Part shown: positions 1-39,934 of the stretch, one piece after another
Layout: each line of letters begins with the position of its first letter
Numbering within the stretch: the stretch's first letter is position 1
Assembly: GCA_944385795.1 (NCBI GenBank)
Contig: CALWYP010000110.1
Location: 1-39,934, forward strand
Source of the DNA: an uncultured Oscillospiraceae bacterium
GTDB taxonomy: Bacteria; Bacillota; Clostridia; Oscillospirales; Oscillospiraceae
Length of the DNA: 39,934 nucleotides
Reading direction: 5' to 3'
Translations under genes and position numbers: made by a program
The notes under the pieces: model-generated
Told to the model about the DNA's origin: nothing
Database searches by the model: none
The model's input: the letters and a program-made list of their open reading frames with translations, nothing else

Positions 1-810
1 CAGGAGCACTGCCGCCGCGAGATAGAGGAGTGCTGGAAGTTCATCGAGGAGCAGACGGGCGAGAAGTTCGACTACGACTGCTTCGTCAAGTACATCGAGC
101 GCTATAACGAGCTCACCCGCTTCGAGCACGAGAAGTGGGACGTCGCCGCCAACAGCCCCTACTATCCGATATGCGGCAGCGCGCAGGCGCTCTACCGTAT
201 CTACTACTCGCAGGCCGGCTGGCGCGATATATGGGCGCAGACGGATAAGCGCGTGAAGAAGATCCTCCACAAGTGCGTCGAGCAGAAGATCAACTGCTTC
301 CCCGAGACGCGCCACCGCGTCATAGCCTGGAGCTGCGCGCCGCTGTACTACAGCTTCTGGCCGACCTGGGCCTACAACTGCTGGGGCCTCTATACGGTCA
401 TAAACATGGACTCGCTCATGTTCGATATAGACATGCGCACCGACACGCCGGAACACCTCATGGAGGACTTCACGCTCTATAACGAGTGGGCGCCCATGCG
501 CCGCATGGCCGTCGGCGGCTATAAGCATATCTTCGAGCTCTGGGAGAACATGGAGAAGTTCCACTGCGACATGGTCATGATGTACGACCAGATCCAGTGC
601 AAGGGTATGCAGGGCATCACCGGCATGTTCGAGGACGAGTTCAGGAAGCGCAACATCCACGCGATATGGATGCCGCACGCCCTGCCCGACAGCCGTACCG
701 TCTCCCGCGCGGAGATACGCAGCAAGATAAACGACTACATGTTCACCGTCATGCACGAGGAGCCGCTCGATCCCACGCTGCTGGACTTCGACGACTCGCT
801 CGGCTGGTAA
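1..810 (+). CDS. 2-hydroxyacyl-CoA dehydratase, alpha-type subunit (5' truncated)
   Basis: The reading frame is open from base 1 and ends at TAA 808-810, so only the last 269 residues are present. They align along their whole length with the complete 534-residue protein at 18128-19732. Shared blocks include FIEEQTGEKF, WSC, NMDSL, MYDQIQCKG and the C-terminal EEPLDPTL..FDD..GW. The family (HgdA/HgdB, FldB/C, BcrB/C) binds a [4Fe-4S] cluster and removes water from, or reduces, CoA thioesters by one-electron (ketyl radical) chemistry after activation by an ATP-dependent ASKHA protein. No activator or CoA-transferase is in the window, so the substrate cannot be named. The partner subunit is presumably just upstream. 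A tiny membrane protein follows after 12 bases and is probably co-translated. Confidence 0.88.
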   Translation, partial: QEHCRREIEECWKFIEEQTGEKFDYDCFVKYIERYNELTRFEHEKWDVAANSPYYPICGSAQALYRIYYSQAGWRDIWAQTDKRVKKILHKCVEQKINCFPETRHRVIAWSCAPLYYSFWPTWAYNCWGLYTVINMDSLMFDIDMRTDTPEHLMEDFTLYNEWAPMRRMAVGGYKHIFELWENMEKFHCDMVMMYDQIQCKGMQGITGMFEDEFRKRNIHAIWMPHALPDSRTVSRAEIRSKINDYMFTVMHEEPLDPTLLDFDDSLGW

Positions 811-822
811 GGAGGGACCGAG

Positions 823-1020
823 ATGAAAAAATTCCTGGCCATGACCTTGGGCGGCCTCGCCGCGCTCTACGCCGGCCTCTTCGCCGTCTTCTACTTCGAC
901 CTGGACGGCAAGTTCCTCTACCACGTCGTCGAGCCCTTCCTCTGCAAGCACTACGACAAGATAGAGCGCCGCGACATAAGCAAGGTGCCCTACGACGTCG
1001 ACAAGTACCCTGAGTACTGA
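823..1020 (+). CDS. tiny single-span membrane protein paired with the dehydratase (copy A)
   Basis: This encodes 65 residues with ATG at 823 preceded by AAGGAGG, 12 bases after the dehydratase stop. Residues about 4-26 form one hydrophobic helix (GGLAALYAGLFAVFYF). A conserved LD.K....V..PFL.KHYD block follows, then a charged tail. It matches the 52-residue product of 17759-17917 at about 25 of 44 aligned positions, and that copy is also downstream of an alpha-type dehydratase gene. I know no named family. The helix suggests an inner-membrane location with a short conserved tail, but the topology is inferred. It is unlikely to be a chance frame because both ribosome site and sequence are conserved in an independent copy. 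Confidence 0.82.
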   Translation: MKKFLAMTLGGLAALYAGLFAVFYFDLDGKFLYHVVEPFLCKHYDKIERRDISKVPYDVDKYPEY

Positions 1021-1108
1021 TGCAAGTTCTGAATTTTTTCTTGCAAATCTGATTTAAATGCTTGAATTAATGACGGGAATATGTTAATATGTACTGGGAG
1101 GCGATAAT

Positions 1109-1390
1109 ATGCTGATCGTACTATTGCTGGGAACCCTGGTTACGCTCACACTGTTTTCGTATTCCGCCGTCAAACCCGTGAACCGCGCCGTTTTCGGCGC
1201 CTGCGCGCTCGCGCTGGACATCTTCATGGCCTTTATCACCATCCCCGCCCTGACGGGGGTACCGCACTCCAGCATGAGGCTCGTGGCCAACATGGGCCTG
1301 CCCGTGATGCTGTTCTGGCTGCTGATAGCCATAGCCTGCACCGCGAGCATCACCTACAACGTCATTAAATCACGCGAAGCTGATAACTGA
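1109..1390 (+). CDS. small multi-span membrane protein, unknown function
   Basis: This encodes 93 residues. The ATG at 1109 has GGGAGG seven bases upstream. Three hydrophobic segments are visible at about residues 2-22, 27-48 and 60-83. The last runs into SITYNVIKSRE, which resembles the SAAITVNAIKLR end of the protein at 1883-2218, so the two may be diverged relatives. A weak TTGAAT/TAATAT pair at 1062-1090 would place the transcript start inside the ribosome site, so I do not call it a promoter. A strong hairpin follows the stop. No function is proposed. Confidence 0.7.
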   Translation: MLIVLLLGTLVTLTLFSYSAVKPVNRAVFGACALALDIFMAFITIPALTGVPHSSMRLVANMGLPVMLFWLLIAIACTASITYNVIKSREADN

Positions 1391-1402
1391 GAGAAGCACC
1401 AA

Positions 1403-1436
1403 AGGCTGCCGGGCGCCGCCCGGCAGCCTCCGTTTA
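1403..1436 (+). terminator. intrinsic terminator-like hairpin
   Basis: A perfect 12-bp stem (AGGCTGCCGGGC, 1403-1414, with 1418-1429) has a GCC loop and is followed by the short weak tract CCGTTTA. It ends the 1109-1390 gene. The T tract is poor, so termination may be partial. Confidence 0.65.
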
Positions 1437-1472
1437 TACGCGGCCGCAGTGAAATTATGAGGAGGAAGGCTG

Positions 1473-1805
1473 TTGAAAGTTGGCATTATACGCTGTATGC
1501 AGACCGAGGACTACTGCCCCGGCACGACGGATTTCAAGATGCTGCGCGAAAGGCGCGGCGTATTCGAGGGCGTGGAGGAGGACATCGAGCTCGCCGGCTT
1601 CACAAATTGCGGAGGCTGCCCGGGCAAGCGCGTGCCGCTCAGGGTGCGCGAGCTCCTGCGCCGCGGCGCGGACACGATAGTCTTCGCCAGCTGCATAAAA
1701 AAGGGCACGCCGGTCGGCTACCCCTGCCCCTTCGCAAAGAGGCTCGTGGACCTCGCCGCCGCCGAGGCGGGCGAGGGGATTAAAATCCTCGACTGGACGC
1801 ATTAA
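1473..1805 (+). CDS. CGGC-domain protein (putative metal-binding)
   Basis: This encodes 110 residues from a TTG start at 1473, supported by AGGAGGAAGG at 1459-1468. The sequence contains TNCGGCPGKR, the CGGC motif that names the family (Pfam CGGC domain), and further cysteines in RCMQTEDYCPGT, ASCIKKG and YPCPF. The order is typical of these small cytoplasmic proteins, whose Cys residues are thought to bind a metal. The biological role is not established. It stands alone between two hairpins. Confidence 0.85.
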   Translation: MKVGIIRCMQTEDYCPGTTDFKMLRERRGVFEGVEEDIELAGFTNCGGCPGKRVPLRVRELLRRGADTIVFASCIKKGTPVGYPCPFAKRLVDLAAAEAGEGIKILDWTH

Positions 1806-1848
1806 TCCTCGGGAGCCGCAACCACCGCTGAAAAATAAGCGAAAAGCA

Positions 1849-1885
1849 AAGCCGGATGGCGCTTTAGCGCCATCCGGCTTCTTTA
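1849..1885. terminator. bidirectional terminator
   Basis: A perfect 14-bp stem (1849-1862 with 1867-1880) has a TTTA loop, is A-rich upstream and is followed by CTTTAA. It lies between convergent genes and can serve both. Confidence 0.8.
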
Positions 1886-2218
1886 AGGCCGCCAGGCCCC
1901 GGCCTGAGGCCGGCGCAGATACTGCGGCCTTCCCGCGGCGCGCAGCTTTATCGCATTGACGGTAATTGCGGCGGAGAACAGTCCGGCGAAGGCTATGGCC
2001 AGCACGACGCCGGGGATCCCAAAGTACAGGAAAACCTCCATGTCCTCCAGCCTCATCCACCTTATGATGGCCGCCAAATACCAGACTGAGAGGCACAGGT
2101 TCATCGCAAAGCCAAGCGCCCCGAGCGCCGCTCCCGCGCCCGGCCGCCCGCTGCGGAACGAAGCGAAGCATAGCGTGGGCAGGGCAAATACTCCGAAAAT
2201 GCAGACGATTACTTCCAT
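1883..2218 (-). CDS. small membrane protein, unknown function
   Basis: This encodes 111 residues. The ATG at 2218 sits eight bases after AAGGAG; a TTG one codon upstream is possible but less well placed. Hydrophobic segments at about residues 2-20, 28-50 and 60-85 suggest three helices. A basic tail follows (KLRAAGRPQYLRRPQ). The final helix and the ITVNAIK sequence resemble the end of the 93-residue protein at 1109-1390. No domain was recognised and no function is assigned. Confidence 0.65.
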   Translation of the reverse strand: MEVIVCIFGVFALPTLCFASFRSGRPGAGAALGALGFAMNLCLSVWYLAAIIRWMRLEDMEVFLYFGIPGVVLAIAFAGLFSAAITVNAIKLRAAGRPQYLRRPQAGAWRP

Positions 2219-2394
2219 CAAGTCAGCTCCTTATTGCCGCGCAGCGCGCAAATTGCCCGGCAGCGTGCCGACGGGACACGCAACTGTTGAAAAACGCTAT
2301 CCATATACGCTGTATATAGGGATAGTGTAGCATATTAGGCTGTGTGTTTCAAGAAATCTGTACATGATACACATGTAAAAGTTCTGTGAAGTTA

Positions 2395-2456
2395 TTGACA
2401 TATGCCAAAAACCATGATATGCTGAACTCAATAAATGGCATATGCCAAAAAGGAGG
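2395..2456 (+). promoter_or_regulatory. promoter with two operator-like dyads for the DUF134 gene
   Basis: TTGACA (2395-2400), 17 bases, then TATGCT (2418-2423). The perfect palindrome TGGCATATGCCA lies at 2436-2447, between the expected transcript start and the AAGGAGG at 2450-2456. A near copy, TTGACATATGCCAA, covers the -35 element (2395-2408). This arrangement suits autorepression by the downstream helix-turn-helix protein (inference). Confidence 0.72.
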
Positions 2457-2462
2457 TATACC

Positions 2463-2897
2463 ATGCCAAGGCCAAGAAAATGCAGAAGGGTCTGCGCCAT
2501 GCCGGAACGGAGGATGTTCGCGCCGGTGGAGGGCGCGGACGGACAGGGGGCCGTCGTATTGGCTGTCGACGAGTACGAGGCCGTGCGGCTCATAGACCTT
2601 GAGAGGCTGACGCAGGAGCAGTGCGCCGCGAGGATGGAAGTGGCGCGCGCCACGGTGCAGCAGATTTACGACACGGCCCGCGGGAAGCTGGCCCGCGCGC
2701 TTGTGGAGGGGCTGCCGCTGAGGATTGAAGGCGGCGACTACCGCCTCTGCGACGGCGCGGGCCCGCACTGCGGGGAAGAACACTGCCGCCGCAGGCGCGG
2801 CGAAAGCGGCGGATGCCACGGGCGCGGCGAAGGCGGCCGGAGAGGCCGCGGGGAAGGCTGCCGACGTGAAGGCCGGGGGCCTTTTGAGGCTGAATAA
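2463..2897 (+). CDS. DUF134 (UPF0251) family DNA-binding protein
   Basis: This encodes 144 residues. The ATG at 2463 follows AAGGAGG by six bases; an in-frame ATG at 2442 overlaps the operator and lacks a ribosome site. The opening MPRPRKCRRV and the segment DEYEAVRLIDLERLTQEQCA, then ARMEVARATVQQIYD, are characteristic of the family; the latter is a sigma-70-region-4-like helix-turn-helix. After RIEGGDYRLC come Cys/His residues (C.GAGPHCGEEHC) that may bind metal, then a low-complexity Gly/Arg tail. Family members often lie near NifX/NifB-like iron-molybdenum-cofactor proteins, but none is here. The palindromes upstream suggest self-regulation. Confidence 0.88.
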   Translation: MPRPRKCRRVCAMPERRMFAPVEGADGQGAVVLAVDEYEAVRLIDLERLTQEQCAARMEVARATVQQIYDTARGKLARALVEGLPLRIEGGDYRLCDGAGPHCGEEHCRRRRGESGGCHGRGEGGRRGRGEGCRREGRGPFEAE

Positions 2898-2929
2898 ACC
2901 GGATATGCCAGCCGCCCTCAAGGCAAAGC

Positions 2930-2965
2930 AAAACGTCCCGGGACCAGACGGTCCCGGGACGTTTT
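2930..2965. terminator. bidirectional intrinsic terminator
   Basis: A perfect 16-bp stem (2930-2945 with 2950-2965) has loop AGAC, with AAAA on one side and TTTT on the other. It separates the convergent DUF134 and 2969-3379 genes. Confidence 0.9.
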
Positions 2966-2968
2966 ATG

Positions 2969-3379
2969 TCATTTTTCAATCGTGAGGTTGTCTATGCCGT
3001 TCGCCTCGAACTCGCTGAAGTATTCGTCCATGCGGGTGTTGAGCTCGTTCATGTCGTCGGGGTCGGTGTGTTCAAGGCTCATGTCCCGGCGCGCAAGCTC
3101 CTCGGCGAGTATATCGTAGAAGACGGCGTCCTCATAGTCGGCTATGGCCTCGTGTATGCCGCCCTCCTCAAAGGCCTTGGAGGGGAAGGTGTGCCCATAC
3201 CAGGTGGTGTACAGCTCTTTCATACCCTGCTTGGCGCAGCAGCTAAAGAGCTTCTCCTGTATGTCGTCGTAGTCCGTGAAACGGTCCGACTCGGCGCGGG
3301 TGGAGTTGAGTACCCAGTTGCCTATATACACCATGTCCAGCAGACGCCGGAACTCCTTGGTCGTGAGCTCGATATTCAT
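2969..3379 (-). CDS. conserved hypothetical cytoplasmic protein
   Basis: This encodes 136 residues. I place the start at ATG 3379 (MNIELTTKEF), which has GGGAGG upstream; the frame is open further but without a ribosome site. The protein is acidic and soluble with no membrane segment. Recognisable phrases are FRRLLDMVYIGNWVLNS and a C-terminal EYFSEFEANGIDNL. I recall similar hypothetical proteins in Clostridia but no function. A possible -10 TATACT lies at 3420-3425 on this strand. Confidence 0.72.
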   Translation of the reverse strand: MNIELTTKEFRRLLDMVYIGNWVLNSTRAESDRFTDYDDIQEKLFSCCAKQGMKELYTTWYGHTFPSKAFEEGGIHEAIADYEDAVFYDILAEELARRDMSLEHTDPDDMNELNTRMDEYFSEFEANGIDNLTIEK

Positions 3380-3529
3380 GTTCCAGACCTCCCATCCGTT
3401 AGAGCTTCTTTCCCGCATACAGTATAGCACATAGTGCAGGGAAATGCCACATGAATTTCAAAAATTCATAATTTGCGCCCGGCGTATATATCCCGCCCCG
3501 GGTGGCAGACTGTAGCTGAGGTGTATGCT

Positions 3530-3964
3530 ATGGTAAAGCTGACGGAAAAGCAGTACGCGGAGCTATACAAACGGCTGACGCCGCGCTCGCGCGCCTGGCC
3601 GAACGCGCTGAGGGCCTTCGTGTGCGGCGGGGCGCTGTGCGCCCTGGGCGAGCTGATATGCCGGGCCTGGGCTTTCACGGGGGAGGACGCGGGCGCGTGG
3701 ACGAGCATAAGCATGATAGCGCTGGGGGCCCTGGCCACCGCCCTGGGCGTATACGACAGCTTCGCCCGCTTCGCCGGGGCCGGCGCGCTGGTGCCCATAA
3801 CGGGCTTCGCCAACGCCGCGGCCAGCCCTGCGCTGGAGTTCAAGACCGAGGGCATGATAACGGGCCTCGCCGCAAAGCTCTTCACCATAGCCGGGCCGGT
3901 GGTGGTATATGGGACGCTGGCCGGCACGCTGTACGGCGCGGCGCTGTGGGCGGCGGGGTTTTAG
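3530..3964 (+). CDS. spoVAC: stage V sporulation protein AC (solitary)
   Basis: This encodes 144 residues. The ATG at 3530 has GAGGTG six bases upstream; the frame is open for 19 more codons, but without a ribosome site. The family signature is clear: YDSFARFAGAGALVPITGF, then FANAAASPALEFKTEG and AAKLFTIAGPVVVYG. SpoVAC is an integral inner-membrane component of the SpoVA channel that moves dipicolinic acid into the forespore and out on germination. Four hydrophobic stretches fit this. The usual neighbours spoVAD and spoVAE are absent, so this is either a dispersed gene or an extra paralogue. A 7-bp inverted repeat at 3451-3469 lies upstream; I could not identify a convincing sigma-G promoter. 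Confidence 0.93.
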   Translation: MVKLTEKQYAELYKRLTPRSRAWPNALRAFVCGGALCALGELICRAWAFTGEDAGAWTSISMIALGALATALGVYDSFARFAGAGALVPITGFANAAASPALEFKTEGMITGLAAKLFTIAGPVVVYGTLAGTLYGAALWAAGF

Positions 3965-3973
3965 CCCCGGCGC

Positions 3974-5212
3974 TCAGGCGCGGCCATACGGAAGCCCGCG
4001 GAGGGCGCTGTACGGCGCGGCGTCCCTGACGCCGGAGATCTCACGCGAACGGCCGAGGACTACGGCGTCGGGGCCGAAGCGTTCCCGAAGGCTGTCTATG
4101 GCGCGGTCCAGGCGGCGCAGGGCGTCCTCTCGCTCGCAGCCGGGGAAGAAGCCCCGCTGCTCGTGCGGGGAGTAGAGCAGGGCCTCGGCCCTCACGGAGA
4201 GGCTGCGCAGGGGGTCCGGCCAGCGGTGGCTGGAGCCCAGCACTGCGGAGGCGGCGCATATCAGGGCGCGCGTGGAGTCCGTCGGGCTCTCGAGGGGCGT
4301 GCGGCGGCTTATCCAGGCGAGAGAATCCGCGTCGCGCAGCCCTACGGCCAGCACCTGGGCGCGGGCGCCTATCCGCCTCAGGCGCGCGCCCACCTTGTCG
4401 CACAGCGCCGTGACGACGGGGATGGCGTCGTCCATTGAGCGCAGGTCGCGCGGCGCCGTAACGCCGTTGCCCACGGACTTGGCCGCGGGATATTCGTCCT
4501 CGCGCAGGACTTTCGCGCCGTCCAGCCCGTTGGCGTAGTCGTGCAGCAATTCGCCGTGCGCCCCGAAGGCGCTCCGCGCCGTCTCTATGGGCATCGCGGC
4601 CAGGTCCCCTATCGTGCGCACGCCCATTGCGGCCAGCCGCCTCTGCGTGGACGGGCCGGCGTACAGCAGCGCCCCTACGGGCAGGGGCCAGACCATATCC
4701 CGCCAGTTTGCGCGGCTTATCTCCGTCACCGCGTCCGGCTTCCTGTAGTCCGAGCCCAGCTTGGCGAAGACCTTGTTGAAGGATACGCCGACGCTGACCG
4801 TCAGCCCGACCTCGCGCTTCACGCGCCGGCGTATCTCGTCGGCGCAGCGAGCGCCTTCCCCGGCGCGCAGGCAGCCCGTGATGTCCAGCCAGCTCTCGTC
4901 CAGCCCGAAGGGCTCGCAGCGGTCGGTGTAATCGGCGTATATACGGCGCACGGCGCGGGCGCAGGCCAGGTAGCGCTCAAAGTGCGGCGGGACGACGATG
5001 AGCTCCGGGCAGGCCTGCCTGGCCTGCCAGATGGCCATGCCGGTCTTCACGCCGGCCAGCTTCGCCTCCTGCGACTTGGCCAGGATTATCCCATGCCGCC
5101 GCTCCACGTCCCCGCCCACGGCCATAGCCTTCCCCCTCAGCCGGGGGTTATACAGCTGCTCTACGCTCGCGTAGCAGGCGTTTATATCCGAATGTAAAAT
5201 GACTCTGTCCAT
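3974..5212 (-). CDS. dinB: DNA polymerase IV (Y-family translesion polymerase)
   Basis: This encodes 412 residues starting MDRVILHSDINACYASVE. The catalytic acidic residues are visible: D9 in HSDIN and D105-E106 in GLDESWLD, with the palm/finger phrase GVSFNKVFAKLGSDYRKPDA and a little-finger domain after about residue 240. It copies past damaged template bases at the replication fork. No clear C-terminal beta-clamp motif (QL.LF type) is visible in the last 20 residues. The start is fixed by the family N-terminus, yet there is no ribosome site and the promoter -10 element ends only eight bases upstream of the ATG, suggesting a leaderless message. It converges on spoVAC with a 9-base gap and no terminator. 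Confidence 0.95.
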   Translation of the reverse strand: MDRVILHSDINACYASVEQLYNPRLRGKAMAVGGDVERRHGIILAKSQEAKLAGVKTGMAIWQARQACPELIVVPPHFERYLACARAVRRIYADYTDRCEPFGLDESWLDITGCLRAGEGARCADEIRRRVKREVGLTVSVGVSFNKVFAKLGSDYRKPDAVTEISRANWRDMVWPLPVGALLYAGPSTQRRLAAMGVRTIGDLAAMPIETARSAFGAHGELLHDYANGLDGAKVLREDEYPAAKSVGNGVTAPRDLRSMDDAIPVVTALCDKVGARLRRIGARAQVLAVGLRDADSLAWISRRTPLESPTDSTRALICAASAVLGSSHRWPDPLRSLSVRAEALLYSPHEQRGFFPGCEREDALRRLDRAIDSLRERFGPDAVVLGRSREISGVRDAAPYSALRGLPYGRA

Positions 5213-5248
5213 ATAAGATATAATAATCCCTTATACAGACAGAGTCAA
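5201..5248 (-). promoter_or_regulatory. dinB promoter bracketed by an inverted repeat
   Basis: On the minus strand, TTGACT (5248-5243), 17 bases, then TATTAT (5225-5220); the ATG is at 5212. A 9-bp inverted repeat, GACTCTGTC (5201-5209) with GACAGAGTC (5238-5246), brackets the core promoter, overlapping the -35 on one side and codons 2-4 on the other. It may be an operator (inference). No recognised LexA box is seen. Confidence 0.62.
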
Positions 5249-5257
5249 GCGGTTTAA

Positions 5258-5896
5258 TTATCCTAATAAGATATTTTCTAATTCCTCCGGGGTTTTGGCA
5301 ACCGCTATGGCCCCGGCGGCTTCCAGCTCTCCCGGTTCGGCGTAGCCCCACTCGACGCCTATGCAGGGGAGGGAGCAGCGCGCGGCGGAGAGGACGTCGT
5401 TATCCCTGTCGCCGACCATGACGGCGTTATCGTGCCCGAAGCGGTCGAGCAGCAGGAGCATCGTCTCCCACTTGTGGTTGCGCGCGCCATCGAACTCGCT
5501 GCCGAGGACGGCGTCGAACCTGTCCAGCACGCCGTGGCGGCTGAGAATGTCGACGGTGAAGGGCGTGGGCTTGCCGGTGGCGATGGCGACGTTTACGCCG
5601 AGGCCCCGGAGCTTGTCCGCCAGCTCCACGACGCCGGGATAGACAGAGCACTCGTCCACGCCCTTTTCGGCGTAACGCTCGCGGTACTTGGCGCACATGG
5701 CCCTGGCCGTGGGCTCGTCCACGCTGTAGCGGCGCGCGAAGCTCTCCACAAGCGGAGGGCCGACGAAGCTCCTGAGCGCGCGCCAGTCGGGTTCCGGATA
5801 GCCGAAGGCCTCGGCGGCGTACTGGACGGACTTCATAATGCCCTCGCCGGTGTCGAACACCGTGCCGTCGAAGTCAAATAGGACAGTCTTGTACAT
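5258..5896 (-). CDS. HAD-superfamily phosphatase (phosphoglycolate phosphatase-like)
   Basis: This encodes 212 residues; the ATG at 5896 follows GAGGTG. Motif I is FDFDGTVFD (nucleophile D8, acid D10), motif II the T of VAIATGKP, the conserved Lys is in NHKWET, and motif IV is MVGDRDNDV. The small alpha-helical cap between motifs I and II is the Gph/PpaX/YjjG-type arrangement. Such enzymes dephosphorylate phosphoglycolate, pyrophosphate or damaged nucleotides; the substrate cannot be read from sequence. It lies 45 bases upstream of dinB on the same strand, but dinB has its own promoter in or near the gap. Confidence 0.9.
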   Translation of the reverse strand: MYKTVLFDFDGTVFDTGEGIMKSVQYAAEAFGYPEPDWRALRSFVGPPLVESFARRYSVDEPTARAMCAKYRERYAEKGVDECSVYPGVVELADKLRGLGVNVAIATGKPTPFTVDILSRHGVLDRFDAVLGSEFDGARNHKWETMLLLLDRFGHDNAVMVGDRDNDVLSAARCSLPCIGVEWGYAEPGELEAAGAIAVAKTPEELENILLG

Positions 5897-5935
5897 GCTT
5901 TCACCTCAGGGCGATTATATCCCGCCGCGGCCGCG

Positions 5936-5963
5936 TTGTCAATCTGTGGAGCCGGGGCATAAT
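5936..5963 (+). promoter_or_regulatory. possible promoter for the PRK06851-like ATPase
   Basis: TTGTCA (5936-5941), 16 bases, then CATAAT (5958-5963). The match is moderate. It is the only plausible pair in the short divergent gap. Confidence 0.45.
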
Positions 5964-5999
5964 CTATTGTGAATCCCAATGGAAAACGAGGTTAAGGCC

Positions 6000-7073
6000 A
6001 TGGAAAACACGTCGATCCGCTGGTTCCTGGGCGCCAATTCGCGCCGGGGCTTCGCTTCGCTCTACCGCGGTTTCCCGCCGGAGGGGGCGTACCTGCATAT
6101 AATCAAGGGCGGGCCGGGCACGGGCAAGTCCTCGCTCATGCGGCGCATAGCCGCCGCGGCGCGTTCGGCCGGGCTGGGCGTGGAGTACATCCTGTGCTCC
6201 GGCGACCCGGACTCCCTGGACGCGGTGTATATACCCGAGCTGGGCGCAGCCTGGGCCGACGGCACGGCCCCGCACGCCCTCGAGCCGGAGGTCTTCGGCG
6301 CGGACGGGGCCTATCTGGACACCAGCCAGTGCTGCTCCCAGGCGCGGCTGCGGAGCGGGGCGGATGAGCTGCGCCGCCTCACGGAGGGCTACAGGCTCTG
6401 GTATTCGCGCGCCTATGAGCTGCTGGCCGCGGCGGCGGCCGTATCCCCGTCCATATCGGGCGCCTATCTGAGCGGCGAGGCGGCGGGATACGCGCGGAAG
6501 AGGGCCGCGGGCTTCATCTCCCGCGAGCTCGGCGGCTGCCGGGAAGGGGCCGTGGCGCGGCGCTATCTCGGCGGGCTGACCTGCGCGGGGCGGTACTTGC
6601 TTACGGACACCCTCGAGGCGCTCTGCCCGAGGCTCATACTGCTGGATAACCGGCTCGGCGCCGGCTTCGTCTTCACGGAAGAGCTCGCCAAGGCGGCGGA
6701 GGGGAGGGGGCTGGAGGCCGTGCTCTGCCCGCACTGGCTGGAGCCCGGGAAAACCGAGGCCGTGATCTTCCCCTCGCTGGGCCTTGGCTTCGCCGTGCTG
6801 GAGGGCGGGGCCGCCTATCCCGGGCGGCACAGGAGGCTGCACCTGGACAGGGCCGGGGGAGAGGAGCAGCGCGCCCTGGCGGGACAGCTCCGCGCCGACG
6901 AGAGGGCGGAGCGGGCGCTCCTGGAGCGGGCCGGCCAATCCCTGGCCGCGGCCAAGGCCGTGCACGACGGCCTGGAGGCCGCCGTGAAGCCCTCGCTGGA
7001 TTTCGCCGCCCTGGACGCCCTGGCGGAGAGGGAGATACGCGCCCTGGGCCTTGCGGCTCACTCGAAGCTGTGA
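6000..7073 (+). CDS. P-loop ATPase, PRK06851-like, with a degenerate second half
   Basis: This encodes 357 residues from ATG 6000, which has a GAGG/AAGG ribosome site; ATG 5979 in frame has none. The N-terminal half carries a clear Walker A, KGGPGTGKSSLM, then SGDPDSLDAVYIPELG, matching a family known in sporulating Firmicutes (function undefined). In that family the protein is normally an internal repeat with a second P-loop. Here the second half is recognisable (ELAKAAEGRGLEAVLCPHW, then FPSLGLGFAV), but the P-loop position reads DNRLGAGFVFTEEL, so it probably cannot bind ATP. The 3' end overlaps the convergent alaX-type gene by 16 bases. Confidence 0.8.
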   Translation: MENTSIRWFLGANSRRGFASLYRGFPPEGAYLHIIKGGPGTGKSSLMRRIAAAARSAGLGVEYILCSGDPDSLDAVYIPELGAAWADGTAPHALEPEVFGADGAYLDTSQCCSQARLRSGADELRRLTEGYRLWYSRAYELLAAAAAVSPSISGAYLSGEAAGYARKRAAGFISRELGGCREGAVARRYLGGLTCAGRYLLTDTLEALCPRLILLDNRLGAGFVFTEELAKAAEGRGLEAVLCPHWLEPGKTEAVIFPSLGLGFAVLEGGAAYPGRHRRLHLDRAGGEEQRALAGQLRADERAERALLERAGQSLAAAKAVHDGLEAAVKPSLDFAALDALAEREIRALGLAAHSKL

Positions 7074-8215
7074 GAGGCGAAGAAGGCCTCTATCTCCTCC
7101 CGGGAGGCGCGGGCGCTGCCCTGTATCCTGGCGGGGGAGCCGCCGCCGCGCCCGGCTATGCCGGAGTTTATCTCGCGCGCGGCCGCGCGCAGGTCGGCGC
7201 TGCGGCTGCCTATCATGTACCTGTAGTCCCCGTCGGCGCCGGTGAAGCCCGCGCAGACGCCGGAGCATTTGCTGACGCCCGCGTTGACCAGCTCCCGCAG
7301 GGTGACGGCGTCCAGATCCGGCTCGAAGAGGCAGAGGTTCCCCTCGCGCTCAGGCAGGGCCCCGGCCTTGAGGGCGAGTATATCCCGGCGCAGGCGGCCG
7401 ATCTCGGAGTGCATTTCCGCCGCCTCGCGCAGTACTCGCTCCACGGCCTGGGCGGTCTCCAGGCGCTTCGCGGAGAGGGCTGCGGAGACCGCTGCGTTGG
7501 CCGAGTGCAGCGCGGCGTAGTCGGAGTAGGCCGCCGCGCCGCAGACCAGGCTCAGCCTGGTGCCGCCGCGGTGGCGCATGGAGTCCACCGCCTTTATGAG
7601 CCCGACTTCCCCCGTGCGCGCGCAGTGCGGCGCGCAGCAGGCGCACAGGTCCACGCCTGGTATCTCCACTATGCGCACCCGGCCGTGCAGCTCCTTCTTG
7701 CTGCGGTAGTCCAGGGCGGAGAGCGCATCCCCGTCCGGCAGGAGGCTGTTCACGGCGATATCGCGCCAGACGGCGCGGTTGGCCTCGAGCTCGCAGCGCG
7801 CTATGTCCGCCGCGGAGAGCTCCACGGAGAAGTCCAGCGTCATATAGCCCCCGCCCATGTGGAAGCCCACGTTCTCGCCGTTATAGAGGCGGTGGACCGT
7901 GCCGGAGAAAATGTGCTCGCCGGTGTGCGACTGCATACGCGGGAACCTCAGCGCCCAGTCCACCGTCCCAGTAACGGTTTCGCCCACGCCGAGCGGGGCG
8001 GGGAGTATGTGCACGACAGTCTCGTCCTCCTCGCGCATACCTATGACCTCCAGCCCGCCCACGGTCCCGGAGTCGGCGTCCTGCCCGCCGCCTCCGGGGA
8101 AGAGCGCGGTCCTGTCGAGCACGACGGCCCAGGCCCCGCCCTCGGGCTCGCAGGAGACGACCCGGGCCTCGAAGGAGCGCAGCTCCCCGTCTGAATAGTA
8201 GAGTTTATCTGTCAA
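7058..8215 (-). CDS. AlaX-type alanyl-tRNA editing protein (long form with DHHA1 domain)
   Basis: This encodes 385 residues. I choose TTG 8215 (MTDKLYYSDG), which has GAGGTG six bases upstream; the GTG at 8224 lies within that ribosome site. The order is an OB-like N-terminal domain (FPGGGGQ), an editing domain with the zinc motif HTGEH (H97 and H101) plus a C...H pair (C193, H197), a coiled helical linker, and a C-terminal DHHA1-like domain (GRGGGSP). Free-standing AlaX proteins hydrolyse Ser (and Gly) mischarged onto tRNA-Ala. The aminoacylation domain is absent, so this is not an alanyl-tRNA synthetase. Confidence 0.9.
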   Translation of the reverse strand: MTDKLYYSDGELRSFEARVVSCEPEGGAWAVVLDRTALFPGGGGQDADSGTVGGLEVIGMREEDETVVHILPAPLGVGETVTGTVDWALRFPRMQSHTGEHIFSGTVHRLYNGENVGFHMGGGYMTLDFSVELSAADIARCELEANRAVWRDIAVNSLLPDGDALSALDYRSKKELHGRVRIVEIPGVDLCACCAPHCARTGEVGLIKAVDSMRHRGGTRLSLVCGAAAYSDYAALHSANAAVSAALSAKRLETAQAVERVLREAAEMHSEIGRLRRDILALKAGALPEREGNLCLFEPDLDAVTLRELVNAGVSKCSGVCAGFTGADGDYRYMIGSRSADLRAAAREINSGIAGRGGGSPARIQGSARASREEIEAFFASHSFE

Positions 8216-8233
8216 AGCTCTCACCTCGCTGGA

Positions 8234-8262
8234 ATTATACTATATTCATCCCGGCTTAACAA
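8234..8262 (-). promoter_or_regulatory. promoter for the AlaX-type gene
   Basis: On the minus strand, TTGTTA (8262-8257), 17 bases, then TATAAT (8239-8234). It is divergent from the glycosyltransferase promoter nearby. Confidence 0.75.
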
Positions 8263-8270
8263 CACCCGCC

Positions 8271-8299
8271 TTGACTCGGGCGGGGGGATAATATATAAT
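8271..8299 (+). promoter_or_regulatory. strong promoter of the polysaccharide operon
   Basis: TTGACT (8271-8276), 17 bases, then a perfect TATAAT (8294-8299). The expected start at about 8306-8307 leaves only about eight bases before the GTG at 8315, with no good ribosome site in between. Confidence 0.8.
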
Positions 8300-8314
8300 T
8301 GCTGGGATTGGACG

Positions 8315-9406
8315 GTGAGACGAACGAACATACTCTTCCTGATCAACTTTGCCGGCAAGGGCGGCTCCGAGAAATACGTCGAGGAGCTCGCGCGCATTTT
8401 CACGCGCCGCGGCGAGCGCTGCTTCCTCTGCTACAACGTCCCGGGGCAGCTCTGCTCCCGCATGGAGGCCCTGGGCATAGAGTGCGTGCAGCTGGGCATA
8501 TCCGCCCGGGGGGCGCTCAGGAGCGCCAGGGGGCTCGCCAATATCTGCCGCGAGCGGGAGATAGACGTCATACACGCCCAGTACCCGGCCGAGAACATCG
8601 TGGCGCTGCTCTCAAAGCGCTGGTACGCCAGGCCGAACGTGGTCTACACGGGCCACCTGACCATTGACGGCGGGGCGAAGTGGCGGATAATCAACCGCAT
8701 ATTTACTCCTAAGGACAAGGCCGTCATAGCCGTATGCTCCGCCGGGCGCGAGGCGCTTATACATAACGGCGTCTGCCCGGAGCGCATAGAGGTCATATAT
8801 AACGGCGTGGAGCCCTGCGCCGCACCCCGGCGGGACAAGTCCGCGAGGGCGGCGCTCGGCGTGGGCGAAGACGACTTCCTCATAAGCTGCTTCGCCCGCT
8901 GCTCGCCGGAGAAGGGCGTGCCCTTCCTCATAGACGCCATGGCGGCGCTCGCCGCTCGCACCGCAAGGCCCTTCAAGTGCCTGATATGCGGCGACGGCGA
9001 GCTCCTGGACGAGGCCAGGGCGCGCGTATGCGCGCTGGGCCTGGACGGCGTGGTCATCCTGCCCGGCTACCGCACGGATACGGCGGACATACTCGCCGCG
9101 AGCGACCTGTATGTGAACTCCTCGGCGAGCGAGGCGATGAGCTTCGCCCTGCTGGAGGCCATGAACGCCGGCCTGCCCCTGGTCGTGACCGACCTGCCCG
9201 GCAACCGCGAGCTCGCGCTCGACGCGGACTACCCCTGCGGCCTCACGGCCGGTTACGGCGACGCCGCGGGCTTCGCCGCCGCGGTGGAGCGGATGATGGC
9301 CGGGCCGGAGCTCTATGCGCGCTGCTCCGCCAACGCCCTCGCGCGGATAAGGCGGGACTTCGACATAGAGAAGCTGGCCGCAAAGACACTCGAAACCTAC
9401 AGATAA
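8315..9406 (+). CDS. GT4-family glycosyltransferase
   Basis: This encodes 363 residues from GTG 8315. The GT-B fold is evident: an N-terminal LINFAGKGGSEKYVEELA loop and a C-terminal half with RCSPEKGVPFLIDAM, LPGYRTDTADILAASDLYV and the E-x7-E element SEAMSFALLEAMNAG that holds the sugar nucleotide. It transfers a sugar from a nucleotide donor to a lipid-linked or growing glycan at the inner face of the membrane. It heads a three-gene operon with a DUF4330 protein and an O-antigen-ligase-like protein, which points to a surface polysaccharide or teichoic-acid-like polymer. The donor and acceptor cannot be inferred. Confidence 0.9.
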   Translation: MRRTNILFLINFAGKGGSEKYVEELARIFTRRGERCFLCYNVPGQLCSRMEALGIECVQLGISARGALRSARGLANICREREIDVIHAQYPAENIVALLSKRWYARPNVVYTGHLTIDGGAKWRIINRIFTPKDKAVIAVCSAGREALIHNGVCPERIEVIYNGVEPCAAPRRDKSARAALGVGEDDFLISCFARCSPEKGVPFLIDAMAALAARTARPFKCLICGDGELLDEARARVCALGLDGVVILPGYRTDTADILAASDLYVNSSASEAMSFALLEAMNAGLPLVVTDLPGNRELALDADYPCGLTAGYGDAAGFAAAVERMMAGPELYARCSANALARIRRDFDIEKLAAKTLETYR

Positions 9407-9421
9407 CTACGGAGGCGCAAC

Positions 9422-9904
9422 ATGATAGACGAAAAAGGCAGACTCTTCGGAAAGGTCAACATAGTCGACCTGATAATCGTAATAATAGTCCTCGCCGCGG
9501 CCGCGTTCATCGGCATGAGGCTCTTCGGGCCCGAGAGCGAGATAGCCAACACGGAAAAGGTGCGTATCACCATGTTCTGCGAGGAGAGCCCGGTCTACGT
9601 TACCGACCAGCTTGAGGCCGGCTGCGAGGCCTGGGACGCGGAGAACCAGGTAACCCTCGGCGTGCTCCAGAGCTGGACGCTGGGCGACTCCAAGAGCGCC
9701 GTCACGGACGAAAAGGGCGAAGTGGTGGAGATTTCCCGCTCCGGCTACCACTCCGTGACCCTCGTCTGCGAGGGCGAAGGCGTGGTGGGCAGCCACGGCG
9801 TCACCATAGGCAACGCCCTCTACGCGATAGGGCAGAGCGCCAGCGTCTATTTCGGGGACTGCAAGCTCTTCCTGGACATCAGCGGCATAGAGGTCATATC
9901 CTGA
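9422..9904 (+). CDS. DUF4330 family membrane-anchored protein
   Basis: This encodes 160 residues. The ATG at 9422 follows GGAGG and lies 15 bases after the glycosyltransferase stop. The opening MIDEKGRLFGKVNIVDLIIV is the DUF4330 signature. One transmembrane helix spans about residues 14-33, and the remaining ~125 residues, presumably outside the membrane, form a beta-rich domain. The family is repeatedly found in polysaccharide clusters of Firmicutes and cyanobacteria, but its role is unknown. Position between a glycosyltransferase and a polymer ligase suggests it supports export or assembly. Confidence 0.85.
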   Translation: MIDEKGRLFGKVNIVDLIIVIIVLAAAAFIGMRLFGPESEIANTEKVRITMFCEESPVYVTDQLEAGCEAWDAENQVTLGVLQSWTLGDSKSAVTDEKGEVVEISRSGYHSVTLVCEGEGVVGSHGVTIGNALYAIGQSASVYFGDCKLFLDISGIEVIS

Positions 9905-9934
9905 AGCGCCGGGCGCAAAGCGAGGTGAGGTCTG

Positions 9935-11443
9935 TTGCTCGCCAACAGCGTAATAGGTAAGCTCTATTCCTTCTGGCTGTGCAGCGCCATTTTCGGAGCG
10001 CTGCGCGGCGTCTACCGCTTCTTCGCAAACGCCTGGGCCAACAGCGCCTTCGTGCGCGCCCTGGGCCGCCCCTCGAGGGCGGAGCGCGCCTACGCGGGGA
10101 GCGTCATAGGCCGGGCAATAAACGCCGTCTGGGGCGCGCTCACGCGGCTGTGCGCGCGGGTGATGCGCGCCCTCGCCGTCCCCGCCGGGGGCAGCGTCAT
10201 TGTGCGCTGGTGCTCGGGCTCGCGCGTGCTGGATTTTGAGTTCCTGCTCGGCGCGTACTTCTTCGTGATGTTCTGCGCGCCGCATTCGATGTGGTCGAAC
10301 TCCTACGCCCTGCTCGCGGCCGCGGGGCTCTTCGGGCTCTACTTCCTCATGGCCGCCGCCGGGACGAGGGAGAGCGTAAGCCCGCTCGCCCTGGGCTTCC
10401 CCTTCCTGCTCTTCGTGCTCGCCTGCCCGCTGAGCCTTATTTTCACGACGGACATGGGCGACAGCCTGCGCGTGATGCTCTTCTTCATAGCGGCCTTCCT
10501 CTTCGCCTACGTCTTTATGGCGGACATGGCCGACGCAAAGAGGCTCGGCCGGCTCATGCGCTGGATATACTTCACGGTGCTCGCAACGGCGCTCTACGCC
10601 TTTTACCAGCGCGCCGTGGGCGTGGAGGTGAGCGCCTCGCTCACCGACCTCTCGCTCAACTCCGGTGTGCCCGGGCGGGTGTATTCCACGCTCGACAACG
10701 CGAACAATTACGCCGAGTTCCTGGTGCTCTTCACGCCGCTGTCCGCGGCCTGGGCCATGCAGAGGGAGAACCCGACGGCGAGGTTCTTCGCCTGCTGCGG
10801 CCTCGCGCTGCCGCTGCTCGCCCTGGTCATGACCTATTCGCGCTCCGGCTGGCTCTCGATTGCCGCGGCCGCAGCCGTCTTCGTCTATTACTACGACAAG
10901 CGGCTGGTGCCCCCGGCCGTTGTCCTGGCCATACTGGCCCTGCCGTTTTTGCCGGACAGCATTATGACGAGGCTGCTGACCATCTTCAACCCCGCGGACT
11001 CCTCGGCGAGCTTCCGCATCCTCGTCTGGCAGGGCGTGCTCGGCCTGCTGGCCGACTTCGGCCTCACGGGCATAGGCATGGGCCCGTACACCTTCGCCAA
11101 CATCTTCCCGCTCTACGCCGTAAACGAGCACACGACCGCCGTCGTACACAGCCAGATGCTCTATCTCGAGCTGCCGCTGGAGTGGGGCCTCGTGGGCTTT
11201 GTGGGCATGATGTGGCTCATGCTCCGGCACGTCAAGGACTGCGCCTTCGCCGTCTCGCGCGCGGCCTGCCCGCGCCGCGGCGTGCCCCTCGCCCAGACTG
11301 CCTGCCTCGCGGGCTTCTGCGGCATCGCCGTGCTCTCCGTCTTTGAGTACATCTGGTACTACCCCAGGATACTCTTCGCGTTCTTTATCCTGCTGGGCGT
11401 GTCCATGGCGGCGCTGCGGACGCGTCGCGCCGGGCAAGAATAA
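9935..11443 (+). CDS. O-antigen ligase/polymerase-like membrane protein (WaaL/Wzy type)
   Basis: This encodes 502 residues from TTG 9935, with GAGGTGAGG just upstream. About ten to eleven hydrophobic helices are visible. The family landmarks are a run of paired helices, a NNYAEFLVLF segment, TYSRSGWLSIAAA, and a large loop holding SSASFRILVWQGVLGLL and GIGMGPYTFANIFP before HSQMLYLELPLEWGLVG. These proteins polymerise lipid-linked repeat units or ligate finished glycans on the outer face of the membrane. Residues 1-100 form an extra N-terminal part with further hydrophobic segments. It is the last gene of the operon, and a strong terminator follows. Confidence 0.88.
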   Translation: MLANSVIGKLYSFWLCSAIFGALRGVYRFFANAWANSAFVRALGRPSRAERAYAGSVIGRAINAVWGALTRLCARVMRALAVPAGGSVIVRWCSGSRVLDFEFLLGAYFFVMFCAPHSMWSNSYALLAAAGLFGLYFLMAAAGTRESVSPLALGFPFLLFVLACPLSLIFTTDMGDSLRVMLFFIAAFLFAYVFMADMADAKRLGRLMRWIYFTVLATALYAFYQRAVGVEVSASLTDLSLNSGVPGRVYSTLDNANNYAEFLVLFTPLSAAWAMQRENPTARFFACCGLALPLLALVMTYSRSGWLSIAAAAAVFVYYYDKRLVPPAVVLAILALPFLPDSIMTRLLTIFNPADSSASFRILVWQGVLGLLADFGLTGIGMGPYTFANIFPLYAVNEHTTAVVHSQMLYLELPLEWGLVGFVGMMWLMLRHVKDCAFAVSRAACPRRGVPLAQTACLAGFCGIAVLSVFEYIWYYPRILFAFFILLGVSMAALRTRRAGQE

Positions 11444-11447
11444 TCAA

Positions 11448-11485
11448 ACCGCCCCGGAATCAACCAATTCCGGGGCGGTATTTTT
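11448..11485. terminator. bidirectional intrinsic terminator
   Basis: A 13-bp perfect stem (11448-11460 with 11467-11479) has loop CAACCA, then ATTTTTA on the plus strand and TTTGATT on the minus strand. It serves the polysaccharide operon and the convergent P-II-like gene. Confidence 0.9.
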
Positions 11486-11524
11486 ACGCGGCGCATCGGG
11501 GCCGCGGCCCGGCAAAATCCCGGG

Positions 11525-12193
11525 CTAGTCTATATCCTCCCTCAGCCCGGCGGCGGCGCTGATGGGCAGGGAGAAGGTGACGGCGCCGGTCGGGGTGCCG
11601 GGGCCGCAGCCGGCGTTGATGGCGCGCATTATTCCGGCCTTATGGGCGCTGCGGGCGACTATGAGGACGATCTCCTTCTCGTCGGCGAGGGATACGCCGA
11701 GGAAGCGGCCGCTCAGCCTCCCGCCCGTGCCCTTCGCGTGGAGCACGGTGCCGCCTGAGGCCCCCGCGGCGCGGGCGGCGTCCATGACGGTGTCGGTAAA
11801 GCCCTCGTTGATTATGGACACAATGAGCTCGTGCTCAAAATTCATGCTCGGCGCGGCGGAATCCATCTCCGCGCCGCCGGATAAGAAAGCCAAGGTACGT
11901 CCACCTCCTGCGGATTTGATAGGTATGGCAAGCATGATGCCGTTGCCGGGTATGTCTATGAACAGCCTCCTCTTGGCCGAGCGTATGAGCCCGGGCGTGA
12001 GCCCGCCGGGCGCGAAGGTCATGAGCAGGGCCTTGTCCGAGGCCTCCAGCCCGTAGAGGTCCAGGGCCTCGTTGGCCGCCGTGCCCCGGGCGAGCACGGT
12101 GAGCACCACGCTTACGCCGTGGGATTCAAAGAGGGAGGACATGTCCTTCTCCCTGTCCCTGTCGACTATGGACAGTATCATGTCAAGTATCAT
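11525..12193 (-). CDS. P-II-like signalling protein (tandem halves) linked to DUF1538
   Basis: This encodes 222 residues with ATG 12193 overlapping the DUF1538 stop by four bases (ATGA), so translation is coupled. Two similar P-II-like halves are visible: residues 1-105 (ILSIVDRDREKD ... MLAIPIKS) and 115-215 (ELIVSIINEGFTD ... EIVLIVARSAHKAGIMRAINAG). P-II proteins sense ATP/ADP and small effectors and bind membrane transporters, as GlnB/GlnK do with AmtB. By analogy this one would gate its DUF1538 partner. The canonical T-loop uridylylation Tyr is not recognisable. The effector is unknown. Confidence 0.8.
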   Translation of the reverse strand: MILDMILSIVDRDREKDMSSLFESHGVSVVLTVLARGTAANEALDLYGLEASDKALLMTFAPGGLTPGLIRSAKRRLFIDIPGNGIMLAIPIKSAGGGRTLAFLSGGAEMDSAAPSMNFEHELIVSIINEGFTDTVMDAARAAGASGGTVLHAKGTGGRLSGRFLGVSLADEKEIVLIVARSAHKAGIMRAINAGCGPGTPTGAVTFSLPISAAAGLREDID

Positions 12194-13731
12194 GACGCAG
12201 CCCCCCAGAGTTCTATGACGTCCTCGCCTGCGGCGTCCGCCGCGGCGGCGAGCTCGGCCTCCTGCCTCTCCATCCGCCTCTCGCGCAGCTTATACGCCGC
12301 GCCCATGGCCTGGACGGTGATGAGCGGGGTCATGGCCACCATGGCCACAAGGCCGAAGGCGTCGGTCATCACGTTCCCGCCCAGGGCCTCGCTCGCGCCC
12401 ATGGCGAGGGGCAGCATGAACGCGGCCGTCATGGGCCCGCTGGCCACGCCGCCGGAGTCAAAGGCTATGGCGGTAAAGAGCTTGGGCACAAAGAAGCTCA
12501 GCGCCAGCGCTATCGCATAGCCGGGCAGCAGGAACCAGAGTATATTTATGCCCGTCAACACCCTCACCAGGGCGAGGCCGTTGCCCAGGGCCACGGCCAG
12601 GGACAGGCTCAGCCCCATCGCGCGGGCGCTTATCGCGCCTGAGCTCATCTCCTCCACCTGGCGGTTGAGGACGTGTACGGCGGGCTCGGCGCGTATTATG
12701 AACCAGCCCAGGAGCATGGCTATGGGCGCCAGCGCCCAGCGCGCCCCGCCCGAGGCGAGGGCCGAGCCCAGGTAAGTGCCCAGGGGCGAAAAGCCCACGT
12801 TTACTCCGGCAAGGAAGAGGGTGAGCCCCGCGTAGGTATACAGCACGCCTATGATTATCTTGGTAAAGGGAAGCCGCCTCAGATGCAGGCAGGCCGCCTG
12901 GAATATCAGGAAGATGATTACTATGGGGGCGAGGGCCATGCCCGTTTCCAGAAGGTAATGGGGCAGGGAGGATATGTAGCTCGCGCCCAGCTCCAGCGTG
13001 TCGCCCCAGGAGGGCAGGGCCTGGGCCTGGGACGCGCCGCCCGCGCCGGGATTTATAAAGCCCAGCAGCAGCACAGCCAGCACGGGGCCTATGGAGCACA
13101 GGCCCACGAGGCCGAAGGAGTCGCTCTCCGCGTTCCTGTCCGAGCGTATTGACGCTACGCCGGCGCCCATGGCCATTATGAACGGGACGGTCATAGGCCC
13201 CGTGGTAACCCCTCCCGAGTCGAAGGCCACGGAGAGGAATCCCGCGTCGGACACGCCCGCAAGTATGAACACGAGGGCGTAGAAGCCCAATAAGAGCCAT
13301 CTGAGCTCCACGCCGTACAGTATGCGCAGCATGGACGTAGACAGGAAGAAGCCCACGCCCGCGCTCACCGTGAGCATGAGCAGCCAGGTGTCTATATGCG
13401 GCACGGAGACGGCGAGCACCTGTAAATCCGGCTCGGCTATGGTTATCGCCGCGCCAAGCAGGAAGCTCAGCGCGGTTATAAGCGGTACGGAGCGCGTTTT
13501 TGTAATCCGCGCGCCTATATGCGTGCCAATGGGCGTCATGCTCGCGTCCGTGCCCAGGGTGAACAGGCCCATGCCGGCCACCAGCATCGCCGCCGCGACT
13601 ATAAAGGCCAGCATCAGGCCCGAGGGCACGGGCACCGCCATAAGGCTCAGCAGCGCGACTATAAGCGCCAGGGGCAGAACCGAGCCCGCCGCTTCTTTGA
13701 TTTTCTCCGGTAGTATCGTCTTTACTCTCAT
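12190..13731 (-). CDS. DUF1538 membrane transporter-like protein (internal duplication)
   Basis: This encodes 513 residues; the ATG at 13731 has GGGAGG upstream. It is very hydrophobic, with about 12-14 helices arranged as two homologous halves. Each half carries the same core motif: AFDSGGVTTGPMTVPF near residue 180 and AFDSGGVASGPMTAAF near 425. That Ser/Gly-rich re-entrant-like motif is the hallmark of DUF1538. The repeat suggests an inverted-repeat transporter or channel, but the substrate is unknown. The coupled P-II-like gene downstream strongly implies regulation by nucleotide or nitrogen status. The C-terminal 35 residues are charged and cytoplasmic. Confidence 0.87.
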   Translation of the reverse strand: MRVKTILPEKIKEAAGSVLPLALIVALLSLMAVPVPSGLMLAFIVAAAMLVAGMGLFTLGTDASMTPIGTHIGARITKTRSVPLITALSFLLGAAITIAEPDLQVLAVSVPHIDTWLLMLTVSAGVGFFLSTSMLRILYGVELRWLLLGFYALVFILAGVSDAGFLSVAFDSGGVTTGPMTVPFIMAMGAGVASIRSDRNAESDSFGLVGLCSIGPVLAVLLLGFINPGAGGASQAQALPSWGDTLELGASYISSLPHYLLETGMALAPIVIIFLIFQAACLHLRRLPFTKIIIGVLYTYAGLTLFLAGVNVGFSPLGTYLGSALASGGARWALAPIAMLLGWFIIRAEPAVHVLNRQVEEMSSGAISARAMGLSLSLAVALGNGLALVRVLTGINILWFLLPGYAIALALSFFVPKLFTAIAFDSGGVASGPMTAAFMLPLAMGASEALGGNVMTDAFGLVAMVAMTPLITVQAMGAAYKLRERRMERQEAELAAAADAAGEDVIELWGAAS

Positions 13732-13829
13732 TATACCTCCCTGTGCAAATAGTATGGAAATCTAAAGCCCGCGGTTTGCGCCCGCTGCCGGGCGGCGGGG
13801 CTGCCGCCCGCGCGAAGGCCCGCCGTTTG

Positions 13830-14204
13830 TCAGCGGGCGCAGCCCGCCGCAGGGCAGGTGATACGCATGAGGTCCTCGATAACGTCGTGCAGCAGCCGGG
13901 CCTCGGGCGTGTCGGCGGCCTTGTAGTATACCTCCTTGCCCACGCGGCGCGAGACGACGAGCCCCGCGTTCTTCAGCTGCCTGAGATGGTGAGAGACGGC
14001 GGGAGAGGACATCTCCACTATCGCCGAAATATTGATGACGCACTCCTCACAGTGGCACAGCAGCCAGAATATCCGCATCCTGCTGTTGTCGTCCAGGAGC
14101 TTGAATATGTCGGAAACCTTCTGGAATTCCGCGACAAGCGGCATCCGCTCGCATACGCTCTGCGCCGCCCCGCCGTGGTCGTGCGGCAGCTTCGTGTTCG
14201 CCAA
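13830..14204 (-). CDS. ArsR/SmtB-family metal-responsive repressor
   Basis: This encodes 124 residues from TTG 14204, with GGAGGG upstream. The winged helix-turn-helix is clear (DNSRMRIFWLL, SSPAVSHHLRQLKNAGLV, RRVGKEVYYKA). Potential metal ligands are HDH near the N-terminus, C..C in CHCEECVINIS (the alpha-3 position used by CadC-type sensors) and a C-terminal CPAAGC. Metal binding would release DNA. The divergent neighbour is a Zn/Cd-type P-type ATPase with a separate HMA domain, so Zn, Cd or Pb sensing is most likely. Related AT-rich dyads lie in both promoters. Confidence 0.9.
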   Translation of the reverse strand: MANTKLPHDHGGAAQSVCERMPLVAEFQKVSDIFKLLDDNSRMRIFWLLCHCEECVINISAIVEMSSPAVSHHLRQLKNAGLVVSRRVGKEVYYKAADTPEARLLHDVIEDLMRITCPAAGCAR

Positions 14205-14217
14205 GTCTATCCCTCCG

Positions 14218-14282
14218 CTTAAATATTGCTTACTCCTTTAATAATAACATGCCGCGCCCAAAATTTAAAGCAAAAATATTTT
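14218..14282 (-). promoter_or_regulatory. arsR-type promoter region with two operator-like sites
   Basis: On the minus strand a TATTAT -10 lies at 14246-14241, 17 bases from a weak TTTAAA. TAAGCAATATTTAAG reads on the minus strand at 14232-14218, between promoter and start. TAAAGCAAAAATATTTT reads on the plus strand at 14266-14282, next to the -35. Both resemble the dyad at 14331-14350. Confidence 0.5.
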
Positions 14283-14292
14283 CCCGAGCCCC

Positions 14293-14350
14293 TTGACAAT
14301 GCCGCCGTATGTGTTATACTTCAGTTAGACGATTAAGCAAACGTTTAATC
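14293..14350 (+). promoter_or_regulatory. metal-efflux promoter with repressor dyad
   Basis: TTGACA (14293-14298), 16 bases, then TATACT (14315-14320). The inverted repeat GATTAAGCAAACGTTTAATC lies at 14331-14350, just after the expected transcript start, where a bound ArsR-type repressor would block transcription. Confidence 0.75.
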
Positions 14351-14373
14351 GAAATATCCGGAGGTGCCAGGCT

Positions 14374-14592
14374 ATGAAGAAGAGCTACAAGATAGAGGTC
14401 GACTGCGCGAACTGCGCGAACCTGATGGAGGGCGCGGCGAAGGGCGTCGAGGGCGTGCAGGACTGCGTGGTGAACTATATGACGCTCAAGATGAGCGTTG
14501 AGTTCGCCGATGGCGCCGACCCCGCCGACGTCATGCAGAAGGTCAGCAGGGCCTGCAAGAGGATAGAGCCCGACTGCGAGATATACATATAA
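14374..14592 (+). CDS. free-standing HMA domain (metal chaperone-like) for the Zn/Cd ATPase
   Basis: This encodes 72 residues; the ATG at 14374 has GGAGGTG upstream. The heavy-metal-associated fold has VDCANCANLMEGAAKGVEG in place of the usual GMTCxxC, the variant typical of Zn/Cd-transport HMA domains in Clostridia. C-terminal Cys residues (RACKRIEPDCEI) add possible ligands. The following ATPase lacks its own N-terminal HMA, so this looks like the domain split off into a separate gene. Expression should be induced by metal through the upstream dyad. Confidence 0.87.
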   Translation: MKKSYKIEVDCANCANLMEGAAKGVEGVQDCVVNYMTLKMSVEFADGADPADVMQKVSRACKRIEPDCEIYI

Positions 14593-14665
14593 ACCCGTCC
14601 GGCGGCGCATTGCCGGCGGGCGCAGCGCGCGCTGCGCGTGATTTTATTTTGAGGGGATGGCTTGA

Positions 14666-16678
14666 ATGCTTGAGATATTTGAGTCCGCTTTTGTAGCGGC
14701 GGCGGCGCTGCTCTCCGCGGGGCTGCTGGTTGCGCTTCGCCGGCCGGGGGCGCTGACCGCGAGGCAGAAGAAGTCGCTCCGGCGCATCTTCGGCGCTTCC
14801 GTGCTGCTGATACTGCTCCTGGCGGCGGACGGGGCCTTCGACGCCCTGGGCGGCGCCGGGCGCTGGGCGCGCCTGGGCTGCTACCTCGCCGTATATGTAC
14901 TTATAGGCTACGATATACTCTCCAAGGCCGCGAAGGGCGTGATAAACGGCCGGCTCCTGGACGAGAACTTCCTGATGGCCGTGGCCTCGCTTGGCGCGCT
15001 GGGCCTCGCGGTCTATCAGGACGGGGACTATATGGAGTCCATAGCCGTCATGCTTTTCTACCAGATAGGCGAGTGGTTTGAGAGCTACGCCGTGGGCAAG
15101 TCCCGGCGCAGCATCTCCGAGCTCATGGATATACGGCCCGACTACGCCAATGTGGAGCGCGGCGGCGGCCTGGAGCGCGTTGACCCCGGCGAGGTAGGGA
15201 TAGGCGGCGTGATAGTCGTGCAGCCGGGCGAGAAGGTGCCCATAGACGGCCTGGTGATCGAGGGCTCCAGCGCGCTGGACACGACGGCGCTCACCGGCGA
15301 GAGCCTCCCGCGCGAGGTGAAGGCCGGGGACGAGGTGCTGAGCGGCTGCATCAACATGAGCGGCGTGCTGCGCGTGCGGACGACGAAGGAGTTCGGCGAG
15401 AGCACGGTCAGCAAGATACTCGACCTCGTCGAGAACGCCTCCTCCCGCAAGAGCCGGAGCGAGGACTTCATAAGCCGCTTCGCCAGGGTTTACACCCCCG
15501 CCGTGTGCGGCAGCGCCCTGGCCCTCGCGGTCATACCGCCCCTGGTGCGCGTGTTCGCCCTGGGCCTGCCCGGCGGCTGGGAGACCTGGCTCTACCGCGC
15601 GCTGTCCTTCCTAGTGGCCAGCTGCCCCTGCGCCCTGGTTATCAGCATACCGCTGAGCTTCTTCGCCGGCATAGGCGGGGCCAGCAGGCAGGGCGTGCTG
15701 GTCAAGGGCTCCAACTACCTCGAGGCGTTGAGCAAGACCTCCACCGTCGTCTTTGACAAGACCGGCACGCTTACGAAGGGCGTCTTTGAGGTCAACGGCA
15801 TACACCACAGCCAGTATTCAGACGAAGAGCTCGTGGAATACGCCGCCCTGGCTGAGAGCGCGAGCTCGCACCCGATAAGCAAGAGCCTCCAGCGCGCATA
15901 CGGCCGGGAGATCGACCGCTCCCGCGTCACGGACATACGCGAGCTGGGCGGCGAGGGCGTCACCGCCGTGGTAGACGGGCACAGCGTTGCCGCGGGCAAC
16001 GATAAGCTCATGGACGCCGTAGGCGTCAACTACATAGAGTGCCACGGCCTCGGCACGGTCATACACATGGCCATAGACGGCGAGTACGCAGGGCACATAC
16101 TTATCAGCGACGTCATAAAGCCGCGCTCCGCCCAGGCCGTTTCCGCCCTGCGCGCTGCGGGCGTAAAGGAGACGGTCATGCTCAGCGGCGACAGCGCGCG
16201 CGTGGCCGAGGGCGTGGGGAAAGAGCTGGGCATAGGCCGCTCCTTCGGCGGGCTGATGCCCGGGGACAAGGTCGCCAAGGTGGAGGAGCTGCTCGCCGCC
16301 CAGGAGCCCGGCGGCTGCCTCGCCTTCGTGGGCGACGGGATAAACGACGCGCCCGTGCTCTCCCGCGCGGACATAGGCATAGCCATGGGCGCTATGGGCT
16401 CCGACGCCGCGATAGAGGCCGCTGACGTGGTGCTTATGGACGACGACCCGATGAAGATTGTCACCGCAATACGCATAGCCCGCAAATGCCTGCGCATAGT
16501 CTATGAGAACATCGTCGGCGCCATCTCCATCAAGATAGCCTGCCTCGCGCTGGTCGCCGCCGGCGCCGCCGGCATGTGGCTCGCCGTCTTTGCCGACGTC
16601 GGCGTCATGGTCATCGCCGTCCTGAACGCCATCCGGGCCCGGCAGTACGGCGGACGCCGGGCGGAAATGCGGGACTGA
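14666..16678 (+). CDS. heavy-metal P1B-type ATPase, Zn2+/Cd2+/Pb2+ export type
   Basis: This encodes 670 residues; the ATG at 14666 has GAGGGG nine bases upstream. The landmarks are the actuator TALTGESLPR, the metal-site SCPCALV in helix 6 (C320), phosphorylation at DKTGTLTKG (D364), [13 protein letters not shown], and a last-helix FADVGVMVIAVLNAIRA whose Asp is typical of Zn/Cd pumps. About eight helices span the membrane. It exports soft divalent cations at the cost of ATP. No HMA domain is attached; the separate HMA gene upstream supplies it. The 73-base gap between them holds a GCGCAGCG/CGCTGCGC hairpin that may adjust the ratio of the two products. Confidence 0.94.
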   Translation: MLEIFESAFVAAAALLSAGLLVALRRPGALTARQKKSLRRIFGASVLLILLLAADGAFDALGGAGRWARLGCYLAVYVLIGYDILSKAAKGVINGRLLDENFLMAVASLGALGLAVYQDGDYMESIAVMLFYQIGEWFESYAVGKSRRSISELMDIRPDYANVERGGGLERVDPGEVGIGGVIVVQPGEKVPIDGLVIEGSSALDTTALTGESLPREVKAGDEVLSGCINMSGVLRVRTTKEFGESTVSKILDLVENASSRKSRSEDFISRFARVYTPAVCGSALALAVIPPLVRVFALGLPGGWETWLYRALSFLVASCPCALVISIPLSFFAGIGGASRQGVLVKGSNYLEALSKTSTVVFDKTGTLTKGVFEVNGIHHSQYSDEELVEYAALAESASSHPISKSLQRAYGREIDRSRVTDIRELGGEGVTAVVDGHSVAAGNDKLMDAVGVNYIECHGLGTVIHMAIDGEYAGHILISDVIKPRSAQAVSALRAAGVKETVMLSGDSARVAEGVGKELGIGRSFGGLMPGDKVAKVEELLAAQEPGGCLAFVGDGINDAPVLSRADIGIAMGAMGSDAAIEAADVVLMDDDPMKIVTAIRIARKCLRIVYENIVGAISIKIACLALVAAGAAGMWLAVFADVGVMVIAVLNAIRARQYGGRRAEMRD

Positions 16679-16725
16679 GGAAAACGCCGCAGCACGGCCG
16701 GCCGGTAAGTTATTCAGGTGGTATT

Positions 16726-17448
16726 ATGGATTTTGATTTAGGCTATTTCCTCGCCGGGCTGCGCGCGCCGGGGCTTTCGCCCCGCTATGTGCCGGAGACG
16801 GGCTCCACGAACGACGACCTGCTGGCCGAAGCCTCGCTGCCCGAGGGCGCCGTGCTCATCGCCGGGAGGCAGAGCGCCGGGCGCGGCCGCATGGGCCGGG
16901 GCTTCGCCTCGCCGGAGGGCGGGCTGTATATGAGCGTGCTGCTCCGGCCCGAGCCCGCCGCGGCGGAGCATATAACGGCGCGCGCCGCCGTCGCCGCGGC
17001 TCTGGCGATAGAAGGCGTTTCGGGCCGTAAAACCGGCATAAAGTGGGTGAACGACATACTGATTGACGGCAAAAAGGCCTGCGGCATACTCGCCTCGGCC
17101 CGGGCCGGCGACGGCCTCGCCGTGGCGCTGGGTTTCGGCGTGAACGTCTCCGCCGTGCCCGAGGGCCTTGAGGACACGGCCTGCGCCGTCTTCGCGGACC
17201 CGCCCGGGCGGGCGAGGGAGGCGCTTGCGGCGGCCATACTCAACGCATATTTCTTGGGAGCGCAGGACGTCTTCGAGGAGTACGCGCGCCGCTGCGTAAG
17301 CCTCGGCCGCGCCGTCACCGTCCGTTCGCCCGCCGGGGAGTACCCGGCCCGCGCCGTGGCCCTGGACAGGGGCTTCCGCCTGGTCGTGGAGCGCGGGGAC
17401 GGGAGCCGGACGGCCCTCGACTCCGGGGAAGCCAGCGTGAAGATATGA
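16726..17448 (+). CDS. birA: biotin--[acetyl-CoA-carboxylase] ligase, monofunctional
   Basis: This encodes 240 residues; the ATG at 16726 follows CAGGTGG. The catalytic core is clear: ETGSTNDDL, the biotinyl-AMP loop GRQSAGRGRMGRGF, KWVNDILIDGKKACGIL and GFGVNVS, then a small C-terminal SH3-like domain. It attaches biotin to the BCCP subunit of carboxylases. The N-terminal helix-turn-helix of bifunctional BirA is absent, so it should not repress biotin genes. It follows the metal ATPase by 47 bases with no promoter that I can see. Confidence 0.93.
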   Translation: MDFDLGYFLAGLRAPGLSPRYVPETGSTNDDLLAEASLPEGAVLIAGRQSAGRGRMGRGFASPEGGLYMSVLLRPEPAAAEHITARAAVAAALAIEGVSGRKTGIKWVNDILIDGKKACGILASARAGDGLAVALGFGVNVSAVPEGLEDTACAVFADPPGRAREALAAAILNAYFLGAQDVFEEYARRCVSLGRAVTVRSPAGEYPARAVALDRGFRLVVERGDGSRTALDSGEASVKI

Positions 17449-17452
17449 AAAG

Positions 17453-17480
17453 GGCCCCGGGCGCTGCGCCCGGGGCCTTC
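17453..17480. terminator. hairpin between convergent genes
   Basis: A GC-rich stem (17453-17462 with 17468-17477), loop GCTGC, preceded by AAAAG and followed by TTCGCG. It probably ends birA and the convergent dehydratase operon. The T tract is stronger on the minus strand. Confidence 0.7.
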
Positions 17481-17485
17481 GCGTC

Positions 17486-17749
17486 TTAGAATTTTACAAA
17501 GCCGGTCTTGCTGTTGGCCGGATAGCCCAGCGTCCAGAGCCCTTCCTTCCCGCAGCGCGGGCAGGGCTTGCCGCCGAGCTCGTCTATGTAGGCCTCGGCG
17601 CGCATGACGTACATGTTCGTCTTGGCGAGGCAGCCGCAGCCCCCGCAGTAGACGAGGTAGTTGGCGAAGCTGTCGTACTCGCCCTTTTCGCGCGCGGCGA
17701 GCTCCTCGGCAGTCAGCGGCCTGGGGACGATGTTAGCGTTCACAACCAT
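17486..17749 (-). CDS. small zinc-ribbon-like protein in the dehydratase operon
   Basis: This encodes 87 residues; the ATG at 17749 has GAGGTGG upstream and lies nine bases after the tiny membrane protein gene. Two Cys pairs, YCGGCGCL and PCPRCGKEG, are spaced as in a zinc ribbon or rubredoxin-like knuckle. I do not recognise the family. As the last gene of a 2-hydroxyacyl-CoA dehydratase operon it might assist cluster assembly or electron delivery, but that is speculation from position alone. Confidence 0.72.
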   Translation of the reverse strand: MVVNANIVPRPLTAEELAAREKGEYDSFANYLVYCGGCGCLAKTNMYVMRAEAYIDELGGKPCPRCGKEGLWTLGYPANSKTGFVKF

Positions 17750-17758
17750 GGCGCCACC

Positions 17759-17917
17759 TCATATGACGTGCTCTATGCTGCGCGCGTCGTAGTGCTTGTT
17801 GAGGAAGGGGATGATGACGCCGTGCATGAGCTTCATGTCAAGATTGTAGTAATATACGGCGAACAGGCCGCCCAGCAGGGCCAAAAGCCCTGCCAGGATT
17901 TTCAAGAATATCTTCAT
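17759..17917 (-). CDS. tiny single-span membrane protein paired with the dehydratase (copy B)
   Basis: This encodes 52 residues. The ATG at 17917 has AAGGAGG at ideal spacing; the longer open frame upstream is not supported. One helix spans residues about 4-24 (LKILAGLLALLGGLFAVYYY), followed by NLDMKLMHGVIIPFLNKHYD. It is clearly homologous to the 65-residue protein at 823-1020, including GLFAV.Y, LD.K, PFL.KHYD. Both copies directly follow an alpha-type dehydratase gene. The function is unknown; a membrane tether or small regulatory subunit is a reasonable hypothesis. Confidence 0.85.
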   Translation of the reverse strand: MKIFLKILAGLLALLGGLFAVYYYNLDMKLMHGVIIPFLNKHYDARSIEHVI

Positions 17918-18127
17918 GCAGTCCTCCTTAATAGAAAAGCCTCGCTTAAGTTTCGCCGCGCTGACATGCAATCCATTTTTCCCGAGGGCGTGTACCTCGG
18001 GAAAATACCGCTTGCGCGTCAAGTGTGTTCGCGCCTTCGGTGCGGACGCGCGCAGACGCGCGGCATGTGCCATGGCGCTCCGCGCCGGGCGCTTCAATCT
18101 AAACGGACAAAGTCCGTTTGATTGAGC
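17918..18127 (-). other. structured 210-base spacer inside the dehydratase operon
   Basis: This spacer has no credible coding frame but three hairpins: AAACGGAC/GTCCGTTT (18101-18119) immediately after the alpha-subunit stop, GTTCGCGCC/GGTGCGGAC (18027-18047, with wobble pairs), and an 11-bp perfect TTTTCCCGAGG/CCTCGGGAAAA (17977-18005). None is followed by a good T tract on the minus strand, so these look more like mRNA processing or stability elements than terminators. Confidence 0.6.
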
Positions 18128-19732
18128 TCACCATCCGGCGTCGTCGTCGAAGGTTTCCAGCGTCGGGTCGAGCGGCTCTTCGCCGAGCACGGTGCGCATG
18201 TAGTCGTTGACCGCCTTGCGCGCCTCGGCGGGCGGGACGGTGCGGTAGTCCATGAGCGCGTGGGGCAGCCAGCATATCTTGAACTCGTCCGAATGGCGGC
18301 GGAACTCCTCCTCTATGAGGCCCTGGCAGCCGGCCATGCCCTTGCAGCCTATGTCGTCGTACATGACTATCATGTCGCAGTTGAACTTGCGCGCCGTCTC
18401 GAAGACCTGCAAGATGTGGCGGTTGCCGCCCACGGTGTGGGTGCGCATGGGCGTGCGGGCGTACCAGTCGGCCACGTCGCTCATCATCTCGTCGCGGTCA
18501 GAGGTGTCCACAAGGTTGTGGCCCGTGAGCGAGTCCATATTTATAATGGGCGCTATGCCCCAGCAGGTGTAGAGCCAGTTCGCCACCTGGCAGTTGTAGG
18601 TTGAGCCGCAGCTCCACATTACGGCGCGGTGGCGCGCGTAGGGCACGGTGTTTATACCCTTCCTCACGCCCTTGTTGAAGAGCTTGAGTATCTTGGCGCT
18701 CTCGCGCTCGAAGTACCTGTTCGCGCTCTGCTGGTAGAAGTATATCCGGAAGAAGCCCTGGCACACGCCGTTCATGCCTATCGTGTTGGTGGTGGCGTAG
18801 ATGTCCCAGCGCTCCAGCTCCTCGCGCGTCACCTGGTTCACGCGCTCGATGCCGTCGCGGAAGGCGTCCCAGTTGAACTTCTCGCCGGTCTGCTCCTCGA
18901 CGAACCTGATGGCCTCGTAGACCTCGTGTACGCCCAGCTCCTTGGTCGTGGGGTCGTCGTACATAAGCGGCGTCACAAAGGCGTGCACGGCCTTGCTCCC
19001 GTTGCCCGAGAGCTCGCGGTACATGACCGCGTTGTCCATCATGTTGGCGTCGCAGGGGTTGTTCGTGCACAGCCAGAAGTTGCCTATATCCGGGTACTCA
19101 TGCTCCACGGCCACGCCCACCTCCACGAGCGGGAGGGTGCACATGTCCTGCGGTATGCCGACGGAGACGCTCTGGTCTATGTAGTAGGCGCCCATCTGCT
19201 TTATCATGAGCGGCAGCATGAAGGCGCACTGCTGGTTGATGTTGACCGAGTCCCAGCCCGGGAAGCCGAGCATGATGTGCCTGGGCAGGGTGTAGTCGAA
19301 GGCGACGGTCTTGGCCGTGTACTTCGTCTCGCCTAGCTTGCGGTCGGCGCGTATCATCTTCCAGAGTATGTCCACCGTGTCCGAAATCATGGCGTTGAGG
19401 GCGTGGCGGTCGCAGCGGAGCATCAGCCCGCGGTCGCCCGCAATCCACTTGTCCACCATGTGCGGCGCGGCCAGGTAGCTGCTCAGCCAGCGGTAGCGCC
19501 AGAAGGCGCGCAGTATGCGCACCGGGTTTTTCGCCGCGAAGGCGCCCATCTTCAGCCAGGTGGCCAGCCACCAGCCGAAGTCGTAGGCCGTGTCCGCCAC
19601 GCCGCGCCACTCGCGCCGGTCGTAGATATTCGTGCCCTCTATGTACCTGTCGCCGATGTAGTGGCATTTCCCGTCGCCCTTGAGGAAGCTCCTCAAGGTC
19701 GGGTAACGCTCCTTAAACGGTCTTTTCTTCAC
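18128..19732 (-). CDS. 2-hydroxyacyl-CoA dehydratase, alpha-type subunit
   Basis: This encodes 534 residues from GTG 19732, 11 bases after the partner gene stop. The family core is visible through LCTNNPCDANMMDN, RFVEEQTGEKFNWD, VMWSCGSTYNC, NMDSL and MYDDIGCKGMAG; the Cys residues are candidates for [4Fe-4S] ligands. It is longer than typical HgdA (about 475 residues), with an N-terminal ~100-residue segment rich in Trp and Arg. With the beta-type partner it should form the heterodimer that dehydrates (R)-2-hydroxyacyl-CoA or reduces an aromatic CoA ester. It is paralogous to the truncated gene at 1-810. The ATP-dependent activator is not nearby. Confidence 0.9.
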   Translation of the reverse strand: MKKRPFKERYPTLRSFLKGDGKCHYIGDRYIEGTNIYDRREWRGVADTAYDFGWWLATWLKMGAFAAKNPVRILRAFWRYRWLSSYLAAPHMVDKWIAGDRGLMLRCDRHALNAMISDTVDILWKMIRADRKLGETKYTAKTVAFDYTLPRHIMLGFPGWDSVNINQQCAFMLPLMIKQMGAYYIDQSVSVGIPQDMCTLPLVEVGVAVEHEYPDIGNFWLCTNNPCDANMMDNAVMYRELSGNGSKAVHAFVTPLMYDDPTTKELGVHEVYEAIRFVEEQTGEKFNWDAFRDGIERVNQVTREELERWDIYATTNTIGMNGVCQGFFRIYFYQQSANRYFERESAKILKLFNKGVRKGINTVPYARHRAVMWSCGSTYNCQVANWLYTCWGIAPIINMDSLTGHNLVDTSDRDEMMSDVADWYARTPMRTHTVGGNRHILQVFETARKFNCDMIVMYDDIGCKGMAGCQGLIEEEFRRHSDEFKICWLPHALMDYRTVPPAEARKAVNDYMRTVLGEEPLDPTLETFDDDAGW

Positions 19733-19743
19733 GCCAGCACCCC

Positions 19744-20943
19744 CTAAATCGCGCCCTGTATGCGCTTTATCTCAAGCGACTCCACAAAGGCCTGGAACCG
19801 CGTGCGCAGCTGGCCGGCCGCGGCCGTGGTGTAGTCGCGTTCTATCTGGCAGACGGGCAGCGTGCCCGGCACCTCGTAGCCCTCGGTGAGCCACATGGCG
19901 TCCTGGGCCCGCTCGTAGCCCCAGTACTCGCAGAACTTCATGCTCTCGACTATGAGCCCCTCGGCGCCGTACTCCTTCGCCTTTTCATAGACGTAGTTCT
20001 TGCGCTCTATGAGCGGCTTGGGGCCCATCGCCCTCGGGCAGTGGTTGTGCCACAGGTAGTGCCGCGCAATGGCGTGCAGCGGCGCTTCGCCCTCGCGCAC
20101 CTCTATCTCCTCGCGGCCGGGCATCGACCCGAAGCAGTAGCGGTCGGCGCAGACATAGGCCCCGCACATCTCGAGCATCTTCGTGAACTCGGGGTCGTCG
20201 ATCTCGGAGCCCACGACCATCACCCTCGCGCGGAACCAGGGCTTCGGCTCCGGCTCGCGGGACTTCAGCTCCTCCAGCGTCTCGCGCAGCAGCGGCAGTA
20301 TCTTGTCCTTGGGGCAGGTGAGGGAGCAAAGCTGCATCACGGCGAACTCATAGCCGGTGATGGCCGGGTTCTCCGCCTTGCGCATACCGCCCATGGCGTT
20401 CATGACGCGGCAGAGCTCGTTGTGCCGCTCTATGGCCTCCGTCAGCGCACCGTCGGAGAAGTCCACGCCGTAGGCCCTCTCCAGCGGCTCCACGATCTTC
20501 TGCCTGAGCTGGCGCTCATAATAGCCCTCGTGCCACTCGCTGCGGTTTATGGGCACGTCCAGGCAGGACACGAAGAACTTTTCGCCGGGGATGAGCTCGC
20601 AGTACTCAAAATACTGCTCCATGCGGTTCATCGTGGTGCAGCACTCCTGGCCGAGCAGGGCGGAAATGAAGTTGTAGCCGCCCTCGAAGGCCCGCTCGAG
20701 TATGCTCTTGGAGTAGGGACAGGAGCGGTTGGTCATGTAGTAGGTAGCCATGTCCGGGCTGGCGCAGCCGGGCGCGCGCAGCCTTACGCCAAAGCAGCCG
20801 GGCACGTCCAGCAGCACCTCGGGTATGTGCGAGCAGTTGTAGGCCAGGGCGAGACGGCCCTCGGCGCAGGCGGCCTTGACCAGCTCGTTGTTCGCCGAGC
20901 GGAGCAGCTCCTCAAACTCTATCATGTGTTTCAGGTCCCGCAA
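19744..20943 (-). CDS. 2-hydroxyacyl-CoA dehydratase, beta-type subunit
   Basis: This encodes 399 residues. The start is TTG 20943, served by AGGGGGG about nine bases upstream; ATG 20925 lacks a ribosome site. The length and the order of motifs fit HgdB/BcrC-type subunits: YNCSHIPEVLLDVPGCFGVRL, CSLTCPKDK, VMVVGSEIDDPEF, and LIVESMKFCEYWGYE with conserved Cys. It would carry one [4Fe-4S] cluster facing the alpha subunit. It is the first gene of a four-gene operon that starts at a consensus promoter 146 bases upstream and has an attenuator-like leader. The substrate is unknown. Confidence 0.9.
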   Translation of the reverse strand: MRDLKHMIEFEELLRSANNELVKAACAEGRLALAYNCSHIPEVLLDVPGCFGVRLRAPGCASPDMATYYMTNRSCPYSKSILERAFEGGYNFISALLGQECCTTMNRMEQYFEYCELIPGEKFFVSCLDVPINRSEWHEGYYERQLRQKIVEPLERAYGVDFSDGALTEAIERHNELCRVMNAMGGMRKAENPAITGYEFAVMQLCSLTCPKDKILPLLRETLEELKSREPEPKPWFRARVMVVGSEIDDPEFTKMLEMCGAYVCADRYCFGSMPGREEIEVREGEAPLHAIARHYLWHNHCPRAMGPKPLIERKNYVYEKAKEYGAEGLIVESMKFCEYWGYERAQDAMWLTEGYEVPGTLPVCQIERDYTTAAAGQLRTRFQAFVESLEIKRIQGAI

Positions 20944-20990
20944 ATTCTTTTACCCCCCTCTTTTTATTCTGGTCAAACCAATGTTGCCGC

Positions 20991-21067
20991 AAATAGCAAA
21001 AACGCCCGACGGAGCCGGCGCAGTCCACTATTCGTAACGCCGCCCATCGGGCACAGTTCGGCTATTT
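20991..21067 (-). promoter_or_regulatory. attenuator-like leader of the dehydratase operon
   Basis: In the minus-strand transcript a ~15-bp stem (GCCCGA.TGGG.CGGCG with its complement, 21052-21004, two-base bulge, 17-base loop) is followed at once by five U (21002-20998). That is an intrinsic terminator placed 55 bases upstream of the first start codon. An outer 7-bp helix, AAATAGC (21067-21061) with GCTATTT (20997-20991), could enclose it. It may be a conditional terminator or the end of a short RNA. It matches no riboswitch class I can recognise by eye. Confidence 0.62.
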
Positions 21068-21088
21068 ACTGACAATCTTGTTATGCGT

Positions 21089-21117
21089 ATTATACTACCA
21101 GTTTTTTAAACAGTCAA
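21089..21117 (-). promoter_or_regulatory. promoter of the dehydratase operon
   Basis: On the minus strand, TTGACT (21117-21112), 17 bases, then TATAAT (21094-21089). This near-consensus element predicts a ~138-base leader before TTG 20943. Confidence 0.82.
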
Positions 21118-21172
21118 TTACTATTGTGCTAAATTGCGTAATAATTCAAGGATTTTAACTATCCTGTCAGAC

Positions 21173-21199
21173 AAAAGGCCCCGCCAATTTGGCGGGGCC
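21173..21199 (-). terminator. terminator of the peptidase operon
   Basis: GGCCCCGCC (21177-21185) pairs with GGCGGGGCC (21191-21199), loop AATTT; on the minus strand it is followed by TTTTGT. It ends the M16 peptidase transcript. Confidence 0.88.
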
Positions 21200-21208
21200 G
21201 TATTTGCT

Positions 21209-24070
21209 TCAGAGGGCCGAGACAAGCTCGAGCCCGCAGCGCGCGAGCTCCGCCGCGGGGCCGAGCACGCACACGCTCGCGCCGGCCATGGCGGCGTCAA
21301 GCTCCGCGCCTATACGGCGCAGGGAGGCCGCGTCCGCCGCAAGGAGCTCGCGCCGCCGGCGGCGGCGCAGGCCGTCGTCCTGGCCGCGGAAGTAGAAGCC
21401 GTCGGCCGTGAGGCCCTTCATGCGCGCCGTGAGCAGGGGCTCTAGCGCGCTTACCGCCCCGATTATAAGCCCCTCTACGTCCCCGTCAAAGCCGCGAAGG
21501 AAGCCGCCGCTCGCGGCGTAGGCGGCTAGGGAGGAGGCGCAGCCGGGGTCGCGGTAGGAGTAGAAGCCGCAGAAGAGCGAGCCGCGCGCCGCCATGCCGA
21601 CGCCGTAGGCACCGCCCTGGACGCGCACGGCGTTCCAGAGGTGGTCCAGGGATACGGCGCGGGAGGCGAGCTTCCAGGCCCCGTCATAGGAGGGTATTTT
21701 AAGGCCCATGCCCGCGTAGCCCACGTCGGAGGGTATCTCTATGCCCTCGCGCAGGCGCGGCCAGGGCTCCAGGCCCGCGCCGGAGACCTTTCCGCCTTCG
21801 GGGAGGCGGGAGGCCAGCGCGGCCGCGGCGTCTGTGACGGCCACGTCCCCGCCGCCCGTGACGCTCAGCGTGAGGTTGGCGCGGCAGGCGCAGCGGGCCA
21901 GCAGCCCTCTCAGCTGCGCCTGAAGTGACGGCCAGTCCCAATCCGCCTCGCGCGCCTTGCACCAGCGGTAGAACTCGATGCCGGAGGCATATTCCTCGGC
22001 GGCTCCCGCGGCGCTGACGCGCGCGCCGGCGCGGCACAGCGCGGCACTGTGGCCGCTGCCTATTATGCCCTGGAAGGCGCTCTGCCTGGTCTGGCGGAGG
22101 ATATTGAGCGCGTCTTCGCCCCTCTCTAGCCCGGTCGAGGTGAGCACCTCGGCCAGCAGCCCAAGGGCCTCGGGCATTTTGGCGTCCAGCGCGCTCACAT
22201 GCGCGCAGAGCTTCACGCTGTAAGCCCCGCCGCCGGCCTGCGGGTATGAGTTCACCGAGAAGGCCATCTCCCCGGCGTAGAGCTGCGTGAGGCGGCTGAG
22301 TTCTTCGGCGGAGTGCTCCGCGTCCACGCGGCCGAGCAGGCGGCAGAGGAAGGAGAGGGCGGAGATCTCGTCCCCGGCGAGGCCGGTGACGTCGAAGTAA
22401 GCCGACACATAGCTTATCCCGCCCGAGGCGATCTTGTGGAAAAGCGCCGGGACGCCGGCGATTTCGCCTTTCTCGCTGGGATAGAGCTCCGGCTCGGGAG
22501 AGACGTCGGAGAGCTTCAGCCGCGGCAGCTTGGCGAGGTTTTCCGCGCTGTCCGGCTGCGACTGCCAGGCGTCCAGGGCGGCTTGGCGCGCCCTGACTTC
22601 GTCCAGCCAGAGCTCGCCGCGCCTGGCGCCCATGGCCGCCAGGCGCGCCGCCTCGGCGGCGCGGCGCTCCTCGCCGGCGCTGTGCGAGGGCAGCATGACC
22701 ACCTCGCAGCGGTGCGGGTTATCCAGGAATAGCTCGCCCAGCAGCCGCTCAAAGTAGCCGCCGTCAAGTTTGGCGCGCAGGCCGTCGAAGAGCCGGCCAA
22801 CCTCCAGGAAGGCCTCGGGCCGGCCGCCGCGCATCCAGCTGTCCAGCACGGAAAAGCCGAAAATAAGCCCCTGCGGCCAGCTGCCGTAGTCGCGCTCGCG
22901 CATCTGGAATTCGAGGTTGGCCATGGCGGCCTCCAGCCGGGCGTGGTCCAGGCCCCCGGCGAGCGCCCTGAGCTTGCCGTCCAGCAGCGCGCGCAGGCGC
23001 GGGATGTCCTCCCGGGACGTGTTGCGCGCCTCCAGCCGCAGCCAGGGCTGCTGCACGCTGTCCCAGACCTGCATGGTCACGGCCTCGGCCAGGCCCGCGT
23101 CGAGCACGGCGCGGGTGAGAGGCGACTGGTTGTCCCCGCACAGGGCCGTGCACAGCACCTGCGCCGCGGCCAGCTTCTCGCGCTCATGTATATCGCCTAT
23201 AACCCTGCCCCACATGAGCCGGCAGCGCCCGGCTTCGTCCTCGTCGGCGGGCAGCTCATAGACCGCCTCGATACTGCCCGCGTCGACGGGCTTCTGCGCC
23301 TCAGGTACGGGCACGCGTTCGCCCCGCTCCGCCCCGGCCAGGTATTCGCCGTCTATGAGGGCGAGAGCGGCGCCGATGTCCAGGTCGCCGTCCAGGTAGA
23401 CGTAGGCGTTCGTGGGGGAATAGAAGCGCCTGTGCGCGTCTATGAAGCCCTCGTAGCTCAGCTCGGGTATGTGCTCCGGGTCGCCCCCGGACTCGAAGCG
23501 GTAGGGGGTGTCGGGGAAGAGCGCCCTCTGGGCGGCCAGGCACTCGAGCTCGTCCGCGTCGGCGAAGAGGCCGCGCATCTCGTTGTAGACCACGCCTTTA
23601 AAGCTGGGCGAGCCGTCCGCGGACAGCTCATAGTGCCAGCCCTCCTGCTCGAATATCTCCCTGCGGGAGTAGATGAGCGGGCGGAAAACGGCGTCCAGGT
23701 AGACCCGCATGAGGTTCATGAAGTCCGCGCTGTTGCGGCTGGAGATGGGGTAAAAGGTGCGGTCGGAAAAGGTGAGGGCGTTGAGGAAGGTGTTCATGGA
23801 GCTCTTCATAAGCTCCACAAAGGGCTCCTTCACGGGGTAACGCTCCGAGCCGCAGAGGACGGAGTGTTCAAGTATGTGGAATACCCCGGTGTCGTCCTCG
23901 GGCAGGGTCTTGAAGGCTATGCCGAAGGTCTTGTTGGGCTCCGGGCGCTTGAGCCAGACGGCCTCGAGCCCCGTAGCGTTGTGCCTGAACTGATACAGCG
24001 TGGCGCCGAGCTCCTTTACTGGGCGGGTGCGTATTACGGTAAAGCCGTGTATGGTGCAGCCTGTGAGCAT
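21209..24070 (-). CDS. M16C-family zinc metallopeptidase (PreP/insulinase type)
   Basis: This encodes 953 residues; the ATG at 24070 has AAAGGAGG upstream. The inverted zinc motif HxxEH is HILEH (H65, E68, H69) in VFHILEHSVLCGS, and the KEPFVELMKSSMNTFLNA..DRTFYPISS block that follows is diagnostic of the presequence-protease subfamily (M16C). Four repeated half-domains fit the length. Such enzymes enclose and degrade unfolded peptides of roughly 10-65 residues. No signal peptide is present, so it acts in the cytoplasm. It sits 32 bases downstream of peptidase T, giving a peptide-recycling operon. Confidence 0.93.
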   Translation of the reverse strand: MLTGCTIHGFTVIRTRPVKELGATLYQFRHNATGLEAVWLKRPEPNKTFGIAFKTLPEDDTGVFHILEHSVLCGSERYPVKEPFVELMKSSMNTFLNALTFSDRTFYPISSRNSADFMNLMRVYLDAVFRPLIYSRREIFEQEGWHYELSADGSPSFKGVVYNEMRGLFADADELECLAAQRALFPDTPYRFESGGDPEHIPELSYEGFIDAHRRFYSPTNAYVYLDGDLDIGAALALIDGEYLAGAERGERVPVPEAQKPVDAGSIEAVYELPADEDEAGRCRLMWGRVIGDIHEREKLAAAQVLCTALCGDNQSPLTRAVLDAGLAEAVTMQVWDSVQQPWLRLEARNTSREDIPRLRALLDGKLRALAGGLDHARLEAAMANLEFQMRERDYGSWPQGLIFGFSVLDSWMRGGRPEAFLEVGRLFDGLRAKLDGGYFERLLGELFLDNPHRCEVVMLPSHSAGEERRAAEAARLAAMGARRGELWLDEVRARQAALDAWQSQPDSAENLAKLPRLKLSDVSPEPELYPSEKGEIAGVPALFHKIASGGISYVSAYFDVTGLAGDEISALSFLCRLLGRVDAEHSAEELSRLTQLYAGEMAFSVNSYPQAGGGAYSVKLCAHVSALDAKMPEALGLLAEVLTSTGLERGEDALNILRQTRQSAFQGIIGSGHSAALCRAGARVSAAGAAEEYASGIEFYRWCKAREADWDWPSLQAQLRGLLARCACRANLTLSVTGGGDVAVTDAAAALASRLPEGGKVSGAGLEPWPRLREGIEIPSDVGYAGMGLKIPSYDGAWKLASRAVSLDHLWNAVRVQGGAYGVGMAARGSLFCGFYSYRDPGCASSLAAYAASGGFLRGFDGDVEGLIIGAVSALEPLLTARMKGLTADGFYFRGQDDGLRRRRRRELLAADAASLRRIGAELDAAMAGASVCVLGPAAELARCGLELVSAL

Positions 24071-24102
24071 GTATTGCCTCCTTTCGCTTTGAGCCTAGTA
24101 TC

Positions 24103-25317
24103 TCACATTCCGGCGTAAATTTTCACGAGGCCGCAGAGTATTCCGGCGCATATGTCCATGCCCTCGGCGGTTATGTGCTCGTAGGGGCCGTGGAAGGCGT
24201 AGCCGCCCGTGCCGAGGTTGGGGCAGGGCAGGCCGCGCCATGAGAGCACCGCCCCGTCCGTGCCGCCGCGGTTGCTCTTGCACACGGGCTCGACGCCCGC
24301 CGCGCGTATGGCCTCGAGGGCCGCGTCTATCATGTACTGGTGCTCGGGGAGCAGCTTCTGGGCCATGTTCCTGTAGCCCTGGGTTATCTCCACGCTCACC
24401 GTGCCGGCGCCGTACTTGGCGTTGAGCTCCCCGGCGACGGAGCGTATCTTTTCCTCGCGCCCGCGCAGCACGGCCTCGTCGTGGTCGCGCAGGATGTAGC
24501 TGAGCCGCGCGGAGCCGACTTCGCCCTCAATGCCGGTGAGATGGTAGAAGCCCTGACGGCCCGAGGTGAGCCTCGGCGTCTCGGCTTCGGGCAGGCGGGA
24601 GGCGAACTCCACCGCCGCGAGGCCCGCGTTTACCATGACGTTCGTGGCGTCGCCGGGGTGTACGTTCACGCCCTTGAAGCTCACTACGGCGCTGGAGGCG
24701 TTGAAGTTTTCCCAGGAAATCTCGCCCTCCTGGCCGCCGTCGACAGTGTACGCGCATCCGGCCTTGAAGAGCTCGAAGTCAAAGCCGGCCGTGCCGCGCC
24801 CGACCTCCTCGTCCGGTGTGAAGCAGACGGAAACCGGCCCGTGGGGCATGGAGGCAAGCCTTTCGGCCATGGTCATGATCTCCGCCACGCCGGCCTTGTC
24901 GTCCGCGCCGAGCAGGGTGTCGCCCGAGGTGGTGACCAGCGTGCGCCCGCGCATGGAGGCGAGGTGAGGCTGCTCGGAGACGCGCAGCACCCTGCCGCAG
25001 CCCAGCTCCACGTCCCCGCCGTCGTAGCCGGGAATCACTTTAGGCTTGACGCCCTCGCCACAGAAGTCCGGCGACGTGTCCATATGTGCGATGAAGCCGA
25101 CGGCCCGCGCCCCCTCCAGCCCGGGCGTGGCGGGGAAGTTAGCGTAGACGCAGCACTTGTCCGTACAAACGGCGTCCGGGGCGCCGAGGCCGGCGAGCTC
25201 GCGCGCGAGCTCGCGCGCGAGCGCGAACTGCCTTTCAGTGGTGGGCGAGGACTGGACGCCCTCGGCGCTGGCGGTGGAATACGCGGCGTATTTGAGGAAT
25301 CTCTCTAAAGCGTTCAT
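24103..25317 (-). CDS. pepT: peptidase T (tripeptide aminopeptidase)
   Basis: This encodes 404 residues; the start is ATG 25317 (MNALERFLKY) after TGGAGG; the open frame upstream includes the promoter and is not coding. The M20B dizinc signature is complete: FIAHMDTSP (H78, D80), LLGADDKAGVAEI, CFTPDEEVGRG, and a late GGYAFHGPYEHI. It releases the N-terminal residue from tripeptides. It is transcribed with the M16C protease that follows, so the pair would process long peptides and then tripeptides to free amino acids. Confidence 0.95.
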   Translation of the reverse strand: MNALERFLKYAAYSTASAEGVQSSPTTERQFALARELARELAGLGAPDAVCTDKCCVYANFPATPGLEGARAVGFIAHMDTSPDFCGEGVKPKVIPGYDGGDVELGCGRVLRVSEQPHLASMRGRTLVTTSGDTLLGADDKAGVAEIMTMAERLASMPHGPVSVCFTPDEEVGRGTAGFDFELFKAGCAYTVDGGQEGEISWENFNASSAVVSFKGVNVHPGDATNVMVNAGLAAVEFASRLPEAETPRLTSGRQGFYHLTGIEGEVGSARLSYILRDHDEAVLRGREEKIRSVAGELNAKYGAGTVSVEITQGYRNMAQKLLPEHQYMIDAALEAIRAAGVEPVCKSNRGGTDGAVLSWRGLPCPNLGTGGYAFHGPYEHITAEGMDICAGILCGLVKIYAGM

Positions 25318-25346
25318 AATTACCTCCATGGGCAGATGTTGCTTAA

Positions 25347-25376
25347 ATTCTACTCCGTGCCGGGGCCCGCAGTCAA
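25347..25376 (-). promoter_or_regulatory. promoter of pepT
   Basis: On the minus strand, TTGACT (25376-25371), 18 bases, then TAGAAT (25352-25347). The expected start gives a leader of about 25 bases. Confidence 0.65.
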
Positions 25377-25390
25377 GCGCAACAGGCGCG

Positions 25391-25420
25391 AAAAAGCCCG
25401 CCCCGGTCAACGGGGCGGGC
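25391..25420 (-). terminator. terminator of pyk
   Basis: A 10-bp GC stem (25396-25405 with 25411-25420), loop GTCAA; on the minus strand it runs into five T (25395-25391). Confidence 0.9.
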
Positions 25421-25432
25421 CGCGGTATGATT

Positions 25433-26848
25433 TTATACGAGCTGGGCCTTTATCAGGTTCGTGCTGCCGGTTTCGCCTATGGGCACGCCGGCGGTTATGA
25501 CCACCATATCGCCGGACTTTATAAGCCCCTCCTTGACGCCGCTCTGGACGCACATGCTGAAGAGGCGGTCGGTGGAGTCGACCAGGCCGACGAGCACGGG
25601 CTTGACGCCCCAGGATATGGCGAGCTGGCGCCGCGCGCGCTCAGTGGTGGTGAAGGCGATGATGTCGCAGGCGGGGCGGAAGCGGCTGATCATACGCGCC
25701 GTGTGCCCGGTCTTGGTCGGGGCCAGGATGGCTACGGCCTTCAGGTCCTCCGCCGTGAGGCAGCAAGTGTGCGTGATGGCGTCGTTCACGGAGTTGTCGA
25801 GATCCGGGTCGGCGCGGTCGAAGCGGCCCCAGTAGTCCGTGGCGCCTTCGGCGGCCCGTATGGTGTCCACCATGGTCTGCACGGCCTCGAGGGGGTACTT
25901 GCCCGAGGCCGTCTCGCCGGAGAGCATCACGCAGCTCGTGCCGTCGAAGACGGCGTTGGCCACGTCGCTGACCTCCGCGCGGGTGGGGCGGGGGTTGCGT
26001 ATCATGCTGTCGAGCATCTGCGTGGCGGTTATGACCGGCTTGCCGGCCATGCGCGTCTTCTTAATCATGCGCTTTTGCAGCACCGGCACTTCATAGGCGG
26101 GTATCTCCACGCCCAGGTCGCCGCGGGCCACCATAAGCCCGTCGCTGGCGGCGATAATCTCGTCGAGGTTGTCCACGCCCTCGCGGTTCTCTATCTTGCT
26201 TATTATGCGCACGTTTTCCCCGCCGCAGGAGTTGAGGCACTCGCGTATGTCGCGCACGTCCTGGGCCTTGCGCACAAAGCTCGCCGCGACGAAGTCAAAG
26301 TCCTGCTCGGCGGCGAAGCGCAGGTCGTCCCTGTCCTTGTCGGTGAGGCTCGGGAGGTTTATGGAGACGTCGGGTATGTTGATGGATTTGTGGTTGGAGA
26401 GCGGCCCGCCTGTCTTTACCGTGCAGACGATGTCCTGGCTGTCGATGCGTTCGACCACAAGCTCTATTAGGCCGTCGTCTATCAGTATGCGGCAGCCGGG
26501 GGAGAGCTCGCGGTGGAGCTCAGTATAGGTGACGGAGACTATTTCGTCCGTACCGCTCACCTCGCGCGTGGTCAGCGTGAAGGCCTGGCCCTCCCTGAGC
26601 GTAACGGGGCCGTTTTCAAAGGTGCGGATGCGTATCTCGGGGCCCTTGGTATCCAGTATCGTAGCGAGGGCTATACCCAGCTCGTCCCTGACGCGGCGGA
26701 CCTTGTTGAGCAGCGCCAGATGGGTCTCGTGCGTGCCGTGAGAGAAGTTGAACCTGGCCGCGTCCATGCCGGTGAGCATCAGCGCGCGCAGGGCTTCCTC
26801 GTTGTCCACGGCCGGGCCCATGGTGCAGACTATCTTGGTTTTCCTCAA
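25433..26848 (-). CDS. pyk: pyruvate kinase
   Basis: This encodes 471 residues from TTG 26848, with GGAGGA upstream. Active-site segments include ARFNFSHG, ILDTKGPEIR, the lysine of ISKIENREGV, and MVARGDLGVEIP (divalent-metal Glu/Asp), then the TRAEVSDVANAVFDGTSCVMLSGETA helix of the barrel. It makes ATP and pyruvate from phosphoenolpyruvate, the last step of glycolysis. The length is that of the short form without the extra C-terminal PEP-utiliser domain carried by some Bacilli. It has its own promoter and terminator, so it is monocistronic. Confidence 0.97.
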   Translation of the reverse strand: MRKTKIVCTMGPAVDNEEALRALMLTGMDAARFNFSHGTHETHLALLNKVRRVRDELGIALATILDTKGPEIRIRTFENGPVTLREGQAFTLTTREVSGTDEIVSVTYTELHRELSPGCRILIDDGLIELVVERIDSQDIVCTVKTGGPLSNHKSINIPDVSINLPSLTDKDRDDLRFAAEQDFDFVAASFVRKAQDVRDIRECLNSCGGENVRIISKIENREGVDNLDEIIAASDGLMVARGDLGVEIPAYEVPVLQKRMIKKTRMAGKPVITATQMLDSMIRNPRPTRAEVSDVANAVFDGTSCVMLSGETASGKYPLEAVQTMVDTIRAAEGATDYWGRFDRADPDLDNSVNDAITHTCCLTAEDLKAVAILAPTKTGHTARMISRFRPACDIIAFTTTERARRQLAISWGVKPVLVGLVDSTDRLFSMCVQSGVKEGLIKSGDMVVITAGVPIGETGSTNLIKAQLV

Positions 26849-26881
26849 GAGACTTCTCCTCCATAAATTGAATTGTTAAAC

Positions 26882-26910
26882 ATTATACAATATCCTGCCG
26901 ATTAAAACAA
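26882..26910 (-). promoter_or_regulatory. promoter of pyk
   Basis: On the minus strand, TTGTTT (26910-26905), 17 bases, then TATAAT (26887-26882). Confidence 0.75.
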
Positions 26911-26929
26911 GCCGCCTTTCGTAAAATCT

Positions 26930-29524
26930 TTACAGCACAAATTCCCGTATCTCTTTTTCAACCGCGCGCACCTCTTCCTCAAAGTGCTGGGAACTTACCC
27001 TTGTCGCGCCCTGGCCCAGGATTATAAGCTGTTCAGTGGTATCGGAGGTGACGACGCGGGTGCGGAAACGCCGCGCGATTTCGTGCGTGGCCTTTTCTAT
27101 GTACATGTCCGCCGTCTCGGCCTCCTTGGTGTAGACGACGTAGAGGTTGTGGTAGCGCTCCACCTCGCGTTCGCCGCCCTTGACCTTGTAGGCGTCGAAT
27201 ACGAGTATGGGCACGCAGTGCGTATAGCCGGCGTAGTTGCAGAGTATGTCCATGAGCCTGCGCCTCGCGCTCTCCATGCTCTTGGCGGCGAGGGCGTTCA
27301 GCTCGTCCCAGGCGAAGATCACGTTGTAGCCGTCCACAAGCAGGTGCTCGGGCCCGCTGTCCGCGGGCTTTGGGCGCGCTTTCTGATTCGCGGGGGCCGG
27401 GGCGGGAGGGCGCCTGGGGGTGCGCATGGCCTGGCTCCCGTCGCGCTTTATGGGCCCGTAGGTGCGCTCGAATATGGCCATCAGCTCCTTGTCGGCCGCC
27501 AGCGTGCCGCGGTATTCGGCGGCCCTCGCGGCCCTTACGGCCGTCTCGGCCTCGCTCTCGCGGCTCAGCCGTTCGGCCCTGGAGAGCACGCCGGGCAGGT
27601 GCATACGCCCGGGCACCTCGTCCCAGCGCACCAGCACGCCCGCGCCGTGGCTGCAAAAAACGCTGTCGGCGCTGTTTGCCGTGTCCGCGCCGGCGTCGTA
27701 GCCTATCCCGGCGATGACCTCCGCAGCGTTGTGGCAGCGCTCATAGCCGCCGGGCAGGCAGCTCAGCTGGCCGCGCCCGCGCGTATAGGCGGCCAGCTCC
27801 CGGGCGTAGGAGCGCATCAGGCTGACCGGCGCGCGGCCGGTTATGACGCAGCCGTCCGCGCCGGTCTCGGGCGGCGCGAACTCCGCCGAGAGCCTGGGCA
27901 TGTCCGCGAGGGCCCTGCCCAGGTTTTCCGCCGGGACGCGAAGCGTGAAGTCGTACCAGGGCTCCAGGAGCACGCAGCCGCCCTTCGCCGCGGCCGTCAT
28001 CAGCCCCTGACGGACGGCGCGGTAGGTCGCCTGGCGGAAGTCGCCGCCCTCGGTGTGCTTGGGATGCGCCCGCCCGGCGGCAAGGCTTATCTTTACGTCC
28101 GTGAGCGGCGAGCCCGTGAGCGGGCCCACATGCGTCTTCTCGGCCAGATGGGTGAGTATGAGCCTCTGCCAGTTGAGGGCGAGCTCGTCCGTGGGGCAGC
28201 CGGAAGAGAGCTGTACGCCGCTGCCCGGCTCGCCAGGGGAGAGCACGAGGTGCACCTCGGCGTAGTGGCGCAGGGGCTCATAGTGGCCCACGCCCTCTAC
28301 GGTGACGCCTATCGTCTCCTTATACAGTATCCCGCCGTCGTCGAAGCCCAGCTTGAGCCCGAAGCGGCGCTCGGCGAGGCTGGAGAGCACCTCGAGCTGC
28401 ACCTCGCCCATTAGCTGCACAAAGATGGCGCCCACGCCCTCGTCCCAGGCTATATGCAGCTGCGGGTCTTCCTCGCCGAGCTCCCTGAGCTGGGCGAGCG
28501 CCGTGTGCGCGTCCGCCCCGGCGGGCAGGGTTACGCGGTAGCGCAGCACGGGGGAGAGGGAGGGCGCTGCGGTGTCCGGCTCGGCGCCCAGGCCCTCGCC
28601 GGCGTAGGCCCCGGCTATGCCGGTCACGGCGACGGCCATGCCCGGCAGGGCGCGGTTCACAAGGACGTATTTCGCGCCGGAATAGAGCCTGAGCTGGTCG
28701 GCCTTGCCGCTCCAGCTCCTGCGCGCGTCCGCGCGCGAGGAGAGCGGGGCCTTCACGGCGAGCTCGCCGCCCGTCACCTTGAGCCAGGCGAGGGACGCGC
28801 CGTTTTCGTCCCGCGTGACCTTGAAGACCCTTGCGCCGAATTCCCCAGCGTCCTGGACCGGCAGCGTCCAGCGCCGGAGCGCGTCCAAAAGCGCGTCGGC
28901 CCCTTCGGCCTTGAGCGCCGAGCCGAAGCAGCAGGGGAAGAGCTCGCGGCGGCTTACCGCCGAGGCTATCTGCGCGTCCGTGGGCTTTCCGCCCCCGGCT
29001 ACCGTCTCGAGCAGCTCCTCGCTGCACAGCGCGAGGTCGTCCAGGGAATTGGGGTCGGAGAGGTCTATGCAGCCGGAGCCGAAGCGCCGCCTCAGCTCGG
29101 CCATGCGCGCAAACCTGTCCGCCCCGGCGAGGTCCATCTTGTTTACAAAAATGAATACCGGCACCCCATAGCGCCCAAGCAGGCGCCAGAGCGTTTCGGT
29201 GTGGCTCTGTATGCCGTCCGTGCCGCTGACGACCAGCACGGCGTAGTCCATGACCTGCAGCGCCCGCTCCGCCTCGCTGGAGAAGTCCACATGTCCCGGC
29301 GTGTCCAGCAGCGTGAACTCCGCGTCAGGCAGCCGCAGCAGGGCCTGCTTTGAAAATATGGTTATGCCCCGGGCGCGCTCCAGCGCGTCGGTGTCCAGGA
29401 AGGCGTCGCGGTGGTCCACCCGGCCGAGCTTCCTCAGCGCCCCGGCCCTGTAGAGCAGCGCCTCGCTCAAAGTGGTCTTGCCCGAGTCTACATGGGCCAG
29501 CAGGCCCACGCACAAGCGCTTCAC
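26930..29524 (-). CDS. TetM/EF-G-like translational GTPase fused to a Rae1 (YacP)-type NYN endonuclease domain
   Basis: This encodes 864 residues from GTG 29524 (MKRLCVGLLAHVDSGKTT), the usual family N-terminus, with AGGA nine bases upstream; ATG 29587 and 29572 in frame lack a ribosome site and 29587 overlaps a TATAAT. Residues 1-~700 follow the TetM/EF-G order: P-loop AHVDSGKT, RGITI, DTPGHVDF, NKMD, beta-barrel, and domains III-V. The domain IV/V tract DTANSADSVFCSHGAG marks a TetM-like branch not proven to give tetracycline resistance. After a Pro/Ala linker, residues ~726-864 match Rae1/YacP: LLVDGYNVI (D731), VFDAYKV (D777), ETADMYIEK (E803, D806), TSDTTEQ (D828) and GQGA. Rae1 of Bacillus subtilis cuts mRNA in the ribosomal A site. 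Confidence 0.9.
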   Translation of the reverse strand: MKRLCVGLLAHVDSGKTTLSEALLYRAGALRKLGRVDHRDAFLDTDALERARGITIFSKQALLRLPDAEFTLLDTPGHVDFSSEAERALQVMDYAVLVVSGTDGIQSHTETLWRLLGRYGVPVFIFVNKMDLAGADRFARMAELRRRFGSGCIDLSDPNSLDDLALCSEELLETVAGGGKPTDAQIASAVSRRELFPCCFGSALKAEGADALLDALRRWTLPVQDAGEFGARVFKVTRDENGASLAWLKVTGGELAVKAPLSSRADARRSWSGKADQLRLYSGAKYVLVNRALPGMAVAVTGIAGAYAGEGLGAEPDTAAPSLSPVLRYRVTLPAGADAHTALAQLRELGEEDPQLHIAWDEGVGAIFVQLMGEVQLEVLSSLAERRFGLKLGFDDGGILYKETIGVTVEGVGHYEPLRHYAEVHLVLSPGEPGSGVQLSSGCPTDELALNWQRLILTHLAEKTHVGPLTGSPLTDVKISLAAGRAHPKHTEGGDFRQATYRAVRQGLMTAAAKGGCVLLEPWYDFTLRVPAENLGRALADMPRLSAEFAPPETGADGCVITGRAPVSLMRSYARELAAYTRGRGQLSCLPGGYERCHNAAEVIAGIGYDAGADTANSADSVFCSHGAGVLVRWDEVPGRMHLPGVLSRAERLSRESEAETAVRAARAAEYRGTLAADKELMAIFERTYGPIKRDGSQAMRTPRRPPAPAPANQKARPKPADSGPEHLLVDGYNVIFAWDELNALAAKSMESARRRLMDILCNYAGYTHCVPILVFDAYKVKGGEREVERYHNLYVVYTKEAETADMYIEKATHEIARRFRTRVVTSDTTEQLIILGQGATRVSSQHFEEEVRAVEKEIREFVL

Positions 29525-29641
29525 GCGCCCCGGTCCTATCTCCTGTGCTCCCGTAAGAAGCTCCCCTCTCATTCTGGCTGCGGCCATTATAGCACAGTTT
29601 TCCCGCTAAGTACACCCGCCGCCGCGCCGCCGGCATTGGGC

Positions 29642-29670
29642 TTGACAAATACCCCATGGGGGTATATTAT
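29642..29670 (+). promoter_or_regulatory. csoR-copA-copZ promoter with CsoR operator
   Basis: TTGACA (29642-29647), 17 bases, then TATTAT (29665-29670). The spacer contains TACCCCATGGGGGTA (29650-29664), the GC-tract inverted repeat typical of CsoR sites. Apo-CsoR bound here would occlude RNA polymerase; Cu(I) releases it. Confidence 0.9.
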
Positions 29671-29706
29671 ACTGGCAATGGGATATTACTAGAAAGGAGC
29701 CCCGGC

Positions 29707-30012
29707 ATGGAAGAGAAGGGATGTTGTTTCCTCCACGATAAAAAGGAGCGCTCCCCGGAGGAGTACCGGAGCCTTATAAACCGGCTCAGCCGGATAGAGG
29801 GCCAGATACGCGGCATACGCGGCATGGTGGAGAAGGGCGCCTACTGCCCGGACATACTTGTGCAGAGCGCGGCGGTGACGGCGGCGATGAACGCCTTCAA
29901 CCGCGAGCTTTTGAGCCAGCACATACGCACCTGCGTGGCGAACGACATACGCGCCGGCCGGGACGAAACGGTTGAAGAGCTCTTAAAGACGCTGCAAAAG
30001 CTGATGAAATAG
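29707..30012 (+). CDS. csoR: copper-sensing repressor CsoR
   Basis: This encodes 101 residues; the ATG at 29707 has AAGGAG seven bases upstream. The all-helical DUF156 fold is evident ([19 protein letters not shown]). The Cu(I) ligands are C47 in AYCPDIL and H72/C76 in SQHIRTC, the C-H-C set that separates CsoR from formaldehyde (FrmR) and sulfide (CstR) sensors. Two extra Cys and a His near the N-terminus (GCCFLH) are unusual. It controls its own operon through the TACCCC..GGGGTA site. Confidence 0.95.
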
Positions 30013-30034
30013 CCTCGTAAGGGAGAGTGGAAGC

Positions 30035-32563
30035 ATGAGGCAGTTTAACGTGACTGGAATGAGCTGCGCCGCCTGTTCGGCGAGGGTTGAAAAGGCGGTG
30101 AACCAGGTGCCGGGCGTGACGGGCTGCTCGGTCAGCCTGCTTACGAATTCCATGGGCGTGGAGGGCGCGGCCTCCAGCGAGGATATAATAAAGGCCGTGG
30201 AGGAAGCGGGCTACGGCGCGAGCGAGAAGGGCGCGGCGGCGAAGGGCGCCGCGGGCGGAAAAATGGCCGGGGCCGAGGAGGCGCTGGCCGACCACGAGAC
30301 GCCCGCGCTCAAGCGCAGGCTGATCTGGTCCGTGGGCTTCCTCGCGGCGCTCATGTATTTCTCTATGGGCGCGATGATGTGGCGCTGGCCGCTGCCGGGC
30401 TTTTTAGAGCACAACTATATGGCCCAGGCGCTTATCCAGCTCTACCTCACGGCCATCGTGATGATCATCAATAGGAAGTTCTTCATATCCGGCTTCAGGG
30501 GCCTCGCGCACGGCGGCCCGAATATGGACACCCTCGTCGCCATGGGCTCGGGCGCGGCCTTCGCCTGGAGCAGCTGGGAGCTGTTCCGCATGACCGCGGC
30601 CGGGACGCCGGCGGAGCAGATGGAGATTATGCACTCCGGCTTCTACTTTGAGGCCGCCGCCATGATACTCACGCTGATTACCGTCGGCAAGATGCTAGAG
30701 GCGCGCAGCAAGGGCCGGACGACGGACGCGCTCAAGAGCCTGATGAAGCTCGCGCCCAAGACCGCCACGGTCATACGCGGCGGCCAGGAAACAGAAGTTG
30801 GCGTGGACGAGGTGAGGGAAGGCGACATCTTCGTAGTGCGCCCGGGCGAGAGCATCCCCGTGGACGGCGTGGTCATAGAGGGCCGCAGCGCCGTAAACGA
30901 GAGCGCCCTGACCGGCGAGAGCATACCCGTGGACAAGGCCGCCGGGGACGGCGTCTCCGCCGCGACGATAAACCAGAGCGGCTTTATCAAGTGCCGCGCC
31001 ACGCGCGTGGGCGAGGACACGACGCTGAGCCAGATAATCCAGATGGTTTCCGACGCCGCGGCCACCAAGGCCCCTATCGCCAAAGTGGCGGACAGGGTTT
31101 CGGGCGTCTTCGTCCCCGCCGTCATAGGGATCGCGGCAGTGACGGCCATAGCCTGGCTGATTGCGGGCGAGGACTTCGGCTTCGCCCTTGCGAGGGGCAT
31201 AAGCGTGCTGGTGATAAGCTGCCCCTGCGCGCTGGGCCTGGCCACGCCGGTCGCAATTATGGTCGGCAGCGGCATGGGCGCGAAGAACGGCATACTTTTT
31301 AAGACCGCGGCCTCGCTCGAGGAGGCGGGCAAGGTAAATATAGCCGTCCTCGACAAGACCGGCACAATAACCGCCGGGGAGCCCAGGGTCACGGACGTAA
31401 TCCCGGCCCCGGGCGTGAGCGAAGCCGGGCTGATGGCCCTCGCCCTCGCGCTCGAGCAAAAGAGCGAGCATCCCCTCGCCAGGGCGGTAATGCTCCGCGG
31501 CGCCGAGCTCGGCCTGGCCGCGGCCGGGGTGGATTCCTTCGAGGCCCTGCCCGGCAGCGGCGTTATCGCAAGCTCCGGCGGCGAAGAGCTCGCCACCGGC
31601 AGCCGCAGGTTCATAGAGACGAAGGCGGAGGTCCCGGCCGCGATAGCCCAGGCGGCGGACAGGCTCTCCGCCGAGGGCAAGACCCCGCTGTTCTTTGCAA
31701 GGGGCGGGCGGCTCTACGGCGTCATAGCCGTGGCCGACGTCATAAAGGAGGAGAGCCCCGAGGCGGTAAGGCAGCTGCGGAACATGGGCGTCCGCGTGGT
31801 CATGCTGACCGGCGACAACGAGCGCACGGCGAAGGCCATCGGCGCCCAGGCCGGCGTGGACGAGGTCATAGCGGGCGTACTGCCCGACGGGAAGGAGAGC
31901 GCGATACGCTCCCTCATGAAGCAGGGCAAGGTGGCCATGGTTGGCGACGGCATAAACGACGCGCCCGCCCTCACGCGCGCGGACGTAGGCATAGCCATAG
32001 GCGCGGGCGCCGACGTCGCCATAGACGCGGCGGACGTGGTGCTCATGAAGAGCCGCCTCACGGACGTCCCCGCCGCGATACGCATGTCCCGCGCCACCCT
32101 GCGCAATATACACGAGAACCTGTTCTGGGCCTTCTTCTACAACACCATAGGCATACCCGTGGCCGCGGGCTGCTTCGTCTGGGCGGGCCTTACGCTCAAC
32201 CCGATGATAGGGGCGGCCGCCATGAGCCTCAGCAGCTTCTGCGTCGTGACAAACGCCCTCCGCCTCAACCTTTTCAAGATGTACGACCCGGGCCGCGACA
32301 GGCCGGCGAAGCGCGCGCCCGCGCCCGCGGCCCCGGCCGTGGAGGAGGCCGCGCCCGTCACGATGCGCATAGAGGGCATGATGTGCGAGCACTGCGAAAA
32401 CGCGGTGAAGTCCGCGCTCGAGGGCGTCGGGGGCGTGCTCTCCGCGCGTGCGGACGCCGCCGCCGGGACGGCGGAAATCACCATGGAGCCCGGCACGGAT
32501 CTGGAAGCCCTGAAGGAGGCCGTGACCAGGTCCGGGTACGTCTTCAAGGAATTTATAAGCTAA
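30035..32563 (+). CDS. copA: copper-exporting P1B-type ATPase with N- and C-terminal HMA domains
   Basis: This encodes 842 residues; the ATG at 30035 follows GGGAGAG, 22 bases after csoR. The N-terminal HMA has [14 protein letters not shown] (C11, C14). The core follows: TALTGES-type actuator, [11 protein letters not shown] (C396, C398), [11 protein letters not shown] (D440), [16 protein letters not shown] and late helices with YN..IP and MSLSS, all Cu(I)-pump marks. An Ala/Pro linker then leads to a second HMA at the C-terminus, [12 protein letters not shown] (C784, C787), an uncommon placement. It exports Cu(I) from the cytoplasm. Confidence 0.95.
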
Positions 32564-32585
32564 TACAGCCAAGGAGGAAACAGCG

Positions 32586-32804
32586 ATGAAAAAACTCATG
32601 AAGGTCGAAGGTATGCGCTGCGCCGGCTGCTCCGGCAGGGTCAAGAGGACGCTGGAGGCCATGCCGGGCGTACAGGACGCCGGGGCCGACCACGCCGCTG
32701 GCACGGCCTGGGCCGTCTGCGACGGCAGCGTGACCGACGAGGCCCTCAGGGCCGCCGTCGAGGGGCTGGATTTCAAGCTCGCCGAGGTCAGGACCGAGGA
32801 GTGA
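32586..32804 (+). CDS. copZ: copper chaperone CopZ
   Basis: This encodes 72 residues; the ATG at 32586 has AAGGAGG upstream. A single HMA domain holds the Cu(I) motif GMRCAGCSGRV and ends in acidic residues. It would carry Cu(I) to the HMA domains of CopA. It is the last gene of the csoR operon, followed by a terminator. It is more diverged than average between the motif and the C-terminus, but the family is clear. Confidence 0.88.
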   Translation: MKKLMKVEGMRCAGCSGRVKRTLEAMPGVQDAGADHAAGTAWAVCDGSVTDEALRAAVEGLDFKLAEVRTEE

Positions 32805-32812
32805 GGGCGGCG

Positions 32813-32843
32813 TCCCCGGGGCCGCGCGGCCCCGGGGATTTTG
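32813..32843 (+). terminator. terminator of the copper operon
   Basis: An 11-bp perfect stem (32813-32823 with 32828-32838), loop GCGC, followed by TTTTG. Confidence 0.85.
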
Positions 32844-32860
32844 CGCGCCCCGGGCCGGCC

Positions 32861-32889
32861 TTGATATAAACGCCGCCATGGGCTATACT
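32861..32889 (+). promoter_or_regulatory. promoter of lplA
   Basis: TTGATA (32861-32866), 17 bases, then TATACT (32884-32889). It places the in-frame ATG at 32878 upstream of the transcript and supports ATG 32917 as the start. Confidence 0.75.
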
Positions 32890-32916
32890 GTTAAAAAACT
32901 TACGGAGGCGGGGCGG

Positions 32917-33906
32917 ATGCTGAAATACGCTCAGACCGGCAGCACGGACGCTGCATACAACCTCTCGTTTGAGGAATACATACTGACGCATAAGCGCCAG
33001 GGCGACTGGCTGCTGCTCTGGCAGAATTCGCCCACGGTGGTCGTCGGCCTGAACCAGGTGGCCGAGGCCGAAGCGGATCTGGCCTACTGCGCCGCGCACG
33101 GCGTCGCCGTCGTCCGCCGCGCCACGGGCGGCGGGGCGGTTTACCACGACCTCGGCAACCTGAACTATTCGCTCATCTCCGACGCGGGCGAGGAGGCCTC
33201 CCTCAGCCTCGCGCGCTTCATGCGCCCGGTCTGCGAAGCGCTGCGCTCGATGGGCGTCCCGGCCGAGGCCACGGGACGCAACGACATCACGATAGAGGGG
33301 CTCAAAGTCTCCGGCACCGCCCAGCGGCTGTATTCCGGCCGCGTGCTGCACCACGGCACCCTGCTCTTCAAGACGGACAGGGAGGCGATGGCCGCCGCGC
33401 TGCGCCCGGCCCCGGATAAATTCAGCGGCAAGGCGGCCAAATCCGTGCGCTCGCGCGTCGGGGAGATAAGCGGCTTCCTGCCCCGCGGCACGACGCTCGA
33501 GGGCTTCCGCAGCGCCCTGCTCGCCGCCCTCGCGCCGGAGGGCCTGGCGCGGGAGGAGCTTACGGCCGGGGAGCTTGCCGAGGTCGAACGGCTTGCCCGC
33601 GAAAAGTACAGCTCGCCGTCCTGGACCTTCGGCCGCGCGCCGGACTTCGGCTTCAAGAGCTCGCGCCGCTTCCCCGGGGGGAGCATATCCGTCTCGCTGG
33701 ACGTGTCAGGGGGCAGGATACGCGGGGCGGCCGTCTCAGGCGACTTTATGGCCGCCGTGCCGCCGGACGAGCTTATAGAGGCGTTGAAAGGCGTTGAATT
33801 CAGCCGGGAAAGCGTCTATAACGCCGTGAAATCTACAAATTTCCCGGCGATTTTGGGCGGAATAACGCCGGAAGAATTTACGGATACCGTCTTCGATAGG
33901 GACTGA
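32917..33906 (+). CDS. lplA: lipoate--protein ligase
   Basis: This encodes 329 residues; the ATG at 32917 has GGAGG eight bases upstream. Signature segments are RRATGGGAVYHDLGNLNYS (67-85), the catalytic lysine K130 in GLKVSGTAQ, and LHHGTLL. A C-terminal accessory domain begins near residue 240. It activates lipoate as lipoyl-AMP and transfers it to a lysine of E2 or H-protein. The acetoin dehydrogenase operon downstream starts a lipoyl-domain E2 (acoC), so AcoC is the likely client. A separate promoter suggests it also serves other lipoylated proteins. Confidence 0.94.
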   Translation: MLKYAQTGSTDAAYNLSFEEYILTHKRQGDWLLLWQNSPTVVVGLNQVAEAEADLAYCAAHGVAVVRRATGGGAVYHDLGNLNYSLISDAGEEASLSLARFMRPVCEALRSMGVPAEATGRNDITIEGLKVSGTAQRLYSGRVLHHGTLLFKTDREAMAAALRPAPDKFSGKAAKSVRSRVGEISGFLPRGTTLEGFRSALLAALAPEGLAREELTAGELAEVERLAREKYSSPSWTFGRAPDFGFKSSRRFPGGSISVSLDVSGGRIRGAAVSGDFMAAVPPDELIEALKGVEFSRESVYNAVKSTNFPAILGGITPEEFTDTVFDRD

Positions 33907-33911
33907 AGGTT

Positions 33912-34023
33912 TGAGACAAACTTCGCGCAATGCACAAAAGGCGGGCCTTGAATTGAGCATAAAGACGAATCATTGAGAATCTATGAGAAAATCCTTGCCC
34001 GCCGGAGGGGCCGAGGTTATAAT
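33912..34023 (+). promoter_or_regulatory. acoR promoter with upstream TTGAG/TGAGA repeats
   Basis: TTGCCC (33995-34000), 17 bases, then a perfect TATAAT (34018-34023). Just upstream lie TGAGAC (33912-33917), TTGAG (33953-33957), and two TGAGA copies exactly ten bases apart (33974 and 33984). The same motif recurs before the aco operon, so these may be autoregulatory AcoR sites (inference). Confidence 0.6.
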
Positions 34024-34033
34024 TATAACAGCC

Positions 34034-34061
34034 GGCGCGCCGCTGATGGCGCGCCATTTTT
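34034..34061 (+). terminator. terminator-like hairpin between lplA and acoR
   Basis: GGCGCGCC (34034-34041) and its repeat 34048-34055 form an 8-bp stem with loop GCTGAT, followed by ATTTTTA. It can end lplA, but it also lies at the very 5' end of the predicted acoR transcript (start about 34030), so it may attenuate or protect that message. Confidence 0.75.
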
Positions 34062-34080
34062 ACACTTTCGGAGGTGCAGC

Positions 34081-35994
34081 GTGAGAGATATGCGCCGGCT
34101 CGAAGAGATTTGGGCTAAATTTGTATATGAAGACGAGCTCGACCCCTCGCTGAGGGGCGAAATAGCCGACGGCTGGAGGCGCTGCAAGGACGCGCATGTG
34201 AACCCCATAGGCGGGAGGGGCAGGCGTGTTTCGCCTGAGGTGTTCCAAAGCATACGCGAGGCCAACTCCCGGCTTATCGACGCCGCCATGCCGATAATGG
34301 AGAGCGTGTTCGACATCGTCCGCCGCACGGGCTTCCTCATGGTGCTGACGGACAGCGCGGGCTATGTGCTCGAGACGCTGGGCGACGAGAGCATAATGGA
34401 GAAGACGGAGGACCTGCGCTTTGTGCCGGGCGCGCTGTGGGACAACCAGAGCGTGGGCACGAACGCGATAAGCGTGGCGCTCGACTCAAATACGGCCATA
34501 CAGATGGCGGGCGCGGAGCACTACTGCCGCACCCACCACGGCTGGACCTGCTCCGCCGCGCCCATACACGGCCCTGACGGCGAGGTCATAGGCTGCCTCA
34601 ACATGTCCGGCGACGCGGAGAAGGTGCACGACCACACCCTTGCCGTCGTCGTTTCGGCCGCGATAGGCATAGAGGGCAAGCTCTCCATCCTCCACAACGC
34701 GGAGCTGATGCGCTCGGCCCTGGAGGGCAGCGCGGACGGCATATTCCTGCTCGACGGGCGCTTCGGCGTGGTGTGGAGCAACAGCGCCGCGCGCAAGCTC
34801 CTGGGCATGGAGGCCGGGGAGCTGGAAGGGGTGGACTTCCGCAGCCTCGCGCCCGACATAGACTGGGCCTCGCGGGGCTGGCTGCAGGGCGGGAGCTTCA
34901 CCGACGACGTGCGCGTCGAGACCCGCGAGGGCGTGGTGCGCTGCTCCGCCGCCATAACCCAGTCCCCGGCCCTGGGCGCGAGGACCATCAACGTCACGCT
35001 CAAAAAGCAGAAGCACCTCATAGCCTCTGCTAACAAGCTCCAGGGCAACCTCGCGGCCTATACCTTCGACGATATCGTCACCGCGGACGCGGGGATGAGG
35101 AAGACCGTGGCCCTCGCCATGCGCTACGCCAATTACGACGGGAATATACTGATAGAGGGCGAGTCGGGCACGGGCAAGGAGCTGCTCGCGCAGGCCATAC
35201 ACAACGCGGGGCCTAGGCCGAACGGCCCCTTCGTCGCCGTAAACTGCGCCTCGCTCCACCGCGACATGCTCGAGGCCGAGCTCTTCGGCTACGAGCCGGG
35301 GGCCATCCCCGGGGCGGGCCGCGGCGGCAACCCGGGGAAGTTCGAGCTCGCCCACGGCGGCACGCTCTTCCTCGACGAGATCACGGATATACCGATCGAG
35401 TTCCAGTCCAAGCTCGTCCGCGCCGTGGAGACGCACAGGATAGTCCGCCTCGGCGGGACGCAGGAGATCGGGCTCGACATCAGGATAATAGCCTCCACCC
35501 GCCGCCGTCTCGGGGAAATGACCGCGAGCGGCAGTTTCCGGGACGACCTCTACTACAGGCTGAACGTCCTGCACCTGGAGATACCGCCACTGCGCCGCCG
35601 GCCCGGCGACATCCACCTGTGCGCCGAGCGCTTCCTAGCCCGGCTCAACAACGCCGACCCGTCCCAGGCCAAGGCCATGTCCCCCGGCTTTATCGAGGGC
35701 CTGATCGCCTACGGCTGGCCCGGCAACGTGCGCGAGCTTCAAAACGGCATAGAGCGCGCCTTCTACTCCGCGCCCGAGGCGGTGCTCGGCGAGGCGAGCC
35801 TGCCCTTCGCCACAGGCGAACGGAGCACGGCGCCAGCGCCCGGCCCCGCGGACGGCGAAAGGGGCGAGCTCCTGGCCGCCCTCACCCTCTCCGGAGGCGA
35901 CGTGGAGAAGGCCGCCGGCCGCCTCGGCATCTCCCGCGCCACTATCTACCGCCGCATAAAGCGGCATGGCATAGACATGAGCGCGTTCAGATAA
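34081..35994 (+). CDS. acoR: AcoR-type enhancer-binding transcriptional activator with degenerate GAFTGA loop
   Basis: This encodes 637 residues; GTG 34081 has GGAGGTG upstream, and longer in-frame starts fall before the promoter. The order is a GAF-like sensor (about 60-200), a PAS domain (about 205-310), an AAA+ domain (about 330-560) with GESGTGKE (360-367) and GGTLFLDE (427-434), GWPGNVREL, and a Fis-type helix-turn-helix at the end (LGISRATIYRRIKRHGI). AcoR proteins activate acetoin catabolism. The sigma-54-contacting GAFTGA reads GAIPGA (407-412; bases 35299-35316), losing both the key aromatic and the Thr, so it probably works without sigma-54. The operon it precedes has a sigma-70-like promoter. 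Confidence 0.9.
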   Translation: MRDMRRLEEIWAKFVYEDELDPSLRGEIADGWRRCKDAHVNPIGGRGRRVSPEVFQSIREANSRLIDAAMPIMESVFDIVRRTGFLMVLTDSAGYVLETLGDESIMEKTEDLRFVPGALWDNQSVGTNAISVALDSNTAIQMAGAEHYCRTHHGWTCSAAPIHGPDGEVIGCLNMSGDAEKVHDHTLAVVVSAAIGIEGKLSILHNAELMRSALEGSADGIFLLDGRFGVVWSNSAARKLLGMEAGELEGVDFRSLAPDIDWASRGWLQGGSFTDDVRVETREGVVRCSAAITQSPALGARTINVTLKKQKHLIASANKLQGNLAAYTFDDIVTADAGMRKTVALAMRYANYDGNILIEGESGTGKELLAQAIHNAGPRPNGPFVAVNCASLHRDMLEAELFGYEPGAIPGAGRGGNPGKFELAHGGTLFLDEITDIPIEFQSKLVRAVETHRIVRLGGTQEIGLDIRIIASTRRRLGEMTASGSFRDDLYYRLNVLHLEIPPLRRRPGDIHLCAERFLARLNNADPSQAKAMSPGFIEGLIAYGWPGNVRELQNGIERAFYSAPEAVLGEASLPFATGERSTAPAPGPADGERGELLAALTLSGGDVEKAAGRLGISRATIYRRIKRHGIDMSAFR

Positions 35995-35996
35995 CA

Positions 35997-36053
35997 GTCT
36001 CAAGGTCTCAAAATCAAGTGAGACAGTCTCAATAGAATCTCAAGCCGTGAGAT
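35997..36053 (+). promoter_or_regulatory. clustered TCTCA/TGAGA operator repeats
   Basis: GTCTCA occurs at 35997, 36005 and 36026 and ATCTCA at 36037; TGAGAC at 36019 and TGAGAT at 36048. Two form dyads: GTCTCA-N8-TGAGAC (36005-36024) and ATCTCA-N5-TGAGAT (36037-36053). More TGAGA copies lie at 36153 and in the -35 at 36174. They are probable AcoR sites upstream of the aco promoter (inference). Confidence 0.6.
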
Positions 36054-36090
36054 GGAATTCGTCGAATTTCGTCTTACGGCTTTGTTATTT
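36044..36090 (+). terminator. terminator of acoR
   Basis: A 17-bp stem with three G-U pairs (36044-36060 with 36064-36080), loop GTC, followed by TTTGTTATTT. Its left arm overlaps the last TGAGAT repeat. Confidence 0.8.
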
Positions 36091-36172
36091 CCCTGACATT
36101 TGTGTGAAAAGCATAATGCCAATCAATCAAATTATGGTATACGCTGAAAATCTGAGATTTTAAAGGTTGATA

Positions 36173-36201
36173 TTGAGATTACAGAGCCGATAGGCTATAA
36201 T
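36173..36201 (+). promoter_or_regulatory. sigma-70-like promoter of the aco operon
   Basis: TTGAGA (36173-36178), 17 bases, then a perfect TATAAT (36196-36201). The expected start is about 36208, close before GGAGG at 36221. I found no GG-N10-GC sigma-54 promoter in 36081-36233. Confidence 0.75.
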
Positions 36202-36233
36202 ATTCAACAGAAGGCGAGCCGGAGGTGAGAATT

Positions 36234-36593
36234 TTGAAAAAATACATCGTCGAGTTCGGCATGGGCACCGACTTCCACGGGCAGGACGTGACCAAGGCGG
36301 CCAGGAAGGCGGTCAAGGACGCCATATCCCGCAGCTGCCTTTGCGGCCTGGAGGAGGTGCTGGGCCTGACCGATTTCAAGCGGCAGGTGTATATCCGCGC
36401 CACCGTGGCGGTTACAAGGCCGGACGAGGTCGACAGGGAGGCCGTGGCGGCGCAGTTCCCCGTCGGGACCGTGGAGGTCGTCCCCGTGCAGGGCGGGCTC
36501 CGCTGCGACGGGCTGTGCATCCCCGCCTTCGGCGACTGCGACAAGAGCATCGAAGCCGCCGTAGCCGCCGTGGAGGTATTCGTCATGGACTGA
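36234..36593 (+). CDS. Lin0512 family protein
   Basis: This encodes 119 residues. TTG 36234 (MKKYIVEFGMGTDFHGQD) has GGAGG at proper spacing; GTG 36225 would lie inside the ribosome site. The opening FGMGTDFHGQDVTKAARKAVKDAI and the ending with paired Cys residues (GLRCDGLCIPAFGDCD) match the Lin0512 family of small cytoplasmic proteins with no known role. It is the first gene of the acetoin dehydrogenase operon. Retained Asp, His and Cys residues hint at metal or cofactor binding, but this is not established. Confidence 0.85.
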   Translation: MKKYIVEFGMGTDFHGQDVTKAARKAVKDAISRSCLCGLEEVLGLTDFKRQVYIRATVAVTRPDEVDREAVAAQFPVGTVEVVPVQGGLRCDGLCIPAFGDCDKSIEAAVAAVEVFVMD

Positions 36594-36618
36594 ACGCCGC
36601 CAGGCGTTTAAAAATCTA

Positions 36619-36703
36619 AGCGTCCGCAGGACCGGCGGGAGCGGGCTGCGGGGCGGGCGGGAATTCGCCGCCGCCGCGCCGCTGACACGCCCCCGGGGAC
36701 GCT
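36619..36703 (+). other. structured intergenic segment before acoA
   Basis: Between 36594 and 36725, AGCGTCC (36619-36625) can pair with GGACGCT (36697-36703), closing a very GC-rich inner arm just before the GGAGGAGGG ribosome site of acoA. A small AACGCC/GGCGTT hairpin precedes it. No terminator-type T tract is present. It may set the ratio of Lin0512 protein to enzyme. Confidence 0.4.
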
Positions 36704-36725
36704 CACAAAAGGAGGAGGGTATTGA

Positions 36726-37712
36726 ATGGCAATCAGCAACGAGCAGATGAAGGACATGTACCTGAAGATGCGCCGTATCCGCGACTTCGAGAGCGCGGCC
36801 GCGAAGCTGTTCGCGGAGGGTAAAATACCCGGATTTGTCCACCTGTACCTGGGCGAGGAGGCCATAGCGCCAGCCGTGTGCGAGTGCCTGCGCGATGACG
36901 ACTTCATCACCAGCACCCACCGCGGCCACGGCCACATCATCGCCAAGGGCGGGGACCTGAACCTCATGATGGCCGAGCTCTTCGGCCGCTACACCGGCTA
37001 CTGCAAGGGCAAAGGCGGCTCGATGCACATAGCCGACCGCGACAAGGGCATACTCGGCGCCAACGGCATCGTCGGCGCGGGGCACTGCATCGCCTGCGGC
37101 GCGGGCCTTTCGGCCAAGCTGCGCGGCACCGACCAGGTCTGCGTCTGCTTCTTCGGCGACGGCTCCACCAACCAGGGCACCTTCCACGAATCCCTCAACA
37201 TGGCGAGCATCTGGAAGCTGCCGATAATCTTCGTGTGCGAGAACAACCACTACGGCATATCCATGAGCCAGGACCGCCACCAGGCCATTAAGGACGTGGC
37301 CGACCGCGGCGCCGCCTACAATATCCCGGGCATCAGCGTGGACGGCAACGACCCGATGGCCGTTTACGAGGCCGCTTCCGAGGCCGTGGCCAGGGCCCGC
37401 GCGGGCAAGGGCCCGACCCTCCTGGAGTGCAAGACCTACCGCCAGCACGGCCACTTCGAGGGCGACCCGGCGGTCTACAAGCCGAAGGAGGAGCAGGCCG
37501 CGTGGATGGAGAAGGACCCCATGCCGCGCTTTGCGAAGTTCCTCGTCGAGAACGGCGTCATGACCCAGGAAGAGGTCGACGCGGCCGACAAGCAGGTCGA
37601 AAAGGAGATCGAGGACGCCATCGCCTTTGCCGACGCCCAGCCGCTGCCCGCTGTGGAGACCGCGGTCGTGGACGTTTATTCCGACATAGTTGAGGAGGTG
37701 CGCGACAGATGA
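36726..37712 (+). CDS. acoA: acetoin dehydrogenase E1, alpha subunit (thiamine diphosphate-dependent)
   Basis: This encodes 328 residues; the ATG at 36726 follows GGAGGAGGG. The E1-alpha fold is plain: GFVHLYLGEEAIA, TSTHRGHGHIIAKG, GGSMHIAD, and the ThDP-binding motif GDGSTNQG (144-151) to ENN (172-174). It cleaves acetoin, passing the acetaldehyde-level fragment to ThDP and then to the lipoyl arm of E2. Pyruvate or branched-chain E1 proteins are close relatives; acoX downstream and the AcoR-type regulator upstream favour acetoin. The last four bases overlap acoB. Confidence 0.93.
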   Translation: MAISNEQMKDMYLKMRRIRDFESAAAKLFAEGKIPGFVHLYLGEEAIAPAVCECLRDDDFITSTHRGHGHIIAKGGDLNLMMAELFGRYTGYCKGKGGSMHIADRDKGILGANGIVGAGHCIACGAGLSAKLRGTDQVCVCFFGDGSTNQGTFHESLNMASIWKLPIIFVCENNHYGISMSQDRHQAIKDVADRGAAYNIPGISVDGNDPMAVYEAASEAVARARAGKGPTLLECKTYRQHGHFEGDPAVYKPKEEQAAWMEKDPMPRFAKFLVENGVMTQEEVDAADKQVEKEIEDAIAFADAQPLPAVETAVVDVYSDIVEEVRDR

Positions 37713-38677
37713 AGATGATGACTTACTCCGAAGGCATCCGCGAGGGCATGAGCATCAGGATGCGTGAAGACCCCAACGTCCTGCTCTTCGGCGAGGACGT
37801 GGGCAAGTTCGGCGGCTGCTTCGGCGTGTCCGCCGGCATGATAGACGAGTTCGGCCCCGAGCGCGTGCGCGACACGCCCATATCCGAGGGCGCCATTATA
37901 GGCTGCGCCGTCGGCGCGGCGGCCACGGGCCTGAAGCCGATAGCCGAGCTGATGTTCTGCGACTTCCTCACCGTCGGCATGGACCAGCTTGTCAACCAGG
38001 CCGCAAAGATGCGCTATATGTTCGGCGGCAAGATTTCCATGCCCATGGTCGTCCGCCTTCCGGCCGGCGCGGGCACCGGCGCCGCGGCCCAGCACTCCCA
38101 GAGCCTCGAGGCGTGGATGACCCACGTCCCCGGCCTGAAGGTCGTCTACCCCTCCTGCGCGGAGGACGCGCTCGGCCTCATGCTCAGCGCCATAGACGAC
38201 GACAACCCCGTCATGTACTTTGAGAACAAGGTCCTCATGGGCGTGAAGGGCGAGGTCAACTCCTTTGAGCCCATCCCCCTCGGCAAGGGCAAGGTCTGCC
38301 GCGAGGGCGGGGACGTATCCATCATAACCTACGGCAAGCAGGTCTACGACGCGCTGGAGGCCGCCGAGAAGCTCGCCGCCGACGGCATAAGCGCCGAGGT
38401 CATCGACCTTCGCAGCCTCTACCCGCTGGACAAGGCCCTGATAGGCGAGACGGTCAGCAAGACCCACCACGCCATCGTAGTCACCGAGGAAGTCCGCCGC
38501 GGCGGCTACGGCGGCGAGATAAGCGCCATAATAGGCGAGGAATTCTTCGACTATCTCGACGCCCCGGTCGCGCGCATAGGCGCTCTGGATACCCCGGTCC
38601 CCTTCGCGCCCGTGCTCGAGCAGTACTACATGCCCAATGCGGAGGACATTATCCGCGCGGCGAAGAAGATGTTCTGA
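37709..38677 (+). CDS. acoB: acetoin dehydrogenase E1, beta subunit
   Basis: This encodes 322 residues with ATGA overlap onto acoA, so translation is coupled. Motifs are LLFGEDVGKFGG, DTPISEGAIIGCAVGAA, MFCDFLTVGMDQLVNQAAKMRY (split by the usual FMN-independent loop), PAGAGTGAAAQHSQS and VIDLRSLYPLDKA. The beta subunit supplies the pyrimidine half of the ThDP site and forms an alpha2beta2 tetramer with AcoA. A 70-base gap with a hairpin separates it from acoX. Confidence 0.94.
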   Translation: MKMMTYSEGIREGMSIRMREDPNVLLFGEDVGKFGGCFGVSAGMIDEFGPERVRDTPISEGAIIGCAVGAAATGLKPIAELMFCDFLTVGMDQLVNQAAKMRYMFGGKISMPMVVRLPAGAGTGAAAQHSQSLEAWMTHVPGLKVVYPSCAEDALGLMLSAIDDDNPVMYFENKVLMGVKGEVNSFEPIPLGKGKVCREGGDVSIITYGKQVYDALEAAEKLAADGISAEVIDLRSLYPLDKALIGETVSKTHHAIVVTEEVRRGGYGGEISAIIGEEFFDYLDAPVARIGALDTPVPFAPVLEQYYMPNAEDIIRAAKKMF

Positions 38678-38697
38678 TAACCTCCACCACAACCCGC

Positions 38698-38726
38698 GGC
38701 CCGCGTAATATTGAGTTACGCGGGCC
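38698..38726 (+). other. hairpin between acoB and acoX
   Basis: An 11-bp perfect stem GGCCCGCGTAA (38698-38708) with 38716-38726, loop of seven bases, then GTTCGCG without a T run. It is probably an mRNA stability or partial-termination element within the operon. Confidence 0.6.
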
Positions 38727-38754
38727 GTTCGCGTAAAAGAAAGGAGGGATGGGC

Positions 38755-39753
38755 ATGGCGTCCATTGGCGTTATTGCGAACCCGGCGTCGGGCAAGGACA
38801 TACGCCGCCTCGTCTCCTACGCCACGACCATAGACAACAACGAAAAGGTAAATATCTGCAAGAGGATAGTCCTCGCGGCCCAGGGTATGGGTATAGACGA
38901 GGTGTTCTTTATGCCGGATACCTTTATGATAGGCTACGCCGTGCAGGACTCGCTCGAGAGCGACGGGGTGCTGTCGGCGAAGATAAGCCACCTGGACTTT
39001 GAGATCGAGGCGACTCTCGCCGACACCGTTATGGCCGCGCGCATGATGGAGGAGGCGGGGGCCGGCTGCATTGTCGTCCTCGGCGGCGACGGGACCAGCC
39101 GCGCCGCGGCAAAGGGCATAAGCTCCACGCCGATGCTCAGCATATCCACCGGCACGAACAACGTCTATCCCGCCATGATGGAGGGCACCGTGGCCGGCAT
39201 GGCCGCGGCCGCCGCCGCGCGTATGGGCGAGGGGGCGAAGGGCTGCTGCATACACGACAAGAAGATAACCGTGCGCGTCAACGGCGAGGCGCGGGACATC
39301 GCCCTTGTGGACGCGGTCGTCTCCGACGACTTCTACGCCGGGGCCAAGGCTATATGGGACCCGGAGCGCATACGCCGCATAGCCGTAACCCGCTGCCATC
39401 CCGCCACTATAGGCTTTTCAGCCGTGGCGGGCGCGTACGGCATAGTTGAGGACACCGACGATTTCGGCTTCGCGCTGGAGCTGGGGCACACGGGCGAGGG
39501 CGTCCTCGCGCCCATAGCCGCCGGCGTGCTGACGCCGCTGCGCGTGAGCAACGCACAGCGGATTGAGCTCGGCGAGGAGTACGGCTTCACGGCCGTGAGC
39601 CGCTGCATGATAGCGCTCGACGGCGAGCGCGAGGTGCGCGTGCAGCCGGGCGATTACGTCGGCCTCACGATAGACCGCGACGGGCCGTGGCGGGTGCTGC
39701 CGCGGACCATACTCGGCCGGGCGGCGCAGCTCGGCATGTACAAACTGGATTAG
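38755..39753 (+). CDS. acoX: AcoX, NAD-kinase-like protein of acetoin catabolism
   Basis: This encodes 332 residues. ATG 38755 lies seven bases after AAGGAGG; ATG 38749 is too close to it. The NAD(P)/diacylglycerol-kinase-like motif VLGGDGTSRAAAKG and STGTNNVYP are present, as in AcoX. The protein is regularly encoded in aco operons, but its biochemical role is unsettled. Its codon use is notable: I count 19 ATA, 3 ATC and 4 ATT isoleucine codons, unlike acoA next door. Confidence 0.92.
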   Translation: MASIGVIANPASGKDIRRLVSYATTIDNNEKVNICKRIVLAAQGMGIDEVFFMPDTFMIGYAVQDSLESDGVLSAKISHLDFEIEATLADTVMAARMMEEAGAGCIVVLGGDGTSRAAAKGISSTPMLSISTGTNNVYPAMMEGTVAGMAAAAAARMGEGAKGCCIHDKKITVRVNGEARDIALVDAVVSDDFYAGAKAIWDPERIRRIAVTRCHPATIGFSAVAGAYGIVEDTDDFGFALELGHTGEGVLAPIAAGVLTPLRVSNAQRIELGEEYGFTAVSRCMIALDGEREVRVQPGDYVGLTIDRDGPWRVLPRTILGRAAQLGMYKLD

Positions 39754-39764
39754 GAGGTCAGATA

Positions 39765-39934
39765 ATGGCTAAAGTCATAGTTATGCCCAAGCTGGGCCTC
39801 ACGATGACCGAGGGCACGGTCAGCAAGTGGCTCAAGAACGAGGGCGAGGCGGTAAAGGAGGGCGAGCCCCTCTTCGAGGTGGAGACGGACAAGCTCACGA
39901 ACACCATAGAGGCTTCCGCCTCCGGCACGCTGCT
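39765..39934 (+). CDS. acoC: acetoin dehydrogenase E2, dihydrolipoamide acetyltransferase (3' truncated by window)
   Basis: Only the first 56 codons are present. ATG 39765 follows AGGAGG and lies 11 bases after acoX. The sequence is an N-terminal lipoyl domain: VIVMPKLGLTMTEGTVSKWL, then FEVETDKLTNTIEA with the lipoyl-accepting lysine in ETDKLT. E2 moves the acetyl group from E1-bound ThDP to CoA. LplA encoded at 32917-33906 would modify that lysine. Confidence 0.93.
   Translation, partial: MAKVIVMPKLGLTMTEGTVSKWLKNEGEAVKEGEPLFEVETDKLTNTIEASASGTL

What the first reader, a model, noticed from the sequence alone, without database searches (positions are those of the whole stretch)
26930..29524. 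Translational GTPase fused to a Rae1/YacP-type A-site endonuclease
One continuous frame joins a TetM/EF-G-like ribosomal GTPase to a C-terminal domain whose motifs (VDGYN, FDAY, ETAD..IE, SDTTEQ..GQGA) match Rae1. Rae1 of B. subtilis is established as an endoribonuclease that acts in the ribosomal A site; TetM/EF-G factors bind the same site. Fusing them suggests a ribosome-rescue or translation-quality factor that docks by GTP and cuts the mRNA. The acidic residues expected for catalysis are all present. The fusion may be annotated in databases simply as TetM-like.
Basis: partly seen in the sequence, partly recalled or inferred. Interest (0 to 1): 0.78.

Follow-up and report, generated by a model that had tools for sequence, protein, structure and literature searches.

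The report
Ribosomal GTPase fused to mRNA cutter
This bacterial gene makes one protein that joins a ribosome-type GTPase to an RNA-cutting domain like Rae1; the combination was noted in print in 2015, is widespread, mostly occurs where the separate Rae1 gene is missing, and looks more like a translation quality-control factor than a tetracycline-resistance protein, though its function is untested.

Summary
One uninterrupted minus-strand frame (26930-29524 with the GTG start favoured by the family alignment; 29587 with the upstream ATG) encodes an EF-G/TetM-like GTPase followed by a NYN_YacP (Rae1) domain (Pfam 4e-46; PDB YacP 2e-24). GTPase motifs and five acidic residues of the nuclease are conserved in relatives. 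The architecture is not new: Atkinson 2015 (PMC4342817) reported it in ten Clostridiales species and suggested a new resistance mechanism. Added here: (i) it is in 105 of 291 sampled genomes of the window's class and nearly excludes stand-alone Rae1 (3 genomes with both, 31 expected); (ii) fused NYN domains group in one clade, so a single origin is likely; (iii) the GTPase subfamily is far from acquired Tet(O)/Tet(W) and has a different domain-IV tip (H-x-K-H-T-E-G-G-D-F-R, where TetM has Y-S-P-V-S-T); unfused members exist; (iv) none of 105 distinct fusions has the EKLRRG-type tail motif in which R166P inactivates B. subtilis Rae1. Best explanation: a self-targeting, ribosome-dependent mRNA endonuclease that replaced Rae1. 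Ribosome binding, cutting and order of action are inferred, not shown; both modules would use the A site, so they probably act in turn.

The parts
26930..29524 (-). whole fusion gene from the GTG start that the family alignment favours (864 aa); the longest ORF starts at ATG 29587 (885 aa, numbering used in this report)
29586..29594 (-). TGCTATAAT, extended -10-like sequence overlapping the upstream ATG (read by eye; the scan reports no promoter here)
   Evidence: by eye; one search lists no minus-strand promoter
28871..29512 (-). GTPase (G) domain, residues 26-239; P-loop AHVD[SA]GKTT, RGIT, DTPGH and NKxD in 80 of 80 full-length fusions (window included)
28349..28552 (-). EF-G domain III, residues 346-413 (just under the Pfam cut-off)
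27992..28330 (-). EF-G domain IV, residues 420-532
28034..28075 (-). domain IV loop III, residues 505-518 GRAHPKHTEGGDFR, aligned with GLYYSPVSTPADFR of TetM/TetO
27728..27973 (-). EF-G domain V (EFG_C), residues 539-620
27590..27769 (-). conserved extension, residues 607-666 (GY..C, SVFC.HG, W655, H663), also present in unfused relatives
27458..27589 (-). predicted long helix, residues 667-710; its end carries most of the conserved DKELMAIFERTYG motif
27347..27457 (-). linker, residues 711-747, presumably flexible (pLDDT under 50 at 722-741)
26942..27343 (-). NYN_YacP (Rae1-type) nuclease domain, residues 749-882; acidic residues D752, D798, D827, E831, D849; no EKLRRG-type tail

Best explanation
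It is a chromosomal translation-quality factor: a ribosome-dependent mRNA endonuclease that carries its own docking GTPase. An EF-G/TetM-like GTPase of a distinct subfamily binds a ribosome whose A site is empty or blocked, and its domain IV (conserved H-x-K-H-T tip) probes or clears the decoding centre. On GTP hydrolysis domain IV leaves, and the Rae1-type domain, tethered by a long helix and a flexible linker, enters the vacated A site and cuts the mRNA, which commits the ribosome to rescue and the mRNA to decay. It does the work of stand-alone Rae1 in the lineages that carry it, with the GTPase taking over targeting from the Rae1 tail. Shown: architecture, intact active-site residues, conservation, near mutual exclusion with stand-alone Rae1, absence of the tail motif. 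Inferred: ribosome binding (from the fold), cutting (from Rae1 homology), order of action, trigger.
For: Domain matches. G motifs in 80 of 80 full-length fusions; five NYN acidic residues in 112 of 113 rows (106 of 107 distinct sequences), the exception L012 being cut off before them; the same five are invariant in 23 of 23 stand-alone sequences and kept in two divergent fusions looked at separately, L191 and L192. Exclusion: class sample of 291 genomes, 105 fused, 87 with stand-alone, 3 with both, 31.4 expected; phylum sample of 398, 23 fused, 185 stand-alone, 0 with both, 10.7 expected. Fused NYN domains in one clade, 100/99. Tail motif around R166 in 19 of 23 stand-alone and 0 of 105 distinct fusions; R166P is listed as a loss-of-function allele (PMC6613710, passages). 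AlphaFold model with an EF-G-family body, mean pLDDT 88.4, then helix, linker, NYN domain.
Against: No experiment and no direct evidence of ribosome binding or RNA cutting by any member. Rae1 and domain IV would compete for the A site. The placement of the NYN domain in the model is undetermined (pTM 0.71). Three genomes of one genus have the fusion and a second NYN_YacP match. 17 of 122 class genomes with the GTPase have it unfused and 7 of these have no NYN_YacP match, so the GTPase has some role without the nuclease. 43 of 105 distinct fusions keep a longer C-terminus (155 residues or more) without the motif, and 4 of 23 stand-alone sequences lack the motif too. The exclusion test treats related genomes as independent.
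Confidence: 0.6

Rival explanations
1. Tetracycline resistance by a new mechanism: a ribosomal protection protein with an added RNase activity (the suggestion of Atkinson 2015).
For: The best NCBIfam score is to the tet_protect model (340.5 bits); by sequence the best PDB relatives of domains III-V are TetO and TetM; some copies are annotated as resistance proteins.
Against: 340.5 bits against a cut-off of 775, and 393-468 bits for eight unfused relatives and one other fusion scanned. The loop that dislodges the drug in Tet proteins (as stated in PMC4342817) is replaced by a different, conserved sequence. Tet(O)/Tet(W) lie about 7 changes per site away. One gene copy in most of the 105 fused class genomes; a match over at least 80% of the query in only 2 of 72,556 plasmid records. 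No susceptibility data were available here.
Confidence: 0.12
2. The nuclease acts on ribosomal or transfer RNA rather than mRNA, as a ribosome-inactivating or rRNA quality-control enzyme delivered by the GTPase.
For: This domain had been proposed to take part in rRNA and tRNA maturation (as cited in PMC4342817, passage); a flexible linker could place the domain elsewhere on the ribosome.
Against: The characterised Rae1 is described as an A-site mRNA endonuclease (PMC12320835 and PMC6613710, passages); the fusion mostly occurs where stand-alone Rae1 is missing, which favours the same substrate.
Confidence: 0.12
3. The two halves are only loosely linked: the GTPase does an unrelated translational job (as its unfused relatives must) and the nuclease is a passenger that works as ordinary Rae1.
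For: Unfused GTPases of the subfamily are in 17 of 122 class genomes that have it, 10 of these 17 with a separate Rae1; the linker is long and variable (29-70 residues in 79 sequences).
Against: Fusion kept over many families of the class with both active sites conserved; no fusion has the Rae1 tail motif, so the domain may not work alone.
Confidence: 0.16

Closest known systems
Tet proteins with YacP-like NYN domain of Clostridiales (Atkinson 2015, PMC4342817)
   Same: Same architecture in, as far as named relatives tell, the same group of bacteria; this protein is a member of that kind.
   Different: That paper counted ten species and proposed a resistance role; here the subfamily is set apart from acquired Tet(O)/Tet(W), and its relation to stand-alone Rae1, its likely single origin and the missing tail motif are added.
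Rae1/YacP of Bacillus subtilis (PDB 5mq8, 5mq9)
   Same: NYN_YacP domain, matched over 134 positions at about 7e-26, with the acidic residues of the family.
   Different: Rae1 is a separate protein with a C-terminal EKLRRG stretch; here the domain is fused and stops after the core.
TetM/TetO ribosomal protection proteins
   Same: G domain and EF-G-type domains III to V; G motifs intact.
   Different: Domain IV tip H-x-K-H-T-E-G-G-D-F-R in place of Y-Y-S-P-V-S-T-P-A-D-F-R, an extra C-terminal segment, a nuclease, and a large evolutionary distance.
Unfused GTPases of the same subfamily (L173-L188, mostly about 640-660 aa); the Ligilactobacillus salivarius pMP118 gene as a more distant one
   Same: Same kind of domain IV tip and the first part of the same extension.
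   Different: End after the extension, without the helix-linker-NYN part; pMP118 has S-N-V-H-T-V-G-G-D-F-R at the tip.

Membership tests
Rae1/YacP endoribonucleases (NYN_YacP) | match to NYN_YacP over the curated cut-off | tested here: met
   157.5 bits against 24.6
Rae1/YacP endoribonucleases (NYN_YacP) | conserved acidic residues (taken as the active site by position; not mapped here onto the catalytic residues of the literature) | tested here: met
   D752, D798, D827, E831, D849 conserved in fused and stand-alone sets
Rae1/YacP endoribonucleases (NYN_YacP) | C-terminal tail motif of stand-alone Rae1 (EKLRRG in B. subtilis) | tested here: not met
   0 of 105 distinct fusions, 19 of 23 stand-alone; a feature of the stand-alone form, not of the domain family
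Rae1/YacP endoribonucleases (NYN_YacP) | ribosome-dependent mRNA cleavage in the A site | not testable with these tools
   needs biochemistry
Translational GTPases, EF-G/EF2 family | G domain motifs and domains III, IV, V | tested here: met
   (domain III just under its Pfam cut-off)
Acquired tetracycline ribosomal protection proteins (TetM/O/W class) | score over the curated NCBIfam cut-off (tet_protect NF012153, 775 bits) | tested here: not met
   340.5 bits
Acquired tetracycline ribosomal protection proteins (TetM/O/W class) | domain IV loop III as in TetM, TetO, TetW (YYSPVSTPADFR) | tested here: not met
   RAHPKHTEGGDFR; H508 and K510-R518 identical in 80 of 80 fusions
Acquired tetracycline ribosomal protection proteins (TetM/O/W class) | confers resistance | not testable with these tools
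   needs MIC measurements
Tet-NYN fusions of Clostridiales (Atkinson 2015) | Tet-like trGTPase followed by a YacP-like NYN domain in a clostridial genome | tested here: met
   the window's own name is not given, its class is judged from named relatives; the species list of that paper (Additional file 8) was not seen

The most novel reading that the evidence does not exclude
A one-protein ribosome rescue machine: the GTPase evicts whatever sits in a blocked A site and, on GTP hydrolysis, hands the emptied site to its own tethered nuclease, which cuts the codon; the unfused GTPases are the separate clearing half of the same pathway in bacteria that keep Rae1 apart.
Probability: 0.3. Interest if true: 0.8.

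Novelty: new member of a known kind. Interest (0 to 1): 0.5.

Why it matters
If the fusion works as inferred, it ties Rae1-type mRNA cutting to a GTP-driven ribosome factor and so offers a handle on how such cutting is targeted. It also warns that a common gene of Clostridia is at times labelled tetracycline resistance. The survey turns a remark of 2015 into testable predictions: order of action, role of the H-x-K-H-T tip, and replacement of the Rae1 tail by the GTPase.

Tried and rejected
A zinc site in the extension (C618, C645, H647, H663) was considered and dropped: in the 61 sequences printed, H647 is N, Q or G in some and C618 is A in one. A conserved operon partner was sought with a crude ORF picker: the largest neighbour cluster covered 11 of 79 loci, so none was found, but the picker can choose wrong-strand frames. 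The window's neighbours are pyruvate kinase, M20 and M16C peptidases, a CsoR-like repressor, a heavy-metal ATPase, a lipoate ligase and a sigma-54 activator. A mobile origin was thought unlikely: 2 of 72,556 plasmid records hold at least 80% of the query, on replicons of 252 and 518 kb; 2 of 50,697 phage records do too, both unannotated 'Bacteriophage sp.' from faeces that may be bacterial DNA (not followed up). Docking on a 70S ribosome was not possible. In the Foldseek search against the PDB no TetM or TetO chain is among the 50 rows shown, which by title or are EF-G-type and EF-2 chains, with query TM-scores of 0.33-0.57; by sequence TetO/TetM do rank high. The first tail comparison was wrong because I had cut the fused rows at the window's last column; it was redone on whole frames and on distinct sequences. 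Single-origin support is uneven: the GTPase tree of 26 rows gives 100/100 for fused against unfused, but with Tet(O), Tet(W), pMP118 and two more fusions (31 rows) the fused clade has only 67/19 and the unfused 44/87. In the NYN tree one stand-alone sequence, L128, lies inside the fused clade, and the bootstrap had not settled. Rows dropped: 33 of 113 fused frames were left out of the full-length alignment as incomplete. The trees were thinned by identity: 22 of 112 fused NYN rows plus L190; 8 of 80 full-length fused GTPases plus L190 and L192, with 16 unfused genes. L192 was left out of the NYN tree because my pattern did not find its VDSYN; one search shows the aspartate is there. Two unfused genomes (G239, G293) were not fetched.

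Counting rules for the survey: fused class genomes are the 122 with a match to the extension profile minus 17 with an unfused frame. For 11 of the 105 (G060, G100, G140, G146, G157, G165, G194, G254, G258, G288, G332) the NYN row was cut from the list, so fusion is inferred from the frame length and the genome's NYN match (G194 and G288 were then read). In G280 the two halves lie on different contigs, and G140's frame is incomplete; both are counted as fused. The 84 stand-alone-only genomes are the remainder of the 189 with NYN_YacP; for part of them the frame length was not seen, and G304 has only a sub-cut-off match. The second match in G193, G257 and G298 is taken as stand-alone without seeing its row; G190 has two fused copies. 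In the phylum sample 185 is 208 minus 23; 3 of the 208 are below the cut-off. Eight genomes, the window's own among them, are fused in both samples. I counted by reading the lists; only the Fisher tests were scripted.

Full report
Observation. The window holds one uninterrupted minus-strand frame, 26930-29587, of 885 codons and a stop. Numbering here follows that frame.

Domains. Pfam gives GTP_EFTU 26-239, EFG_III 346-413 (26.7 bits against 27), EFG_IV 420-532, EFG_C 539-620 and NYN_YacP 749-882 at 4e-46. By sequence the PDB relatives of the first part are EF-G (8e-60 at best), TetO and TetM (1.3e-56), and of the second part B. subtilis YacP (5mq8/5mq9, about 7e-26 with the last 140 codons alone). 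The AlphaFold model from 76 sequences has mean pLDDT 88.4 and pTM 0.71. It shows an EF-G-type body, a helix 667-710, a stretch 722-741 of very low confidence, and a folded NYN domain. The 50 Foldseek rows shown are EF-G-type and EF-2 chains (by title or), with no TetM or TetO among them, at query TM-scores of 0.33-0.57. Where the NYN domain sits relative to the body is not determined.

The fusion is a family. Across the 142 loci fetched by then, 114 have one frame matching both halves; two are the window itself, and six pairs are the same gene reached by two routes. In 80 full-length fusions, window included and all distinct, the P-loop, RGIT, DTPGH and NKxD motifs are kept. The acidic residues D752, D798, D827, E831 and D849 are present in 112 of 113 rows, that is 106 of 107 distinct sequences; L012 lacks four because it is cut off. 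The same five are invariant in 23 stand-alone sequences, and two divergent fusions (L191, L192) have them too, in the contexts VDAYN and VDSYN. This is not decay of either half.

Where it occurs relative to Rae1. The window's own genome (87% complete) has one NYN_YacP match, the fusion. Of 60 genomes (own included, from genus to order), 26 have a match, each in a frame of 855 residues or more; one of them has a second, sub-cut-off fragment at a contig end. The window's class is Clostridia judging by named relatives; the genomes themselves are unnamed. In 291 genomes of the class, 189 have NYN_YacP and 122 have the extension that marks the GTPase subfamily. By my count 105 are fused, 84 have only stand-alone Rae1, and 3 (one genus) have the fusion and a second match; 31.4 would be expected to have both if independent (Fisher p 7e-17). 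In 398 genomes of the phylum, 23 are fused (8 of them also in the class sample), 185 have stand-alone Rae1 and none has both; 10.7 expected (p 3e-7). Genomes are related, so the p values overstate; but both states occur within families f45, f46, f50 and f51, so it is not one split. How each number was counted, and what was not seen, is in Tried and rejected.

Origin. Fused NYN domains form one clade with 100/99 support among 46 rows, with one stand-alone member (L128) inside; the bootstrap had not settled. The GTPase halves split fused from unfused at 100/100 in 26 rows, but only 67/19 once distant rows are added. One fusion event is the simplest reading, not a proven one.

Not an ordinary Tet protein. 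The best curated model is tet_protect with 340.5 bits against a cut-off of 775. In TetM and TetO the tip of domain IV reads GLYYSPVSTPADFR; here it is GRAHPKHTEGGDFR, and H508 and K510-R518 are identical in 80 of 80. Sixteen unfused relatives from 15 genomes keep H-x-K-H-T-x-G-G-D-F-R; the divergent fusion L191 has HARHTEGGDFW. Atkinson 2015 states that these loops are what interacts with and dislodges tetracycline. Tet(O) and Tet(W) are separated from the whole subfamily by about 7 changes per site at 100/100. Only 2 of 72,556 plasmid records hold at least 80% of the query, and no conserved neighbourhood was found. A resistance role is therefore less likely, though there are no MIC data.

What the GTPase may replace. 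In the PDB chain B. subtilis Rae1 has EKLRRGD near its end, and R166 is the second arginine if the chain is numbered as the gene. R166P and a small deletion at nucleotides 469-473 were isolated among alleles classed as loss of function of rae1 in an efp suppressor screen (PMC6613710, passages seen). A motif of this kind follows the core in 19 of 23 stand-alone sequences and in 0 of 105 distinct fusions; 62 of the 105 end within 155 residues, the window's among them, and 43 keep a longer C-terminus of other sequence. The inference is that the tail helps stand-alone Rae1 to work on the ribosome and that the GTPase has taken this over. The suppressor alleles do not say what the tail does.

Mechanism and its gap. 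Rae1 is described as an A-site mRNA endonuclease (PMC12320835, PMC6613710, passages), and EF-G/TetM-type factors put domain IV in the same place (established knowledge of these families, recalled). They cannot occupy it together. The most economical scheme is sequential: domain IV probes or clears the A site, GTP is hydrolysed, the factor backs off, and the tethered nuclease enters. The predicted 44-residue helix (about 65 Angstrom if straight, at 1.5 per residue) and a spacer of 29-70 residues between the FERTYG motif and the nuclease (79 sequences) make this reach possible but do not prove it.

Prior art. Atkinson 2015 (PMC4342817; [quoted passage not shown] Ten searches of the open library (of only the first 20 of 70 and 438 papers were listed) showed me no other paper on the fusion and no experiment on it. 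Leroy 2017 and Condon 2018 on Rae1 were not held, and either may mention it. Hence 'new member of a known kind' with moderate interest.

Noticed in passing
window 29656-32563 (+): Divergent to the fusion gene lie a CsoR-type metal-sensing repressor and a heavy-metal P-type ATPase, with a strong promoter-like site (TTGACA-17-TATTAT) at 29642-29670.
   Followed up: partly
L193 (Ligilactobacillus salivarius pMP118), 2992-4926: An unfused TetM-like GTPase on the megaplasmid next to rpsN, annotated as tetracycline resistance, with a domain IV tip (SNVHTVGGDFR) near to that of the fusion family.
   Followed up: partly
L178, L179 and L121 (genome G178): One genome carries two unfused copies of the GTPase and a stand-alone Rae1.
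   Followed up: no
L128 and L188 (genome G299): A stand-alone NYN_YacP that groups with the fused ones, in a genome whose GTPase is unfused: a possible secondary split or a relic of the state before fusion.
   Followed up: partly
L191 (genome G288): A very divergent fusion of 841 residues with P-loop ASADTGKTT, tip HARHTEGGDFW and VDAYN in the nuclease, in a genome of 2 contigs.
   Followed up: partly
MT835563.1 and MT835514.1 (phage collection): Two unannotated 'Bacteriophage sp.' records from human faeces hold most of a fusion gene; possibly mislabelled bacterial DNA.
   Followed up: no
L189 (genome G277): A fusion in a single-contig genome whose open frame is only 618 residues and has no P-loop or domain IV tip match: frameshift, decay or assembly error.
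   Followed up: no
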